Of a stretch of DNA of 48,280 nt, positions 1-48,280 are shown in pieces. Each line of letters begins with the position of its first letter. Positions within the stretch are counted from its first letter, which is position 1. Source of the stretch: a virus. The notes under the pieces were generated by a model that did no database searches, had not been told where the DNA came from, and saw only the letters and a list, made by a program, of their open reading frames with translations. The translations under genes were made by a program, and so were the position numbers. The DNA lies in IMG/VR virus record IMGVR_UViG_3300025536_000019, positions 1 through 48,280 of that record; one strand, given 5' to 3'.

Positions 1-99
1 GGCGTCTCTGGTGTCGACCCAACGACCGTAGACAATGTGGTTTCGACGTTCCAGATCACCATGGAGCAGAATAAGGATGCGACGAGCCGCTACTATGAC
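1..99. repeat. Terminal direct repeat, left copy (circular overlap)
   Basis: Identical base for base to 48182-48280. An exact repeat of 99 bases at both contig ends is what an assembler leaves when it closes a circle with an odd-length k-mer overlap. It lies inside an open reading frame that continues in phase across the junction, so it is better read as an assembly overlap than as a biological terminal repeat. True genome length is then 48,181 bp. Confidence 0.95.
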
Positions 100-354
100 C
101 CAGATATCTATATCGGAGTACGCGAAGAATTGAAGAAGTCGTATCCGCAGCTTTTACGCTACACCGACAATCTTTTCTTGAATGAATCGAATGGATTCTT
201 TTCTAAGGAAGGTATTTCACGATTAAGACAAAAGGGTATCTTTTACGATGCGAGCGCTACTGCTGCAACCTTCGGACAGCCGGTGCAGGTTGTCGAGAGC
301 GGCAGTGAAACACAGTCTGAACAGAATGTCTCCGGAGAAGATGATAAACCCTAA
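1..354 (+). CDS. Virion internal/ejection-like protein, 3' part of the gene split by the contig ends
   Basis: This is the C-terminal part of the protein that starts at 46832. Joined over the 99-base overlap, the frame is continuous and gives 567 residues ending at the TAA before 355. The part seen here is hydrophilic, with a helical stretch followed by an acidic Ser/Glu-rich tail. The next gene begins 3 bases later, so the two are probably translated together. Position between the tail fibre gene and a 1520-residue internal protein, and the coiled-coil character of the upstream half, suggest a podovirus ejection or internal core protein. No enzymatic motif is visible. The ATG at 37 is only an internal methionine. 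Confidence 0.8.
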   Translation, partial: GVSGVDPTTVDNVVSTFQITMEQNKDATSRYYDPDIYIGVREELKKSYPQLLRYTDNLFLNESNGFFSKEGISRLRQKGIFYDASATAATFGQPVQVVESGSETQSEQNVSGEDDKP

Positions 355-357
355 CGT

Positions 358-3300
358 ATGGCAAAAAAAGATGTTGCAAAAGAAAATAAGTTCGAAGGAA
401 TCTTTGCTGATGTAGCGCCAACGGCGCCCACATCTCCTTTTGCCGGTATCTTTAATGGTGTCGAGACTGGATCTCGTGTCGGAGCATCGTTTGGTACTTT
501 TCAGCCCACTAACTTCAAAAAAATACAAGGTGCCGCCGCGTCTGCAGAAGAGGCAAGCGCACAGGCAGAAAAAGACGCATCGTTCGGGACTCTCGCGCGT
601 CGCACAATAACCGGCGCGCCCGCAGCGGTTTTTAGCGTTGCAAAACAGGTTGCGGAGGATCCAAAGCAGGCGGCATATCAAGCTGCGCTTGGTCTAGCGA
701 ACGGCATCACTCTCGGCGCGACAGACTACCTGCAGCGTAGGGCATTCATCGATGAATCAAAGAAAAACGGCATGGATGAGCTTGAGGCTGAACAGATGGC
801 AGAGCGCATCCTCATGCCAGATGATCCTGAATTAGCAGGAATCCGCAGCGGGTTTGATCTTGCGGGAATGGCGGTTCCTTTCATTGGTACTGAAAAACTT
901 TTTATTGCCGGAGCAAAATATGCAGCACCCGCATGGACTGCGAAGTATGGACGAGCAGCTAAAACTCTCGTCGATATTGGTGCATGGAATACCGTCGGTC
1001 AGATTCAGGAGTCGTTTACTCCGGCGGAGAAACGTGATCGTCTTGGTCGCATTCTTACTGACACATCACTCGCGATCGGCATGAACCTTGGAGGTATGGC
1101 ATTCAATCGAATCCGCGGTACCACATTCAAAAACCCGTTTGTCGTAGCCCCCGTCTCACCCGGAGCGACTGGTCAGCGTGGAGCGCCAGAGGTCAGTAAA
1201 ATGCTCGATAGTTCTGAATCATTTGATGTGCAGGGTTCAATAAAGAGTGGCAGTATTCCCAGAGAGACGGTGTATCTCGACGGAAACACTGTGCGTCCTG
1301 ACTTTGCGCGTGGACGCATCGACGATATGGCACAGAAACTTGATCTCTATCATAAGGGCCTTGGAGAAGTATTCCGTTCTCGCGTGAAACCTGATGGCGT
1401 GACCATGAATGGAAACGTACCCGAAACACTCCTTGCGGAGGCAAAAAAAGTGTTGACCGAAGCTCAAGCCGCGGCGTCAGGAGAGGCAACCTCTCTTCCT
1501 CCCAAACTCGCGCAGGCACTTTTTAAATCTCCTAATCCCGAGGCAACAGTTGCTGTGACCGCACGGCTTGGTAAGGTTGTCGCCGAGGGCGCAAGGGGTG
1601 AGGGTGAAAAAATCACTGTCGCCACGAACAACCTTGATTCGCTCCGCAACTACATCAAGGGTTCGGGTGAAATTGATTACAAGATCGTCAAAACACTTGG
1701 CGCAGATGCACGCGGCAACTCTATTCAGGCCCGTCACGAATTCAATCCGAAGACTGGCGTCCACACGATCTATGCAACAAATGAGACTACCGCAAATCAA
1801 CTGGCCCACGAACTCGGCCACTTCTTCGACACATCTCTAACTAAAACCTCTGCCGGTCTCTCTCGTCTTCTTCCGGCGTTCGAGAGAAATCCGGAGGCGG
1901 TGCAGGATTTGCTTGGCTCATTCTCTGTGGCTCGTCTCGGTGGTCAGGCAAGTAGTAAACAGGTGTCGGCCGATATCAAAGCAGTTGTAAATAATTTGAT
2001 GAAAGAAACCGAGGCGCTTTCAACGGCGCGTCGAGGGGCTGCTGCATCGTCGCCGTCAGAACGCTTTGCTGATGCCGTTGGAGAGATATTGTCTGGGACG
2101 GCAAAGAAGGAGCAGGCGCCTACGTTGGCAGCACTCCTTGAACACTCGAAGAGATTTGATGATATGAAGCTCTTCGGGAAAGAAGTAGCGGAACAGAGTG
2201 TAAAAGCTGAAAAGGAAGTATCCGCATTGAAAGCGGCTGAAAGTATTGATGAAACTGGTGCGCGTCCGGGTGATTGGAAACTTTCTCGTGCAGAATACAT
2301 AAAGAAGTATCCTAATGTTTTGAAGAAGAAACCTGAAGAGATGACGTGGATTGAACAAGAAAAAATCTATGTTCAGGGTAAGCTTGCACAATCGAAAGAA
2401 TTTTCTGAAGCTAAAACGGCGTATGAAGCAACTGAATTCGGTACGCAAGAGGCACGAATCGCGGGACGTAAAGTTCAGGAAATCGATAAGGCGGCAGACC
2501 TTGAAATAACCAATCTCGTTGCTGATCTTAAAAAATCACCAGAGGTGGCAAAAAGAGCGTCTGAACAATTAGCTGAATATCGTGGAAAGGTTTCTGCGCC
2601 GCGTGCGGTTAAAGGTGAAAAAATCAAAGAACTTCCCCGCACACAAACCGGTAAAAAACCAGAAACTGAACCATTCAAGTCAGAACTCATCACCACCGAC
2701 GACGACCTTGAGATATTTATCAATAAGACCATTCTCCCGAAGGTGACTGGCAAGGAACGCATTGGTAAATCGAATGAGGACATCATTAAGGGCGCTTTCG
2801 AATCAAATCTCACAGAGGCGAGCTTCGACAAATTCCTCACGCAACGGTTTGGCAATCTTTCGGAAGACGTGCTGAAAATGAAGCGTCTTATGAGCGACAA
2901 AGCAGTCAGCCTTTCTGACACACTCATCGGCAAGGACTTGGCAGAACTCTCTGGCGCGGAACTGAAGGATGCGATGACGCAGTACAATCAACTCGTCGAA
3001 ATGTTCGAAGTCTTCGCGGGCGTGCGTACTGAACTTTCCAACTCTTTCCGTACACTTGGTATCGCGGTCAACGCCGGTGAAAACGACGTGTTGATGAATG
3101 CGTTGCAGACCATTCAGAAGGCGATTGGTGCAGAAAAGGATCCATTCAAGATCATGCAGAAGGCTGCGGAGACGCGCTCGATGTCAATCGTCGAGAAGTA
3201 CTTCACCGTTTGGTACCCCGCACTCCTCTCTGGTTGGAAAACACAGGTACGCAACATTACTGGTAACGCCTCTAACCTCGCACTACAGACGACCTCAACC

Positions 3301-4920
3301 CTCTTCTCGAAGCCGGGTGAGTTTTTCCCTCGCATTTCTGCCATCATCAATGCAAATAAGGAGGGCTTAAACCTCGCATCGAAGGTATTCAAGGGTGAGA
3401 AAACAATTCTTTCAAAATACTATGAGCCTGCCGTACCAAAGGATCCTGCATTCTCGGGGCCGTTTGAATTTTTGAACAAAGTGGAATACGTTGGCAGATT
3501 CTTGAATGCACAAGACGCCTACTTCTCAAACGCATTCCGTGAGAGCGAAATCGCAGGACTCCGTGCCGGTAAATTCACCTACGGCCTTGACAATGAAGTA
3601 ACCGCCAAGGCAATGGATGAAGCGATTGCAGCATTCGCCGGTCAGCAGGGTACATTCCGCAATGCCTTCGAACACACATTCGTCGGGGAAATCGCAAAAT
3701 CGGTGGCACAACTTAAATCGTCGCAGGTCGAAGGAGTTGCTGCCTTTGGGAACTTTATTTTTCCATTCGTTAAAACCATCGCCAATATCACCGATAGGCG
3801 TCTTGACTATGTACCATTTTTGAACCTCTGGCGCACATTTGCGGGCCGAGGTCTCTACGAACAACGTGCCAATAGAATTCTGAAAGACGCGAATCTTGTT
3901 GCCATGCTTCGTGAGGATTTGGTTGGTCAGGGGAAAACACTCTCGCAGGCATCATCGCTTGCTGAATCAGAGGCCCGCCGCGTGAAAGAAATTGTCATCG
4001 ATCGTCTACGCAATCAGCAGTTGGGGCGCTTCTATATGGGTATGACCGTTCTCGCTGCCGGCGTACCGTACGCGATGACCGGTGGCATCACTGGATCCGG
4101 CCCGAAAGGTAAGAACGAGCGAGCGGTTTTGATGAAGAGCGGATGGCGCCCGAACTCAATCTTCGTTCCGGGTGTTGGCTACTTACCGTATCAGAACACC
4201 CTCCTCCCCATTGCCTCTATTCTTTCGGCGCTTGGAAACATTTCCGATGCCTATAAGTACGGTGCAGAGGACATGACTATCACTGATGGTGCATTTGATG
4301 GCTTGAAGGGTTTCCTTCGGTCGGAACTCGATCAATCATTCTTGACCGGTATTTCAAATATCTATGATTTCGTCTACGGTTATACCACCGGCGGACAATT
4401 TGTCTCAAAAATGGTAGCGAATGCTATTCCAATTCCTGCTGCGTGGACGCAGTTGAAAGACGTGATAGCTCCGCAACGATATGAAGCGCGCACCTTGTCA
4501 GAACAAATCTCGGCAAAGCTCGGCTCTCCGGTCGACATCTTCTCCGGCCAGAACCTTGAGCCGAAGCTCGATGCGTTCGGTGATCAGGTGAAGGCCGACA
4601 TCATCTATGGTCTCCTGCCGCCATGGGGAACATCGGTCGAGAACGATCCGGTACTTGAATTCTTCAAAGCTGAAGGCGTTTCCATTGGAAAACCGCAGAT
4701 TTCGACGAAGGTAGATACTGAAGACGGAGGGAAACGAGAACTTACTCCACAGGAATACACAACGTACGTCTCGGAGAGCGGTAAATTGATTTATGATGAG
4801 CTTGAAGATCGCGTGAAATCAGGCGACTTCAAAGGACTCACCAAGGATGAAATTAAATCTGAAATATCCAAGGTCGTTCGCCGACACCGGAGCGAGGTTA
4901 AGGAACAGTTCGCTCCATAA
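358..4920 (+). CDS. Giant internal virion (ejection) protein with a zinc-metalloprotease-like segment
   Basis: A 1520-residue protein, the largest in the genome. An HELGH zinc-protease motif lies at residues 484-488, followed by SERFADAVGEI with E568 as a possible third ligand. This HExxH plus downstream E-x-FAD pattern is typical of metallopeptidase modules in large phage polyvalent proteins. Residues about 640-900 are charged and helical. The C-terminal third holds RNITGN and FIFPFVKTIANITDRR, motifs I associate with large phage internal proteins, and hydrophobic stretches that could enter a membrane (about 1225-1245 and 1275-1300). It lies between the other ejection-like gene and the holin. 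I infer a virion protein delivered with the DNA, possibly with proteolytic activity; the role itself is not shown by the sequence. Confidence 0.75.
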   Translation: MAKKDVAKENKFEGIFADVAPTAPTSPFAGIFNGVETGSRVGASFGTFQPTNFKKIQGAAASAEEASAQAEKDASFGTLARRTITGAPAAVFSVAKQVAEDPKQAAYQAALGLANGITLGATDYLQRRAFIDESKKNGMDELEAEQMAERILMPDDPELAGIRSGFDLAGMAVPFIGTEKLFIAGAKYAAPAWTAKYGRAAKTLVDIGAWNTVGQIQESFTPAEKRDRLGRILTDTSLAIGMNLGGMAFNRIRGTTFKNPFVVAPVSPGATGQRGAPEVSKMLDSSESFDVQGSIKSGSIPRETVYLDGNTVRPDFARGRIDDMAQKLDLYHKGLGEVFRSRVKPDGVTMNGNVPETLLAEAKKVLTEAQAAASGEATSLPPKLAQALFKSPNPEATVAVTARLGKVVAEGARGEGEKITVATNNLDSLRNYIKGSGEIDYKIVKTLGADARGNSIQARHEFNPKTGVHTIYATNETTANQLAHELGHFFDTSLTKTSAGLSRLLPAFERNPEAVQDLLGSFSVARLGGQASSKQVSADIKAVVNNLMKETEALSTARRGAAASSPSERFADAVGEILSGTAKKEQAPTLAALLEHSKRFDDMKLFGKEVAEQSVKAEKEVSALKAAESIDETGARPGDWKLSRAEYIKKYPNVLKKKPEEMTWIEQEKIYVQGKLAQSKEFSEAKTAYEATEFGTQEARIAGRKVQEIDKAADLEITNLVADLKKSPEVAKRASEQLAEYRGKVSAPRAVKGEKIKELPRTQTGKKPETEPFKSELITTDDDLEIFINKTILPKVTGKERIGKSNEDIIKGAFESNLTEASFDKFLTQRFGNLSEDVLKMKRLMSDKAVSLSDTLIGKDLAELSGAELKDAMTQYNQLVEMFEVFAGVRTELSNSFRTLGIAVNAGENDVLMNALQTIQKAIGAEKDPFKIMQKAAETRSMSIVEKYFTVWYPALLSGWKTQVRNITGNASNLALQTTSTLFSKPGEFFPRISAIINANKEGLNLASKVFKGEKTILSKYYEPAVPKDPAFSGPFEFLNKVEYVGRFLNAQDAYFSNAFRESEIAGLRAGKFTYGLDNEVTAKAMDEAIAAFAGQQGTFRNAFEHTFVGEIAKSVAQLKSSQVEGVAAFGNFIFPFVKTIANITDRRLDYVPFLNLWRTFAGRGLYEQRANRILKDANLVAMLREDLVGQGKTLSQASSLAESEARRVKEIVIDRLRNQQLGRFYMGMTVLAAGVPYAMTGGITGSGPKGKNERAVLMKSGWRPNSIFVPGVGYLPYQNTLLPIASILSALGNISDAYKYGAEDMTITDGAFDGLKGFLRSELDQSFLTGISNIYDFVYGYTTGGQFVSKMVANAIPIPAAWTQLKDVIAPQRYEARTLSEQISAKLGSPVDIFSGQNLEPKLDAFGDQVKADIIYGLLPPWGTSVENDPVLEFFKAEGVSIGKPQISTKVDTEDGGKRELTPQEYTTYVSESGKLIYDELEDRVKSGDFKGLTKDEIKSEISKVVRRHRSEVKEQFAP

Positions 4921-4925
4921 GGCTT

Positions 4926-5384
4926 ATGAAAGACCACATTATTAACGATTTCATGAACTACGCCACCTCGTCTCTCGCAGCGGTGTGTAGCAACTTTTAT
5001 CTGAAATGCGGTGCTGCATTTGTGTACACCTTCTACGCCTTCCATTTTGATACGCTCCAAACCGCGGCTTTGCAGGCCATTTTAATGCTTGTTGTCCTCG
5101 ATATGATTACCGGCATTTTTGCCGCCTACAAAACGGGTGAATCAATCCGTTCACGAAAATTCTTTGCATCAGCAGTCAAACTTTCTCTCTATTTAATCAT
5201 GATCTCTGCGGCACACTTTGTTGAAGTTGCAGTACCCGAACTTTCCGGCTTCACTGATGAAGCTATGATAGCCTTCGTTGCGCTCACTGAAATTATTTCG
5301 GTGATAGAAAACATCTCGAAGGCGGGGTATGCAACACCACAGCGAATCCTTGAGACATTAAAAAAATTAAAGGAAGCAAAATAA
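4926..5384 (+). CDS. Phage holin, toxin-secretion/phage-lysis holin type (Phage_holin_4-like)
   Basis: A 152-residue membrane protein with three or four hydrophobic helices (about 27-45, 48-68, 80-102 and 107-123). The stretch LDMITGIFAAYKTG followed by S-x-K-F and a later K is the signature of the Cph1/TcdE-type holin family. Such holins form lesions in the inner membrane and trigger lysis at a set time. It starts 6 bases after the ejection gene and is followed at once by a cell-wall hydrolase, a classic holin-endolysin pair. The start is preceded by GGCTT and no clear Shine-Dalgarno. Confidence 0.9.
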   Translation: MKDHIINDFMNYATSSLAAVCSNFYLKCGAAFVYTFYAFHFDTLQTAALQAILMLVVLDMITGIFAAYKTGESIRSRKFFASAVKLSLYLIMISAAHFVEVAVPELSGFTDEAMIAFVALTEIISVIENISKAGYATPQRILETLKKLKEAK

Positions 5385-5385
5385 T

Positions 5386-6513
5386 ATGCCACCAGAACAA
5401 GGAAAAAATACCGGCGTTCTCATCCGTCCTCCAAAATCTTCCGCGTGGATTGCGGGAGGTGAATCAGGTATTGTCCCCGCAGTACTAGAAGAGTCAGGAC
5501 AGTTCGACGTCTATCTGCCCGACGAAGAGGCGCAAGCGCAATTCACTCCTTTTGTTTTTGATACCCGTGCGTGTGTGACGTTCTCCGGTCTCAACGACAT
5601 CGAGACCCTCCTGAACCGTCTTCGTGCTAAAACTCTCCTTCCGGCGACCCACGACAAATTCCTCCTCGACAGTGGCATCGTGAATAAACAGAGTGGCAAG
5701 GTCAACCTCTCTGATCGCTTTACGGCAAAGATGTCAGGAACGACCTTTGATGGCAACTATCTTGAGGCGGTCGGTGATTCAATCCGTCACGATGGTGTCG
5801 TTTCCGAACTCGACTACCCGTTCCCAACGTTTACGCCTGAAGAGAATATGGACGGGGCGAAGAAATGGGCGCGATACTACCAAGAGATCCCGACGGACAT
5901 CAAAGACAAAGCACGAAAATTCCTCGATTATTTCCAAGTAAATTACGAGTGGGTTGCGCTTGGTACGTCGAATCCCGCAAAACTACGAGAGGAATTGAAG
6001 AAGGGGCCAATCCAGATTGCGGCCGCAATTTGTTCGCCATGGAACTCGAATGACGGGATGCCCCCAATCGCTGCGTGTGGCTGTGGCACTGAACACGCAA
6101 CAATGATCTACGGGTACCGTACAGATGACCTCGCTTTCAAAGATTTTGACCATTACAAGAGCTTCCGGAAGCTCCTCGCAGCCGACTACTGCATCCAATG
6201 GGGTATGCGATATGTCCTCACTGTGAAGGATCTGACGCAGCCGGCACCGTTCAAGTACACCTTCAAAATCAACCTTCGCTTCGGCGCCGGGGCTACGGCA
6301 GAGGTAAAGAACCTTCAACGCGCCCTACAGACGCTCAAACGAGCCGATGGCACGCCCTATATGAAAATAGGGGTGTTCGGCCCATTCGGGCCACAGACGA
6401 AGACTGCCCTTGGCCTCTTCCAGACTGACAATGGTATTACTGACCCGGATGGTCAGGGAACGAATTTCGGCCCGCAGACCCGTGCGAAAATGAACGCCAA
6501 ATTGAATGCTTAA
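5386..6513 (+). CDS. Endolysin-like protein: papain-type cysteine peptidase with C-terminal peptidoglycan-binding domain
   Basis: A 375-residue protein in two modules. Residues about 10-285 resemble a C1/papain-like peptidase: DTRACVTFS with candidate nucleophile C63, and CGTEHATMIYGY with candidate catalytic H237, followed by a polar FKDFDHY segment. The last 80 residues (KNLQRALQTL, VFGPFGPQTKTAL) are a peptidoglycan-binding type 1 domain. No signal peptide is seen, consistent with release through the holin encoded just upstream. The gene starts one base after the holin stop (TAA-T-ATG). The likely substrate is the peptide part of the host wall; the exact bond is not known. The assignment rests on motifs and context. 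Confidence 0.75.
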   Translation: MPPEQGKNTGVLIRPPKSSAWIAGGESGIVPAVLEESGQFDVYLPDEEAQAQFTPFVFDTRACVTFSGLNDIETLLNRLRAKTLLPATHDKFLLDSGIVNKQSGKVNLSDRFTAKMSGTTFDGNYLEAVGDSIRHDGVVSELDYPFPTFTPEENMDGAKKWARYYQEIPTDIKDKARKFLDYFQVNYEWVALGTSNPAKLREELKKGPIQIAAAICSPWNSNDGMPPIAACGCGTEHATMIYGYRTDDLAFKDFDHYKSFRKLLAADYCIQWGMRYVLTVKDLTQPAPFKYTFKINLRFGAGATAEVKNLQRALQTLKRADGTPYMKIGVFGPFGPQTKTALGLFQTDNGITDPDGQGTNFGPQTRAKMNAKLNA

Positions 6514-6515
6514 TA

Positions 6516-6562
6516 GCGTACAGTGGACGTACGCGAAAATACCCCTCTACAGAGGGGTATTT
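6516..6562 (+). terminator. Double hairpin after the endolysin gene, probable terminator
   Basis: Two adjacent perfect hairpins follow the endolysin stop. The first pairs GCGTAC (6516-6521) with GTACGC (6529-6534). The second pairs AAATACCCCTC (6537-6547) with GAGGGGTATTT (6552-6562) around a TACA loop, an 11-bp perfect stem ending in TTT. The uridine tract is short, so termination may be partial; the stem is symmetric and could act on both strands. Confidence 0.65.
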
Positions 6563-6712
6563 GCCTAGAGGTTCGCCACCGTTATGTGGTATACCGGCCC
6601 TAGAGGGGGATTACTATAACACAGTTTTATGAATCGTCGATGAACTGTGCATAAGGGTGAGGACACCGGGGATAACGCGTTACCATATATATAGCCCACA
6701 ACGGGCAACACT
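6563..6712 (+). promoter_or_regulatory. Non-coding gap before the second holin-like gene, with palindromes
   Basis: A 150-base stretch with no credible gene. It contains the 10-bp palindrome TAACGCGTTA (6673-6682), directly followed by an AT-rich TATATATAG that could be a -10 region, and a GCCC-ACAAC-GGGC hairpin (6694-6706) ending six bases before the next ATG. I see no convincing -35. The arrangement suggests separate control of the downstream lysis genes. Confidence 0.3.
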
Positions 6713-6943
6713 ATGATAGAAGTAGGAATCATCGTCGCAGTAATTATTGGCCTCATTCAAGCGATCAAGGCTATTGGCCTTCCGTCGCAGTTTGCACCGA
6801 TCATATCGATAATGCTTGGCGTCATTGCCTCGTATTTCGTAGGTGAGCCGGGCGCAATCGGAGTGGTGGTCTTTAATGGCGTCATGTACGGATTGATGGC
6901 CTCCGGCCTCTATTCCGGCGTGAAAGCGACAGTCTCGCAGTAA
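6713..6943 (+). CDS. Small holin-like membrane protein
   Basis: A 76-residue protein made almost wholly of two or three hydrophobic helices (about 2-20, 27-45 and 50-68) with a conserved-looking GLYSGVKA end. Short proteins of the form GLP-x(3)-PI-SI-LGV ending in GLYSGVK occur as small holins in Firmicutes phages and plasmids; I recall the pattern but cannot name the family with certainty. It sits between the first holin/endolysin pair and a secreted muramidase-like gene, so a second holin or an antiholin partner is the likely role. Its own upstream gap suggests separate regulation. Confidence 0.6.
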   Translation: MIEVGIIVAVIIGLIQAIKAIGLPSQFAPIISIMLGVIASYFVGEPGAIGVVVFNGVMYGLMASGLYSGVKATVSQ

Positions 6944-7023
6944 GGCAATCCGACCTCCCCACCTCGTCGTTGGGAAGGCGTTTCACACGAAACACCCATT
7001 GGTCGGTGAGATATTCGGTACCC

Positions 7024-7044
7024 ATGATCAGTAATCGCTTATAA
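7024..7044 (+). other. Six-codon upstream reading frame (MISNRL) before the muramidase-like gene
   Basis: ATG at 7024 opens a six-codon frame ending in TAA at 7042-7044. The TAA overlaps the ATA at 7041 that opens the signal-peptide frame (ATAA), as an ATGA overlap would. If one base were restored near 7040 the six codons would fuse in frame to the signal peptide. So this is either a leader peptide coupled to a non-standard start or the cut-off N-terminus of the next gene. Confidence 0.4.
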
Positions 7045-7484
7045 AACGTGCTACATTCATCGTTGCTTCCGTAATAGCCCTCCTTGCCTTCTTGGTTCCC
7101 GTAGCGGTTGCGACCGCACCGGCACCGGAGGCGGCCGTTCCACATGAAACCGGCAAGATTCTTGCTACCTCGACCGACCAGACCGGGTTCGTCCGCGAGT
7201 ACCTGACTGATCGCCTCGGTAAAGGACACCCCCTGCTCGCAGTCGCCTCTTGTGAGGGGAAATGGCGTCAGTGGGAAGAGGACGGTACACCACTCAAAGG
7301 AGATATCAATCCGCTCGATACCGGGGTTTTCCAAGTAAACCTGAAGTACCACGGTGAGCGCGCTAAAGAGCTTGGTATCGATCTGGGGTCACTCCAAGGC
7401 AATACCGACTACGCCCTCCTCTTATATAAGGAGCAGGGGCTGACCCCATGGAACTGGTCAAAGCATTGTTGGGATCCTCAATAA
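7041..7484 (+). CDS. Secreted muramidase/lytic transglycosylase-like protein; start codon unclear (ATA)
   Basis: From codon 7041 the frame gives 147 residues: a basic start KRAT, a long hydrophobic helix (FIVASVIALLAFLVPVAVA) and an Ala-Pro-rich spacer, i.e. a signal peptide or anchor. The enzyme-like part runs ASCEGKWRQ (E72 a candidate catalytic glutamate), INPLDTGVFQVN, a YHGERAKELGID helix, NTDYALLLYKEQGL and PWNWSKHCW. I know this pattern from lysozyme-like proteins of Parcubacteria and other Patescibacteria; it supports that host range. No ATG, GTG or TTG opens the frame before TTG 7092, which would remove the signal peptide. The natural start is either ATA 7041 or the ATG at 7024 with a one-base frameshift. 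Last gene of the late block. Confidence 0.7.
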   Translation: MKRATFIVASVIALLAFLVPVAVATAPAPEAAVPHETGKILATSTDQTGFVREYLTDRLGKGHPLLAVASCEGKWRQWEEDGTPLKGDINPLDTGVFQVNLKYHGERAKELGIDLGSLQGNTDYALLLYKEQGLTPWNWSKHCWDPQ

Positions 7485-7849
7485 TTTTTATGTCCACAGG
7501 CGCTGCAATAGCGCCTTTCTTCGTTACCTTTGGCTGAATTATCACCGGCGGTGAGGATTTGGATATTGGTAAGAGAATAGTGGCCGAGCCGATCGATACG
7601 GTCGACTGACGGGGCGAGTTTATGCGGGAAGCCTGACTTCTCCCATTCGTCGAACATTAAAATAAATTCGGTATCGTGAAGAAATTCTATAAATTCTTCT
7701 CTTGAAAATGTGAGTTGCACCTGTTCGTACCCGCGTTTGTCTCCGGTTGTACGCCGCTTCATGCTTTCATACATCAAAAGTGCATACCCATCGGGAGTGT
7801 GTCTCTTGCGCCACCGTTTTTTATCTCTGATGTGGCGTGGCGTTCGCAT
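7478..7849 (-). CDS. HNH-type endonuclease-like protein
   Basis: A 123-residue basic protein. Its central and C-terminal part reads SVDRIDRLGHYSLTNIQILTAGDNSAKGN, the D-R-I-D-x(3)-G-Y-x(3)-N-I-Q-x(8)-N pattern of phage HNH endonucleases related to intron and free-standing homing nucleases. It ends in CSACGH, a possible extra zinc knuckle. The gene converges with the muramidase-like gene and overlaps its stop by 7 bases; the last codons lie inside the hairpin at 7499-7515. A terminator for the preceding gene stands just upstream, so it may have its own promoter or be read through. Free-standing HNH genes are often selfish insertions. Confidence 0.75.
   Translation of the reverse strand: MRTPRHIRDKKRWRKRHTPDGYALLMYESMKRRTTGDKRGYEQVQLTFSREEFIEFLHDTEFILMFDEWEKSGFPHKLAPSVDRIDRLGHYSLTNIQILTAGDNSAKGNEERRYCSACGHKNY
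7499..7521 (+). terminator. Intrinsic terminator of the plus-strand late block
   Basis: GGCGCT (7499-7504) pairs with AGCGCC (7510-7515) around GCAAT, followed by TTTCTT. It lies 15 bases after the muramidase-like stop, where the late plus-strand transcript would need to end before the convergent minus-strand genes. Confidence 0.7.
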
Positions 7850-7863
7850 TAGATCGGTTACAT

Positions 7864-7887
7864 AAAAAAACTCCCACTAAAGGGAGT
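7864..7887 (-). terminator. Intrinsic terminator of the minus-strand operon 11341-7877
   Basis: On the minus strand ACTCCC (7887-7882) and GGGAGT (7875-7870) form a 6-bp stem around TTTAGT, followed by a run of seven T. The TAG stop of the preceding gene lies in the loop side of the hairpin. A compact, strong Rho-independent terminator. Confidence 0.85.
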
Positions 7888-8086
7888 CAGCGAGTGTCTT
7901 AATTATCTCTGCGTATTCTTTGACGCACTTCTTGTGAAACTGCGTGCCACCGACACCATATTTGTCTCTGATTTTCTTCGGTGCAGAATCCTGCGCACAA
8001 TCATCAAGATGGGAAATAAGCGAGTCCCATGCGAGCCGGATGCTCTTGATGACTTTCTTTTCGCGTGTGTATGTTTTTTTTGCCAT
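7877..8086 (-). CDS. Small hypothetical protein (69 aa)
   Basis: A lysine-rich 69-residue protein starting MAKKTYTREKK, with a mainly helical middle and a KYGVGGTQFHKKCVKEY segment. I chose the ATG at 8086 over an upstream start because it has the usual GGTATGGC context and removes an unlikely N-terminus. Last gene before the terminator at 7864-7887. A minus-strand TATACT box (8152-8147) lies about 60 bases upstream, so it may also have its own promoter. No family recognised. Confidence 0.65.
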   Translation of the reverse strand: MAKKTYTREKKVIKSIRLAWDSLISHLDDCAQDSAPKKIRDKYGVGGTQFHKKCVKEYAEIIKTLADSL

Positions 8087-8160
8087 ACCGAGTACCACCG
8101 TTTCTGGCACTGGTCAGCGAATGAAGGTAAATTTGCCTACCCATTAAGTATAGCGCATGG

Positions 8161-8469
8161 TCAATAGCGCGACAGCACCTTTGTGAATTCCTCCGGGTCG
8201 AGATCCCTGAACTTCAAGAAGGCGATCCTACGGAGGAACCTTTTACGCTCCTCTGCGTGTTTGAGAGGCATGTACGGAGACCAATGCTTATTATCAACCG
8301 TCAAATCGTAATGGACGTCAATGACTTTTGCCCCGATAACGTGTGCGTGGAATCTTCCGCGCAGTCCTTCGGGCCGGATAAAGTCGTCTTTATCCTTTCG
8401 GTACTGGTACCCCGCTATCCGGAGCGCCCGCTTCGGTGTTATGCGGTAATTGTTGAGGATGATTTTCAT
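8161..8469 (-). CDS. Hypothetical protein (102 aa)
   Basis: A basic 102-residue protein, MKIILNNYRITPKRALRIAGY at the start, with RGRFHAHVIG and VDVHYDL-like beta segments; it looks like a small alpha/beta domain. Its first 80 bases overlap the end of the dNMP kinase gene in another frame, a long overlap for a phage. The good start context (AAATGAAAATCATC) and a composition like its neighbours make it real in my view. Function unknown. Confidence 0.6.
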   Translation of the reverse strand: MKIILNNYRITPKRALRIAGYQYRKDKDDFIRPEGLRGRFHAHVIGAKVIDVHYDLTVDNKHWSPYMPLKHAEERKRFLRRIAFLKFRDLDPEEFTKVLSRY

Positions 8470-9016
8470 TTGCGGAGACGATTTTGTCTACTTCCGCAAA
8501 GAGGACATCGAGCCTTCCGTCGGGAACAGAAATGACGTGATCAACAGGAATCTCATCCTGCTCTGTCTCCGAACGGTGCTGCGATACCTGCTCCTTGCCT
8601 TCGCGTATTACGCGAATGATTTTCCCGTCGTAGAGACGTACGGCCTGCGCCTCATTGATGAATCGGCAGTCATCCACCACAATGCGCATCTTGCCTTGAT
8701 GGAGGAAGTCGAGGACGGCGGCCTTCCACTTCACAATCCAGTAATTCATATCGTCGCGGCGCCTGACTTCGGTTCCATAGTTTTGCATCAGGAAGCGAAC
8801 CGGATCGGGCTTCACTTGAAACAATTCATCAATCGAGAGATTGAACTCCTTGCTGAAATGTTTCAAAAGATCAGGGAAGTTCTGTTGCACCTCGAAGATG
8901 AGCGCATCCTTGAAGTTGCGGCGGATGAATCCGTATTTTGATTCAAGATACCGGGCTGCGGTTGTTTTTCCCGCGCCGATTTTCCCGACGAATGATATGA
9001 CTACTGGTTTGTTCAT
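8390..9016 (-). CDS. Deoxynucleoside monophosphate kinase-like P-loop kinase
   Basis: A 208-residue protein. Walker A GKIGAGKTT is at residues 11-19, followed by a dNMP-binding-like region (KYGF, FKDAL) and IVVDDCRFINEA, the D-D-x-R-x(3)-E segment that in phage dNMP kinases contacts base or phosphate. It phosphorylates deoxynucleoside monophosphates to supply DNA synthesis. The C-terminal 25 residues are proline-rich and probably disordered and overlap the next gene. The start ATG shares one base with the stop of the upstream gene (TAATG). Confidence 0.8.
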   Translation of the reverse strand: MNKPVVISFVGKIGAGKTTAARYLESKYGFIRRNFKDALIFEVQQNFPDLLKHFSKEFNLSIDELFQVKPDPVRFLMQNYGTEVRRRDDMNYWIVKWKAAVLDFLHQGKMRIVVDDCRFINEAQAVRLYDGKIIRVIREGKEQVSQHRSETEQDEIPVDHVISVPDGRLDVLFAEVDKIVSANENHPQQLPHNTEAGAPDSGVPVPKG

Positions 9017-9201
9017 TATTCTTGGATCTCACTTACCTCTATTTTCACTACCGTGAGATTGGTTCCGGCAGTGTGTGCTTCTGCAGATGCTCGCGTCACA
9101 AAGACTGGCATGAGTCCGGCGTCCTTATCACCGTCCAACTCATCGACTTTGATGCAATCGCATTCTGGTTTTTTGAGGGCGTATAACTGTTTGAGTCCCA
9201 T
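9016..9201 (-). CDS. Small hypothetical protein (61 aa)
   Basis: A 61-residue protein, MGLKQLYALKKPECDCIK at the start, followed by alternating polar/hydrophobic strands. The start stands one base after the upstream stop in an AAATAGTATG junction, and the stop overlaps the kinase start by one base, which supports translation. No family recognised; membership in the nucleotide/recombination operon is the only hint. Confidence 0.65.
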   Translation of the reverse strand: MGLKQLYALKKPECDCIKVDELDGDKDAGLMPVFVTRASAEAHTAGTNLTVVKIEVSEIQE

Positions 9202-9202
9202 A

Positions 9203-9451
9203 CTATTTTATTGGTTTACGGACATAATACCCTGCAAGTTTAGGAAGGTTCTCAAGAACGAGATAAATGTCACCCTTCGCAATTTGACTCATCCCATCCA
9301 TCGCCGAGAGAAGTGTGACAATGGCTTTGTCGGTTAATCCCGCCGTTTTGATTTGTTTGAACGCGTTCGAGATAGAGACAATGGACGACGCTAACAGTTC
9401 TGGTGTTTCAGGATTTTCGTCGTCCTTAATTATCTTAATGTTGCGTGCCAT
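9203..9451 (-). CDS. Small hypothetical helical protein (82 aa)
   Basis: Starts MARNIKIIKDDENPE at the ATG at 9451, which has the AAATAGTATG junction with the upstream stop; the longer reading upstream would overlap that gene. Residues 17-75 form amphipathic helices ending LVLENLPKLAGYYVRKPIK. No recognised motif. Probably translated together with its neighbours. Confidence 0.65.
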   Translation of the reverse strand: MARNIKIIKDDENPETPELLASSIVSISNAFKQIKTAGLTDKAIVTLLSAMDGMSQIAKGDIYLVLENLPKLAGYYVRKPIK

Positions 9452-9452
9452 A

Positions 9453-9773
9453 CTATTTCTTCGCGCGATATTCAATATACGGGTCTCCCGCAACCTCCGT
9501 CGCAATACCCTTCTGGCGTTCGGTCTCTTTCATTTTCTCGACCCTTTCTTCTTGCTTTTCAACCGCTTCCGAATACTCCCACTTCGTCTTTCCGGCCTTA
9601 AGGGAGAGAGCGCCTTGGTCGAGTTGGATGTCGTGACCGGCATCGGCGAGGTAGCCGAGAATGGTCGGTTTCAACATGTCCATCTCCGCCTTGGTCTGTT
9701 TTTCGATCTGCTTCAGTTCCTCGTAGCGGCGAGACGCCATGAGAACCGGTTCTGGAATTTTTATTCCGTCCAT
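9453..9773 (-). CDS. Conserved-type phage protein, coiled coil with TKWEYS motif (106 aa)
   Basis: A 106-residue helical protein. The pattern of a helix (KQIEKQTKAEMDMLKPTI), then LDQGALSLKAGKTKWEYSEAVEKQEERVEKMKETERQKGIA and a short C-terminal strand is one I associate with small phage proteins near recombination genes (W-x-Y-S followed by E-x(4)-G-x-A); I cannot name the biochemical role. It lies between the exonuclease and small hypothetical genes. Confidence 0.65.
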   Translation of the reverse strand: MDGIKIPEPVLMASRRYEELKQIEKQTKAEMDMLKPTILGYLADAGHDIQLDQGALSLKAGKTKWEYSEAVEKQEERVEKMKETERQKGIATEVAGDPYIEYRAKK

Positions 9774-9946
9774 AGGTGGTAGAAATTAGTTTTTAATGGT
9801 TTTCCTTTCTTCCACCAGATTTCTGCAACCAGAGTCAGTTTGAAGAAAGAGAGCGCGATGATACGGTACCCGTCGCTGTGGTGGTACGCGATGAATGACT
9901 CACCGACGTAGCTTCCGCGTTCCTGAATGACAGAGAATAATTTCAT
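9761..9946 (-). CDS. Small hypothetical protein (61 aa)
   Basis: A 61-residue aromatic-rich protein (Y, F, W, H), MKLFSVIQERGSYVGESF at the start. Its ATG overlaps the exonuclease stop as ATGA, and its end overlaps the next gene by 13 bases. The tight overlaps suggest translational coupling. No family recognised. Confidence 0.55.
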   Translation of the reverse strand: MKLFSVIQERGSYVGESFIAYHHSDGYRIIALSFFKLTLVAEIWWKKGKPLKTNFYHLWTE

Positions 9947-10971
9947 TTTACGTCTTGGTACTGGATTCCTGATTTAATCGGTTTCGCGAGTTCGGAACTG
10001 CCGATGTACACCTTGGGCCGAGGGTTCATCTTCTGGATCTTCTCTTTCCCATCTGACATCCAGTCCCACACTTTTGCGATGTGCGTGTATGCCTTGAACG
10101 CGGCTGTTCGGTCGACGACCCGCACGACCTCGTACTGCTTGCGGTCTTTATCGAGGCGGACGATGAGGATTTCTTCGGTTTTGAGACCGGTGAGTTCCTT
10201 CAGACATTTATCGTACGTCGATCCTTGAATCGCATAGTCAGGCTTATCGACGGAATTCGCTGTCTTCCAGTCGATGAGTGCGAAAACGCGCATCACCTCC
10301 CGTCCACAGTGTCCGCACATGAGATGACGAGGATTCCGCATACTCATCGCGTAATACAGATGAACGCACTCTTTACCATCGAATAGATCAGGTGGTTTCG
10401 TTCCTTCTTTGATGACCTTTGAGACCATCATAAGGGCGTCGAGGGTGCCACCGGCCTTATGCCTGACGCTGAATACCAACTGCTCCGATACGATAGGCTC
10501 TGCTTCGAAGTCGTTGATGAACTGTTCTGCGGAGCGCGCAATCGCCCAGAGTCGTGCGTCATCACCATCGATGTATGCGGTAATGTCGCGCGGCTTCTCG
10601 CCTTTTGCTATCCAGTCAAGGAGATATTTCTCGATGACCTTGTGTCCTGCGGTACCGACCGCGCCCGCCTCGTAGAACTGATCGCGATGGACGAGGACGG
10701 CCGCTTTAAAGATGAGAGAGCGTTGTTCAACGCTCGCATCTTTCAGTACCTCCCAATTCTTGTCGATGTGTTCGGTTGCGAGTTTTGCGGCCCAGACTTT
10801 TAAGTGTGGAACATCGATGATACCGCTTTTGGTTGTAATCGATGCCGCGACGATGCCGGACGGTGTGTGTTCGTAGTAGTGGGCCTCGTCCGTGTGGCGC
10901 GGCACAATGAGGCCCGCAGGGATCTTGGTTGCCACTATCTCACGAATCTCCTGCACCGTCAGTTTCGCCAT
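9943..10971 (-). CDS. PD-(D/E)XK exonuclease-like protein (lambda Exo/RecB/Cas4 type)
   Basis: A 342-residue protein. GTAGHKVIE (106-114) matches the first nuclease motif (G-T-x-x-H), GGTLDAL (174-180) supplies metal-binding D178, and ALIDWKT (231-237) supplies D234 and K236. Together they form a PD-(D/E)XK nuclease core of the type used in phage recombination. Between motifs lies a CGHCG (219-223), possibly a zinc or iron-sulphur site or a structural loop. With the SSB-like gene immediately upstream it suggests a two-component recombination module; I did not find an obvious Redbeta or RecT annealase. Confidence 0.8.
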   Translation of the reverse strand: MAKLTVQEIREIVATKIPAGLIVPRHTDEAHYYEHTPSGIVAASITTKSGIIDVPHLKVWAAKLATEHIDKNWEVLKDASVEQRSLIFKAAVLVHRDQFYEAGAVGTAGHKVIEKYLLDWIAKGEKPRDITAYIDGDDARLWAIARSAEQFINDFEAEPIVSEQLVFSVRHKAGGTLDALMMVSKVIKEGTKPPDLFDGKECVHLYYAMSMRNPRHLMCGHCGREVMRVFALIDWKTANSVDKPDYAIQGSTYDKCLKELTGLKTEEILIVRLDKDRKQYEVVRVVDRTAAFKAYTHIAKVWDWMSDGKEKIQKMNPRPKVYIGSSELAKPIKSGIQYQDVK

Positions 10972-10972
10972 A

Positions 10973-11341
10973 CTAACCGAAGTCTTCGTCGTCAGCGACC
11001 GGCTTCATAACATCGATGCCGAGTGCTTTGAGATTATCTTCAGAGCCGAGCGCATGACCGACCGAGAAGTGCTTAAGCGTATTACCGCCGCCAGTCTTGG
11101 TTTCCTTGGTGTACTCGATGCGAACGATCGAGCCGGTAGGAATATCACGGAGCTTCTTCTGAAGTAATTGTGGGGCGAAGAACGGAACGATGCCGTCCTT
11201 GGTGCGAATTTCGTAGACGTGGCCGATACCGTTTGCGGTGTTGCGCTTCTCATGATTTACAAGAAGACCTTCAACAACTGTGCCAATCTCTTTCCACTTA
11301 ACGAGTTCGCCTGACTCTACGCTTGTATAGTCGATAGACAT
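10973..11341 (-). CDS. Single-stranded DNA-binding-like protein
   Basis: A 122-residue protein with beta-rich segments (GTVVEGLLVNHEKRN, HVYEIRTKDG, SIVRIEYTKETKT) suggesting an OB fold, and an acidic tail ending DDEDFG. Acidic tails ending in an aromatic residue are the partner-binding feature of bacterial and phage SSB proteins. It sits one base upstream of the exonuclease. The assignment is inferred from tail, size and context; it could also be another OB-fold recombination protein. Confidence 0.6.
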   Translation of the reverse strand: MSIDYTSVESGELVKWKEIGTVVEGLLVNHEKRNTANGIGHVYEIRTKDGIVPFFAPQLLQKKLRDIPTGSIVRIEYTKETKTGGGNTLKHFSVGHALGSEDNLKALGIDVMKPVADDEDFG

Positions 11342-11370
11342 AATTTTATTATTAACTAATAACTAATAAT

Positions 11371-11637
11371 CAATTTGTGTGCGCACTCCCCAGACCAATG
11401 GCGGTCTCATCCTTGCGGACTATCTGGAAAGAAGTACTCTCTTGGTGTCAACCGCGCCCCTTTCATTCGTAAGATGATACTTACGCGGCAACCTTCCAAT
11501 ACCCTAACTTCTATTTTTTCACTGACGAAAGTGGCTACTGATGACCACCGTATGTCGCGCCAGCGTCCTCCCTTTGTATATGCCCCGCATTTCTGCGTGA
11601 CAAACCATTGCCGTCGGGAGAGTACGCACACAAATTG
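11371..11637. other. Region bounded by a 20-22 base imperfect inverted repeat; possible structured RNA
   Basis: CAATTTGTGTGCGCACTCCC (11371-11390) is matched in inverted orientation by 11616-11637, with 13 bases in a row identical and one 2-base gap. The enclosed 225 bases hold further hairpins, AGACC/GGTCT at about 11392-11408 and CGTAAG/CTTACG at 11469-11486. A GTG-started minus-strand frame of 74 codons (11631-11407) lies inside but has no related neighbours or good start. I see no clear gene. It may be a leader RNA of the SSB operon or a small mobile remnant. Confidence 0.4.
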
Positions 11638-11649
11638 TCAAAGAACATT

Positions 11650-11703
11650 CAGACTCGCATACGAAGTCTGAAAAAATTGCGCACCGTTACTGTGCAATTT
11701 TTT
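11650..11703. terminator. Bidirectional terminator
   Basis: CAGACT (11650-11655) pairs with AGTCTG (11665-11670). Directly after, AAAAAATTGC-GCAC (11671-11684) pairs with GTGCAATTTTTT (11692-11703) with a 2-base bulge, giving a T6 tract on either strand. It would end the HTH gene transcript on the minus strand (its stop codon lies within the hairpin) and any plus-strand RNA from the inverted-repeat region. Confidence 0.75.
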
Positions 11704-11875
11704 CAGGTTTCGGCCGCCAACCCGAAGGCATCTTCTGTACGGTACGGTTAACCCATGAGCGTTCGAGTTTCATGATCCACGCGATGTCTCCTCCGGAGTA
11801 CCCTTCGCAGGACAACTGCCAAATCACTTCGTTCCGTTTCCGGTACAAGTACTGTTTTGATGTTCCAATTTGCAT
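11687..11875 (-). CDS. Small helix-turn-helix protein, probable regulator
   Basis: A 62-residue protein. RKRNEVIWQLSCEGYSGGDIAWIMKLERSWVNRTVQKMP reads as a helix-turn-helix: helix, G-Y-S-G-x-D-I turn, then recognition helix. The basic N- and C-termini fit DNA binding. It stands alone between a terminator and a divergent promoter region and so is placed like an early regulator. A promoter lies about 50 bases upstream. Whether it is a repressor, a Cro-like switch or a terminase-like HTH is not clear. Confidence 0.7.
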   Translation of the reverse strand: MQIGTSKQYLYRKRNEVIWQLSCEGYSGGDIAWIMKLERSWVNRTVQKMPSGWRPKPEKIAQ

Positions 11876-11923
11876 AATTTTGATTTTGACGGGGATTTGT
11901 CCACAGGTCGACCCTTACAAAAC

Positions 11924-11970
11924 AGTATAGTGGAGTTATGATGAAATAAGCAACAAAACGGTGTGGATAA
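11924..11970 (-). promoter_or_regulatory. Promoter of the HTH gene with upstream DnaA-box element (copy 1)
   Basis: On the minus strand TTGCTT (11953-11948) and TATACT (11929-11924) are separated by 18 bases. Eight bases upstream of the -35 stands TTATCCACA (11970-11962), a perfect consensus DnaA box. The whole block, including the TTTYGTTGCTTATT part, recurs upstream of the RHH gene at 23456-23500 with the same 8-base spacing. A half-related TTTGTCCACA-like sequence also lies in the leader. Confidence 0.65.
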
Positions 11971-12036
11971 AAACTCCCCGAAGTTGCTTGGTCGAAACCC
12001 GTTAGTTCATTACTCATCAGTATAACGTACGAATCT

Positions 12037-12201
12037 ATGGACGATCAGAATACAGCACAACCAGTTGAGGAAACCGCTACCGCACCCGCAACGCCAGTCG
12101 TTGAGGAAGCAGTACCGGAGACCGCAGCGGGCGGTGAAGGTCAACCGCCAGAGGGCGGTGCAGCGGGTGAGACCGCAACTTCGGCAGCAGGAGCAGAATA
12201 G
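12037..12201 (+). CDS. Small acidic Ala/Pro/Glu-rich protein (54 aa)
   Basis: MDDQNTAQPVEETATAPATP at the start, then low-complexity Glu, Ala, Pro and Gly to the end; no Lys or Arg. It starts in the context AATCTATGG and precedes the primase gene. Such acidic disordered peptides can be DNA mimics or partner-binding tails, but nothing specific can be assigned. A weak TATAAC box at 12021-12026 lies 10 bases upstream of the ATG. Confidence 0.55.
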   Translation: MDDQNTAQPVEETATAPATPVVEEAVPETAAGGEGQPPEGGAAGETATSAAGAE

Positions 12202-12211
12202 CTCCTATATA

Positions 12212-12238
12212 GAGTCCGTACGTTCCGGGTGCGGACTC
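12212..12238 (+). promoter_or_regulatory. Hairpin immediately before the primase start
   Basis: GAGTCCG (12212-12218) pairs with CGGACTC (12232-12238); the primase ATG is at 12243. There is no T tract, so it is not a standard terminator. It may shield or present the start codon or mark an RNA processing site. Confidence 0.5.
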
Positions 12239-12242
12239 CATT

Positions 12243-13307
12243 ATGGGAACTAAAACAACGCAATTTCCACCATACGTTTTGGACTGGCTGCACGCGCGCG
12301 GCATTTCTGATGACGTGTTGGATGAAGCGCGCATCTCATGGCGCGAAAGAAACGGCAGTGGCCAGATCGTCATTCCTGTTTTCGATTCACGCGGGCGAGA
12401 AGTATATTCAAAGTATCGTCGCGACCCAAACTCAACCGAAGGCCCGAAATATAAGTACGACCAGTTTGCAAAGGCGCTTCTCTACAATCTTCACCGTGTC
12501 AAAGACGACGGTTCTCCTATCTATGTTGTCGAAGGAGAATTCGATGCTTTACTTTTGAACTCGATCGGTCTCAATGCGGTGTCCTCGACCGGTGGATCAC
12601 AAACATTTCCTGCGGCGTGGGCGGGGTATTTTGCTAATCGCAGTGTCTATATCTGCTATGACGCAGACGGTGCAGGTGTGTGCGGAGCATTCAAAGTACA
12701 GGAAGTCCTTCCACAGGCAGGCATCGTTTTTTTGAATCCGAATGAATTTTCAGGGAAGGATGTTACCGACTATATACAGGAACGCGGTTACGCTGATTTC
12801 CAAAGCGCGGTCATGAATGCGCGGAAATATGTAATACCGAAACGCTTCGCTGAAATTCCGCTCGAAAAAAAAGAGTTGAGTGATGCCTCACATAAAATTC
12901 GCAACCTTCAACAAGAAATTATTTTTGAGAGACGCGACCTGATGGGGAAACGCAACGCGTGGTTTGGCCCTATCGATGACTATAGCGAGATACTTGCCAA
13001 ACGTCTTGAAGAAGTCGAGCGTATGAAAGTGTCATTCGACCGGGGCGCCGTTGAGGGGGACAGCCGTGTCGACAAAGCGAAGGCTGTCCCTATTACAAGC
13101 CTCGTCAAATTCAATCATCAATGGTATGCGCCATGCCTATGGCATTCAGAGAAAACGCCATCGATGAAATATAATAAGCCGGACAGCGCGTGGCCGAATA
13201 CGGTTAAGTGTTTCGGATGCGGACAGATGGGTGATGCCATTGATGTTGTGATGAAGATGCACAACCTGTCTTTTAAAGAGGCAATCAGTTTCCTATTACA
13301 CACATGA
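12243..13307 (+). CDS. TOPRIM primase with C-terminal CHC2 zinc finger (rearranged domain order)
   Basis: A 354-residue protein. Residues 1-90 resemble the N-terminal subdomain of the DnaG catalytic core (IVIPVFDSRGREVYSKYRRD, GPKYKY). The TOPRIM motifs follow: VVEGEFDA (catalytic E97) and CYDADGAG (D140, D142). A helical linker (about 205-285) leads to a CHC2-type zinc site, C298-x2-H301 and C323-x2-C326, then GDAIDVVMKMHNLSF. In DnaG and phage primases the CHC2 finger is at the N-terminus; here it is at the C-terminus. It would prime phage DNA synthesis with the ATPase encoded at 14038. The stop overlaps the next start. Confidence 0.85.
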   Translation: MGTKTTQFPPYVLDWLHARGISDDVLDEARISWRERNGSGQIVIPVFDSRGREVYSKYRRDPNSTEGPKYKYDQFAKALLYNLHRVKDDGSPIYVVEGEFDALLLNSIGLNAVSSTGGSQTFPAAWAGYFANRSVYICYDADGAGVCGAFKVQEVLPQAGIVFLNPNEFSGKDVTDYIQERGYADFQSAVMNARKYVIPKRFAEIPLEKKELSDASHKIRNLQQEIIFERRDLMGKRNAWFGPIDDYSEILAKRLEEVERMKVSFDRGAVEGDSRVDKAKAVPITSLVKFNHQWYAPCLWHSEKTPSMKYNKPDSAWPNTVKCFGCGQMGDAIDVVMKMHNLSFKEAISFLLHT

Positions 13308-13765
13308 AACACACCGTACGAGTCATCACCAAAGACACCCGCGAGGTCATTACGGCCGGTGTGCCGCACTGCGTCTTATCCCAGAACGGATCTATTTTTC
13401 TTCTTAACGCCACCGGTGATTATGCAAACGTCACCGACCGTGTATGGGTCGACTATTCAATAGGGCAACAGGATATCCACGGAAAAGAGGTGTACGAAAA
13501 CGATATCGTCATCGCAACCGTTGCCATCAGGATGCTACAGGAATGGGAATCACACGTTGAGACCCACGGTATCATCACCTATAACCCAGAGTTCGCTGCC
13601 TACGACCTGAATATCATCGGCAGAAAGGTACCGGAAATCGGTACCGTCGGCCGATGGAAGGTGTCGCAGGTCGTCGGCAACGCACATCAACATCTGCAAT
13701 TAGTCCACCGCATTCAGGTCGAAAGCGGACAGATTAAAGAGGACACAAACATCACATCAACATGA
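13304..13765 (+). CDS. YopX-family-like protein
   Basis: A 153-residue protein with SIGQQDIHGKEVYENDIV, a close variant of the YopX signature (G-x-x-D-x-x-G-K-E-I-Y-E-x-D-I-V), and the C-terminal VSQVVGNAHQHLQLV, matching the family's E-x-I-G-N-x-x-x-x-P-E-L end. YopX proteins are common in phages, and their function is unknown. It starts inside the primase stop (ATGA overlap) and ends overlapping the next small gene, so the three are probably translated together. Confidence 0.8.
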   Translation: MKHTVRVITKDTREVITAGVPHCVLSQNGSIFLLNATGDYANVTDRVWVDYSIGQQDIHGKEVYENDIVIATVAIRMLQEWESHVETHGIITYNPEFAAYDLNIIGRKVPEIGTVGRWKVSQVVGNAHQHLQLVHRIQVESGQIKEDTNITST

Positions 13766-13932
13766 AAACAGACATCGAACGATTGACAAAACAGTTCTAC
13801 AAACTCGTCGCCGAAATAAAGGCGACGCCGCAGGATAATGTGTACCGTTTCACCCTCCTCAAGAAGAAGATGGAGAGGTGCGCGGCAAAACTGCGCCCTC
13901 TTCTTGAGGCAAAAGAAAAACATGACAAATAA
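13762..13932 (+). CDS. Small helical protein (56 aa)
   Basis: MKTDIERLTKQFYKLVAEIK at the start; a basic, helical, likely coiled-coil protein with LLKKKMERCAAKLRPLLEAKEK. Its ATG overlaps the YopX-like stop as ATGA, good support for translation. Its TAA is also the first edge of the large hairpin at 13932-14018. No family recognised. Confidence 0.65.
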   Translation: MKTDIERLTKQFYKLVAEIKATPQDNVYRFTLLKKKMERCAAKLRPLLEAKEKHDK

Positions 13933-14018
13933 TTCATTACTCCGAACGCCCTTCGATATTTTTTGCTGCCCCTTGCGTTGTGGGCGGCACTCTTCGAGGG
14001 GCGTTCAGAGTAATGAAT
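13932..14018 (+). repeat. Large imperfect inverted repeat (25-bp outer stem, 8-bp inner stem)
   Basis: Bases 13932-13951 pair with 13999-14018, 19 of 20 matching (a single C/A mismatch at 13943/14007), and five more pairs, one a G-T, extend the stem to 13956/13994. Inside, 13964-13971 pairs with 13982-13989 (8 pairs, one G-T). Total about 87 nt with no T tract after it. It fills the gap between the small helical gene and the ATPase. As DNA it could extrude a cruciform or act as a single-strand initiation site; as RNA it is a strong double hairpin in the ATPase leader. Confidence 0.8.
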
Positions 14019-14037
14019 CTGCTCTATAAAAACGGTG

Positions 14038-15381
14038 ATGGAAAAAGACTACACAACAATTCAGCGATTCGAAGACCTCCAAGGTGTCTTTGACGAACAC
14101 CTGCTTTGGGCTGACCGGCAGGTTATTCGTCTCGTGACTGCGGCGGTCATCGGGAATCAGCTTGATGCTGACCCTGTGTGGATCCTTGTGGTCGCGGCAT
14201 CCTCCGGTGGAAAGACCGAAATTATTTCTTCACTGAACGACATAAAAATCGGCGGCAATCAAACCATCTGGCCTATTTCAGACCTCACGCGGAACGCATT
14301 TGTCTCCGGTATGCGCGGTTCCGGCGGAAAGGAGACGTCGCTTCTTTTCCAAATTCCGTACGGAGGCATCATGACATTCAAAGACTTTACGTCCATCCTC
14401 TCGAAGAATCGTGACGATCAGCAGGAAATCATGGGCCAGTTACGCGAAATTTACGACGGCGAATACGAGAAGCGTGTCGGTACCGGAGATGAGTTGAAGT
14501 GGAAAGGGAAGATCGGCGCCATCGCAGGCTCCACCGGTGTCATCTACGAACACCTTGAGCGTATGAGCGCCATGGGTGACAGATTCATGATGTACAACAT
14601 GAAACAGCCTCCGCGTAAGGATGTTGCTCGTTTGATTTTTGCAAACCAAGATGCGGGCATTTCAAAGACGACGATGCGCGACAAGAACAAGGCAGCGATG
14701 TCTGCGTACGTCAACTACATTGTAAAAAATATGAAAGAGGAACACGTCAAACTTTCACCGGTGATGCGTGAAGAGATTTTGATGGTTGCCGACTTCTGCA
14801 CCGCAGTCCGCTCCGGTGTCATCACCGACGAGCGTAAGGGCCACATTAAGTTCGTTCCTGAACAGGAGATGCCGATGCGCATGATGGAGCAGTTGCTCTC
14901 ACTCTCAAACGCATTCATCGCGATGGACGCGACCGAACCGCAGGGTAATAAAAATGCAGAGAAGGGTATTATCAAACCAGACGATCTAAAACTCCTCTAT
15001 AAGGTCGCTTTCGACTCAATCCCCATCAAGCGCCGTATGGCCCTACAACTCCTCACCCGACACAAGGGAGGTATCACTACCGCGGGCCTTGCGACCGCTG
15101 TAGGCTACCAGACCCCTGTGGTTGGTCAATGGCTCGCCGAGTTGAACGCCCTCGGAGTCTGCGACCGTGAGAAGAGCGCCGGCCCACAGGGAGACCTCTG
15201 GATTCTCAAGGATCAGGCACGGGCGGTTATGACTCGCTTCCACGACATTAAGGTGGAGGATGATCAGCTTCGCGACGATAAGGCAGACTCGGAGGCGAAG
15301 GACGATGAGGAGTCGTGGCTTTCGGGTGCGATGCACGAGATGGATGGAATTGATAGTGAAGCGGCCGACTCATTCGGATAA
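14038..15381 (+). CDS. P-loop ATPase, probable replicative helicase-type protein
   Basis: 447 residues from the ATG; a GTG at 14035 is an alternative start. Numbered from that GTG, Walker A-like AASSGGKT is at 54-61 and a Walker B-like GGIMTFKDF follows near 110. FTSILSKNRDD, LREIYDGEYEKRVGTG, GKIGAIAGST and GDRFMMYNM form a pattern I know from phage and integrative-element ATPases encoded beside primases. The C-terminal part (about 330-400) looks like a winged helix (LQLLTRHKGGITTAGLATAVGYQTPVVGQWLAELNALG). The tail is very acidic. I infer a helicase or DNA-loading ATPase for replication; direction and partners are unknown. Confidence 0.7.
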   Translation: MEKDYTTIQRFEDLQGVFDEHLLWADRQVIRLVTAAVIGNQLDADPVWILVVAASSGGKTEIISSLNDIKIGGNQTIWPISDLTRNAFVSGMRGSGGKETSLLFQIPYGGIMTFKDFTSILSKNRDDQQEIMGQLREIYDGEYEKRVGTGDELKWKGKIGAIAGSTGVIYEHLERMSAMGDRFMMYNMKQPPRKDVARLIFANQDAGISKTTMRDKNKAAMSAYVNYIVKNMKEEHVKLSPVMREEILMVADFCTAVRSGVITDERKGHIKFVPEQEMPMRMMEQLLSLSNAFIAMDATEPQGNKNAEKGIIKPDDLKLLYKVAFDSIPIKRRMALQLLTRHKGGITTAGLATAVGYQTPVVGQWLAELNALGVCDREKSAGPQGDLWILKDQARAVMTRFHDIKVEDDQLRDDKADSEAKDDEESWLSGAMHEMDGIDSEAADSFG

Positions 15382-15382
15382 T

Positions 15383-15730
15383 ATGCAGGCGCTTTGGGTT
15401 CCAATACAGGAGTTTGAAGAGTACTACCACATCAGTGATGGTGGTGATATAAAGAGTTTTAAGAAAAAGGAACCACGCGTTCTCAAGAAAGAAAATCATT
15501 ATCGAGGGTACCAACGCATCATGCTTTGTAAGGGCGGGAAGCGGTACAAACTCTTTGTGCATCGCATCGTTGCCTCTGCATTCATCCCGAATCCTGCCGC
15601 ACACCCGATTGTGAATCACAAAGACGGAGACAAAATGAATAACAAACTGGAAAATCTTGAGTGGGTCGACGCCAAAGAAAACTCGGCCCACTACCAAAAA
15701 TACCTGAAAAAACAAAATGACGACTTCTAA
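15383..15730 (+). CDS. NUMOD4/HNH endonuclease
   Basis: A 115-residue protein. The N-terminus W-V-P-I-x-E-F-E-E-Y-Y-H-I-S-D-G-G-D-I-K-S is a NUMOD4 motif; VHRIVASAFIPNP, VNHKDGDKMNNKLENLEWV and ENSAHY form the HNH_3 nuclease core. I start it at 15383 because the ATG stands one base after the ATPase stop (TAA-T-ATG) and the NUMOD4 begins there. These are homing-type endonucleases, often free-standing intruders in phage genomes; it lies between the ATPase and a DNA methylase. The end overlaps the next gene by 14 bases. Confidence 0.9.
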   Translation: MQALWVPIQEFEEYYHISDGGDIKSFKKKEPRVLKKENHYRGYQRIMLCKGGKRYKLFVHRIVASAFIPNPAAHPIVNHKDGDKMNNKLENLEWVDAKENSAHYQKYLKKQNDDF

Positions 15731-16138
15731 CGTACACTACAGCAGTAAAACCCCCGAATGGGCGACCCCACAGTCGGTGTTTGACTCTTTGAATAAAGAA
15801 TTTAAGTTCACACTCGATCCGGCAGCCACAAAACAGAATGCAAAATGCAAAAAATTCTTCACAGTAAAGGAGGATGGATTGAAACAATCGTGGCTCGGTG
15901 AGCGAGTATTTTGCAATCCGCCTTACGGCCGTGTCATTGGTGATTGGGTCAAAAAATGTGCGGGGGGGGTGCTGCGCTTACGGTTGCTTTACTTCCTGCT
16001 CGTACCGATACACGTTGGTTTCACGAATTCATTTACAACAAATCAGAAATTCGCTTTATTCGCGGACGAATCAAATTTGGCGACGCAAAGAATTCTGCTC
16101 CGTTCCCTAGTATGATCGTAATTTGGAATAAAAAATGA
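15717..16138 (+). pseudogene. Dam-type N6-adenine methyltransferase, frame broken at a G8 tract (possibly phase-variable)
   Basis: The first 82 codons match the phage Dam family: SSKTPEWATPQSVFDSLNKEF, LDPAATKQNAKC and the catalytic NPPY (67-70). At a run of eight G (15962-15969) the frame goes out of phase and would end at 16115 in unrelated sequence. In the frame one base back, CGGGAALTVALLPARTDTRWFH continues the family exactly to a TGA at 16136-16138, which overlaps the next ATG as ATGA. One more G (G9) restores a protein of about 140 residues. This may be a sequencing or assembly error, a mutation, slipped-strand phase variation, or programmed frameshifting. The enzyme would methylate adenine in DNA. 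Confidence 0.85.
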
Positions 16139-16611
16139 AAAAGAAAATTCTCGACGTGTGTTGCGGCGGCCGGATGTTCTGGTTCAATAAAAAGCATCCA
16201 AACGCACTCTATATCGATAACCGCAAAGTGCGGCCGCAAAAATTAGCAAATCGCCAAAATTTTTCCGTGCAACCTGATGAAATGGGTGACTTCAGAAAAC
16301 TACGTTTTCGTACCGGAACTTTTTCGCTCGTTGTCTTTGACCCGCCGCACATTAAAAGAAACGGGAAGACCGGTTGGATGGCAAAAAAATACGGCAAGTT
16401 GAACAAAAAAACATGGAAAAGCGATATAAAGAAGGGATTTTCAGAGTGTTTTAGGGTATTGAAGCCTGACGGTGTACTCATCTTTAAGTGGAGCGAACAC
16501 GAAATTCCTTTGAAAGAGGTACTCTCGCTTACTGTTCGGCAGCCCCTATTCGGTCATACGAGTGGCGGTCGTGGTGGCAAGACTCATTGGATCGCATTTA
16601 TGAAACTATGA
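16135..16611 (+). CDS. SAM-dependent methyltransferase
   Basis: A 158-residue protein with motif I-like ILDVCCGGRMFWFNKKHP, acidic YIDNRK after the second strand, and VVFDPPHIKRNG, a D-P-P-H active-site motif like the N/D-P-P-Y of amino-methyltransferases; then FSECFRVLKPDGVLIFKW. The family is known in phages; substrate DNA or otherwise is not certain. Start overlaps the Dam-like stop (ATGA) and its stop overlaps the helicase start, so the three form a coupled set. Confidence 0.75.
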   Translation: MKKKILDVCCGGRMFWFNKKHPNALYIDNRKVRPQKLANRQNFSVQPDEMGDFRKLRFRTGTFSLVVFDPPHIKRNGKTGWMAKKYGKLNKKTWKSDIKKGFSECFRVLKPDGVLIFKWSEHEIPLKEVLSLTVRQPLFGHTSGGRGGKTHWIAFMKL

Positions 16612-17873
16612 AGCCATACACACATCAGCAAAAGTTGTGGGACGAAAAACCAAAAAAGACACTTCTCTGTTGGGATACGGGAACCGGAAAGACGGTCGGC
16701 GCCCTCGGCCTTGTCAACATACACTGCAACACCGCAATGGTGGTATGTCCGAAGGCACTGAAAGAAAAATGGAAGCGCGACACCATCGCATTTCTTGGAG
16801 AAAAAGGATACCCCCGCGTCATTTTTGTAACCAAGGAAGAGTTTCGCCGTGACTGGAATAAACTCCCCGCGGTCGACGGTCTCATCGTTGACGAGGCCCA
16901 CTACTTTGCCGGTATGAAAAGCCAGATGCACAAAAGTCTCGTCAAATATATCAGTAAACACAACCCGGAGGTCATCATTCTTGCGACCGCAACCCCCTAC
17001 ATGTCGACACCGTGGAATATCTATGCGCTCGCAAAAATTCTCGGTAAGGTATGGTCGTACATCAAATTCAAACACGCCTTTTTTGATGAGGCGTTCATCT
17101 ATAACCGCACCGTCCCCGTCGTTAAAAAGGGTATTGAAAAGGAGATTGCCGCCCTCGTCGACAAACTCGGCTCCACCGTTCACATCAATGAATGTGCCGA
17201 CATCCCCGATCAGATTTTTGAGACCGAGAAATTCGAACCGACTAAGGAGCAGGAAAAGAGAAAGGAGACCGCCGCTTTAGAGGATCCTAACCCTGTCGTC
17301 CGCTTCACCAAGTACCACCAGATAGAGAACGGTACTCTTAAGGGCGATGAATTCGTTCCGCACGAATTTTTCGACAATCCGAAGGAAGAGTACATTCTCA
17401 CGATGGCGGAGGGGAACGCGAAGATTGCCGTTTTCTGCCGCTACAACCTACAGATCGACCGCCTCAAGGAGAGGTTGAAAGAGGAGAAAAAGAAGGTTTA
17501 CGTCATTCGCGGGGACACAAAAAACCGCGATCAGGTGGTGCAGGATGCTGAAGCGTCCGACAACTGCGTCGTTCTCATCAACGCCGCCTGCTCCGAGGGC
17601 TACGAACTTCCTTCTTTCGGCGTCATTCTCTTCGCTTCGTTATCCTTCTCGTATAAGGATTACAAGCAGGGGTGCGGACGGTTTCTCCGGCTCAACCGGC
17701 TCAAGAAGAATGTCTATATCCACCTCGTCTCCGGAGAGATCGACGAGGCGGTCTTCGGCGCCATCATGCGCAAACAGGACTTCAGTATGGAGATCTATTC
17801 CCGTGATAAGATAGGGGGAACGGTGGAACTCTCTGATGAAGAAACGAGAGGCAACTTTTCAATCGAAGTTTAA
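16608..17873 (+). CDS. SNF2/DEAH-type helicase
   Basis: 421 residues from the ATG at 16608, chosen because the protein then begins MKPYTHQQKLW, the usual Q-motif-like start, and overlaps the upstream stop by 4 bases. Motif I is GTGKT (25-29), motif II DEAH (95-98), motif III ATATP, and the C-terminal RecA lobe carries KIAVFCRYNLQIDRL, EGYELPSFGVILF and QGCGRFLRLN (motifs IV-VI). Phage SNF2-like helicases remodel DNA-protein complexes during replication or recombination. The neighbouring methylases might suggest a modification-linked role, but no restriction nuclease domain is fused. Confidence 0.85.
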   Translation: MKPYTHQQKLWDEKPKKTLLCWDTGTGKTVGALGLVNIHCNTAMVVCPKALKEKWKRDTIAFLGEKGYPRVIFVTKEEFRRDWNKLPAVDGLIVDEAHYFAGMKSQMHKSLVKYISKHNPEVIILATATPYMSTPWNIYALAKILGKVWSYIKFKHAFFDEAFIYNRTVPVVKKGIEKEIAALVDKLGSTVHINECADIPDQIFETEKFEPTKEQEKRKETAALEDPNPVVRFTKYHQIENGTLKGDEFVPHEFFDNPKEEYILTMAEGNAKIAVFCRYNLQIDRLKERLKEEKKKVYVIRGDTKNRDQVVQDAEASDNCVVLINAACSEGYELPSFGVILFASLSFSYKDYKQGCGRFLRLNRLKKNVYIHLVSGEIDEAVFGAIMRKQDFSMEIYSRDKIGGTVELSDEETRGNFSIEV

Positions 17874-18258
17874 TCGCTTTCTCAAGCATAAATTCCTCAA
17901 AGAGAACGGTGGAAGGTCTTTTGTATTTGAATTGAAACACGCCAACGGCGCACCGCTCCCCTATTCCGCAGTCCTCCCGCATCAACGGGACGCACTCAAA
18001 GCCGCCAAGAATGGCGGTCTCGTCTATAAAATCCCCGATGATTCGCGCGGATACAAACCATTCGATTGCTTCGCACTGTCATCGATCGAAGCATACGTCG
18101 TCATCCTGTACCGACACACCTTTTATATGATCGACATCGATCGGTTCCTTGTGAAAGAAATGCTGTCAAAACAGAAGTCGCTCTCCGAAGAGGACGCTAA
18201 AAATTCTGCCGTATATGAATTTACTTTTGCACACCGCTCTTCAGCGAAAAAATCTTAA
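17836..18258 (+). CDS. Endonuclease-like protein (possible PD-(D/E)XK / RecU-like fold)
   Basis: A 140-residue basic protein. ATFQSKFNRFLKHKF at the start, FVFELKHANG (E-x-K), LPHQRDALKAAKNGG and KIPDDSRGYKPFDCFAL resemble the E-x-K, H-Q and K-P-F-D elements of small PD-(D/E)XK resolvase-like nucleases. The gene overlaps the helicase end by 38 bases, a tight link suggesting joint action. Last gene of the plus-strand replication block; it converges with a minus-strand gene (38-base overlap) without an obvious terminator. The family name is my inference. Confidence 0.55.
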   Translation: MKKREATFQSKFNRFLKHKFLKENGGRSFVFELKHANGAPLPYSAVLPHQRDALKAAKNGGLVYKIPDDSRGYKPFDCFALSSIEAYVVILYRHTFYMIDIDRFLVKEMLSKQKSLSEEDAKNSAVYEFTFAHRSSAKKS

Positions 18259-18499
18259 ACTGTTTGATGCACTCTTTGCAGACCTTGCCCTTGTGCTTTT
18301 TTTTGTCGTATTCCTCCGGTTCAAATTTCCTGCTTTTGCTTATTCCCCACGGCGTTTTACTCTCCTGATCACAAAAGGTATCCAAATAAAAATCTTGCAG
18401 CTTGTCGACAGATGATCCCCACCGCTTATTAAAAATGATGCAGTAGGAATCTTCCTTCTGGTACCATTGACGCGTGTTGATTATTTGAGGTTTAGCCAT
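18221..18499 (-). CDS. Hypothetical protein with C-terminal CxxC (92 aa)
   Basis: MAKPQIINTRQWYQKEDSYC at the start, aromatic and charged middle, and CKECIKQFKIFSLKSG at the end. The start overlaps the exonuclease stop as TGATG. The CxxC pair alone is not enough for a zinc finger unless it joins C20/C44 or a dimer. Last gene of the long minus-strand accessory operon. Function unknown. Confidence 0.6.
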   Translation of the reverse strand: MAKPQIINTRQWYQKEDSYCIIFNKRWGSSVDKLQDFYLDTFCDQESKTPWGISKSRKFEPEEYDKKKHKGKVCKECIKQFKIFSLKSGVQK

Positions 18500-19182
18500 C
18501 ACCGTTTGAGATAGTAATTGAGCCAGTGTTCGACCGTATACGCAAGATCCTCTCCCATGGCGACGTTATCTTTGACCCATTGCAGATAGTCCGGGGGCGC
18601 GATTCCGAAGGGTTGTTCCTTGTATTTTCCGAACGGCCATTTCTTCATCATAATCGGGGTTGCAGAAATTTTTATCATTTCTTCGACTGAAATCTCCTGT
18701 GTTTTCTGGTAGTGATTGAAAAGTGCCTCAAGAACGAGGACGTCGCCCCATGCGTCGTGCGGGGTTCCTTCCACTTCGAGTTCGTAGTGGTAGCGCAAGT
18801 ACTGCAGATTCTGCTTCGGCAGCGCGCCCACAGTGTCGAAGTGGTGTGTAAGTCGGTAGGTGCAGATGACGTTCGAGAGCGCGATTCCTTCGCGCGCGAA
18901 ATAGCCGACGTCGAATATCGCGTTGTGCGCGACGTGAATGAGGTCGGGATCCTCCATCACCTCCTTCACGAGTGCGTAATCGTCGCTCTCCTTGAAGGCG
19001 GGTTTCGTTGCAACCATCTTCGGAGTAATGTGACAGACCGCCTGCGCCTCTATAGATATAGGAAGTGGTGGTTTGAAAAGCTCATTAAACTCGTGAGTCT
19101 TCGACCTGAAAGCCACCTGCACAAGGCGGTCTTCAGGGCCGATGCCGGTCGTTTCCAAATCGAAGAATACGAAGTCTTTCAT
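18499..19182 (-). CDS. DnaQ-like 3'-5' exonuclease (DEDDh) with C-terminal DUF3820-like domain
   Basis: A 227-residue protein. FFDLETTG carries D8 and E10, HNAIFDVGY carries D91, and HDAWGD carries H142 and D147: the complete DEDDh set. The C-terminal FGKYKEQPFGIAPPDYLQWVKDN is the short domain (DUF3820-like) often fused to such exonucleases. It degrades DNA or RNA from the 3' end; as no phage polymerase is present, it may serve in recombination, repair or nucleotide salvage, or proofread for the host enzyme. Confidence 0.85.
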   Translation of the reverse strand: MKDFVFFDLETTGIGPEDRLVQVAFRSKTHEFNELFKPPLPISIEAQAVCHITPKMVATKPAFKESDDYALVKEVMEDPDLIHVAHNAIFDVGYFAREGIALSNVICTYRLTHHFDTVGALPKQNLQYLRYHYELEVEGTPHDAWGDVLVLEALFNHYQKTQEISVEEMIKISATPIMMKKWPFGKYKEQPFGIAPPDYLQWVKDNVAMGEDLAYTVEHWLNYYLKR

Positions 19183-19418
19183 ACGGCGAATTTATTTTGC
19201 TCTTCTAATATAGGCTGTCCGCAGTCGGGAAACGTACAGTAAAAAACCTCTTTCAGTAGCGCATTCAGCTTCGGATTCTTAATGTCGAAACGAACCATCT
19301 CATCCGAAAGGCGGCGCTTGCACGAACCACAGGTGTAGGATTTAGTAATCATATCATACGTCGTACCGTTGACGAACGTATAATACTTTCCTGTCTGCAT
19401 GTAGTGAATCTGGCTCAT
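19179..19418 (-). CDS. Zinc-ribbon-like protein (79 aa)
   Basis: YTCGSCKRRL and FYCTFPDCGQPI provide four or five cysteines in two knuckles, the layout of a zinc ribbon. The gene begins one base after the upstream stop (AAATAGTATG) and overlaps the next start by 4 bases. Probably DNA- or protein-binding; no partner can be named. Confidence 0.65.
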   Translation of the reverse strand: MSQIHYMQTGKYYTFVNGTTYDMITKSYTCGSCKRRLSDEMVRFDIKNPKLNALLKEVFYCTFPDCGQPILEEQNKFAV

Positions 19419-19419
19419 A

Positions 19420-19584
19420 CTATTTGTATCGACTCGTGAAATCGCCGGTCAGCGCACCATCTGACATACGCGGGTGTCCAATAAGGTGCCACACAAACAT
19501 CGGTACAAATCTCTTCCACCGTCGATCGCGGAATTTATGGCTTTGAGAAAAAAGGGGCGCACCATCACCGTAAGTTTTTTTCAT
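19420..19584 (-). CDS. Small basic protein (54 aa)
   Basis: MKKTYGDGAPLFSQSHKFRD at the start; rich in Arg and aromatic residues (RDRRWKRFVPMFVWHLIGHP). I use the ATG at 19584, which overlaps the stop of the upstream micro-gene as ATGA. A longer upstream reading would overlap that gene wholly. Function unknown. Confidence 0.55.
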   Translation of the reverse strand: MKKTYGDGAPLFSQSHKFRDRRWKRFVPMFVWHLIGHPRMSDGALTGDFTSRYK

Positions 19585-19736
19585 ATTGGAAACGTGCGAA
19601 GAAACACATTGTCTTGGTCGCACTCAAATTTAGTGTGAGCGAGAGCGTCAACCATATTATCCAATCGTTTCAACGAAGGGTTTTCAGGTACCTGTTGTGT
19701 CACACCACAGTTAGCACATTCAAGTTTAACGGCCAT
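19581..19736 (-). CDS. Micro-protein with CxxC knuckle (51 aa)
   Basis: MAVKLECANCGVTQQVPENP at the start, then a helical segment and a third cysteine. CANCG resembles half a zinc ribbon. It starts in the AAATAGTATG junction one base after the HAD gene stop and ends by overlapping the next ATG (ATGA), strong positional support for such a short gene. Confidence 0.6.
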   Translation of the reverse strand: MAVKLECANCGVTQQVPENPSLKRLDNMVDALAHTKFECDQDNVFLRTFPI

Positions 19737-19737
19737 A

Positions 19738-20079
19738 CTATTTCATCTTCACGATTAGATTCATCTTCGCCAACTCACACGCGTGAACGTCGTCGAAGCA
19801 GATGTCGACCTCTTCTTCACACGCGGTCTTGTCATAGCATCGGTCGACATACCGCTCAAGGCCATACCGACGCACGGTCTGCTCGGCCCAATCCTTACCT
19901 CCCCCGCTCCACACAATGATGCGGGTATTCTTCATCTTTTTTGAAAGAATTTGCATCAGCAAAATCACTTCGAGATTCACCGACGATGGAGGACGCAGGT
20001 GTGTGGGCGTCAGTGGTGGTATACCCTCGTTATTGAGGATGGTACCGTCGACGTCGAATGCGATGACAATTTCTTTCAT
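19738..20079 (-). CDS. HAD-superfamily phosphatase-like protein
   Basis: 113 residues from ATG 20079. IAFDVDGTIL holds the DxDGT nucleophile and acid (D9 and D11), IIVWSGG is motif II, and VDICFDDV is the motif IV acidic pair. It is short for a HAD enzyme and has no cap domain, like small phage and CPR phosphatases that act on nucleotides or polynucleotide ends. The chosen start gives the usual M-K-x-I-V-I-A-F-D-V-D-G-T N-terminus; a lysine before motif IV (K98 region) is not obvious. Confidence 0.75.
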   Translation of the reverse strand: MKEIVIAFDVDGTILNNEGIPPLTPTHLRPPSSVNLEVILLMQILSKKMKNTRIIVWSGGGKDWAEQTVRRYGLERYVDRCYDKTACEEEVDICFDDVHACELAKMNLIVKMK

Positions 20080-20083
20080 ATAT

Positions 20084-20200
20084 TTAGCAGGCGCCCCCGC
20101 CACCTCCTCTTAAATCTTTAAATGGATGAGATGGCGGACACCCGTCTCCATGGGGACAGAACCGGAAGAGCCAACCGAAAAAATGGTAGATTTTTTTCAT
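20084..20200 (-). CDS. Micro-protein with Gly-rich Cys-ended tail (38 aa)
   Basis: MKKIYHFFGWLFRFCPHGDG at the start, then a proline/histidine segment and RGGGGGAC at the C-terminus. The first half is an amphipathic or membrane-associating helix. The ATG overlaps the upstream stop as ATGA. Cysteines at 15, 21 and 38 with histidines nearby could bind metal. Not recognised. Confidence 0.5.
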   Translation of the reverse strand: MKKIYHFFGWLFRFCPHGDGCPPSHPFKDLRGGGGGAC

Positions 20201-20394
20201 AGAGTTTCCTTTTTAGGTTTGTAGGGAACACGAACCTTGAATATCTCATCTCCTTCCGCAGAGTCTCTACTCTCATAGAGAATGACGTATGGCACCTTAC
20301 CAGAATAGTAATTCACACCAAGGTAAAATTCCTTTTCAGTTTCCGCACCTTCCAATATCAATTCTTTTTCGTTATTTGTGTTTGAATCAATCAT
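20197..20394 (-). CDS. Hypothetical protein (65 aa)
   Basis: MIDSNTNNEKELILEGAETE at the start; an acidic N-terminal half followed by beta strands (EFYLGVNYYSGKVPYVILYES, IFKVRVPYKPKK). It starts one base after the upstream stop (TAA-T-ATG) and overlaps the micro-gene downstream. Not recognised. Confidence 0.6.
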   Translation of the reverse strand: MIDSNTNNEKELILEGAETEKEFYLGVNYYSGKVPYVILYESRDSAEGDEIFKVRVPYKPKKETL

Positions 20395-20395
20395 A

Positions 20396-20842
20396 TTATT
20401 TTTTAGACCACTTTTTACAGAGCTTCATGTGTCCCGCGTACGCATCAGTTGCGGTGTTGTAACCCTCCATGTCTAATTCGCCACTCGTCATTTTCCACGG
20501 ACAGCATTTGTATTTTGCGTCTGCCGTCTTTTCTTTCACCGCCCTAAACACCATCGTCTCGTAAGTGCGCGACATGCCAAGTTCAGTAAAGCCAAACTTT
20601 TTATGATATGCCGCGTCGAAATAGTCTCCCTTCAAGTGAAGGTTCGCTTGGTACCACTTCTTGTCGTGAATCTCTGCGTGAATGCGGCGCACTGCCTGAT
20701 CGGGCCAGTACTCACCAACCGTCGACACAATATATTTACCGACACGCGTGTTGAGGTGAAAACGACAGTCGTTGCCGACAATGAGATGCCCCGCATGTGG
20801 CATCCAGACCCATTTCTCCTTTGGCACCGTTTTTTTATTCAT
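20396..20842 (-). CDS. Conserved-type phage hypothetical protein (148 aa)
   Basis: The N-terminal part reads WMPHAGHLIVGNDCRFHLNTRVGKYIVSTVGEYWP, a pattern (H-A-G-H, C-R-F-H-L, V-G-x-Y-I-V-S-T-V-G-E-Y) I have seen in hypothetical proteins of unrelated phages; then FGFTELGMSRTYETMVF and a C-terminal half with CC and C pairs. Histidines and cysteines could bind metal. Function unknown. Its start overlaps the Fic gene end by 8 bases. Confidence 0.65.
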   Translation of the reverse strand: MNKKTVPKEKWVWMPHAGHLIVGNDCRFHLNTRVGKYIVSTVGEYWPDQAVRRIHAEIHDKKWYQANLHLKGDYFDAAYHKKFGFTELGMSRTYETMVFRAVKEKTADAKYKCCPWKMTSGELDMEGYNTATDAYAGHMKLCKKWSKK

Positions 20843-21356
20843 ATTTGAACCACTTGTAGTATTCCATCTGCTCGTCGCCCGCGTGAATTACGAGGAGCGG
20901 AAGGCCGTTTTTAATACGCCACCAATTCATAAAGATGCGACCTGTACGTCCGTTGCCATCTTCAAATGGATGAATTCTCTCATACTGAACGTGTAAGTTT
21001 TTCGATCGCTCTTCGAGGATTTCAGGACTCATGTTTTCGAACGTCATGTTCATTGCTTCGATCCAGTCTTCGATCGCGTATCCAACTGAAGCGGAATTCA
21101 ACGCTTTGTTTCCTCCAATATAGACATCAACATTTCGAAGCATCCCTCGACCGCCCATGCCAACAATCCTGTGATCATCCCATGCCTCCGGCGGTTCCAT
21201 CAGGAATGCGTGGGTACGAAGCACGTCGTTGAGGGAAAGTGAGGAACGGCCGTTTATATAATTCCACGCCTCGATCGAAGCGTTGAGACAAACCTCACCG
21301 AATTTTCCTTCAATCCGGTTCGACTCATCTAAGAAAATTATTTCGTCTCGTTCCAT
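20835..21356 (-). CDS. Fic-family protein with N-terminal inhibitory motif
   Basis: A 173-residue protein. HPFEDGNGRTGR at 129-140 is the complete Fic active site (H129 general base, phosphate-binding loop). SNRIEG at 12-17 matches the inhibitory helix motif (S/T)xxxE(G/N) of autoinhibited Fic enzymes. Fic proteins attach AMP, or other nucleotide parts, to hydroxyl groups of target proteins. The protein is complete, with a flap-like region (about 72-82). In a phage it may modify host proteins or act in defence or lysogeny; no antitoxin gene is needed as the inhibitory helix is built in. Confidence 0.9.
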   Translation of the reverse strand: MERDEIIFLDESNRIEGKFGEVCLNASIEAWNYINGRSSLSLNDVLRTHAFLMEPPEAWDDHRIVGMGGRGMLRNVDVYIGGNKALNSASVGYAIEDWIEAMNMTFENMSPEILEERSKNLHVQYERIHPFEDGNGRTGRIFMNWWRIKNGLPLLVIHAGDEQMEYYKWFKYE

Positions 21357-21357
21357 A

Positions 21358-21507
21358 TTATTCTGGTTCGTCTGCTTCTATTACACACCCACACGAACAT
21401 CGGGAGTGTTCGAATTTACAACCACCATCAATGCGGCACGAGCAATCACACCCGCAATCCGCACAGGCATCGTCGGCTTCTCGTTCCATTATTTCGTCTA
21501 AGCCCAT
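21358..21507 (-). CDS. Metallothionein-like cysteine-rich micro-protein (49 aa)
   Basis: Nine cysteines and one histidine in 49 residues (C15, C18, C20, C22, C24, C30, C37, C39, C41; H34), mostly as CxC and CxxC: CADCGCDCSC and CSCGC. N- and C-termini are acidic. The layout suggests a small metallothionein or multi-zinc cluster. Start in GGTATATGG overlapping the upstream gene by 10 bases; the stop stands one base before the Fic start (TAA-T-ATG). Confidence 0.65.
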   Translation of the reverse strand: MGLDEIMEREADDACADCGCDCSCRIDGGCKFEHSRCSCGCVIEADEPE

Positions 21508-22055
21508 ATACCGTTTTTAGACAACAAAGAACCCGTGAGGGTTCCGTGTCGCACAGCTTTTCGCTGATTTCCCATACCTATACTAGCAAGAACAGACGCC
21601 ATTCCAAATGCCTGTTTTCTCTCATTCTGCTTCGTCCACTCCCACACTTTTTCCAACCAACTGACACGGTATTTCTGACCCTTCTTTTGGCGACCGTCGC
21701 GCTCTTCCATATATCCAAGGATTTCAAGGGTACGAAAACATCCTTCAATCTCACGTCCTACACCATGCAATTTAACAGTAAAGAAAAGCCACCCCCGAAT
21801 CATTGTCAGCCAGAAAAGCAACTCTGCAAATTCTGTCGCGACTAAAAGTACCGGGCTGTCAAACCACACACGCGCCGTAAGAGAGAGGAGAAACGTGATG
21901 ACGGCACAGGTTTCAAGGAAGCGGGAACGTGAAGAGAGGGCCAACTGGCGATCTCCCTCAACAAACAGCGCGTCAATATACTTACTTAACTCACTCACCT
22001 TGAACTCGGCTTCCTGCCGACGCATTGACTGCTCCTCTTGCGTCATTTCCTTCAT
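21498..22055 (-). CDS. Membrane protein with coiled-coil N-terminus (185 aa)
   Basis: A charged N-terminal helix (1-40), two transmembrane segments (about 46-65 and 67-94) separated by a short loop, then a cytoplasmic-type basic C-terminal half. The hairpin topology with both ends on one side recalls small phage membrane effectors such as superinfection-exclusion proteins, but there is no recognisable motif. In the accessory operon between the RHH regulator and Fic. Confidence 0.65.
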   Translation of the reverse strand: MKEMTQEEQSMRRQEAEFKVSELSKYIDALFVEGDRQLALSSRSRFLETCAVITFLLSLTARVWFDSPVLLVATEFAELLFWLTMIRGWLFFTVKLHGVGREIEGCFRTLEILGYMEERDGRQKKGQKYRVSWLEKVWEWTKQNERKQAFGMASVLASIGMGNQRKAVRHGTLTGSLLSKNGIWA

Positions 22056-22057
22056 AT

Positions 22058-22339
22058 TTATTCGTCGGTTTTCAAACTGTCTGCAGTTGATTTTGCGAAC
22101 TCCGCTGCCTTTCTGGTCGGATATACATCAAGAATTTCCTGCTTCATACTCGGCATTGGTTTGCCCTCTTCAAAATGATACGCATCGCTGCCGTATCCGA
22201 GCCGCCCCATCGACCGGGCGGTCGACGATACTATCTTCGCAAAGAATTCTGAAGCCTCGTGCAACTTGTCGAAATAGAAATCGGCGCTGCCTATCTCTAC
22301 AACGAAGAATGTTTTTTTGACTTTATCAATTCCATCCAT
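22058..22339 (-). CDS. Hypothetical protein (93 aa)
   Basis: MDGIDKVKKTFFVVEIGSAD at the start; beta strands, then helix KLHEASEFFAKIVSSTARSM and a second strand-helix unit. A small alpha/beta protein without catalytic motif. Start in GTGTATGG. Not recognised. Confidence 0.6.
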   Translation of the reverse strand: MDGIDKVKKTFFVVEIGSADFYFDKLHEASEFFAKIVSSTARSMGRLGYGSDAYHFEEGKPMPSMKQEILDVYPTRKAAEFAKSTADSLKTDE

Positions 22340-22360
22340 ACACCGTTTATTATTTATCTG

Positions 22361-22543
22361 TTAAATCCAACCAAGTATTCTAAGGGCAAGCGGCACAACT
22401 AGCAACGCGCCGATCAAAGAATAAATCCACGTCTTATATGAGTAAGGATCCCTCTCTGTCCCGAAAACGAGCGGCATGAATAAAATGTCGATCACTTTCA
22501 AACCAAGAACAAACACAGCGAGGATAGTAAGAAGGGTATCCAT
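22361..22543 (-). CDS. Small two-helix membrane protein (60 aa)
   Basis: Hydrophobic helices at about 3-27 and 39-59 with a charged loop GTERDPYSYK. The start stands one base after the upstream stop (TAA-T-ATG). Could be a small holin-like or exclusion protein; its place in the accessory operon rather than the lysis block argues for the second. Confidence 0.6.
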   Translation of the reverse strand: MDTLLTILAVFVLGLKVIDILFMPLVFGTERDPYSYKTWIYSLIGALLVVPLALRILGWI

Positions 22544-22544
22544 A

Positions 22545-22991
22545 TTATTTTTTCTTCTTCGGTTCTGGATTCACGTTACCGAGCTTGACGAAGCGATCTT
22601 CTGAACCTGTCGCGTCAATAAAATCGCAATCAGGTGCCGCATTTTTTCTGTACCATCGTAAACTCCTACACTGTTCGAGACGAACCAAGTCTCGCGGTGA
22701 AGGCTTAAAGTTCTTTCCATCTCTACTAACACTCATTGAAACAGAAAAACCGGAACCATTGACTCCTTTTACAGAATAAGGCCTCTCTCCTTCTATACTT
22801 CTCACAAGTGCATAGCGTTCCTGATATACAGGAACCGAAACCATCAACTCTGACATAACGGGAACTCCCGTCTCAAACTCTACACGAACCCCAATACTAC
22901 TTCTCTCGATTCCGCGAACACGGATGTCGACACCCCCAATCTCACGATTGAGATGATTGATGCAGTTAGTGGCCCACTTCTTGAAACTCAT
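22545..22991 (-). CDS. Hypothetical beta-rich protein (148 aa)
   Basis: MSFKKWATNCINHLNREIGG at the start, then several beta strands (IRVRGIERSSIGVRVEF, ELMVSVPVYQERYALV, GFSVSMSVSRDG) and a lysine-rich tail PEPKKKK. No motif recognised. Second gene of the accessory operon. Confidence 0.6.
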   Translation of the reverse strand: MSFKKWATNCINHLNREIGGVDIRVRGIERSSIGVRVEFETGVPVMSELMVSVPVYQERYALVRSIEGERPYSVKGVNGSGFSVSMSVSRDGKNFKPSPRDLVRLEQCRSLRWYRKNAAPDCDFIDATGSEDRFVKLGNVNPEPKKKK

Positions 22992-22994
22992 ACT

Positions 22995-23447
22995 TTAATA
23001 GGTTAATTCCTCCACCTTATAATCAGTGCCACCATCCTTGCGAAGTTTTTCAACGTCTTCGCGGTTCGGATAATACTGGTTTCGAATCAGGGCGTCACTC
23101 ATTTGAGAGAGTGGCACTTCCTGTTTCAGCGCGCGCTTCTTGTGGAAGTTATAGAAGACGCACACCTGCTTCCCTCCGTCGCGTTCGACAACACGACCAC
23201 CGAGAGCATTGCAAATCTGAATTCCGATACCGGAGCCAGACTCCTCACTATCATCTGCCTTCGACGATTTTTTAATCGTATAGGCAGGAAACACTCGTGC
23301 ATGGAGTTCACGGATGCCCGTAAACACCACCGACGAATCGCTTTCGTACCCACGCGCCTCGCGTATTTCAGTGATCATCTCACTGATACGTTCCGGGGGG
23401 CGTACAGTCAGCGTCTTTGTGCGTTTTCTGGTACCGCTTTTAGCCAT
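22995..23447 (-). CDS. Ribbon-helix-helix-like regulator (150 aa)
   Basis: The basic N-terminus KSGTRKRTKTLTVRPPERISEMITEIREARGY reads as an RHH fold: strand TLTVRPP, helix RISEMITEIREARG, turn, then SDSSVVFTGIRELHARVF. The C-terminal part (80-150) is alpha/beta without known motif. First gene of the accessory operon and directly after the promoter at 23456-23483, whose expected start lies at the ATG; a self-regulating repressor is likely. Confidence 0.65.
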   Translation of the reverse strand: MAKSGTRKRTKTLTVRPPERISEMITEIREARGYESDSSVVFTGIRELHARVFPAYTIKKSSKADDSEESGSGIGIQICNALGGRVVERDGGKQVCVFYNFHKKRALKQEVPLSQMSDALIRNQYYPNREDVEKLRKDGGTDYKVEELTY

Positions 23448-23455
23448 ACAGATTG

Positions 23456-23500
23456 AGTATATTAGATGTTAATGAATAAGCAACGAAATGGTGTGGATAA
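23456..23500 (-). promoter_or_regulatory. Promoter of the accessory operon with DnaA-box element (copy 2); predicted leaderless
   Basis: On the minus strand TTGCTT (23483-23478) and TATACT (23461-23456) are 16 bases apart; the ATG at 23447 is 8 bases after the -10, so the transcript should begin at, or a base or two from, the start codon. Eight bases upstream of the -35 is TTATCCACA (23500-23492), a perfect DnaA box. The same block stands before the HTH gene (11924-11970). Confidence 0.65.
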
Positions 23501-23531
23501 AACGGGCGCAAAGTGCGTCCGTTAGCACCGC

Positions 23532-23672
23532 CTAGTCATTTCCCCTTATTTTGCGCCAAACTACTGTGACAATCAGGAACAGTACCACGCCGATTGACGC
23601 GCCAATTCCTCCATAGATGGCGTAGCCCACGAGTCCGAAGACCAACCATCCGATCCATTCGAATCGTTCCAT
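23532..23672 (-). CDS. Small membrane protein (46 aa)
   Basis: MERFEWIGWLVFGLVGYAIY at the start, one long or two short hydrophobic helices with glycine-rich GGIGASIG turn, and a basic end WRKIRGND. Start context ATTTATGG is like its neighbours. It lies upstream of the accessory-operon promoter. Function unknown. Confidence 0.55.
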   Translation of the reverse strand: MERFEWIGWLVFGLVGYAIYGGIGASIGVVLFLIVTVVWRKIRGND

Positions 23673-23743
23673 AAATTACTATGTAATTAAGTTTTCCCTT
23701 ATTTTAAGTTTGATAAATCTATCACGCCGAGAGGGACGGCCGC

Positions 23744-23887
23744 TTAACTAACGTACGGCACCGTCGGCTTTTTGAAGGATGTTTCGTATATAAATGCAGC
23801 GAGACGCTTTGTATCAAGCTCTCCGGCATCATTAGTGATGTGTTTCACTATACGTTTTATTTCTTCTTCTTCCGTTGACCAAAACAT
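23744..23887 (-). CDS. Small helical protein (47 aa)
   Basis: MFWSTEEEEIKRIVKHITND at the start, then AGELDTKRLAAFIYETSFKKP; a helical protein. I chose ATG 23887 (AAAATATG) since longer readings overlap the upstream gene in another frame. Not recognised. The 71-base gap after it towards 23672 has only a weak TGATA/TATCA hairpin. Confidence 0.5.
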   Translation of the reverse strand: MFWSTEEEEIKRIVKHITNDAGELDTKRLAAFIYETSFKKPTVPYVS

Positions 23888-23928
23888 ATTTTTTATTTTC
23901 GTTACACGCGTTCGACTATCTCGCGCGG

Positions 23929-24138
23929 TTAGGTAAAAAGACGGGAATACGGGGGCCGGTACCCGTCGGGATGATCCCGATAAACACCATACTGCCACCG
24001 GCACCAATTTTTGAAACTTTCATCAGGACGGATCGCGCCATGCAAAAAGGCTTCCGCATAGGCGACGTGTAGCTCGCTCAACAGAATTTTTTCATCCGTG
24101 TGAGACTCGAACCATCTTTTAAATGAAAGTTTTTGCAT
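23929..24138 (-). CDS. Small hypothetical protein (69 aa)
   Basis: MQKLSFKRWFESHTDEKILL at the start; a helical, aromatic-rich protein (FKNWCRWQYGVYRDHPDGYRPPY at its end). The start directly follows the upstream stop. Not recognised. Confidence 0.6.
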   Translation of the reverse strand: MQKLSFKRWFESHTDEKILLSELHVAYAEAFLHGAIRPDESFKNWCRWQYGVYRDHPDGYRPPYSRLFT

Positions 24139-24375
24139 TTATGCGTTATCGTGATCGATAATTTCTACCTCAATATCGGGTGTCAACTGTGATGTGCATT
24201 CTGCTACGCCGCCTCGAACCTCAATCACCACCTTTCGTGGGTGTTGCTCGCGAATCCAAGTAACGAACGCTCCCCATTGTTTTTCTACGAACGCAAGCAT
24301 CTCTACAAAAGAGGCACCATCCTCCATGTGGATGCGGTGCTTGTAGTATGCGCGGACACTTTCTTCGAATGTCAT
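24139..24375 (-). CDS. Hypothetical protein (78 aa)
   Basis: MTFEESVRAYYKHRIHMEDG at the start; helices, then beta strands KVVIEVRGGVAEC and DIEVEIID. Acidic end. First gene after the terminator at 24500-24531, so it probably has its own promoter in the gap holding two copies of TTTGCCCTTAT. Not recognised. Confidence 0.6.
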   Translation of the reverse strand: MTFEESVRAYYKHRIHMEDGASFVEMLAFVEKQWGAFVTWIREQHPRKVVIEVRGGVAECTSQLTPDIEVEIIDHDNA

Positions 24376-24426
24376 TTTTTTTTTAGTTAAGGGTTAATAA
24401 GAGGGTATGAATCAGGGCTTACGACC

Positions 24427-24467
24427 TTTGCCCTTATGTGACTCCCGCCCCCTATGTTTGCCCTTAT
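24427..24467. repeat. Two direct copies of TTTGCCCTTAT
   Basis: TTTGCCCTTAT at 24427-24437 and again at 24457-24467, exactly 30 bases apart, i.e. about three helical turns. They lie in the 194-base gap upstream of the minus-strand gene at 24375. The spacing fits an operator pair bound on the same DNA face. I see no clear -35/-10 around them. The rest of this gap holds only the terminator. Confidence 0.5.
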
Positions 24468-24499
24468 ATTGAGGCCGCACTTTTTATTTTCCAATAAAA

Positions 24500-24531
24500 A
24501 AACCGGCTCGCGCGTGCGTAACTGCCGGTTT
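24500..24531 (-). terminator. Strong intrinsic terminator of the 27429-24570 operon
   Basis: AAACCGGC (24500-24507) pairs with GCCGGTTT (24524-24531), an 8-bp GC-rich stem. On the minus strand it is followed by a T-rich tract (seven A on the plus strand, 24496-24502, partly in the stem). It also has TTTCTTTT on the plus side, so it may be bidirectional. Confidence 0.85.
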
Positions 24532-24569
24532 CTTTTCCCCGTCTGATTTTATTGCGGGGTTTCTTAACC

Positions 24570-24842
24570 TTAATCTAGCCACTTCCGGCCACCTTCGGGC
24601 CGGTACAATTTGTCCTTTTCTCTGCGGAACTGCTTGACAATCTTCCCGTCAATCCATAGCGTCCACTGATCTATTTTCCAATTTCCGCGCGCGTCCGGCG
24701 ATAGTTTTTCATGCGTGATTTTTACGTCCGCAATCTGCCTATTATCCATAGCGTCGCCCACGATCGCCCTAAACTGAAGATTACTATTCGCGCCCTGCGT
24801 TTTCTGCGTGCGCTCACTCGTGATGTAAGAGTATATCCGCAT
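24570..24842 (-). CDS. Hypothetical protein (90 aa)
   Basis: MRIYSYITSERTQKTQGANS at the start; a beta-rich small protein ending WTLWIDGKIVKQFRREKDKL and a short tail. The alternation of strands and the GKI-V-K pattern suggest a compact beta domain. Last gene of the acidic-protein operon. Not recognised. Confidence 0.6.
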   Translation of the reverse strand: MRIYSYITSERTQKTQGANSNLQFRAIVGDAMDNRQIADVKITHEKLSPDARGNWKIDQWTLWIDGKIVKQFRREKDKLYRPEGGRKWLD

Positions 24843-24847
24843 ACGAT

Positions 24848-25564
24848 TTATTTTCCGTCTGCATTAATACAACCACACCGGCCATCTTCGTCCTGATCTT
24901 TGAAACACACTCCGCAAAATTTGCGATTCAGTGCGTCCGCGATCTCTTCTTTTATGGCCTCTTCAGCACTTGCGAGGATACCGCCCTCTAGGGCCTCCGT
25001 CGCTTGTATTTGTATAATGCGCTCGTATTCTTCTACTCCCTCCCACAGTCCGCGATCGCCTGAAGAGTACTCGGACAATTCATCTATACACTGCATGGCC
25101 TCAATTAAAGCCGATGTATTGTTATAAATGAAATGGCCGTCCGCGTACTCCCATGCCCGATTAACGATATCGTCGCTTTGGTATAGCTCGTCGTAAATTT
25201 CTTTTACCGCGTCGCTATCCGCGTCGTACTCGTCGCCCTCTTTTAGGGCCTCTCGCACCCCGTCCTCGTTGTTTTCGCGGTATTGTTTCACACCCACCGC
25301 GATCTCATCGGACAAGTCGCCGGCGATATCTTTTCCCATACCTTCGGCTTGCGCTCGCCAATCCATAGGCTCCTTATGTTCGGACGTATTGAACAAGTGA
25401 CGCATGGCGCTGTAGCCCTGCTCTATCTCGTTTTTACACGCTTCAATGAACTGATCGCTTGCGCGCTCTTCGGCTTGTAGCCGTGCCTCTCCTAGGCTCT
25501 CGGCTTCAATCTCAAACGTGCGCGCGTACTCCACTACAACTTTATAAGTAGCTTTTTTCTGCAT
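24848..25564 (-). CDS. Highly acidic protein with C-terminal zinc knuckle (238 aa)
   Basis: Roughly a quarter of the residues are Asp or Glu (about 57 of 238). The start MQKKATYKVVVEYARTFEIE forms two strands, then long acidic helices (ALKEGDEYDADSDAVKEIYD and similar), and the end CGVCFKDQDEDGRCGC gives four cysteines for one zinc. The charge density recalls DNA-mimic anti-restriction proteins, but there is no recognisable ArdA-type fold and this is speculation. In the operon from 27429. Confidence 0.6.
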   Translation of the reverse strand: MQKKATYKVVVEYARTFEIEAESLGEARLQAEERASDQFIEACKNEIEQGYSAMRHLFNTSEHKEPMDWRAQAEGMGKDIAGDLSDEIAVGVKQYRENNEDGVREALKEGDEYDADSDAVKEIYDELYQSDDIVNRAWEYADGHFIYNNTSALIEAMQCIDELSEYSSGDRGLWEGVEEYERIIQIQATEALEGGILASAEEAIKEEIADALNRKFCGVCFKDQDEDGRCGCINADGK

Positions 25565-25618
25565 ATTCTTTTGTCAATGAACGCACGCGCACGCTCGCGC
25601 GTCGGGAGTAACGTACCC

Positions 25619-25656
25619 CCGCTATACCGGCTTAAACGTTTAAGCCGGTATAGCGG
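25619..25656. repeat. 38-bp perfect palindrome
   Basis: The 19-base arms 25619-25637 and 25638-25656 are exact reverse complements with no spacer; the centre reads TTAAACGTTTAA. It lies between two minus-strand genes and extends past neither stop nor start. There is no T tract, so it is not a plain terminator. Long perfect palindromes occur as telomere-resolution sites, dimeric operators and cruciform sites. Confidence 0.9.
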
Positions 25657-25663
25657 ACGCGCG

Positions 25664-25753
25664 TTACCACGCACCGCCGAACAATGCCACCACCAACAGA
25701 AACCCTATCAGCGCTCCCAAATGATGAAGATTCTTTTTTAGTTTAGGATTCAT
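25664..25753 (-). CDS. Tiny membrane peptide (29 aa)
   Basis: MNPKLKKNLHHLGALIGFLL then VVALFGGAW: a basic start and a single hydrophobic helix, the form of many phage membrane micro-proteins. The start stands one base after the upstream stop (TAA-C-ATG). Its stop is 7 bases from the 38-bp palindrome. Confidence 0.5.
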   Translation of the reverse strand: MNPKLKKNLHHLGALIGFLLVVALFGGAW

Positions 25754-25754
25754 G

Positions 25755-26018
25755 TTATTTGTAATTTAATACTTTCTCATCTTCACATACGAGCCACCGT
25801 AACCCGTCGTATACCCATAGCGTAAACACCCAATTTTCTAAACAGTCGGCGATTGTCCACCCCTTCAGCGTTGTATCCTCGTACCCGTCCATGTCGGCCC
25901 ATTCGCGAAACTGATTTTTTAACTCCTCTTCACCCTCAAAAATACGACCGGCGCCGAACCTTGCACCTTGCCCGTCCTCAATCGTGAAGTATTTTTTATC
26001 CTCGTGTAGTACGATCAT
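25755..26018 (-). CDS. Small acidic protein (87 aa)
   Basis: MIVLHEDKKYFTIEDGQGAR at the start; acidic and tryptophan-rich, with FREWADMDGYEDTTLKGWTIADCLENWVF. Context ATATATG. Fits the acidic character of the operon. Not recognised. Confidence 0.6.
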   Translation of the reverse strand: MIVLHEDKKYFTIEDGQGARFGAGRIFEGEEELKNQFREWADMDGYEDTTLKGWTIADCLENWVFTLWVYDGLRWLVCEDEKVLNYK

Positions 26019-26023
26019 ATATT

Positions 26024-27019
26024 TTAATCAATCCAAAACGTCCCACACACCCCGCATTTATTCCCGCATGGAAACTCATTGCGATATGGCGTATCGGCGT
26101 GCCTGTTAATGTTCATGTCTCCGAACGTGCATATTTTCGTTTGCTCCCATTTCCGCGTTAACCTTTCCTCACGCTTCGCGCTCTCGCTCACTTCGGGTAT
26201 CACAATAGCAACATCGTCCGCGAGGGTACCGGCCTTGGCGCGCGATATTTCCGCGTCATCAAAGCTCACCTGTCCGGCTATTTCATTCCATGAGTAACCG
26301 TTACCCTTCGCGCGATCTAAGCGCACACACTCAAGAAATGCGCTTCGTGGGATTGCGATCTTAAATATCGCATTGTCCCCTAACCAGTTACTACCTTGCC
26401 CGCGATCCACGGTACCAAAATAGGCCCCGTCAATAATGATCACATCCTCAATTTCCCGATCCTTACCGTGTAAAACTTCCACGGCCGTTTCCGGATCAAG
26501 ATAAAAATAAAACTGCGCCGGCGCGCTATAAAAGCTCTCATTTATAACGCTTACGATCTCCTTTTTCTGCGCCTCCGTGCGCGCGTACTTCTTAGTCAAC
26601 ACTTCCAAACTCTCCTTATCGTTCACCTCCGCATAGTCCGGCGTTTCAACATAGAACAGCTTTCTGCCCGTATTTTTCAGCATTGCGCGGGCCGGATCGC
26701 TCGTATTGCTAGAATACAGAAAATCCCGCATTTTTTCCTCTACCTCATCACTCAATTCGTCGGCTTCAACTTCACGACGATATTTTTCTGTTATGTTATG
26801 CACCTCGTCGGACTCGGCGTCTCCAAACCATTCCATTTCACTCTCACGATAACCTTCGGCTAGGTATTTCTGTAGTGCCTCTAAATTTTCATCAAAGCTA
26901 TCCCGATAATCTATATATACAAGATCAACCCCATTAGGGTACTCGTCGCGCAACCAATTAAGCGCATGGATCACATCATCTTGTATTTTCACTGCTTTTG
27001 TGCGTTTTTCCGTTTTCAT
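26024..27019 (-). CDS. Acidic hypothetical protein with C-terminal cysteines (331 aa)
   Basis: MKTEKRTKAVKIQDDVIHAL at the start; helical acidic first half (DELSDEVEEKMRDF), a beta-rich middle (QFYFYLDPETAVEVLHG, DVIIIDGAYFGTVDRG), and CGNKCGVCGTFW at the end, a probable zinc knuckle shared in style with the 24848-25564 protein. No enzyme motif. The largest gene of the acidic operon; function unknown. Confidence 0.65.
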   Translation of the reverse strand: MKTEKRTKAVKIQDDVIHALNWLRDEYPNGVDLVYIDYRDSFDENLEALQKYLAEGYRESEMEWFGDAESDEVHNITEKYRREVEADELSDEVEEKMRDFLYSSNTSDPARAMLKNTGRKLFYVETPDYAEVNDKESLEVLTKKYARTEAQKKEIVSVINESFYSAPAQFYFYLDPETAVEVLHGKDREIEDVIIIDGAYFGTVDRGQGSNWLGDNAIFKIAIPRSAFLECVRLDRAKGNGYSWNEIAGQVSFDDAEISRAKAGTLADDVAIVIPEVSESAKREERLTRKWEQTKICTFGDMNINRHADTPYRNEFPCGNKCGVCGTFWID

Positions 27020-27023
27020 ATTT

Positions 27024-27176
27024 CTATACTACGCTTTTAATATGCGCGATCTTTAAAACGGCCGTGATCGCTTCACTGAACGTTTTCCCGTGCGCTATAT
27101 AGCCTCCCGTGCCTCCGCGATACTTAGGCGCGCGCATGAGCGCGACATATGAACCTGCAACTTTTTGAACGATCAT
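27024..27176 (-). CDS. Small protein, weakly HicB-like (50 aa)
   Basis: MIVQKVAGSYVALMRAPKYR at the start, then GGTGGYIAHGKTFSEAITAVLKIAH. The strand-strand then G-K-T-F-x-E-A-I helix recalls the HicB antitoxin fold, but no HicA partner is nearby and the similarity is slight. Start in CAATATG, five bases after the upstream gene ends. Confidence 0.5.
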   Translation of the reverse strand: MIVQKVAGSYVALMRAPKYRGGTGGYIAHGKTFSEAITAVLKIAHIKSVV

Positions 27177-27180
27177 ATTG

Positions 27181-27429
27181 CTATTTACAAGTTATGTGTT
27201 CTGGATAATTGATACAGTATTCACCCGTAACGCTCTGCAATGCGATCATTGCAAGCGGTACTAAGGCGAGCATTGCAATGGCGAGCGAGACACCCGCCAC
27301 GATCTGAAGGCCCTTGAAAATGACCCTAGCCCGAACGCGGGCCACAGTATTACTCTCTTCTAGTGCGAGGATGACGGCCGTTTTCACTCCCGAAAACTGT
27401 ACCACGTTCTCACTTTTTATATTTGTCAT
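27181..27429 (-). CDS. Single-pass membrane protein (82 aa)
   Basis: A soluble N-terminal helix (1-40), a transmembrane segment at about 41-66 (IVAGVSLAIAMLALVPLAMI) and a short outside tail with two cysteines. First gene of the operon, about 80 bases after the promoter's expected start. Not recognised. Confidence 0.6.
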   Translation of the reverse strand: MTNIKSENVVQFSGVKTAVILALEESNTVARVRARVIFKGLQIVAGVSLAIAMLALVPLAMIALQSVTGEYCINYPEHITCK

Positions 27430-27509
27430 TGTGCGTTTTTAGTTTTATAATGCTGAAATAATGGCGTTTTTCGGTAAGACAATATATGTATCACCGTACG
27501 CTCTCTGGT

Positions 27510-27538
27510 AGTATAGGCGTACTTGCATAGTAAGTCAA
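27510..27538 (-). promoter_or_regulatory. Sigma70-type promoter of the acidic-protein operon
   Basis: Minus strand: TTGACT (27538-27533), 17-base spacer, TATACT (27515-27510). A good consensus match. The transcript would have a leader of about 75 bases before ATG 27429. A near-DnaA box TTATCCACT (27574-27566) lies 28 bases upstream, as at the other two minus-strand promoters. Confidence 0.75.
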
Positions 27539-27565
27539 GCGTATATACAGAAAGAGTACCAAAAT

Positions 27566-27955
27566 AGTGGATAAAAACACCAATACAATACATATTTTAA
27601 ACAATGTCAATAGTATACGGCTCAACAAAGCCATATTTTAACACTCAAACGGCCGACATTTGACGCATAGGATAGGCCATATAAAAAAAATAAATCTTTT
27701 TTTCTTACTAATTTAAATACAATATCCCATTTTTGAAGCTAGCTCACTTTTAGTAATCAGAAAAGAAAAAAAATATATATGTCTTTATAGGCCCCTCTCC
27801 CCCTTTTGGCGTTTTTTACCCTGTTTGACAAGATCGCCCGAAACGCGGAAAGCACCCCCAAAACACACTAAACGGCTATATTGAGCCATATAATACTTCA
27901 TACAATGTTATATTGTACGCACTAGCCCTATAATAGCCATAATATAAGCCATTAT
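27566..27955. repeat. AT-rich non-coding region with iteron-like AGCCATATAAT repeats
   Basis: Between the divergent operon starts 27429 and 28150 there are 720 bases without a credible gene. Imperfect copies of AGCCATATAAT occur at 27629, 27674, 27874, 27884, 27924, 27935 and 27947, the last five within 82 bases. TACAAT-gttat-ATTGTA (27901-27917) is an inverted repeat among them. With the near-DnaA box at 27566 and runs of A/T at 27680-27780, it looks like an origin or a multi-site operator. Confidence 0.5.
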
Positions 27956-28042
27956 CAGACCCCACCGATACCCCCGACACCGCCCACCCACGGAAGGAAA
28001 AAATACCGTTTGGGAGGTCACATCAGATCGCGGGTCGTTTTC

Positions 28043-28076
28043 GGTACCCCGGCACCCAAGGGAGGGGGTGGGTACC
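28043..28076. repeat. Inverted repeat upstream of the integrase
   Basis: GGTACCC (28043-28049) and GGGTACC (28070-28076) are inverted, with a second inner pair CACCC (28053-28057) / GGGTG (28066-28070). GC-rich, in contrast with the AT-rich sequence before it. It ends 38 bases before the integrase -35 and could be a regulator or integrase-arm site. Confidence 0.45.
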
Positions 28077-28113
28077 TTGTACGGGAGAATCCACAAAAAT
28101 TTTTCCAGAAAAT

Positions 28114-28142
28114 TTGACAGGGTTCACTACATCGTATATTAT
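28114..28142 (+). promoter_or_regulatory. Consensus promoter of the integrase, predicted leaderless
   Basis: TTGACA (28114-28119), 17-base spacer, TATTAT (28137-28142). The ATG follows 7 bases after the -10, just where transcription should begin, so the mRNA is expected to start at or next to the AUG. No ribosome-binding site could fit. Confidence 0.8.
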
Positions 28143-28149
28143 ACGAAGT
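28122..28149 (+). other. dif-like site overlapping the integrase promoter, candidate attP
   Basis: The right 11 bases TTATACGAAGT (28139-28149) fit the XerD-arm pattern TTATNNNAANT. The central six CGTATA (28133-28138) differ at one base from the E. coli dif centre. The left 11 bases (28122-28132) match the XerC arm only weakly (5 of 11 with B. subtilis). CGTATA-T-TATACG (28133-28145) is also a 13-base inverted repeat. It lies directly before a XerC/D-like recombinase gene. Inference; the site is short. Confidence 0.4.
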
Positions 28150-28965
28150 ATGGATACAGAACGAACGGTGAGCGACTTTTTGTCGCAACTTCAAAAGGAG
28201 GGGTACTCTCCACACACGATTAAAAATTATCAGCGCGGCCTCGATACCTTCCTGAAAAAATTTAAGGGAGACGTCACACTAAAAAATATCGAAGCGGCCC
28301 TCCTCCCCACTCGCTCAAACGGCAGTCTCTCCCACAAGTCCAAGAACATCGTCATCATCCCCGTGCGTCGATGGGTCGCGTTTCTCAATGAGAAGCACGG
28401 CACGGCCATTCCCGTCGAGCAGATCAAGACCGAGCGCAATCGAAATGGTCGCAAGAAACTCGACCTCCCCGAAAAGGAAGAGGTGCGCGCCTACTTAAGT
28501 TTCAGAGACACTCCACTGTCTGACGTTGTGGTAAATCTCCTCTTCGATACCGGGCTTCGACTGTCTGAATTGATGGCACTCAAAGTTGGAGATGTGCGCG
28601 AGCGATTCTCTATGGTCGGGAAAGGAAATAAGCAGCGCCCGGTCTACTGCACCGCGAAAGTTGTTGCTCTGGTCAACGTGTATGTGAAGACTAATAAGCT
28701 CGAACAGGGACAGCCGTTATTCCCGTACTCAAATCGGTGGATACAGCAGTTGCTCGAAGAGCGACAGGTACGGTCTGGGGTTCGCAAAAATATCACCGCA
28801 CACACCCTGCGCCACCTCTATGCCGTGAACATGTTGCAGAATGGTGCCTCACTGCGCGCCATCCAAGAACTCCTTGGCCATTCGTCGATATTGACCACGC
28901 AGATTTATACGACCGTGACCGATCAGCACCTTGACCAAACATATAAACAGTTCCACAAAAGGTAG
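28150..28965 (+). CDS. Tyrosine recombinase (XerC/XerD-like integrase)
   Basis: 271 residues from ATG 28150. N-terminal SAM-like domain (FLSQLQKEGYSPHTIKNYQRGL), then the catalytic domain with R137 (TGLRLSEL), K158 (GKGNKQR), H218 and R221 (HTLRHLYA), H244 (LLGHSS) and nucleophile Y253 (TTQIYT). All six catalytic residues are present and the C-terminus resembles XerD closely, including T-T-Q-I-Y-T. Length is typical for Xer proteins rather than lambda-type integrases. I start it at 28150 because of the promoter position. It would integrate the phage, possibly at the host dif, or resolve dimers. Confidence 0.9.
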   Translation: MDTERTVSDFLSQLQKEGYSPHTIKNYQRGLDTFLKKFKGDVTLKNIEAALLPTRSNGSLSHKSKNIVIIPVRRWVAFLNEKHGTAIPVEQIKTERNRNGRKKLDLPEKEEVRAYLSFRDTPLSDVVVNLLFDTGLRLSELMALKVGDVRERFSMVGKGNKQRPVYCTAKVVALVNVYVKTNKLEQGQPLFPYSNRWIQQLLEERQVRSGVRKNITAHTLRHLYAVNMLQNGASLRAIQELLGHSSILTTQIYTTVTDQHLDQTYKQFHKR

Positions 28966-28991
28966 ATGACCGTTTGGTGTACACTAGGTGT

Positions 28992-29669
28992 ATGGGAAGA
29001 CCACGAAAAAAACCCGCCGTTTCCGAAGAATCAAATGTAATTGATTCCGGCATTTCGATTGTGGGTCAAATCCCGGTAGAAGAGGTTCCCCGCCCCCTTT
29101 CTCTTGAGGCCCCGGTAGGGCAGGCGCTCCCCTCCCCTACCGAGCGGGAGGGTGCCGATTTTGACTCCGAGGACGATATTTTGGAGCGGGAGGGGGCGCT
29201 CTTGGAAAAGCAGGTGGCGGAATTTTTTCAGCCGGAAGCGCTGCGTAAGATTAAGCGTGTGTGCTACTACATTTCGAAAGTGGGACTTGATTTTAACGAG
29301 GCGTGCATGATTTCAAGGGTCGCAGAAAGTGAGTATCGGCAGTGGATGGTGATGAGTCCGGCGCTCACCGAGTTGATGTCAATCAAGGAGTTGGAATACA
29401 AGGCGGCATTGATGATGACACTTGGTGCCAAGGCGCGCATGACTGGTGGCGACAAGATCGCACAGTGGCTGTTGCAGGCGAAAGGGTATGGGCCGAAGAA
29501 GGGGACGGGCGGCGATGGCGACGGCGATGATCTCATCGCAGCGGGTATTGAGTTTGTGCGCAAAAATGGGGATTCGAATTCGTTGGTTTCCGAAACGTCG
29601 GGTCGGGCGTTTGTGGTAAGGAAGACCAAGGAGACGACGACGGATATGCTGCGCGGTCTGTTAGCATAG
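28992..29669 (+). CDS. Terminase small subunit-like protein
   Basis: 225 residues from ATG 28992 (MGRPRKKPAVS, an AT-hook-like basic start). Residues 10-70 are Pro/Glu-rich and disordered; residues 90-170 form a helical DNA-binding region (DFNEACMISRVAESEYRQWM) and an oligomerisation-like helix. Position just before the large terminase gene decides the call. A TACACT box six bases upstream of the ATG could give a leaderless mRNA, but no good -35 is present. Confidence 0.7.
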   Translation: MGRPRKKPAVSEESNVIDSGISIVGQIPVEEVPRPLSLEAPVGQALPSPTEREGADFDSEDDILEREGALLEKQVAEFFQPEALRKIKRVCYYISKVGLDFNEACMISRVAESEYRQWMVMSPALTELMSIKELEYKAALMMTLGAKARMTGGDKIAQWLLQAKGYGPKKGTGGDGDGDDLIAAGIEFVRKNGDSNSLVSETSGRAFVVRKTKETTTDMLRGLLA

Positions 29670-29673
29670 AAAC

Positions 29674-29844
29674 ATGACAACGGGAGTGATGTGTCTGTGT
29701 ATTGGGCCTCGTAAAAGAAACCACGGCTTATGCGTAAAGTGCGAATTGATGGTGATGAACATGTTCGATCAGTCCGGCGGGAAAACATTCGTCGGAACCA
29801 ATCGAAGATGGTCGTTCGCGGACGATCTATTCTCACGATTTTGA
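29674..29844 (+). CDS. Zinc-knuckle micro-protein between terminase genes (56 aa)
   Basis: MTTGVMCLCIGPRKRNHGLC and VKCEL give four cysteines and a histidine in 17 residues, enough for one zinc site; the rest is soluble. It starts 4 bases after the small-terminase stop and ends 9 bases before the large subunit. Could be a packaging accessory or nuclease helper; not recognised. Confidence 0.55.
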   Translation: MTTGVMCLCIGPRKRNHGLCVKCELMVMNMFDQSGGKTFVGTNRRWSFADDLFSRF

Positions 29845-29853
29845 GAATCAAAT

Positions 29854-31410
29854 ATGCAAAACGAAACGGAAGTAAAAAAAGTTGAGGAAGTGGCGGCCGC
29901 AGAGGATTTCAATGTCACACCTGAAGAGTTTCGGGAAAAATTGCGCGACCGAAAGTGGCGGTTAAACAATTTATATTTCATTAAGGATGAGAAGGGAAAT
30001 AAGATTCTTTTCCAAATGAATCCTGTGCAGGAATATCTGCACGACAACCTTTGGTTTTTTAATATCATCCCGAAAGCACGTCAGTTGGGTATTACCACGT
30101 TCTTTGCGATCCTCTATCTCGATCAGGTTCTCTGGTCGGACAACAAAACGGCCGGTATCATTGCCCACCGCCTTGAGGACATGAAAAAAATCTTCAAGCA
30201 TAAGATTAAGTACGCGTGGGACAACCTACATCCATGGCTTCGTGCGAAAATCGGCGAGCCTAATACTGACTCCGCGTACGAAATGTCATTTCCGAACGGA
30301 TCCAACATCTTCGTGTCGATGTCGACACGTTCCGGCACTGTGCAGTTTTTGCACATTTCAGAGTTTGGCCCTATCTGTCAGAAATTTCCCGATAAGGCGG
30401 AGGAAATTGTGACTGGTGCCATCAACTCCGTTCACGCGGGTCAGATGGTCTCGATTGAATCAACCGCGGCGGGACGCGACGGATATTTCTATGATTTTTG
30501 TATGGACGCAGAGAAGGCACGCAAGGAGGGGCGTGAATTGACGCCGCTCGACTTCAAGATTTTCTTTTTTCCATGGTGGATCGACAAACGTTATTCACTC
30601 GACAATTTTGACTTCGCTCTCACGGCGGAGGAACAGCAGTATTTTGAGACACTAAAGACGCGTTACAACATTGAACTCACCGACGGACAGAAGCGTTGGT
30701 ACGCAAAGAAGAAAAAATACAATCAGGCAAAAATTTTCGAAGAGTATCCCTCAACCCTCGATGAGGCGTTCCTTGCGAATGTCGAGGGCGCGTACTACAC
30801 GCGCGAGATGAACAAGGTGTATCTGTCGCGACGCATCAGGCTAGTCCCGATTGATACGTTGGTGCCGGTCGATACATGGTGGGACTTGGGTATGAATGAC
30901 GACAACGTAATTCTCTTCACGCAGACGATTGGTGGTGCAATTCACTTCGTCGATCTGTATGTGAATTCTGGAGAGAATCTCGCCCACTACGTTAAAGTAT
31001 TGCAGGACAAAGGGTATCGATACGGCCACCACATTCTGCCGCATGACGTTGAGGTGCGTGATATAACCATCGGGAAGACGCGAAAGACCGTCCTCTACGA
31101 ACTTGGACTCACCAGTGTGCGTGTCGCGCCGAAGATGAATTTGCAGGATGGTATCGAGCGTGTGCGCAACCTCTTCCCACGATTTTATTTTGATGAAGAA
31201 CATTGTCAGCCGCTCACTGACTCTCTTTCGGCGTATCGGAAGGAATGGGACGCAAAACTCGGTGTCTTTAAAGATAAACCCAAGCACGATAAAAATTCGC
31301 ACATCGCAGATGCCGTGCGAACAGGTTGTTTGCTCTGGCATGAGGAAATGAAAACGACAGATGATGATGGTTATCCCCTGAAGGAGATGGAGCAGTCGTT
31401 TTTCAGTTGA
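29854..31410 (+). CDS. Terminase large subunit
   Basis: 518 residues. ATPase part: Walker A variant KARQLGITTF (74-83) and FLHISEFG with Walker B, then ESTAAG coupling motif. Nuclease part (RNase H fold): WWDLGMND with D344, and C-terminal KNSHIADAVR with a metal-binding aspartate. The protein packages DNA into the prohead using ATP and cuts the concatemer. The variant lacking GK in Walker A is normal for this terminase type. No sequence mark tells whether packaging is headful or cos. Confidence 0.92.
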   Translation: MQNETEVKKVEEVAAAEDFNVTPEEFREKLRDRKWRLNNLYFIKDEKGNKILFQMNPVQEYLHDNLWFFNIIPKARQLGITTFFAILYLDQVLWSDNKTAGIIAHRLEDMKKIFKHKIKYAWDNLHPWLRAKIGEPNTDSAYEMSFPNGSNIFVSMSTRSGTVQFLHISEFGPICQKFPDKAEEIVTGAINSVHAGQMVSIESTAAGRDGYFYDFCMDAEKARKEGRELTPLDFKIFFFPWWIDKRYSLDNFDFALTAEEQQYFETLKTRYNIELTDGQKRWYAKKKKYNQAKIFEEYPSTLDEAFLANVEGAYYTREMNKVYLSRRIRLVPIDTLVPVDTWWDLGMNDDNVILFTQTIGGAIHFVDLYVNSGENLAHYVKVLQDKGYRYGHHILPHDVEVRDITIGKTRKTVLYELGLTSVRVAPKMNLQDGIERVRNLFPRFYFDEEHCQPLTDSLSAYRKEWDAKLGVFKDKPKHDKNSHIADAVRTGCLLWHEEMKTTDDDGYPLKEMEQSFFS

Positions 31411-31411
31411 T

Positions 31412-31552
31412 ATGGGAGAGGGACTCCAATCGGCGACGGTGGAGCATGAACATCAGTTCGGAGAACGGAGGATGTGCTACGTCTGCTTTGGTCGGTTCCG
31501 TCGGGTTTGCGACTGTGGACAATCGTATTGTGAAAATTGTAATAACGGGTAG
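31412..31552 (+). CDS. Six-cysteine zinc micro-protein (46 aa)
   Basis: MCYVCFGRFRRVCDCGQSYC then ENC: C22, C25, C33, C35, C40 and C43, a compact two-knuckle or RING-like layout. It starts one base after the large-terminase stop (TGA-T-ATG) and ends 9 bases before the tRNA. The position between terminase and portal is consistent with a packaging or head helper. Not recognised. Confidence 0.6.
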   Translation: MGEGLQSATVEHEHQFGERRMCYVCFGRFRRVCDCGQSYCENCNNG

Positions 31553-31561
31553 GCTCTCAGG

Positions 31562-31632
31562 AGCGGTTTAGAGGAACGGCACCTCGCCTCGCTCATAACG
31601 AGGAGCATCCGGTTCGACTCCGGAAACCGCAA
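31562..31632 (+). tRNA. tRNA-Met (anticodon CAT) with initiator-type features
   Basis: All arms are present: acceptor 31563-31568 with 31625-31630; D-stem GAGG/CCTC with A14, G18G19 and A21; anticodon stem CCTCG/CGAGG with loop CTCATAA; T-stem TCCGG/CCGGA with loop TTCGACT; U8 at 31569. The 1:72 position is A-A, unpaired, and A72-A73 and the A11-U24 pair match bacterial initiator tRNA; the three G-C pairs of the initiator anticodon stem are missing. CCA is not encoded. The alternative fold without the mismatch loses U8 and a T-stem pair. It lies between terminase and portal genes. Confidence 0.85.
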
Positions 31633-31636
31633 CACG

Positions 31637-31762
31637 TTAACCTTGTCCATTCGGACAGCCCGGATGGTGGCCCTTGCCACTTCCGCAGATGCCACAGCCA
31701 CCAGATCCGCGTGTTTCAACGGTTTCGCGAGTGTCGGGAATTTTTGGTTCTCCCTCGTGCAT
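31637..31762 (-). CDS. Possible zinc-knuckle micro-protein on the opposite strand (41 aa)
   Basis: MHEGEPKIPDTRETVETRGS at the start, then GGCGICGSGKGHHPGCPN, a compact C-x2-C-x(5)-H-H-x2-C site. It is the only minus-strand frame of note in the late block and ends 5 bases from the tRNA. The zinc pattern is specific enough to report, but there is no promoter or neighbour support. Confidence 0.4.
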   Translation of the reverse strand: MHEGEPKIPDTRETVETRGSGGCGICGSGKGHHPGCPNGQG

Positions 31763-31790
31763 CTCTGAATTTTACTCCCGAAATCCACAT

Positions 31791-31811
31791 GTCCACTGTT
31801 GTGCTGTGGAC
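31791..31811. other. Inverted repeat before the portal gene
   Basis: GTCCAC (31791-31796) and GTGGAC (31806-31811) are perfect inverted arms, 24 bases before the portal ATG. Together with the tRNA and the opposite-strand micro-gene it fills the gap before the portal. It may be a regulator site or an RNA hairpin; no T tract. Confidence 0.4.
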
Positions 31812-31834
31812 GATTGTGTTCTAGTGGCAGTACA

Positions 31835-33907
31835 ATGGCGGTAATGGATCCCTTAAACAGCGGAGCTTCGAACCCCTTGGACGAGAAGAAGAAGTACGAG
31901 GGAGCGGCAACACCGGAGAATGAGAAAAAGCCGGGGGATGTCGAGCAAATTTATACCGAGGACGATCGGAAATATATTTCGTTTCTTCAGAGGCGTTTGG
32001 AGGATGCGAAGACTGTTCGTAATAATCCGTTGGAAGACCTTGGTGGTAAGACGTATATTCAAATCTACGAGGAGAACGAAAAAATTGCGAACACAAATCT
32101 CCCCGCAAAGAAAAATGAGGATGATGTAATTGTCTCCGCCGGTACGATCGAGGCAAAGCTCGATGCTCTACTTTCACACATTTCCAATCTCGACCTGTCA
32201 CCCGAAGTCCATGCGTTCGATCGTGAGAATAATAAATTGCAGGAGATCGGTGTTGCTCTGCAGGATGTGATTTACATGACAGAGGAAAAAGACGGCGCCG
32301 ATGAGGGAGGGGATGAAGAGAAAAAACTATTACGGCAGCGTGAGCTTTTGAAACAGGGAACCGTGTTCGTACAAGAGGAGTGGTTACGACTCTGGGAGAC
32401 GAAGAAAAAATTGAAAAAAGATTTCGACGGCAAGTTTAAACAGGACGCTGAATTTTATAGTGAAGCACTCGAACTTGTTTTTGATGGGCCGTCACGCACG
32501 GTGCTACACGGGCCGAATGTGTATCTTGGAAACATTACCGAGTTTTATATGGAGAAGCAGCCGTACGTCTTTGCGGTGATCCACATGTCTCACGATGTGG
32601 CGAAAGCTAAGTACGGACGTTTTGAAAATTTCGATAAATATGTGAAGGCGGGTAATTACGTCGACAAAACCGAAGGCACCTCAACCGTCGCAGGAAAAAC
32701 TATCTTCGACAATAAGTGGCGCCTCACCGAAGTGAAGAAAGATAACGTAGAGGTCATCATCTATCAAGACAAGCCTCGCGACGAATTCCAAATTCTCATC
32801 AATGGAGTCCTCATGCTTCCTATTGGCTTTCCCCTTTCGGCGGTCACTCCGGGCGGCAACTATAATATCGCGAAGCAGGTGTTCCGAGTTATTAACTCAC
32901 ACTTTGCCTACGGTAAATCATTCGTGTCATCGGGTGCGGTGAAGGAGGTTTCAGCACTCATCGATGAAATGCTCAAACTATTTGTACTGAAGACACGGAA
33001 GAGTTATGCTCCACCGTATATCAATACGTCCGGTAAGGTTATTTCGAAACGCGTTCTTTCCGCAGGTCGTATCTCCATGGGTATTCCACCCGATGCGTTG
33101 GTACCAATCGGCCAAGAAGGTCAGGGAGTTACCGCAAACGAGTACTCTATCTTGAAAGAGCTTTCCGATCGTGTCGACAAGTCGACTATTTCTGCACAGT
33201 TCCAAGGGCAGTCAGGAAAGTCAGGTCAGACCGCGACCGAAACGGTTGAACTGCAGCGTCAAGCAAAACTGACGCTCGGTCTAGCGATCGCTGCGTGTTC
33301 ATTCTTGGAGAAAAAACTCGGTTATCTTCGCTTGTGGAATATCCTTGAAAATTGGTTTGAACCTATTGATACGAAACTTGTTCTCATCGACAACGAGCGT
33401 CGTGAAATGAATCGTTACAGGAACTCATTCCGTGAGACAAATATCGAAGGTGAGGGATTTGGCGCGCGACAGGTTATCACGGTCGACGGTATGGTTCCTG
33501 CTCCTGAAACGATTCGAGAACTTGAACGACGTGAGAGTGAAAAATATGGCTTCCCGATCCGCAAGGTATATCTTTCTTATAATGGTCTTAAAAGCGCCCG
33601 GCTGAAATGGTACATCACGGTGACGCCACGCGAGAAAGAAACGTCAGCATTGAATAAACTCACATTCCGTGAAGACTTGAATGATGTGCTTGCGTTGATG
33701 CAGATGGGTTCTATACCGAACGTCGGAGGATTGGAGGAAGAGTTCGCGACTTCACGCGGCAAGAAACGTCAAAAGTATTTTGCGACAGCAACAGCTATGG
33801 GGCCATCCAATCTTGCGGGTGTTTCACCATCTTCAATTAGAGGGCAACTCAACGGCTCCGGAGGCGGTTCGAGTTTATCAGTAAACACGACGGTACCCTC
33901 GTCGTAA
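31835..33907 (+). CDS. Portal protein
   Basis: 690 residues from ATG 31835 (context ACAATGG). Coiled N-terminal region with an acidic insertion, central KAKYGRF, and a C-terminal half with QFQGQSGKSGQTATETVELQRQAKLTLGLAIAACSFLEKKLGYLRLWNIL, the long tunnel/stem helices typical of podovirus-type portals; Ser/Gly-rich end. The portal is the dodecameric DNA gate. Long form (about 700 residues) agrees with P22-like or N4-like tails rather than siphoviruses. Identity supported by its position after the terminase. Confidence 0.85.
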   Translation: MAVMDPLNSGASNPLDEKKKYEGAATPENEKKPGDVEQIYTEDDRKYISFLQRRLEDAKTVRNNPLEDLGGKTYIQIYEENEKIANTNLPAKKNEDDVIVSAGTIEAKLDALLSHISNLDLSPEVHAFDRENNKLQEIGVALQDVIYMTEEKDGADEGGDEEKKLLRQRELLKQGTVFVQEEWLRLWETKKKLKKDFDGKFKQDAEFYSEALELVFDGPSRTVLHGPNVYLGNITEFYMEKQPYVFAVIHMSHDVAKAKYGRFENFDKYVKAGNYVDKTEGTSTVAGKTIFDNKWRLTEVKKDNVEVIIYQDKPRDEFQILINGVLMLPIGFPLSAVTPGGNYNIAKQVFRVINSHFAYGKSFVSSGAVKEVSALIDEMLKLFVLKTRKSYAPPYINTSGKVISKRVLSAGRISMGIPPDALVPIGQEGQGVTANEYSILKELSDRVDKSTISAQFQGQSGKSGQTATETVELQRQAKLTLGLAIAACSFLEKKLGYLRLWNILENWFEPIDTKLVLIDNERREMNRYRNSFRETNIEGEGFGARQVITVDGMVPAPETIRELERRESEKYGFPIRKVYLSYNGLKSARLKWYITVTPREKETSALNKLTFREDLNDVLALMQMGSIPNVGGLEEEFATSRGKKRQKYFATATAMGPSNLAGVSPSSIRGQLNGSGGGSSLSVNTTVPSS

Positions 33908-33924
33908 TCTTATAAAACGGTGAT

Positions 33925-34434
33925 ATGAAACGGTATTTTTTGTTCGGCCCCGATGTGGTGGAGAAATCCACAGTTGATGATGAGTTGGTTAAATTGCGTG
34001 CTACTGTAAAGGATAGGGACGCACGCATTCTCGGTCTTCGGACTGAAAATGCGGCGCTTAAACTCCGTAAGCAAGCGGAACGTCCGGTCATTGACCCACT
34101 GTTGGGCGACCCGACTCCGAAGGATACGACAGAGCGCAAGATGTACGTCGCGGGCGTCGCGGGTTTCTACCACGATTACTTCGAACGTAAGTTGATGTCG
34201 ATGCTTGGCGAGGTGCGAATGCAACTCGAAAAGTTTGACAGCACTCTTTCCTCTGACGGAACCCGTATCCACGGATATACGCCGCAAGAATTCGATTTGA
34301 TTCTGAAAGGCACGGCCAATGCGCTATGGCTTCTCCACGATTGGGGAGAACAGATGCGGAACGAACACGTCGCATACGTCAACCCGAGTATTAACGGTGA
34401 AGAGCGCGAATTATTAAACGAAATAGCATCATAA
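33925..34434 (+). CDS. Hypothetical head-region protein (169 aa)
   Basis: An N-terminal coiled coil (KLRATVKDRDARILGLRTENAALKLRKQ), then a globular helical part. Between portal and scaffold-like genes, so a head assembly factor or portal helper is possible. Start context GATATGAAA. Not recognised. Confidence 0.6.
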   Translation: MKRYFLFGPDVVEKSTVDDELVKLRATVKDRDARILGLRTENAALKLRKQAERPVIDPLLGDPTPKDTTERKMYVAGVAGFYHDYFERKLMSMLGEVRMQLEKFDSTLSSDGTRIHGYTPQEFDLILKGTANALWLLHDWGEQMRNEHVAYVNPSINGEERELLNEIAS

Positions 34435-34438
34435 AATC

Positions 34439-35098
34439 ATGGGAAAGTACTTCGATAAGGATGGTAATGAGGTAGAGGCGTTCTCTAAGGACGAACTCGA
34501 AACTGAAAAGAAAACCGCACTCGATGCGTATCTTAAAGACCATCCCGATCAGTCAAACGAATTGGCAGAGGCAACGAAAAAGGTTGAGGATCTCACTAAA
34601 CAGATTGAGGAGAACGGCGGCACCATGACCGATGGTCAGAAGAAGCGCCTCCTTGAAGATAAAAAGGCTGCAGAGGATCTTGTTAAAACCGTCACTGAAA
34701 AATTTACCAAGGAAATGGGCGAGTTCAAAGAGAGCGTCTTCGGCGGCTTTAGGAATAAAGCGTTGAATACACTTTCTGGCGGCGATAAAGAAAAGGCAGA
34801 GAAGATCCAAGCTCGTTACGATTCTCTAATGAAAACCGGAGACTACAAGTTGGACGAAGAAGGAATTGCGAAAGCGATGTCCGAGGCTGCGACGTTGGTC
34901 AATGGTGCAGCGCCGAAGCCGGGTTGGATGGATAACATGACAAGTTCCGGGGCGGGTGGTGCGGGCCAAGTCCACAAGGGTGCCGCGGGTGCGGATAGTC
35001 CGAACGCTGTTGCAATCGGAAACATGCTTGGTGTTACTGATGCTGATCGCGCAAAGTATCCGACACAAGGTGACAGTCAGGAGGTAAAAAATAATTAA
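34439..35098 (+). CDS. Scaffolding-like protein (219 aa)
   Basis: Highly charged, acidic, long coiled-coil segments (LAEATKKVEDLTKQIEENGG; LVKTVTEKFTKEMGEFKESV) and a Gly/Ala-rich disordered C-terminal third. Size, charge, coiled-coil content and place upstream of the major capsid gene fit a prohead scaffolding protein. No protease is encoded next to it. Confidence 0.6.
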   Translation: MGKYFDKDGNEVEAFSKDELETEKKTALDAYLKDHPDQSNELAEATKKVEDLTKQIEENGGTMTDGQKKRLLEDKKAAEDLVKTVTEKFTKEMGEFKESVFGGFRNKALNTLSGGDKEKAEKIQARYDSLMKTGDYKLDEEGIAKAMSEAATLVNGAAPKPGWMDNMTSSGAGGAGQVHKGAAGADSPNAVAIGNMLGVTDADRAKYPTQGDSQEVKNN

Positions 35099-35106
35099 CA
35101 AATACT

Positions 35107-35697
35107 ATGGAAAATAATCAAGGCGCACAAGTAGGAGAGGGAAATGTTTCGGTAAGTGACCCGAAAGTTCTTCAGACGACACCACCTGTAAGTCAGACTC
35201 CGCGCTCGACGCCGCCTAAATCAGAAACACCGCAAACTCCTCCGTCGGTGGGCGACGAAGGGGAAATGGTAAGCATCCCTAAAACCGTTCTTGAGAACGT
35301 CCTCAATCGCCTTGAAAAGGTCGAGGGCGAGGCAGAACTGCTTCGTGGCGCCGCAGATCAGAACAAACTAATTGCGATTCAGAATATGCGGAACGCCGGG
35401 AAACTGGTGAAATCCGCACAGGTTTCGACCTACAGTGGAAAGGTAGTTATCGGGTGGAAGATAGTGAAAGATGATGTTCACTTTGAGGGTGAAAAATTGG
35501 TTGAAGAGCAGATCGTGAAAGTCTTCTTCGAAGACAAGACCGATCAGGAAATGTCGTTGCGTCTCTTTAACTCAAACCTCGGCAAGAGGAAGGGAGAAAT
35601 CATCGAAGAGTCGAAAGATAAAGATGGTGTCGTTCGATTCAAGGTGCAGTTCAACGATGGCAAAGAGGTAGTTATCGGTGGTGCGTACATCAACTAA
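35107..35697 (+). CDS. Structural-region hypothetical protein (196 aa)
   Basis: A Pro/Thr-rich low-complexity N-terminus (about 20-48: TTPPVSQTPRSTPPKSETPQ), then a short coiled coil and a beta domain from residue 100 (VVIGWKIVKDDVHF, VVRFKVQFNDGKEVVIGGAYI). Start in ACTATGG. Might be a head or decoration accessory. Not recognised. Confidence 0.55.
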   Translation: MENNQGAQVGEGNVSVSDPKVLQTTPPVSQTPRSTPPKSETPQTPPSVGDEGEMVSIPKTVLENVLNRLEKVEGEAELLRGAADQNKLIAIQNMRNAGKLVKSAQVSTYSGKVVIGWKIVKDDVHFEGEKLVEEQIVKVFFEDKTDQEMSLRLFNSNLGKRKGEIIEESKDKDGVVRFKVQFNDGKEVVIGGAYIN

Positions 35698-35698
35698 T

Positions 35699-36151
35699 AT
35701 GTCGGACGAAAAAAAATACGTCGGGAAATTTTTCGGGCCGCGTAAAATTGAATCTCTGAAAGAGATTGCAGGCTATAAAACCGCCGGTGGTGTCCGCGCG
35801 TTTACCGTGACGTACGATGGTGGCTTCATTGAAACGCTCACCGAGCTTTCTCTCGCAGCTGCTACTACTGACGAAGCGAAGGATTTCAACTTCATACAGG
35901 ATAGACGATTCGAAGGCATGGTACCAAAGGTGCTTTCCATCATGAACGATTACGATCTTCCTGCGTACCAGTTGAACGCATTCTTCCAGAAGTGCCTCGG
36001 ATCCCTTCAGGCGAATTTCGATCGCGCGTTGCAGTACAAGTGGACTGGTGATGATTCTCGCTATGTTCCCGGCTCGAACCCGACTGACGACGTAACGCTT
36101 GTTGAGACCGATATCGTGTTGAAGAAAATTGCCGATGAAAAAAGAGGTTGA
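35699..36151 (+). CDS. Head-region hypothetical protein (150 aa)
   Basis: MSDEKKYVGKFFGPRKIESL at the start; alpha/beta, with TYDGGFIETLTELSLAAATTDEAKDF and helical YDLPAYQLNAFFQKCLGSLQANFDRAL. I chose ATG 35699, one base after the upstream stop (TAA-T-ATG). The end overlaps the next gene by 17 bases. Unknown function. Confidence 0.6.
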   Translation: MSDEKKYVGKFFGPRKIESLKEIAGYKTAGGVRAFTVTYDGGFIETLTELSLAAATTDEAKDFNFIQDRRFEGMVPKVLSIMNDYDLPAYQLNAFFQKCLGSLQANFDRALQYKWTGDDSRYVPGSNPTDDVTLVETDIVLKKIADEKRG

Positions 36152-36335
36152 AATCACCGAAAAGGATATTCTTCCGTTGCACCAGAATGAAATTGATCTT
36201 CTCTGGTTTCTTCGGAATCGGTACCGTTTTGGTGAAGTTACCCTTCTTATGCGCGATGGTTTACCACAGGACTTGATAAAGACTGTGGAACGCAGGAGAA
36301 TGGGTACAGGTGAATATCCACAGTCTGAAGGTTGA
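36135..36335 (+). CDS. Small helical protein (66 aa)
   Basis: MKKEVEITEKDILPLHQNEI at the start; a helical protein, DLLWFLRNRYRFGEVTLLMRDGLPQDLIKTVERRR. The form resembles a small helix-turn-helix-like domain. It overlaps the previous gene, so coupled translation is likely. Last gene before the structured leader. Confidence 0.55.
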   Translation: MKKEVEITEKDILPLHQNEIDLLWFLRNRYRFGEVTLLMRDGLPQDLIKTVERRRMGTGEYPQSEG

Positions 36336-36340
36336 TGCCA

Positions 36341-36369
36341 TTGTGGGTCAATCGTATGCAGGATATACT
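36341..36369 (+). promoter_or_regulatory. Promoter upstream of the capsid-leader hairpins
   Basis: TTGTGG (36341-36346), 17-base spacer, TATACT (36364-36369). Expected start near 36376. No reading frame follows before the terminator at 36416-36470, so it would make a short RNA or a terminated leader for the capsid genes. Confidence 0.6.
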
Positions 36370-36415
36370 CTGATTGCAGTACCTTTACAGAACGAATAGC
36401 GTCCCACCGAAACAA

Positions 36416-36470
36416 GGCGGACATGTGAGACCACTCCTTTGGGAGTCAAGTCTCTGTGTTCGCCTTTTTT
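36416..36470 (+). terminator. Strong long-stem terminator before the capsid genes
   Basis: The arms GGCGGACA (36416-36423) and TGTTCGCC (36457-36464) close a stem continued by GAGAC/GTCTC and ACTCC/GGAGT around a TTT loop, with a few unpaired bases, followed by TTTTTT (36465-36470). Strong enough to stop most transcription from the terminase-portal block, so capsid expression should need a downstream promoter or read-through. Confidence 0.8.
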
Positions 36471-36477
36471 CGTGGTT

Positions 36478-36528
36478 GGACACAGCGAGCCGTCACCGTT
36501 CGGCTCGCGGTGTCCGTCTGCGAGACGG
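36478..36528 (+). other. Two further hairpins in the capsid leader
   Basis: GGACACAGCGAGCC (36478-36491) pairs with GGCTCGCGGTGTCC (36502-36515), 13 of 14 positions; next CCGTCT (36514-36519) and AGACGG (36523-36528) form a 6-bp stem with a GCG loop. With the terminator just before, this makes three consecutive hairpins. The remaining sequence to 36651 holds an inverted GGAATC/GATTCC pair (36574-36592) and no gene. Possibly an mRNA-stabilising or processing leader. Confidence 0.7.
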
Positions 36529-36651
36529 AAATCGGGGAGAAAACCCTAGTTAAAAACCTTGCTATGGAATCTACAGTGGATTCCTGCGGAGACGAAACTC
36601 TAGTCAACAAACGAGCAACTTATTAAGACTGGTCTAAAGATTAAAAACTTT

Positions 36652-37065
36652 ATGGCATTCGTTCACAAAAAGGGAAAGACTCGTCTTGAGTGGCTCCCTG
36701 TTACTACGTCAACTGCGCTCGCAATCGATACGATTGTTGAGTGGACTTCCGGTTTAATCGCCGGTGCAGATGACAACGATACATACGTCGCGGGCGTTCT
36801 TGCGAAGACAATCGCATCTACGGACGATGACTATGCTACGTCTCGTAAAGTCCCCGTTCGTATTCCTGTTGAACGTCATGTTCTTTGGGAGGCAGATACT
36901 GCTGACACTTTCGTGCAGGCAACTCACGGCGGCGTTGAATGCGGTATCGTCGACTCTGCAAACCTTGACCTCGACGACACTACGAACGACGTGTTCCTTC
37001 CGATAGGCCCCGGCAGCACATCACTGAAGGTGATTGGCTACTTGAAGGTCAACGGTGCTTATTAA
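36652..37065 (+). CDS. Capsid decoration-like protein (137 aa)
   Basis: MAFVHKKGKTRLEWLPVTTS at the start; beta-rich with ALAIDTIVEWTSGLIAGADD, YVAGVLAKTIASTDDDYA and KVPVRIPVERHVLWEADT. This small beta-tulip-like arrangement just before the major capsid gene is typical of phage decoration or head-stabilising proteins. Its terminal SLKVIGYLKVNGAY ends in a strand. Assignment by pattern and position. Confidence 0.65.
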   Translation: MAFVHKKGKTRLEWLPVTTSTALAIDTIVEWTSGLIAGADDNDTYVAGVLAKTIASTDDDYATSRKVPVRIPVERHVLWEADTADTFVQATHGGVECGIVDSANLDLDDTTNDVFLPIGPGSTSLKVIGYLKVNGAY

Positions 37066-37083
37066 GCAATTAGTTATTGATTT

Positions 37084-38100
37084 ATGCCTGAATTAAACAC
37101 ACAAGTTCTCGCGGATTTCGTGCGTAATGCGGAAATCCTCTGGCACAAGGGTGCTGATTCAATTCCGCAGGTTCTCCGGAACTCTGGTCTCGTGAAAGAG
37201 ATACCAGTCCCCCAGATGACTGGCAACGTTCGAGAATTCTCGGAAGTTGAATTGGAGCAGTACGCTCGTAAGAAGAACGAAGGCGACGACGCAATTCGTG
37301 CGCGCGTTCAGCAAGGCTATACCAAGACCGCGACCTTGAAGCGGTATGGTATGGACATCTCGATTACTTACGAGATGCGTACGCAGGGTAAGTATTTCGA
37401 GATGAAGCAGAAGCTGACTAACCTCGGCCAACTCTGTCCCAATCGTCTCGACCTCGATCTCTCGCACCGCCTCGGCTTCGGATCGGCTACGGCCTACACC
37501 GACATGGACGGTGAAAGCGTCGACGTAACTGTCGGCGACACGCTCGCGCTGTACTCTACGGTACACACGTTGCGTGGTTCTTCTACGACCTTCCGCAACC
37601 GTCTCGCAAACTCGCCGCAGCTTTCTTACGGCGCTTTAGAGGCAATGGAGAAGATGCGTAAGGAGAACACCTACAATCAGTTCGGCCAGAAGATGACCAT
37701 CCCTGATGACATTCTTTGGACGACTGATGATCCGAACACGGTTAACACGGCAAAGAAATTGCTCGGTTCGACGGCATCGCCGGATCAGGCAAACTCCAAC
37801 GTGACGAATCCGTATTCGGGTAAGTACCGCCACCTCTCGCTTCCTCGCCTCGCGACGGATGCGAATGGCGCTCCTGACACGACCAAGGCAAAGTATTGGG
37901 GAGTTGCATCTACGATGAACTCAACGTTCTTCCTCGGCGTTCATGAGGAACCTCGGTTGAAGTCCCCTATGTCTACTGGCGGTGTAAACCCCGAAGACAT
38001 GTCGAACGACAACTGGCAGTTCGGTACTCGCGCCGGATACTTCCTCTGCATCGTCTCTGCCTCTTGGGTCGGCGTATCGTACGGTGATGGTACAGCCTAG
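37084..38100 (+). CDS. Major capsid protein
   Basis: 338 residues. Order after a decoration protein and the scaffold-like gene, size, and composition fit an HK97-fold capsid protein: N-arm with EIPVPQMTGNVREFSEVELEQYA, a helical DLDLSHRLGF, and beta-rich C-terminal half with GVASTMNSTFFLGVHEE. Codon use is even and like a highly expressed gene. No prohead protease cleavage is evident. I cannot name the closest family. Confidence 0.75.
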   Translation: MPELNTQVLADFVRNAEILWHKGADSIPQVLRNSGLVKEIPVPQMTGNVREFSEVELEQYARKKNEGDDAIRARVQQGYTKTATLKRYGMDISITYEMRTQGKYFEMKQKLTNLGQLCPNRLDLDLSHRLGFGSATAYTDMDGESVDVTVGDTLALYSTVHTLRGSSTTFRNRLANSPQLSYGALEAMEKMRKENTYNQFGQKMTIPDDILWTTDDPNTVNTAKKLLGSTASPDQANSNVTNPYSGKYRHLSLPRLATDANGAPDTTKAKYWGVASTMNSTFFLGVHEEPRLKSPMSTGGVNPEDMSNDNWQFGTRAGYFLCIVSASWVGVSYGDGTA

Positions 38101-38116
38101 TTACTAAACGTGGTTG

Positions 38117-38135
38117 GGGCGGCATTTAGCCGCCC
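38117..38135 (+). terminator. Hairpin after the major capsid gene
   Basis: GGGCGGC (38117-38123) pairs with GCCGCCC (38129-38135) around ATTTA, then TTCTCC. GC-rich and perfect, with a weak T tract: a partial terminator or an mRNA stabiliser which would raise capsid yield over the downstream tail genes. Confidence 0.6.
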
Positions 38136-38186
38136 TTCTCCACATAAGAACCTTCGGTAAGTGGCGAAGTAAAAAACCACAAACTC

Positions 38187-39128
38187 ATGTCTGATAATCA
38201 ACTTTCTAGGTACGGTGCGATATCAAAGGTTCTTCCTTTGATGAATCCGGGAGCGAAGGTGTTCTTCGTCGGCCCGTCTGCTGCTGCATGGTACGGAGAC
38301 TTCATCAACGTCTTTGGGCCTGATTCAGAGGGCGGAAACCGTGTGTTCAACGATCTCGATACTGCGATCAGCGACTCAAACGTCGTTGCGTCTCGCGGTG
38401 ACGTGATTCTTGTTCTCCCCGGCTATTCAGAGACAATTACTGGCACCGACATCGTTGTCGATAAGGCCGGTTTGTCTATCATCGGAATTGGCCAAGGCTC
38501 TCTGATGCCGACCATTTCTCACAACAACGCAGTCGCGGAGGTTTCGATCGCCGCAGACAATGTGTTGTGGAAAGGGTTCCGTCACCGTGCGGACGTCACA
38601 TCTGTGGCAATCGGTATCGAGATTGAAGACGGTGTTGACTACACCGCAATTAAGGATTGTCTGTTTGATGTAGTGGCGACTGGAACTGATGAGTTCACTG
38701 CGTCGATCCACATGGTCAACGACAATACCGGAACCGTGATTGAAGGAAATACCTTCCACATGGGCCTTGCGGCTGCGGTTGCGGCAATCCACATGGATGC
38801 TGACACTGCAGACACGGTAATTCGAAAGAATTATGCTGATGGCGATTATTCGACGGCGGTTATCGTCGGCGATACTACGCTTTCAACCGGTCTTTTGATC
38901 GAGGATAACCTTCTCATCAACGGCCTCGCAAGCAACATCGGAACTGAACCGGGAATCGAACTGCTCACAGGTACGACTGGTATCATCCGTCGGAATGACA
39001 TCGTGTGTAACCTCGCAACGAAGGCAGCATCTATCGTCGCTGATACCTGCTTCCTCTTCGAGAACCACTACAACGAAGACATTACTGGCACTGGTGGTCT
39101 CATTGGTACTGCATCCGCAGACGACTAA
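38187..39128 (+). CDS. Beta-helix structural protein (313 aa)
   Basis: N-terminal 40 residues form a small attachment part; from about residue 60 the sequence alternates strands and turns as in right-handed parallel beta-helices (SIIGIGQGSLMPTI, GFRHRADVTSVAI, VIEGNTFHMG, LLIEDNLLINGLASNIG, IIRRNDIVCNLA), with NTF/NDI-like rungs. Such folds serve in tailspikes and head fibres. It comes directly after the capsid gene and so could be a head fibre or a virion enzyme. Confidence 0.65.
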   Translation: MSDNQLSRYGAISKVLPLMNPGAKVFFVGPSAAAWYGDFINVFGPDSEGGNRVFNDLDTAISDSNVVASRGDVILVLPGYSETITGTDIVVDKAGLSIIGIGQGSLMPTISHNNAVAEVSIAADNVLWKGFRHRADVTSVAIGIEIEDGVDYTAIKDCLFDVVATGTDEFTASIHMVNDNTGTVIEGNTFHMGLAAAVAAIHMDADTADTVIRKNYADGDYSTAVIVGDTTLSTGLLIEDNLLINGLASNIGTEPGIELLTGTTGIIRRNDIVCNLATKAASIVADTCFLFENHYNEDITGTGGLIGTASADD

Positions 39129-39144
39129 CCCTCGTGGTCTCGCT

Positions 39145-39165
39145 CTGTCCCCTTTCTGGGGACAG
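39145..39165 (+). other. Hairpin after the beta-helix gene
   Basis: CTGTCCCC (39145-39152) pairs with GGGGACAG (39158-39165) around TTTCT; further partial pairing on both sides (CCTCGT with ACGAGG). No T tract. Like the hairpin after the capsid gene, it may stabilise upstream mRNA. Confidence 0.55.
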
Positions 39166-39202
39166 CGACGAGGCCGAGAGATTAACAAGGTAAAATGAAC
39201 TT

Positions 39203-39844
39203 ATGAGAGATTTCAAAGAATACGTCATCTTCGATAGTGTGACTCCGCAGACGCTTACGTCTTCGACGAACGCCTCTCCTACAGTCATCACAAAAACCTC
39301 GCATGGACTCTCAACAGGAGACCGTGTGTTGATCTTCGGTCATACCACAAACACGAATGCAAACGGTATTTGGGATGTTGTACGCGTTGATGCAAACACA
39401 TTTAAGATAAAAGACATCCATACTGGTGTTGAAGTCAACGCTAACGGTATCGGAGCAGACGGATTTGTTATGACCGCACCTAAAGTTCTTCTCGTCAGCG
39501 ACTTTAGGCACATGACGCTTCATGTGAACACAGCATCGTCTGGGAACATGACATTCAAATTTGCCGGTTCGCTTGGAAAAAATCGTGCTGACGCGACTCC
39601 GATTTCTGGTGACTGTCCGAACTTCGGTGCGACACAATCAGATACAAATCCGTATAGTTTTATCGCAACTTACAATCTTGAAGACGCATCACTCGTTGAG
39701 GGTGACACTGGTCTTGCGCCATCAGGCACCGACATCATTCGCGCGTTAACAGTGAATACTGATGGTTTGAAATACTTCACCGTTCTTCCAACAACGTGGA
39801 CTGCGGGTGCATTAACTGTGAAGGCGCAGTTGTTCACTCAATAA
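39203..39844 (+). CDS. Beta-rich virion protein (213 aa)
   Basis: TSHGLSTGDRVLIFGHTTNTNANGIWDVVRVDANTFKI is a beta-barrel-like unit often found in phage tail and fibre proteins (H-G-L-x-x-G-D-x-V). The C-terminal half is beta-rich as well. It probably forms part of a tail fibre or head decoration. In the structural block between beta-helix and fibre genes. Confidence 0.6.
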   Translation: MRDFKEYVIFDSVTPQTLTSSTNASPTVITKTSHGLSTGDRVLIFGHTTNTNANGIWDVVRVDANTFKIKDIHTGVEVNANGIGADGFVMTAPKVLLVSDFRHMTLHVNTASSGNMTFKFAGSLGKNRADATPISGDCPNFGATQSDTNPYSFIATYNLEDASLVEGDTGLAPSGTDIIRALTVNTDGLKYFTVLPTTWTAGALTVKAQLFTQ

Positions 39845-39847
39845 TTT

Positions 39848-40657
39848 ATGGGATTCACACCAAACAATTCGGGAGTAGGAACTTCGGTCTCGATTGGTGA
39901 AATCGAAGCGGCTGTTGTCGTTACTGCTGCTGAAGGAATCTCCGGCAACAACAATGACACAACTCTCCCTACTTCTGCGGCAGTAAAGGCATACGCGGAT
40001 ACGAAGGGCGACGCATCCACGAATACTTCGTCATCGGTCGACAGTGAAATTGCTGTTTTTTCTGGTACGGGCGGTAAGACGCTAAAAAGAGCGACTGGTA
40101 CCGGAGTTGTTCGCGTTGATTCTGGTGTGATGTCTGTAGACTCTGATATCACCGATCTTGTTTCGGCAGCTGACCTTACGACCGCCGGAAAAATCGAGGT
40201 TGCAACGGCGGCAGAAACTACCACGGGAACCGATGCAACTCGCGCGGTTTCTCCGGATAGTCTTGCCGGATCTGACTTCGGGAAACGCGTGGTTGGTATT
40301 CAAGTTTTTGACGCAGGCACTGACACTGCGACAGGTGATGGGAAGGCGTTCTTCCGTATTCCTTCAACGCTGAATGGTTACAACCTCGTCGGTGTTGCGA
40401 TGAATGTATATACCGCAGGCACTACCAATACCACTGATGTGCAGATTCGTAACGTCACACAGGCGGCTGACATGCTTACCACAAAACTTACGATTGATTC
40501 TACTGAAACGGATACATCGACGGCAGCAACCGCCGCTGTGATTGACACAGGGAATGACGACGTTGCGACCGGAGACAAAATCGCGATTGACGTTGATGCG
40601 GTGCATACAACGGCAGCGAAAGGTCTCTATGTCGAATTAACGTTCCAACTCCCGTAA
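39848..40657 (+). CDS. Tail fibre-like protein (269 aa)
   Basis: Thr/Ala/Asp-rich, with AGKIEVATAAETTTGTDATRAVSPDSLAGS, a repeat-like fibre segment common before trimeric tips in phage fibres, and a C-terminal beta domain (FFRIPSTLNGYNLVGVAMNVYTAG). It starts 3 bases after its neighbour. Likely part of a receptor-binding fibre; no enzymatic motif. Confidence 0.65.
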   Translation: MGFTPNNSGVGTSVSIGEIEAAVVVTAAEGISGNNNDTTLPTSAAVKAYADTKGDASTNTSSSVDSEIAVFSGTGGKTLKRATGTGVVRVDSGVMSVDSDITDLVSAADLTTAGKIEVATAAETTTGTDATRAVSPDSLAGSDFGKRVVGIQVFDAGTDTATGDGKAFFRIPSTLNGYNLVGVAMNVYTAGTTNTTDVQIRNVTQAADMLTTKLTIDSTETDTSTAATAAVIDTGNDDVATGDKIAIDVDAVHTTAAKGLYVELTFQLP

Positions 40658-40658
40658 T

Positions 40659-41540
40659 ATGGCAACCGGAAATCTATGGGTACTTACAGTGGGTGGTGGA
40701 GGGGCAGGAAGTGACGGCAACACTAGCTCGCAAGCAGGCGGTGGTGGCGGTGGTGGTGCTGTTGTCGAAGATACTACTGTAGAAATCACCGCGGCATCAT
40801 ACTCGGTCACTGTCGCTGCCGGTGGCACTACCGGCAACCCCGGAGGTGACGGAGGTACATCGTCATTCGGTGCGCTTCAAAGTGCGGGCGGCGGTGGTGG
40901 TGGTGCCACTGCTGCAAACGGACGCAACGGTGCGGGCGGCGGCGGAGGAGCCGGTTCTGCTTCAGGATCCGCCTATACAGGAGGAACGGGAACGCTTACT
41001 GGTGAGGGAGGAAATACCCATACATCACGAAATCCTGCTGCGGGCGGCGGCGGAGGTGGTTCATCAGGAACGAACGGTTCAAACGCGAACGACTGTAACT
41101 TCTGTCAAGGTGGTGGAAATGGAGGTAGTGGTACGGCTTCCTCAATCACTGGTTCTTCCGTTACATACGGCGGCGGTGGCGGTGGCGGCGGAACAACCTC
41201 GTACAACAACACTGGTGGCAATGGCGGCTCTGGCGGCGGCGGACACGGCGGCGACGGTTCTAACCAAGGTTCAAACCCCGGAGCCGCAGGTACCGCAAAT
41301 ACTGGCGGCGGAGGTGGCGGCGGTTCATCGGGCGGCAGTTACACCGCAGGAAAAGCAGGAGGTACCGGTGTTGTTATCGTCGCGTACAAGACTGACGGTT
41401 CCGACGGTATCAGCACCGCGTCGACTGGTGGGTCTCAATCTAGTTCTGGTTTGTATACCATTCACACCTTCACTACTAGTGGCACATTCACACCTGCATA
41501 CGCGAGTGGTTTTGTCCCTAAAGTGATGGTGATAATGTAA
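40659..41540 (+). CDS. Glycine-rich (polyglycine-type) adhesin-like protein (293 aa)
   Basis: About two thirds of the protein consists of GG/GGG/GGGG runs separated by short Ser/Asn/Thr loops, like polyglycine II sandwich adhesin tips of some phages. It begins directly with VLTVGGGGAGSDG and closes with YTIHTFTTSGTFTPA then VPKVMVIM, a strand pattern that normally opens such domains. So the domain order looks permuted. One base separates it from the upstream stop (TAA-T-ATG). Probably sits at a fibre tip and binds the host surface. Confidence 0.7.
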   Translation: MATGNLWVLTVGGGGAGSDGNTSSQAGGGGGGGAVVEDTTVEITAASYSVTVAAGGTTGNPGGDGGTSSFGALQSAGGGGGGATAANGRNGAGGGGGAGSASGSAYTGGTGTLTGEGGNTHTSRNPAAGGGGGGSSGTNGSNANDCNFCQGGGNGGSGTASSITGSSVTYGGGGGGGGTTSYNNTGGNGGSGGGGHGGDGSNQGSNPGAAGTANTGGGGGGGSSGGSYTAGKAGGTGVVIVAYKTDGSDGISTASTGGSQSSSGLYTIHTFTTSGTFTPAYASGFVPKVMVIM

Positions 41541-41544
41541 ATGT

Positions 41545-42717
41545 ATGGCTTTCATCTACACACGAGCGAATCTGAAGACAAGAATGAACGCGGGTATTCA
41601 GGGCCGTGTGGGTATGTTGATTTCTTCAGAGGATACGATGAACGAAGCGGTGCGCGACGTTCTCAAAGATCACGACCTGCGTTCAAATAAAAGGCGCGCG
41701 AATCTTTCACCAAATCTCTTCAATGGTATTTTTGACTACGCCTGCCCGTCTGACCTTAAGGCTGATGCCATTATTGATCTTCCCGGACAAGCGAAACGCG
41801 CTGACGGAGAACTTGAATTTATTCCTGCCCGCGAGTTTGAAATTCGTCGTCCGCAGAGTGCGATTGCAGTCGACGACTATAACGGTACGCGTGTTCTGAA
41901 AGTAAATTCAATAGTTGACAGCAATTCAATCACTGTGGCAGAACTTGATTCGCTCACGTCAGGTTCTCTGAATGGGACTGCGTGGACGGCATTCGGTGAT
42001 GTTGATTCGATTGCGGTTGACGATGCCGATTTTATAAAGGGCGCCGGGAGTTTGAAATGGAACATTACGGCGGCGGGCGGTACAACGGCGGGTCTGCAAA
42101 ATGCCGACATAAACCCCATCGATATTACCGATTATCTTGATGGTACGAGCGCGTTCTTTTTGTGGCACAAAATAAATTCAGCGACCGACATCACTAATTA
42201 TATTCTTCGGTTTGGTACCGATGATTCGAATTACTATTCAAAAACAATCACCACACAGGCTGACGGTACGGCGTTTGCCGCGGGATGGAATCTTCTAAAG
42301 TTTGATCTTTCTTCCTACTCGACAACCGGGACACCAACGAATACGAATATCAAATACTTCGTGCCGTACATGACGAAGGCGACCGGAAAGATTTCAGAAT
42401 CAGACTATAAATTCGACTGGCTCGTTCTAAAAAAGGGAGTAGTAACATACGTTAAATACTACTCAAAATACGGATGGCAATCTTCTGCAGGTGCGTATAA
42501 AGAGAATTCAACGGATGATTCTGACCTCCTTGTCGCCGATACTGATGAATTTAATCTTTTTGTGAGCCGCGCGCGCGCTGTTGCCAAAAAAGAACTTGCC
42601 ATTTCGCAACAGGACATTGACAGTGCGGAGGCGGCATACCAGCGCGACCTTGCACAGTACAGGCTGAAGCATCCAAGCGAGGCGCTGATTTTGACTAGCG
42701 AATCGTATGCCTTCTGA
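41545..42717 (+). CDS. Tail/head-tail adaptor-like protein with beta-sandwich insertion (390 aa)
   Basis: N-terminal helices (MNEAVRDVLKDHDLRSNKRRANLSPNLFNGIFDYACPSDLKADAIIDLP) and a C-terminal helix (VAKKELAISQQDIDSAEAAYQRDLAQYRLKHPSE) bracket a beta-sandwich of about 200 residues like a carbohydrate-binding domain (SLKWNITAAGG, FFLWHKINSATDITNYILRFGTDD). The flanks resemble podovirus head-tail connector proteins. It precedes the nozzle gene. Role inferred from pattern and position. Confidence 0.6.
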   Translation: MAFIYTRANLKTRMNAGIQGRVGMLISSEDTMNEAVRDVLKDHDLRSNKRRANLSPNLFNGIFDYACPSDLKADAIIDLPGQAKRADGELEFIPAREFEIRRPQSAIAVDDYNGTRVLKVNSIVDSNSITVAELDSLTSGSLNGTAWTAFGDVDSIAVDDADFIKGAGSLKWNITAAGGTTAGLQNADINPIDITDYLDGTSAFFLWHKINSATDITNYILRFGTDDSNYYSKTITTQADGTAFAAGWNLLKFDLSSYSTTGTPTNTNIKYFVPYMTKATGKISESDYKFDWLVLKKGVVTYVKYYSKYGWQSSAGAYKENSTDDSDLLVADTDEFNLFVSRARAVAKKELAISQQDIDSAEAAYQRDLAQYRLKHPSEALILTSESYAF

Positions 42718-42722
42718 AATAT

Positions 42723-44798
42723 ATGAAAGACGTATTCATCGATCTCGAAAACTTCAAGAAGCAGGGATTTTACGCACTTGAAGATACCACGAAGGCTCCC
42801 TTCGGTTCTTTGCGTATTATGCGTAACGCGCAGGTCACTGATCGTGGGGGTCTTTCACCGCGAGAAGGGACTGAACTTCTTGGTACCTATAATGAAACCG
42901 CGGCTCCGATTCGCGGTATGTATACGTTTAAAAAATCGTTCGGGTCAGATGAGCTTCTTTTAAAATACTACGATGACGAGTTGGAATTTCTTTCGAAAAA
43001 TTATCTTTCGACTGGTTGGAATCGACTGAAGAATGCTTTTCAGGCTCATGCGGCCGCAACGCCGACCGAAATGGGTTTTGTCACATCGCTTGTTAACAAT
43101 GACAATGAGGATTATACGATTTTCTGTAATCGGTATCAGAACTATATGCGGTGGCCGGGAGCAACCGCAGTTCTTGATGGCGCTCTCGCGGGAGGAGAAA
43201 CGACCGTTACCGTCGACGATACATTACACCCCGACGTATATGAGAGCAAAACAGCAACTACAAGTACCGCCACGGTTTTAACTGTTGCCTCTGCGACGTG
43301 GGCCACTGATCAGTGGATAGGATTCTACGTTCATATTCTTGCGGGAGCAGAGACAGGGAAGGTTCGACTCATTACTGACAGCGATGGAACTACTATTACC
43401 TTCGATACTCTCGGCGCGGATCCCGGTGATGTCGCTTTTGAAATTCGGAAATTAAAATTCCCTGCGTCGGGTACATTGGTAATCAATGGCTCTACCACAG
43501 CATATTCTGCGGTTCCTACATCGACAACGTTAACCGTGACTTCTGCCCCCGCCGCAGCAGATGGTGCTGTAGTGACTGTCGTCCCAACAGAATACTCCGG
43601 CAATCCTCGTGGTGATCGTCTTACCAATTATCTTGCGCGTATCGTTGTCGGGAATGTTCGATCTGCGCTTACCCGTGACTCCGGAGGAGCACTCCGCGGA
43701 TATTCTGCTGCGGGAAGCTATTTCGTTTCGAAGCTAAACAATCCCGTAGACTTTACGTTTTCTGCGACACGCGTTGCCGGTGAAGGTGACATTATATCGA
43801 CGCCCTACGGTGGTGGCGATATCACCGACGTGCAGCACCAAGAAGATGCAGCATATGTTTTTAAGGGTGCATATATCGAATCGGTTAAATATACACAGGA
43901 TGCGAACGATCTCGCTGCTCGTGAACCTTTAAAGGCAGGAATCGGCAGTGTTGGTAAGACAGTGAAGGGAGCAGATGATATCTATTTCATTACGCCGGAC
44001 AAAATGGTCACATCGATCGGTCGTGTGCGACTGAAAGATATCAAACCTTCGACGTTAGACATTGGCACAAAAATAAAACGATTCCTTTCGAATTGCGTCG
44101 TTGACGATATCGGTCGCGGGAAAGAAATCGGAGGGAAGGTGTATTTCCCAGTGAAATCTTCGACAGAGCAGGCGTACAACGACGTTCTTCTTATCTGGAA
44201 TAAAGACAATAATTCATGGGAAGGAATCTGGGATATCGGCGCATACGCACTTGAAGAGTTCAATGGAGATTTTGTATACGGAGAATCGAACGGCCCGAAC
44301 GTCTACAAACTTTTCAAAGCGCACGCAGATGTTGTTGGGACGACACGTCATGCGATATATTCGCAGGTGGCGACTCATTTCGCGAACCTTTCGGCATCAA
44401 AAGCAGACACACAAGCAATGTCGGCGCTTTTCGTTGAGGGGTATATTCGCGGCGGTACAGAAATCAACTTCAACGCATGGCGCGATATGGCCGAAGATCC
44501 ATTCCTCGCATTTACCTTTGCGACCGACGAGACCGGCCTTCTGGACGGTGAGGAGTCGCAAGCCTACCTCGGCGGCGCGCCCCTTGCCATTGACCCTCTT
44601 GCGGCGACATTTTCTGACCCTGACGCTGACGGCCGCAGGCACTTTTCGTTCCGGGTGTATTTCCCGTATCAATATGGGAATTATTTTTCGGTCGGGCATT
44701 GGTCAAACGGGGCCGATTTTGACTATGAAATCACCCGGTACGGCCTTGGCATGAAGGAAGATCCGGCTGTGAATACTAACCGCATTAAAAGTATTTAA
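42723..44798 (+). CDS. Tail nozzle/stabilisation-like protein (691 aa)
   Basis: LENFKKQGFYALEDTTKAPFGSLRIMRNAQVTDRGGLSPREGTELLG at the N-terminus (N-x-x-V-x-x-x-G-x-L-x-x-R-x-G) is typical of podovirus tail tube/nozzle proteins of the P22 gp10 or T7 gp12 kind. The middle is a mainly beta propeller-like part (VDFTFSATRVAGEG, AYVFKGAYIESV) with an inserted beta domain at about 160-300. It probably forms the tip of the short tail. Its length is close to the known family range. Confidence 0.7.
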   Translation: MKDVFIDLENFKKQGFYALEDTTKAPFGSLRIMRNAQVTDRGGLSPREGTELLGTYNETAAPIRGMYTFKKSFGSDELLLKYYDDELEFLSKNYLSTGWNRLKNAFQAHAAATPTEMGFVTSLVNNDNEDYTIFCNRYQNYMRWPGATAVLDGALAGGETTVTVDDTLHPDVYESKTATTSTATVLTVASATWATDQWIGFYVHILAGAETGKVRLITDSDGTTITFDTLGADPGDVAFEIRKLKFPASGTLVINGSTTAYSAVPTSTTLTVTSAPAAADGAVVTVVPTEYSGNPRGDRLTNYLARIVVGNVRSALTRDSGGALRGYSAAGSYFVSKLNNPVDFTFSATRVAGEGDIISTPYGGGDITDVQHQEDAAYVFKGAYIESVKYTQDANDLAAREPLKAGIGSVGKTVKGADDIYFITPDKMVTSIGRVRLKDIKPSTLDIGTKIKRFLSNCVVDDIGRGKEIGGKVYFPVKSSTEQAYNDVLLIWNKDNNSWEGIWDIGAYALEEFNGDFVYGESNGPNVYKLFKAHADVVGTTRHAIYSQVATHFANLSASKADTQAMSALFVEGYIRGGTEINFNAWRDMAEDPFLAFTFATDETGLLDGEESQAYLGGAPLAIDPLAATFSDPDADGRRHFSFRVYFPYQYGNYFSVGHWSNGADFDYEITRYGLGMKEDPAVNTNRIKSI

Positions 44799-44821
44799 CG
44801 TGTCATACTAATAGAAGTACT

Positions 44822-46825
44822 ATGGCAACCATTCGACCAACAACTGTTCCATCAAAACGACTCTCCGAGTCTATTACCGCTGCTTCATCTTCGTTCAAGG
44901 TGAACAATATCGAGGGGTGGGATGGGGTAGATTTGACCTCTGCGAGCTTTGGGACTGTCGCGTATGCGGTTTTCCGTAATTCTGCAGGTACACAGCTAGA
45001 AATTATAGAAATTGATCCGACGACGGTAACGTCTGCCTCTGCAGCGATTACTATGAGTCGTCGTGGTCTGAAATTTGATGGCGACCTCACCACTGAAGTG
45101 TCAGCCAATAAACTTGCGTGGGTTAAAGGAGATACGATTGTTGAATTCGGAACACACGTCCCGCAACTTTTGCGCCACGCAGTTACTGTTGTTGAAGACC
45201 AGACAGTCGCCGGAGTGAAAACATTTTCTTCCGTTCCCAAAACAACCGGTGGTGATGCCACCACTTCGACAGAACTTGTCCGTAAGGCACAGCTTGATGC
45301 TGCGGTTCTTGGAAGCGCGACATTGACTCCCGTTATCGTTCCGGGAAATGGCGGAGAAACTTTGGCGATAGATCAGCTTGTGTATCAAAAAGCAAGCGAT
45401 CAAGAATGGTATAAGTGTGACGCTGACACTGCAGCTACGGTCGATAACGTTACGCTCGGAATTACTCGCGGCGCAGGTAGCGATGGTGTTGCAATTACGA
45501 GCGGCGTGCATGTTCTTGGACGCCATACCGCATCTTCTGCAGTCTTCACACAAGGCAAGGTGTTTGCATCAAATACCGCAGGAGGTTTTTCAGCTTCTGC
45601 AGGAACTGTCGAGGTTTCCCTCGGATTGGCGGTGAGTACGACTGTTATTGATTTCTTCCCACGCTACGATCAGGTTCTTACCGAGAATCAGCAGGATTTA
45701 ATTACTGCCATCGAAGGGGGTACTGACTTTTACGCGGCTTCGGCAGTCGGAACTGATTCATACGCGATAACGATTGCTCCGCCAATCACTGCATACGTTA
45801 CTGGTATGCGATTCAGATTCAAAGCAGACGTCGCTAATACTGGTGCTGCGACCCTTGCGGTTTCTGGTCTTTCTGCTCTTGCAATCAAAAAGAAAAATGA
45901 CCAAGACGTTGCGACTGGTGATATTGAAGCGGGTCAAATAGTCGAGGTGGTTTATGACGGAACCGATTTCCAAATGCAGAGTCAGGTCGCAACAAGTGCA
46001 GGTGTTGATATACAGGAATTTACTGCGGACGGCACATGGACGAAGCCCGCAGGCGCAAAAACAGTCGACGTTTATCTCTTTGGTGCGGGAGGCGGCGGTG
46101 GTTCAGGAAACTCTGCAGACAACAACGGAAACGGCGGTGGCGGCGGTGGTGGTGGTGGATTCGTATATAAACGATTTCGTGCTGACGCACTTAGTGCTAC
46201 AGAGGCAGTCGTTGTCGGTGTAGGTGGTACCGGCGGTGCGTCTGTGTCAAGCGGTACTAACCCCGGTTTGAATGGTACAGCAGGTGAAGCAAGCTCATTC
46301 GGTACAAACCTGCTCGTAGCTAACGGCGGTAGCTTAGGTGTTGGTGGCGCATCGGGTGATCCAGGCGATGCGGGAGCAGGGGGTACACAAACACTCGGTG
46401 AAGCGACTGCAGCGGGCGGAGCCGGTGGAGCCGGTGGAGGAGCGGGTAGCGGTGGCTCTGCTGCTTCAGACCTGACTACCGGTGTTCCATCTCCTCGCGG
46501 TGGTGGCGGTGGTGGCGGTTGTAACGGTGCAAACACGTCTGGTGGCGCGGGTGGCGGGTTCTCCGGTAGTTATGTGAAGGCGGGCGGTGCAGCGGCTACT
46601 GCGGGTGCTGCAACCGACAGCGACCTTCTCATCGGTGGCGTAGGCGGTGGTGGCGGCGGCGGTAAATTTTCAGCAGGCACCGCAGATTCAGGCGGTGCAG
46701 GCGGCTTCCCCGGCGGTGGCGGTGGCGGTGGCGGATCGAAAGATACGACACCAGACGCAGGCGCATCTGGCGCAGGTGGAAACGGCGCAGACGGACTCGT
46801 GGTAGTCATCTCATACTTGACGTAA
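44822..46825 (+). CDS. Tail fibre with glycine-rich C-terminal tip (667 aa)
   Basis: N-terminal attachment part (about 1-140) with TTVTSASAAITMSRRGLKFDG and VVEDQTVAGVKTFSSVP; a central domain (about 150-390) with YQKASDQEWYKCDADTAATV; and from about 400 FTADGTWTKPAGAKTVDVYLFGAGGGGGSG followed by about 250 residues rich in GGGGG runs. The opening strand plus polyglycine is the usual orientation of such adhesin domains. Receptor binding is likely. Two different glycine-rich genes (also 40659-41540) are present in one genome. Confidence 0.75.
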   Translation: MATIRPTTVPSKRLSESITAASSSFKVNNIEGWDGVDLTSASFGTVAYAVFRNSAGTQLEIIEIDPTTVTSASAAITMSRRGLKFDGDLTTEVSANKLAWVKGDTIVEFGTHVPQLLRHAVTVVEDQTVAGVKTFSSVPKTTGGDATTSTELVRKAQLDAAVLGSATLTPVIVPGNGGETLAIDQLVYQKASDQEWYKCDADTAATVDNVTLGITRGAGSDGVAITSGVHVLGRHTASSAVFTQGKVFASNTAGGFSASAGTVEVSLGLAVSTTVIDFFPRYDQVLTENQQDLITAIEGGTDFYAASAVGTDSYAITIAPPITAYVTGMRFRFKADVANTGAATLAVSGLSALAIKKKNDQDVATGDIEAGQIVEVVYDGTDFQMQSQVATSAGVDIQEFTADGTWTKPAGAKTVDVYLFGAGGGGGSGNSADNNGNGGGGGGGGGFVYKRFRADALSATEAVVVGVGGTGGASVSSGTNPGLNGTAGEASSFGTNLLVANGGSLGVGGASGDPGDAGAGGTQTLGEATAAGGAGGAGGGAGSGGSAASDLTTGVPSPRGGGGGGGCNGANTSGGAGGGFSGSYVKAGGAAATAGAATDSDLLIGGVGGGGGGGKFSAGTADSGGAGGFPGGGGGGGGSKDTTPDAGASGAGGNGADGLVVVISYLT

Positions 46826-46831
46826 AAATCT

Positions 46832-48280
46832 ATGGCCGAACAACCATTCAATGAAAAGGGATACACGGTGGATGGCCCCGGAGGTACGGCACTTGGCGCG
46901 TACAATACGCCACCTTCATCAGCCCCGGTTGTAGCCGCCCCCATTTCTTCAACCCCGGTTACTTCAGGCGTAACACAGCCCTATACGTCAGCATTTACTG
47001 ATCCTAATCTTGGTGAACAAAATAATACTGGTCTCACTGCAAAATCAGTATCGTACGCGGGTACATCGCCCGGAATAAATTTACAGGATGCTACCTATGA
47101 ACAGGTGACGGGTGTTTTTGGGCCGTCAGGAATCGACTACTATGGCATTCAGCGAAAAGCAAACGGACGGTTCGTAATCACTGACGCGAACCTGAAGGCG
47201 CTTTCTGAAAATGTAAACAAGAATGCGATTGCGTCTTCGTCTGACAGTGTGGTTGCGGGGGAACAATCTGTTACGAACGCGGTGCAGGGTTTGAACGCAC
47301 CAACGACCGGTGAGACTGATGCACAAACTGCATCGGCAAAATACATTTCATTACTTGACGAGCAGATGGCGTCGCTCGAAGCGCGTCGAAAATCTGAAAC
47401 TGATGCAATCAATGCGGGATTCGACGTTGCCAAAACACGACTTGAAGGTCAGCAAAAAGATGAGACCGGATCGACCGCGGCGACACTCGCGCGCATCGGT
47501 GGCTATCTTGGCCCGTCAGCGTCGGCGACTGGCGCCCTTTTGAAACTGGCGCAGGAGCATAAATATCAGATGCTCGACCTTGAAGCAAAAAGGTCATCGG
47601 CAATAAACGAAGCAAATAATGCGATAACGGACAAGCAGTTTACACTCGCACGCGCAAAACTGCAGGAGGTAAAAGACATCGAAGCTGAAGTCTATAATCG
47701 CAAGCAGGACTTTTTCAATAACACTATCAAAGTGCAGCAGGAGGCGCGTCAACAGGACGAAGCTGTGCGCACTCAAATTAAGGACGACCTTGAAAAATTG
47801 TCGCTCCTTGAACCGTCGCAGGTGCCGTCTGATAAGAAGGCTGAAATCGATCAGTTCTACGGCGTTGCAGGATTCACAGATAAGTATCTTTCGGTTGCCT
47901 CTTCTGCAGCAAAAGCAAAATCGCAAAAGGACGTCCTTGAAACACAGCAAAAAATGCTTGACCTCCTTCAGGATATCCCTCAAGGACAGGAGGTTCGTTT
48001 TCCCGATGGCACAAGTTATACCGGTATCGGAAAGGTATCGGACATCACTACATATCTTCAGACTGATGCCGATGGTATCTCACACCTCGTCACATACAAT
48101 AAGGGCAATAAGAACGTTTCTGTGCAGTCACTTGGCGCAATCGGTAAGCCGTCAGGGGGTAGTGGAGGAAGTGCGGCGGGTGGCGTCTCTGGTGTCGACC
48201 CAACGACCGTAGACAATGTGGTTTCGACGTTCCAGATCACCATGGAGCAGAATAAGGATGCGACGAGCCGCTACTATGAC
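46832..48280 (+). CDS. Virion internal/ejection-like protein, 5' part (gene continues at 100-354)
   Basis: Starts ATG 46832 (context AAATCTATGG) and stays open to the contig end; it continues at position 100, since 1-99 repeats the end, for a total of 567 residues. The N-terminal 70 residues are Pro/Ser/Val-rich; then a globular part, followed by long helices (about 165-320: SLLDEQMASLEARRKSETDA and AKLQEVKDIEAEVYNRKQDF) typical of coiled-coil ejection proteins, and a glycine hinge (GGSGGSAAGG). It precedes the 1520-residue internal protein. Function by context. Confidence 0.8.
   Translation, partial: MAEQPFNEKGYTVDGPGGTALGAYNTPPSSAPVVAAPISSTPVTSGVTQPYTSAFTDPNLGEQNNTGLTAKSVSYAGTSPGINLQDATYEQVTGVFGPSGIDYYGIQRKANGRFVITDANLKALSENVNKNAIASSSDSVVAGEQSVTNAVQGLNAPTTGETDAQTASAKYISLLDEQMASLEARRKSETDAINAGFDVAKTRLEGQQKDETGSTAATLARIGGYLGPSASATGALLKLAQEHKYQMLDLEAKRSSAINEANNAITDKQFTLARAKLQEVKDIEAEVYNRKQDFFNNTIKVQQEARQQDEAVRTQIKDDLEKLSLLEPSQVPSDKKAEIDQFYGVAGFTDKYLSVASSAAKAKSQKDVLETQQKMLDLLQDIPQGQEVRFPDGTSYTGIGKVSDITTYLQTDADGISHLVTYNKGNKNVSVQSLGAIGKPSGGSGGSAAGGVSGVDPTTVDNVVSTFQITMEQNKDATSRYYD
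48182..48280. repeat. Terminal direct repeat, right copy (circular overlap)
   Basis: Identical to 1-99. See the left copy. Confidence 0.95.

Follow-up and report, generated by a model that had tools for sequence, protein, structure and literature searches.

An initiator-type tRNA with an altered inner anticodon stem in a virus record, and related tRNAs across phages

Introduction

Every protein made in a bacterium begins with the initiator tRNA, and the inner part of its anticodon stem is a region that cells almost never alter. Why, then, would a phage carry a tRNA of this type with a different stem? In bacterial initiators the 1:72 mismatch, G2:C71, C3:G70 and A11:U24 favour formylation and three G-C pairs of the anticodon stem serve P-site selection; the latter are described as conserved across all domains of life (PMC7949028). 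These G-C pairs are used to explain how the ribosome chooses its first tRNA, and natural phage initiators that break the rule would be ready test molecules.

The tRNA examined here lies in a 48,280-base virus record, IMG/VR IMGVR_UViG_3300025536_000019, the whole of which is called the window below. A first-pass annotation had described a tRNA-CAU with initiator marks between the terminase and portal genes.

The tRNA gene and its fold

ARAGORN called a single tRNA in the whole window, tRNA-Met(cat) at 31563-31631. The gene, its parts and its neighbours are as follows.

28114-28965: tyrosine integrase, about 2.6 kb from the tRNA
29854..31410 (+): large terminase subunit, the upstream neighbour (PHROG 2 and 5989, terminase large subunit)
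31412..31552 (+): small cysteine-rich ORF whose 46-aa product, MGEGLQSATVEHEHQFGERRMCYVCFGRFRRVCDCGQSYCENCNNG, was read by eye; it stops 10 nt before the tRNA
31562..31632 (+): initiator-type tRNA, anticodon CAU, A1 to A73, 71 nt (ARAGORN, gap-free L146 alignment, profile classification, structural parse)
31562..31568 (+): 5' acceptor strand AGCGGUU, pairing with AACCGCA at 31625-31631 (structural parse)
31571..31585 (+): D arm GAGG-AACGGCA-CCUC with A11:U24, the same sequence as in Patescibacteria initiators L146 and L147
31587..31603 (+): anticodon arm CCUCG-CUCAUAA-CGAGG, with U29:A41, C30:G40, G31:C39 in place of G30:C40, G31:C39
31608..31624 (+): T arm UCCGG-UUCGACU-CCGGA, 5 bp (structural parse)
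31835..33907 (+): portal-position protein, the downstream neighbour, named by position and without a family match

Two registers were considered. That of ARAGORN is non-standard: it pairs G1 with C72, separates the acceptor and D stems by a single base and has a T stem of 4 bp. The register of the first-pass annotation (A1 = 31562, A73 = 31632) leaves A1•A72 unpaired and gives U8-A9 together with D and T stems of 4 and 5 bp, the D stem containing A11:U24. We adopted the second and rejected the first because the closest cellular tRNA, L146, aligns with it gap-free over 70 nt; the unpaired A1-A72, A73 and A11-U24 reported earlier are thus present. The full parse is AGCGGUU UA GAGG AACGGCA CCUC G CCUCG CUCAUAA CGAGG AGCA UCCGG UUCGACU CCGGA AACCGCA A. 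The gene lacks CCA, which is encoded in both L146 and L147, and CAC directly follows A73.

All stem pairs are Watson-Crick except 1:72, and G2:C71, C3:G70 and G4:C69 of the acceptor are initiator-like. The fold was better than that of dinucleotide shuffles (z = -2.97; 1 of 200 shuffles as good), which together with the ARAGORN call bears out the reported gene as real, and the tRNA scored below the cut-off of the Rfam tRNA model. Relative to L146, both bases have changed in six stem pairs (6:67, 7:66, 27:43, 29:41, 30:40 and 49:65) without loss of pairing, which argues that the fold has been maintained. C46 and A48, in place of G46 and U48 in L146, are off the host pattern and may weaken the tertiary fold.

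Assignment to the initiator class

For comparison we collected 155 distinct CAU tRNAs, almost all of them from genomes of Patescibacteria, with a search pattern that puts no constraint on the stems. Rules of our own divided them into 70 initiators, 63 elongator Met and 22 Ile2-like tRNAs. Position profiles built from this set reclassified 151 of the 155 correctly when each was left out in turn. The window tRNA scored +35.0 bits as an initiator, -23.6 as an elongator Met and -38.7 as an Ile2, and the initiator lead was kept (31.3, 7.7 and -24.3) when positions 1, 72, 11, 24 and 73 and the anticodon stem were masked. A tree placed it inside the initiator clade, with support of 0.994 for the group that holds L146 and L147.

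BLAST against 380 genomes from a single Patescibacteria phylum returned two full-length matches, of 76% (E 3e-8) and 73% (E 1e-5) identity, each aligned over positions 2 to 71 with no gap. Both of these nearest cellular sequences (L146 in genome G278 and L147 in genome G358) are initiator tRNAs with C1•A72, and both share with the window tRNA an identical D arm and a 4-nt variable loop. These two and the A1•A72 Patescibacteria initiators named below also have in common with it G2:C71, C3:G70, G4:C69, A11:U24, A73 and the CUCAUAA loop; they differ in having G30:C40 where it has C30:G40, and in lacking its acceptor pairs U6:A67 and U7:A66 and its C46 and A48. The A1•A72 combination is not odd in this company, since 6 of the 70 Patescibacteria initiators have it (L120, L123, L235, L274, L278 and L279). 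Two further initiator-type tRNAs of Patescibacteria, L129 (G013) and L130 (G026), form a complete A1:U72 pair and carry G11:C24, against the bacterial 1:72 mismatch rule.

The window tRNA therefore resembles bacterial initiators in its unpaired 1:72, in G2:C71, C3:G70 and A11:U24 and in overall sequence closeness, and departs from them at the three G-C pairs 29:41, 30:40 and 31:39, where it has U29:A41, C30:G40 and G31:C39. It has neither the paired 1:72 and Y11:R24 of elongator tRNA-Met nor the GGGCCC-type acceptor and Y11:R24 of tRNA-Ile2. The CUCAUAA loop, cited earlier as an initiator mark, is indeed present but is not specific to initiators, being common to the Met and Ile2 elongators of Patescibacteria. 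Elongator Met and Ile2 identities were both rejected on the profile scores, and with them the Ile2 (lysidine) reading that the annotation had kept as an alternative; among Patescibacteria CAU tRNAs the classifier placed the gene with the initiators. At the level of sequence, these comparisons demonstrate that the window tRNA belongs to the bacterial initiator (fMet) lineage.

Genomic context and probable host

Relatives of the virus are about 60-70% identical to it in the terminase and portal-position proteins (about 60-68% in the latter for relatives that lack the tRNA). ARAGORN found no tRNA between the terminase and portal genes in any relative fetched, and tRNAs located elsewhere in two of them (Arg in G006, Ser-like in G011). 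In the six relatives measured the terminase-portal gap spans about 80-130 nt, except that it reaches about 570 nt in L005, being filled there by an HNH endonuclease-like ORF (2390-2840). This gap is thus an insertion-prone slot in the family, and the window tRNA a private gain at it. The ORF at 31412-31552 (+) is likewise an insertion compared with most relatives; together with a Cys/Gly-rich ORF of 41 aa (read by eye) at 31637-31762 (-), convergent to the tRNA, it accounts for the greater part of the inserted DNA at this position.

Such a private gain could be a captured initiator gene in functionless decay, a reading to which the odd C46 and A48 and the failure of the Rfam model also lend themselves. 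Against it stand the six compensated two-sided changes, the fully paired stems and the folding score, and we regard decay as very unlikely. From the sequence we take it for a fast-evolving, probably functional RNA rather than a relic.

The CAU anticodon and the nearby tyrosine integrase might instead suggest an elongator Met, a lysidine tRNA-Ile2 or the remnant of an integrase attachment site. We give next to no credence to these readings: the profile scores exclude both elongator classes, and the attachment-site remnant was rejected because the gene is full length, lies at the wrong distance from the integrase and has its greatest similarity to host sequence in the D arm, whereas attP would be expected to show it at the 3' end.

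The best-scoring integrase relatives among cellular genome contigs were mostly from Patescibacteria, and a terminase search of the same contigs returned no prophage. Drawn from the integrase relatives and the nearest cellular tRNAs, the host is probably a member of the Patescibacteria. A Fic/DOC family protein is encoded at 20835-21356 (-) and is present in relative G010 too. That relative also holds a 105-nt tRNA-like match (L038 1500-1605, G010:C1:14306-14410; RF00005, 34 bits) that seems to contain an insertion close to the anticodon and has no ARAGORN call.

The anticodon stem in cells and in viruses

The annotation held that the three G-C pairs of the initiator stem are absent. This was nearly right: 29:41 is U:A and 30:40 is flipped to C:G, but G31:C39 is kept. 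Among the 70 Patescibacteria initiators G30 and G31 are without exception, position 39 is C (62) or U (8), and the 29:41 pair varies (A:U 35, G:C 18, U:A 17). That variation suggests a looser initiator-stem rule in Patescibacteria and speaks for one explanation of the window tRNA, namely an extra initiator copy without any link to nucleases, which would raise the initiator dose or fit host ribosomes, its stem having drifted under looser P-site selection. The invariance of G30:C40 and G31:C39/U39 in the same 70 tRNAs speaks against it.

We therefore looked at the stem in viruses. A scan with the anticodon stem left free and an initiator-type D arm and the CUCAUAA loop fixed matched at least 120 viral contigs. 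Among the 80 matches listed, 72 distinct tRNAs, not selected for their stem, were parsed: 54 had GG/CC, one had G31:U39 and 17 were without G30 or G31, the last including seven with G30:C40 and C31:G39 and two with C30:G40 and G31:C39. Among the matches listed, 18 of 72 viral tRNAs thus departed from the form against 0 of 70 in Patescibacteria (Fisher test, 2.3e-6), a value to be taken as a guide only because the two samples differ in hosts and the sequences within each are related. That most viral initiator-type tRNAs hold G30/G31 counts for the extra-copy explanation; the recurrence of the inner-stem change in phages of many unrelated hosts counts against it, and we consider that explanation unlikely, if still a serious contender.

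The C30:G40/G31:C39 form was found in 101 viral contigs (IMG/VR, L409-L509). Ninety-six parse as full tRNAs, all with a purine at 11 and U24 and 90 with A73, and five of nine contigs sampled bear terminase, portal or other virion genes. These tRNAs share with the window tRNA the two inner pairs and the initiator D arm, but their 29:41 is A:U, G:C or once C:G, never U:A, and their D stem is mostly GAGC. The exact anticodon arm of the window tRNA had no match in viral contigs. The C30:G40/G31:C39 pattern was found in 0 of 1324 bacterial genomes from four phyla other than Actinomycetota and Cyanobacteria, a count that is informative, not exhaustive, as about 44 of the 70 Patescibacteria initiators fit its D-arm part.

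A bacterial initiator query matched 487 GenBank phage records, some of which are short contigs or bacterial sequence. With the contigs above, these matches leave the view that an initiator-like tRNA is unusual in a phage without support. Among 17 isolated phages examined, the inner stem and loop are unchanged in nine and altered in eight, a proportion biased upward as part of the set was found through a C30:G40 query. C31:G39 occurs in Wakanda, Atu_ph07 and Milchi, and Cp1R7A-A1 combines C30:G40 with the loop UUCAUAC. The loop is UUCAUAC in PaMx74, CUCAUAU in CN1A, CCCAUAA in Donnerlittchen and UUCAUAA in phi-Grn1, where the stem is altered too. The tRNA sits close behind terL in PaMx74 and Donnerlittchen, as in the window.

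Phage initiator-type tRNAs are already present in databases, mostly as tRNA-Met: those of CcrColossus, Myrna, phiLM21, Wakanda, Atu_ph07 and Milchi are so annotated, that of CcrBL9 is called 'tRNA-fMet', and those of PaMx74 and CN1A carry no annotation. In most of these A11:U24 goes together with a 1:72 that is unpaired or weak, as in the window tRNA; unlike it, several keep G30/G31 and others alter 31:39 or the loop, not 30:40. Initiator-type tRNAs are not rare in phages, but labelled tRNA-Met, and the many phages that encode them contrast with the general avoidance of tRNA-fMet by phages reported in PMC10264068. The G30/G31 rule is relaxed in these predicted viral initiators. We found no paper describing such a relaxed inner stem in a literature that included few subscription papers.

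Possible roles of the altered stem

Enteric VapC toxins cleave tRNAfMet between A38 and C39 (PMC4105405), and a proposal exists that changes in the anticodon loop let phage tRNAs escape nucleases of this sort (PMC10264068). The stem changes of the window tRNA sit at the base pairs next to this bond, and the altered pairs and loop bases of the candidate viral initiators cluster at it. We favour a nuclease-surviving replacement initiator because of this clustering. In the explanation to which we give about even weight, the tRNA is a phage-borne, Patescibacteria-derived member of the fMet lineage, its fold kept by compensation, that serves as a replacement initiator with a nuclease-escaping anticodon arm. 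The gene would have been acquired from a Patescibacteria host, its fold being kept through compensatory change. The host would add CCA, charge the tRNA with Met and formylate it, and IF2 would bring it to the P site to start phage proteins. The remodelled stem would, less surely, shield it from VapC-type nucleases cutting A38|C39. With the host initiator depleted, the phage copy could work free of competition despite the missing G30:C40.

Several observations bear on this explanation. When the window tRNA is set beside the nuclease-evading phage tRNAs of PMC10264068, its changed 30:40 pair flanks A38|C39, but C39 and the loop are unaltered; that C39, the base 3' of the VapC cut, is unchanged counts against nuclease escape. 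PIN-domain genes turned up in only 2 of the 12 Patescibacteria genomes tested, which counts against the explanation as well. C46 and A48, and the absence of the tRNA at this site from every relative fetched, weigh on the same side. In E. coli the laboratory 3GC mutant (U29:A41/C30:G40/A31:U39) is efficiently charged and formylated and binds IF2, yet does not initiate and impairs ribosome maturation (PMC10486304); its match to the window tRNA in two of the three pairs counts against a working initiator, although the mutant does initiate in certain folD or rRNA methyltransferase mutant strains.

The same mutant raises the alternative of a dominant-negative initiator or decoy. Such a tRNA would accept Met and the formyl group and bind IF2 but perform badly in the P site, and would so titrate host factors, nucleases or ribosome maturation. 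This would match the behaviour of the mutant, whose U29:A41 and C30:G40 the window tRNA has, along with the marks for formylation. The mutant is laboratory-made and has A31:U39. Against a decoy, the window tRNA, which is natural, retains G31:C39, and the phage itself requires initiation; we judge a decoy quite unlikely.

Returning to replacement, the stem changes of phage initiators would perhaps keep up protein starts when the host initiator is attacked. Tentatively, and with more doubt than confidence, we extend this to phages of many hosts, which may carry a distinct kind of initiator that keeps the charging and formylation marks but has G30:C40/G31:C39 rewritten, so that initiation survives, or competes with, host attack or control. 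Natural phage initiators that break the stem rule would suggest that phages and anticodon nucleases contend over the initiator tRNA.

Translation starts

The first-pass annotation had linked the tRNA to the odd starts of this genome. In the window, 36 of 48 ATG starts have T at -1 (UAUG) and two have an SD-like 4-mer. The T at -1 is enriched over the base preceding other ATGs (p 4e-16, with some added bias as the 48 starts were chosen by us). Most relatives without the window tRNA also show UAUG starts lacking SD motifs, so the tRNA is not needed for them and the proposed link was rejected. A base pair between U-1 and A37 in the anticodon loop of the initiator could take the place of SD pairing. 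At Patescibacteria loci T at -1 was weaker (54 of 127).
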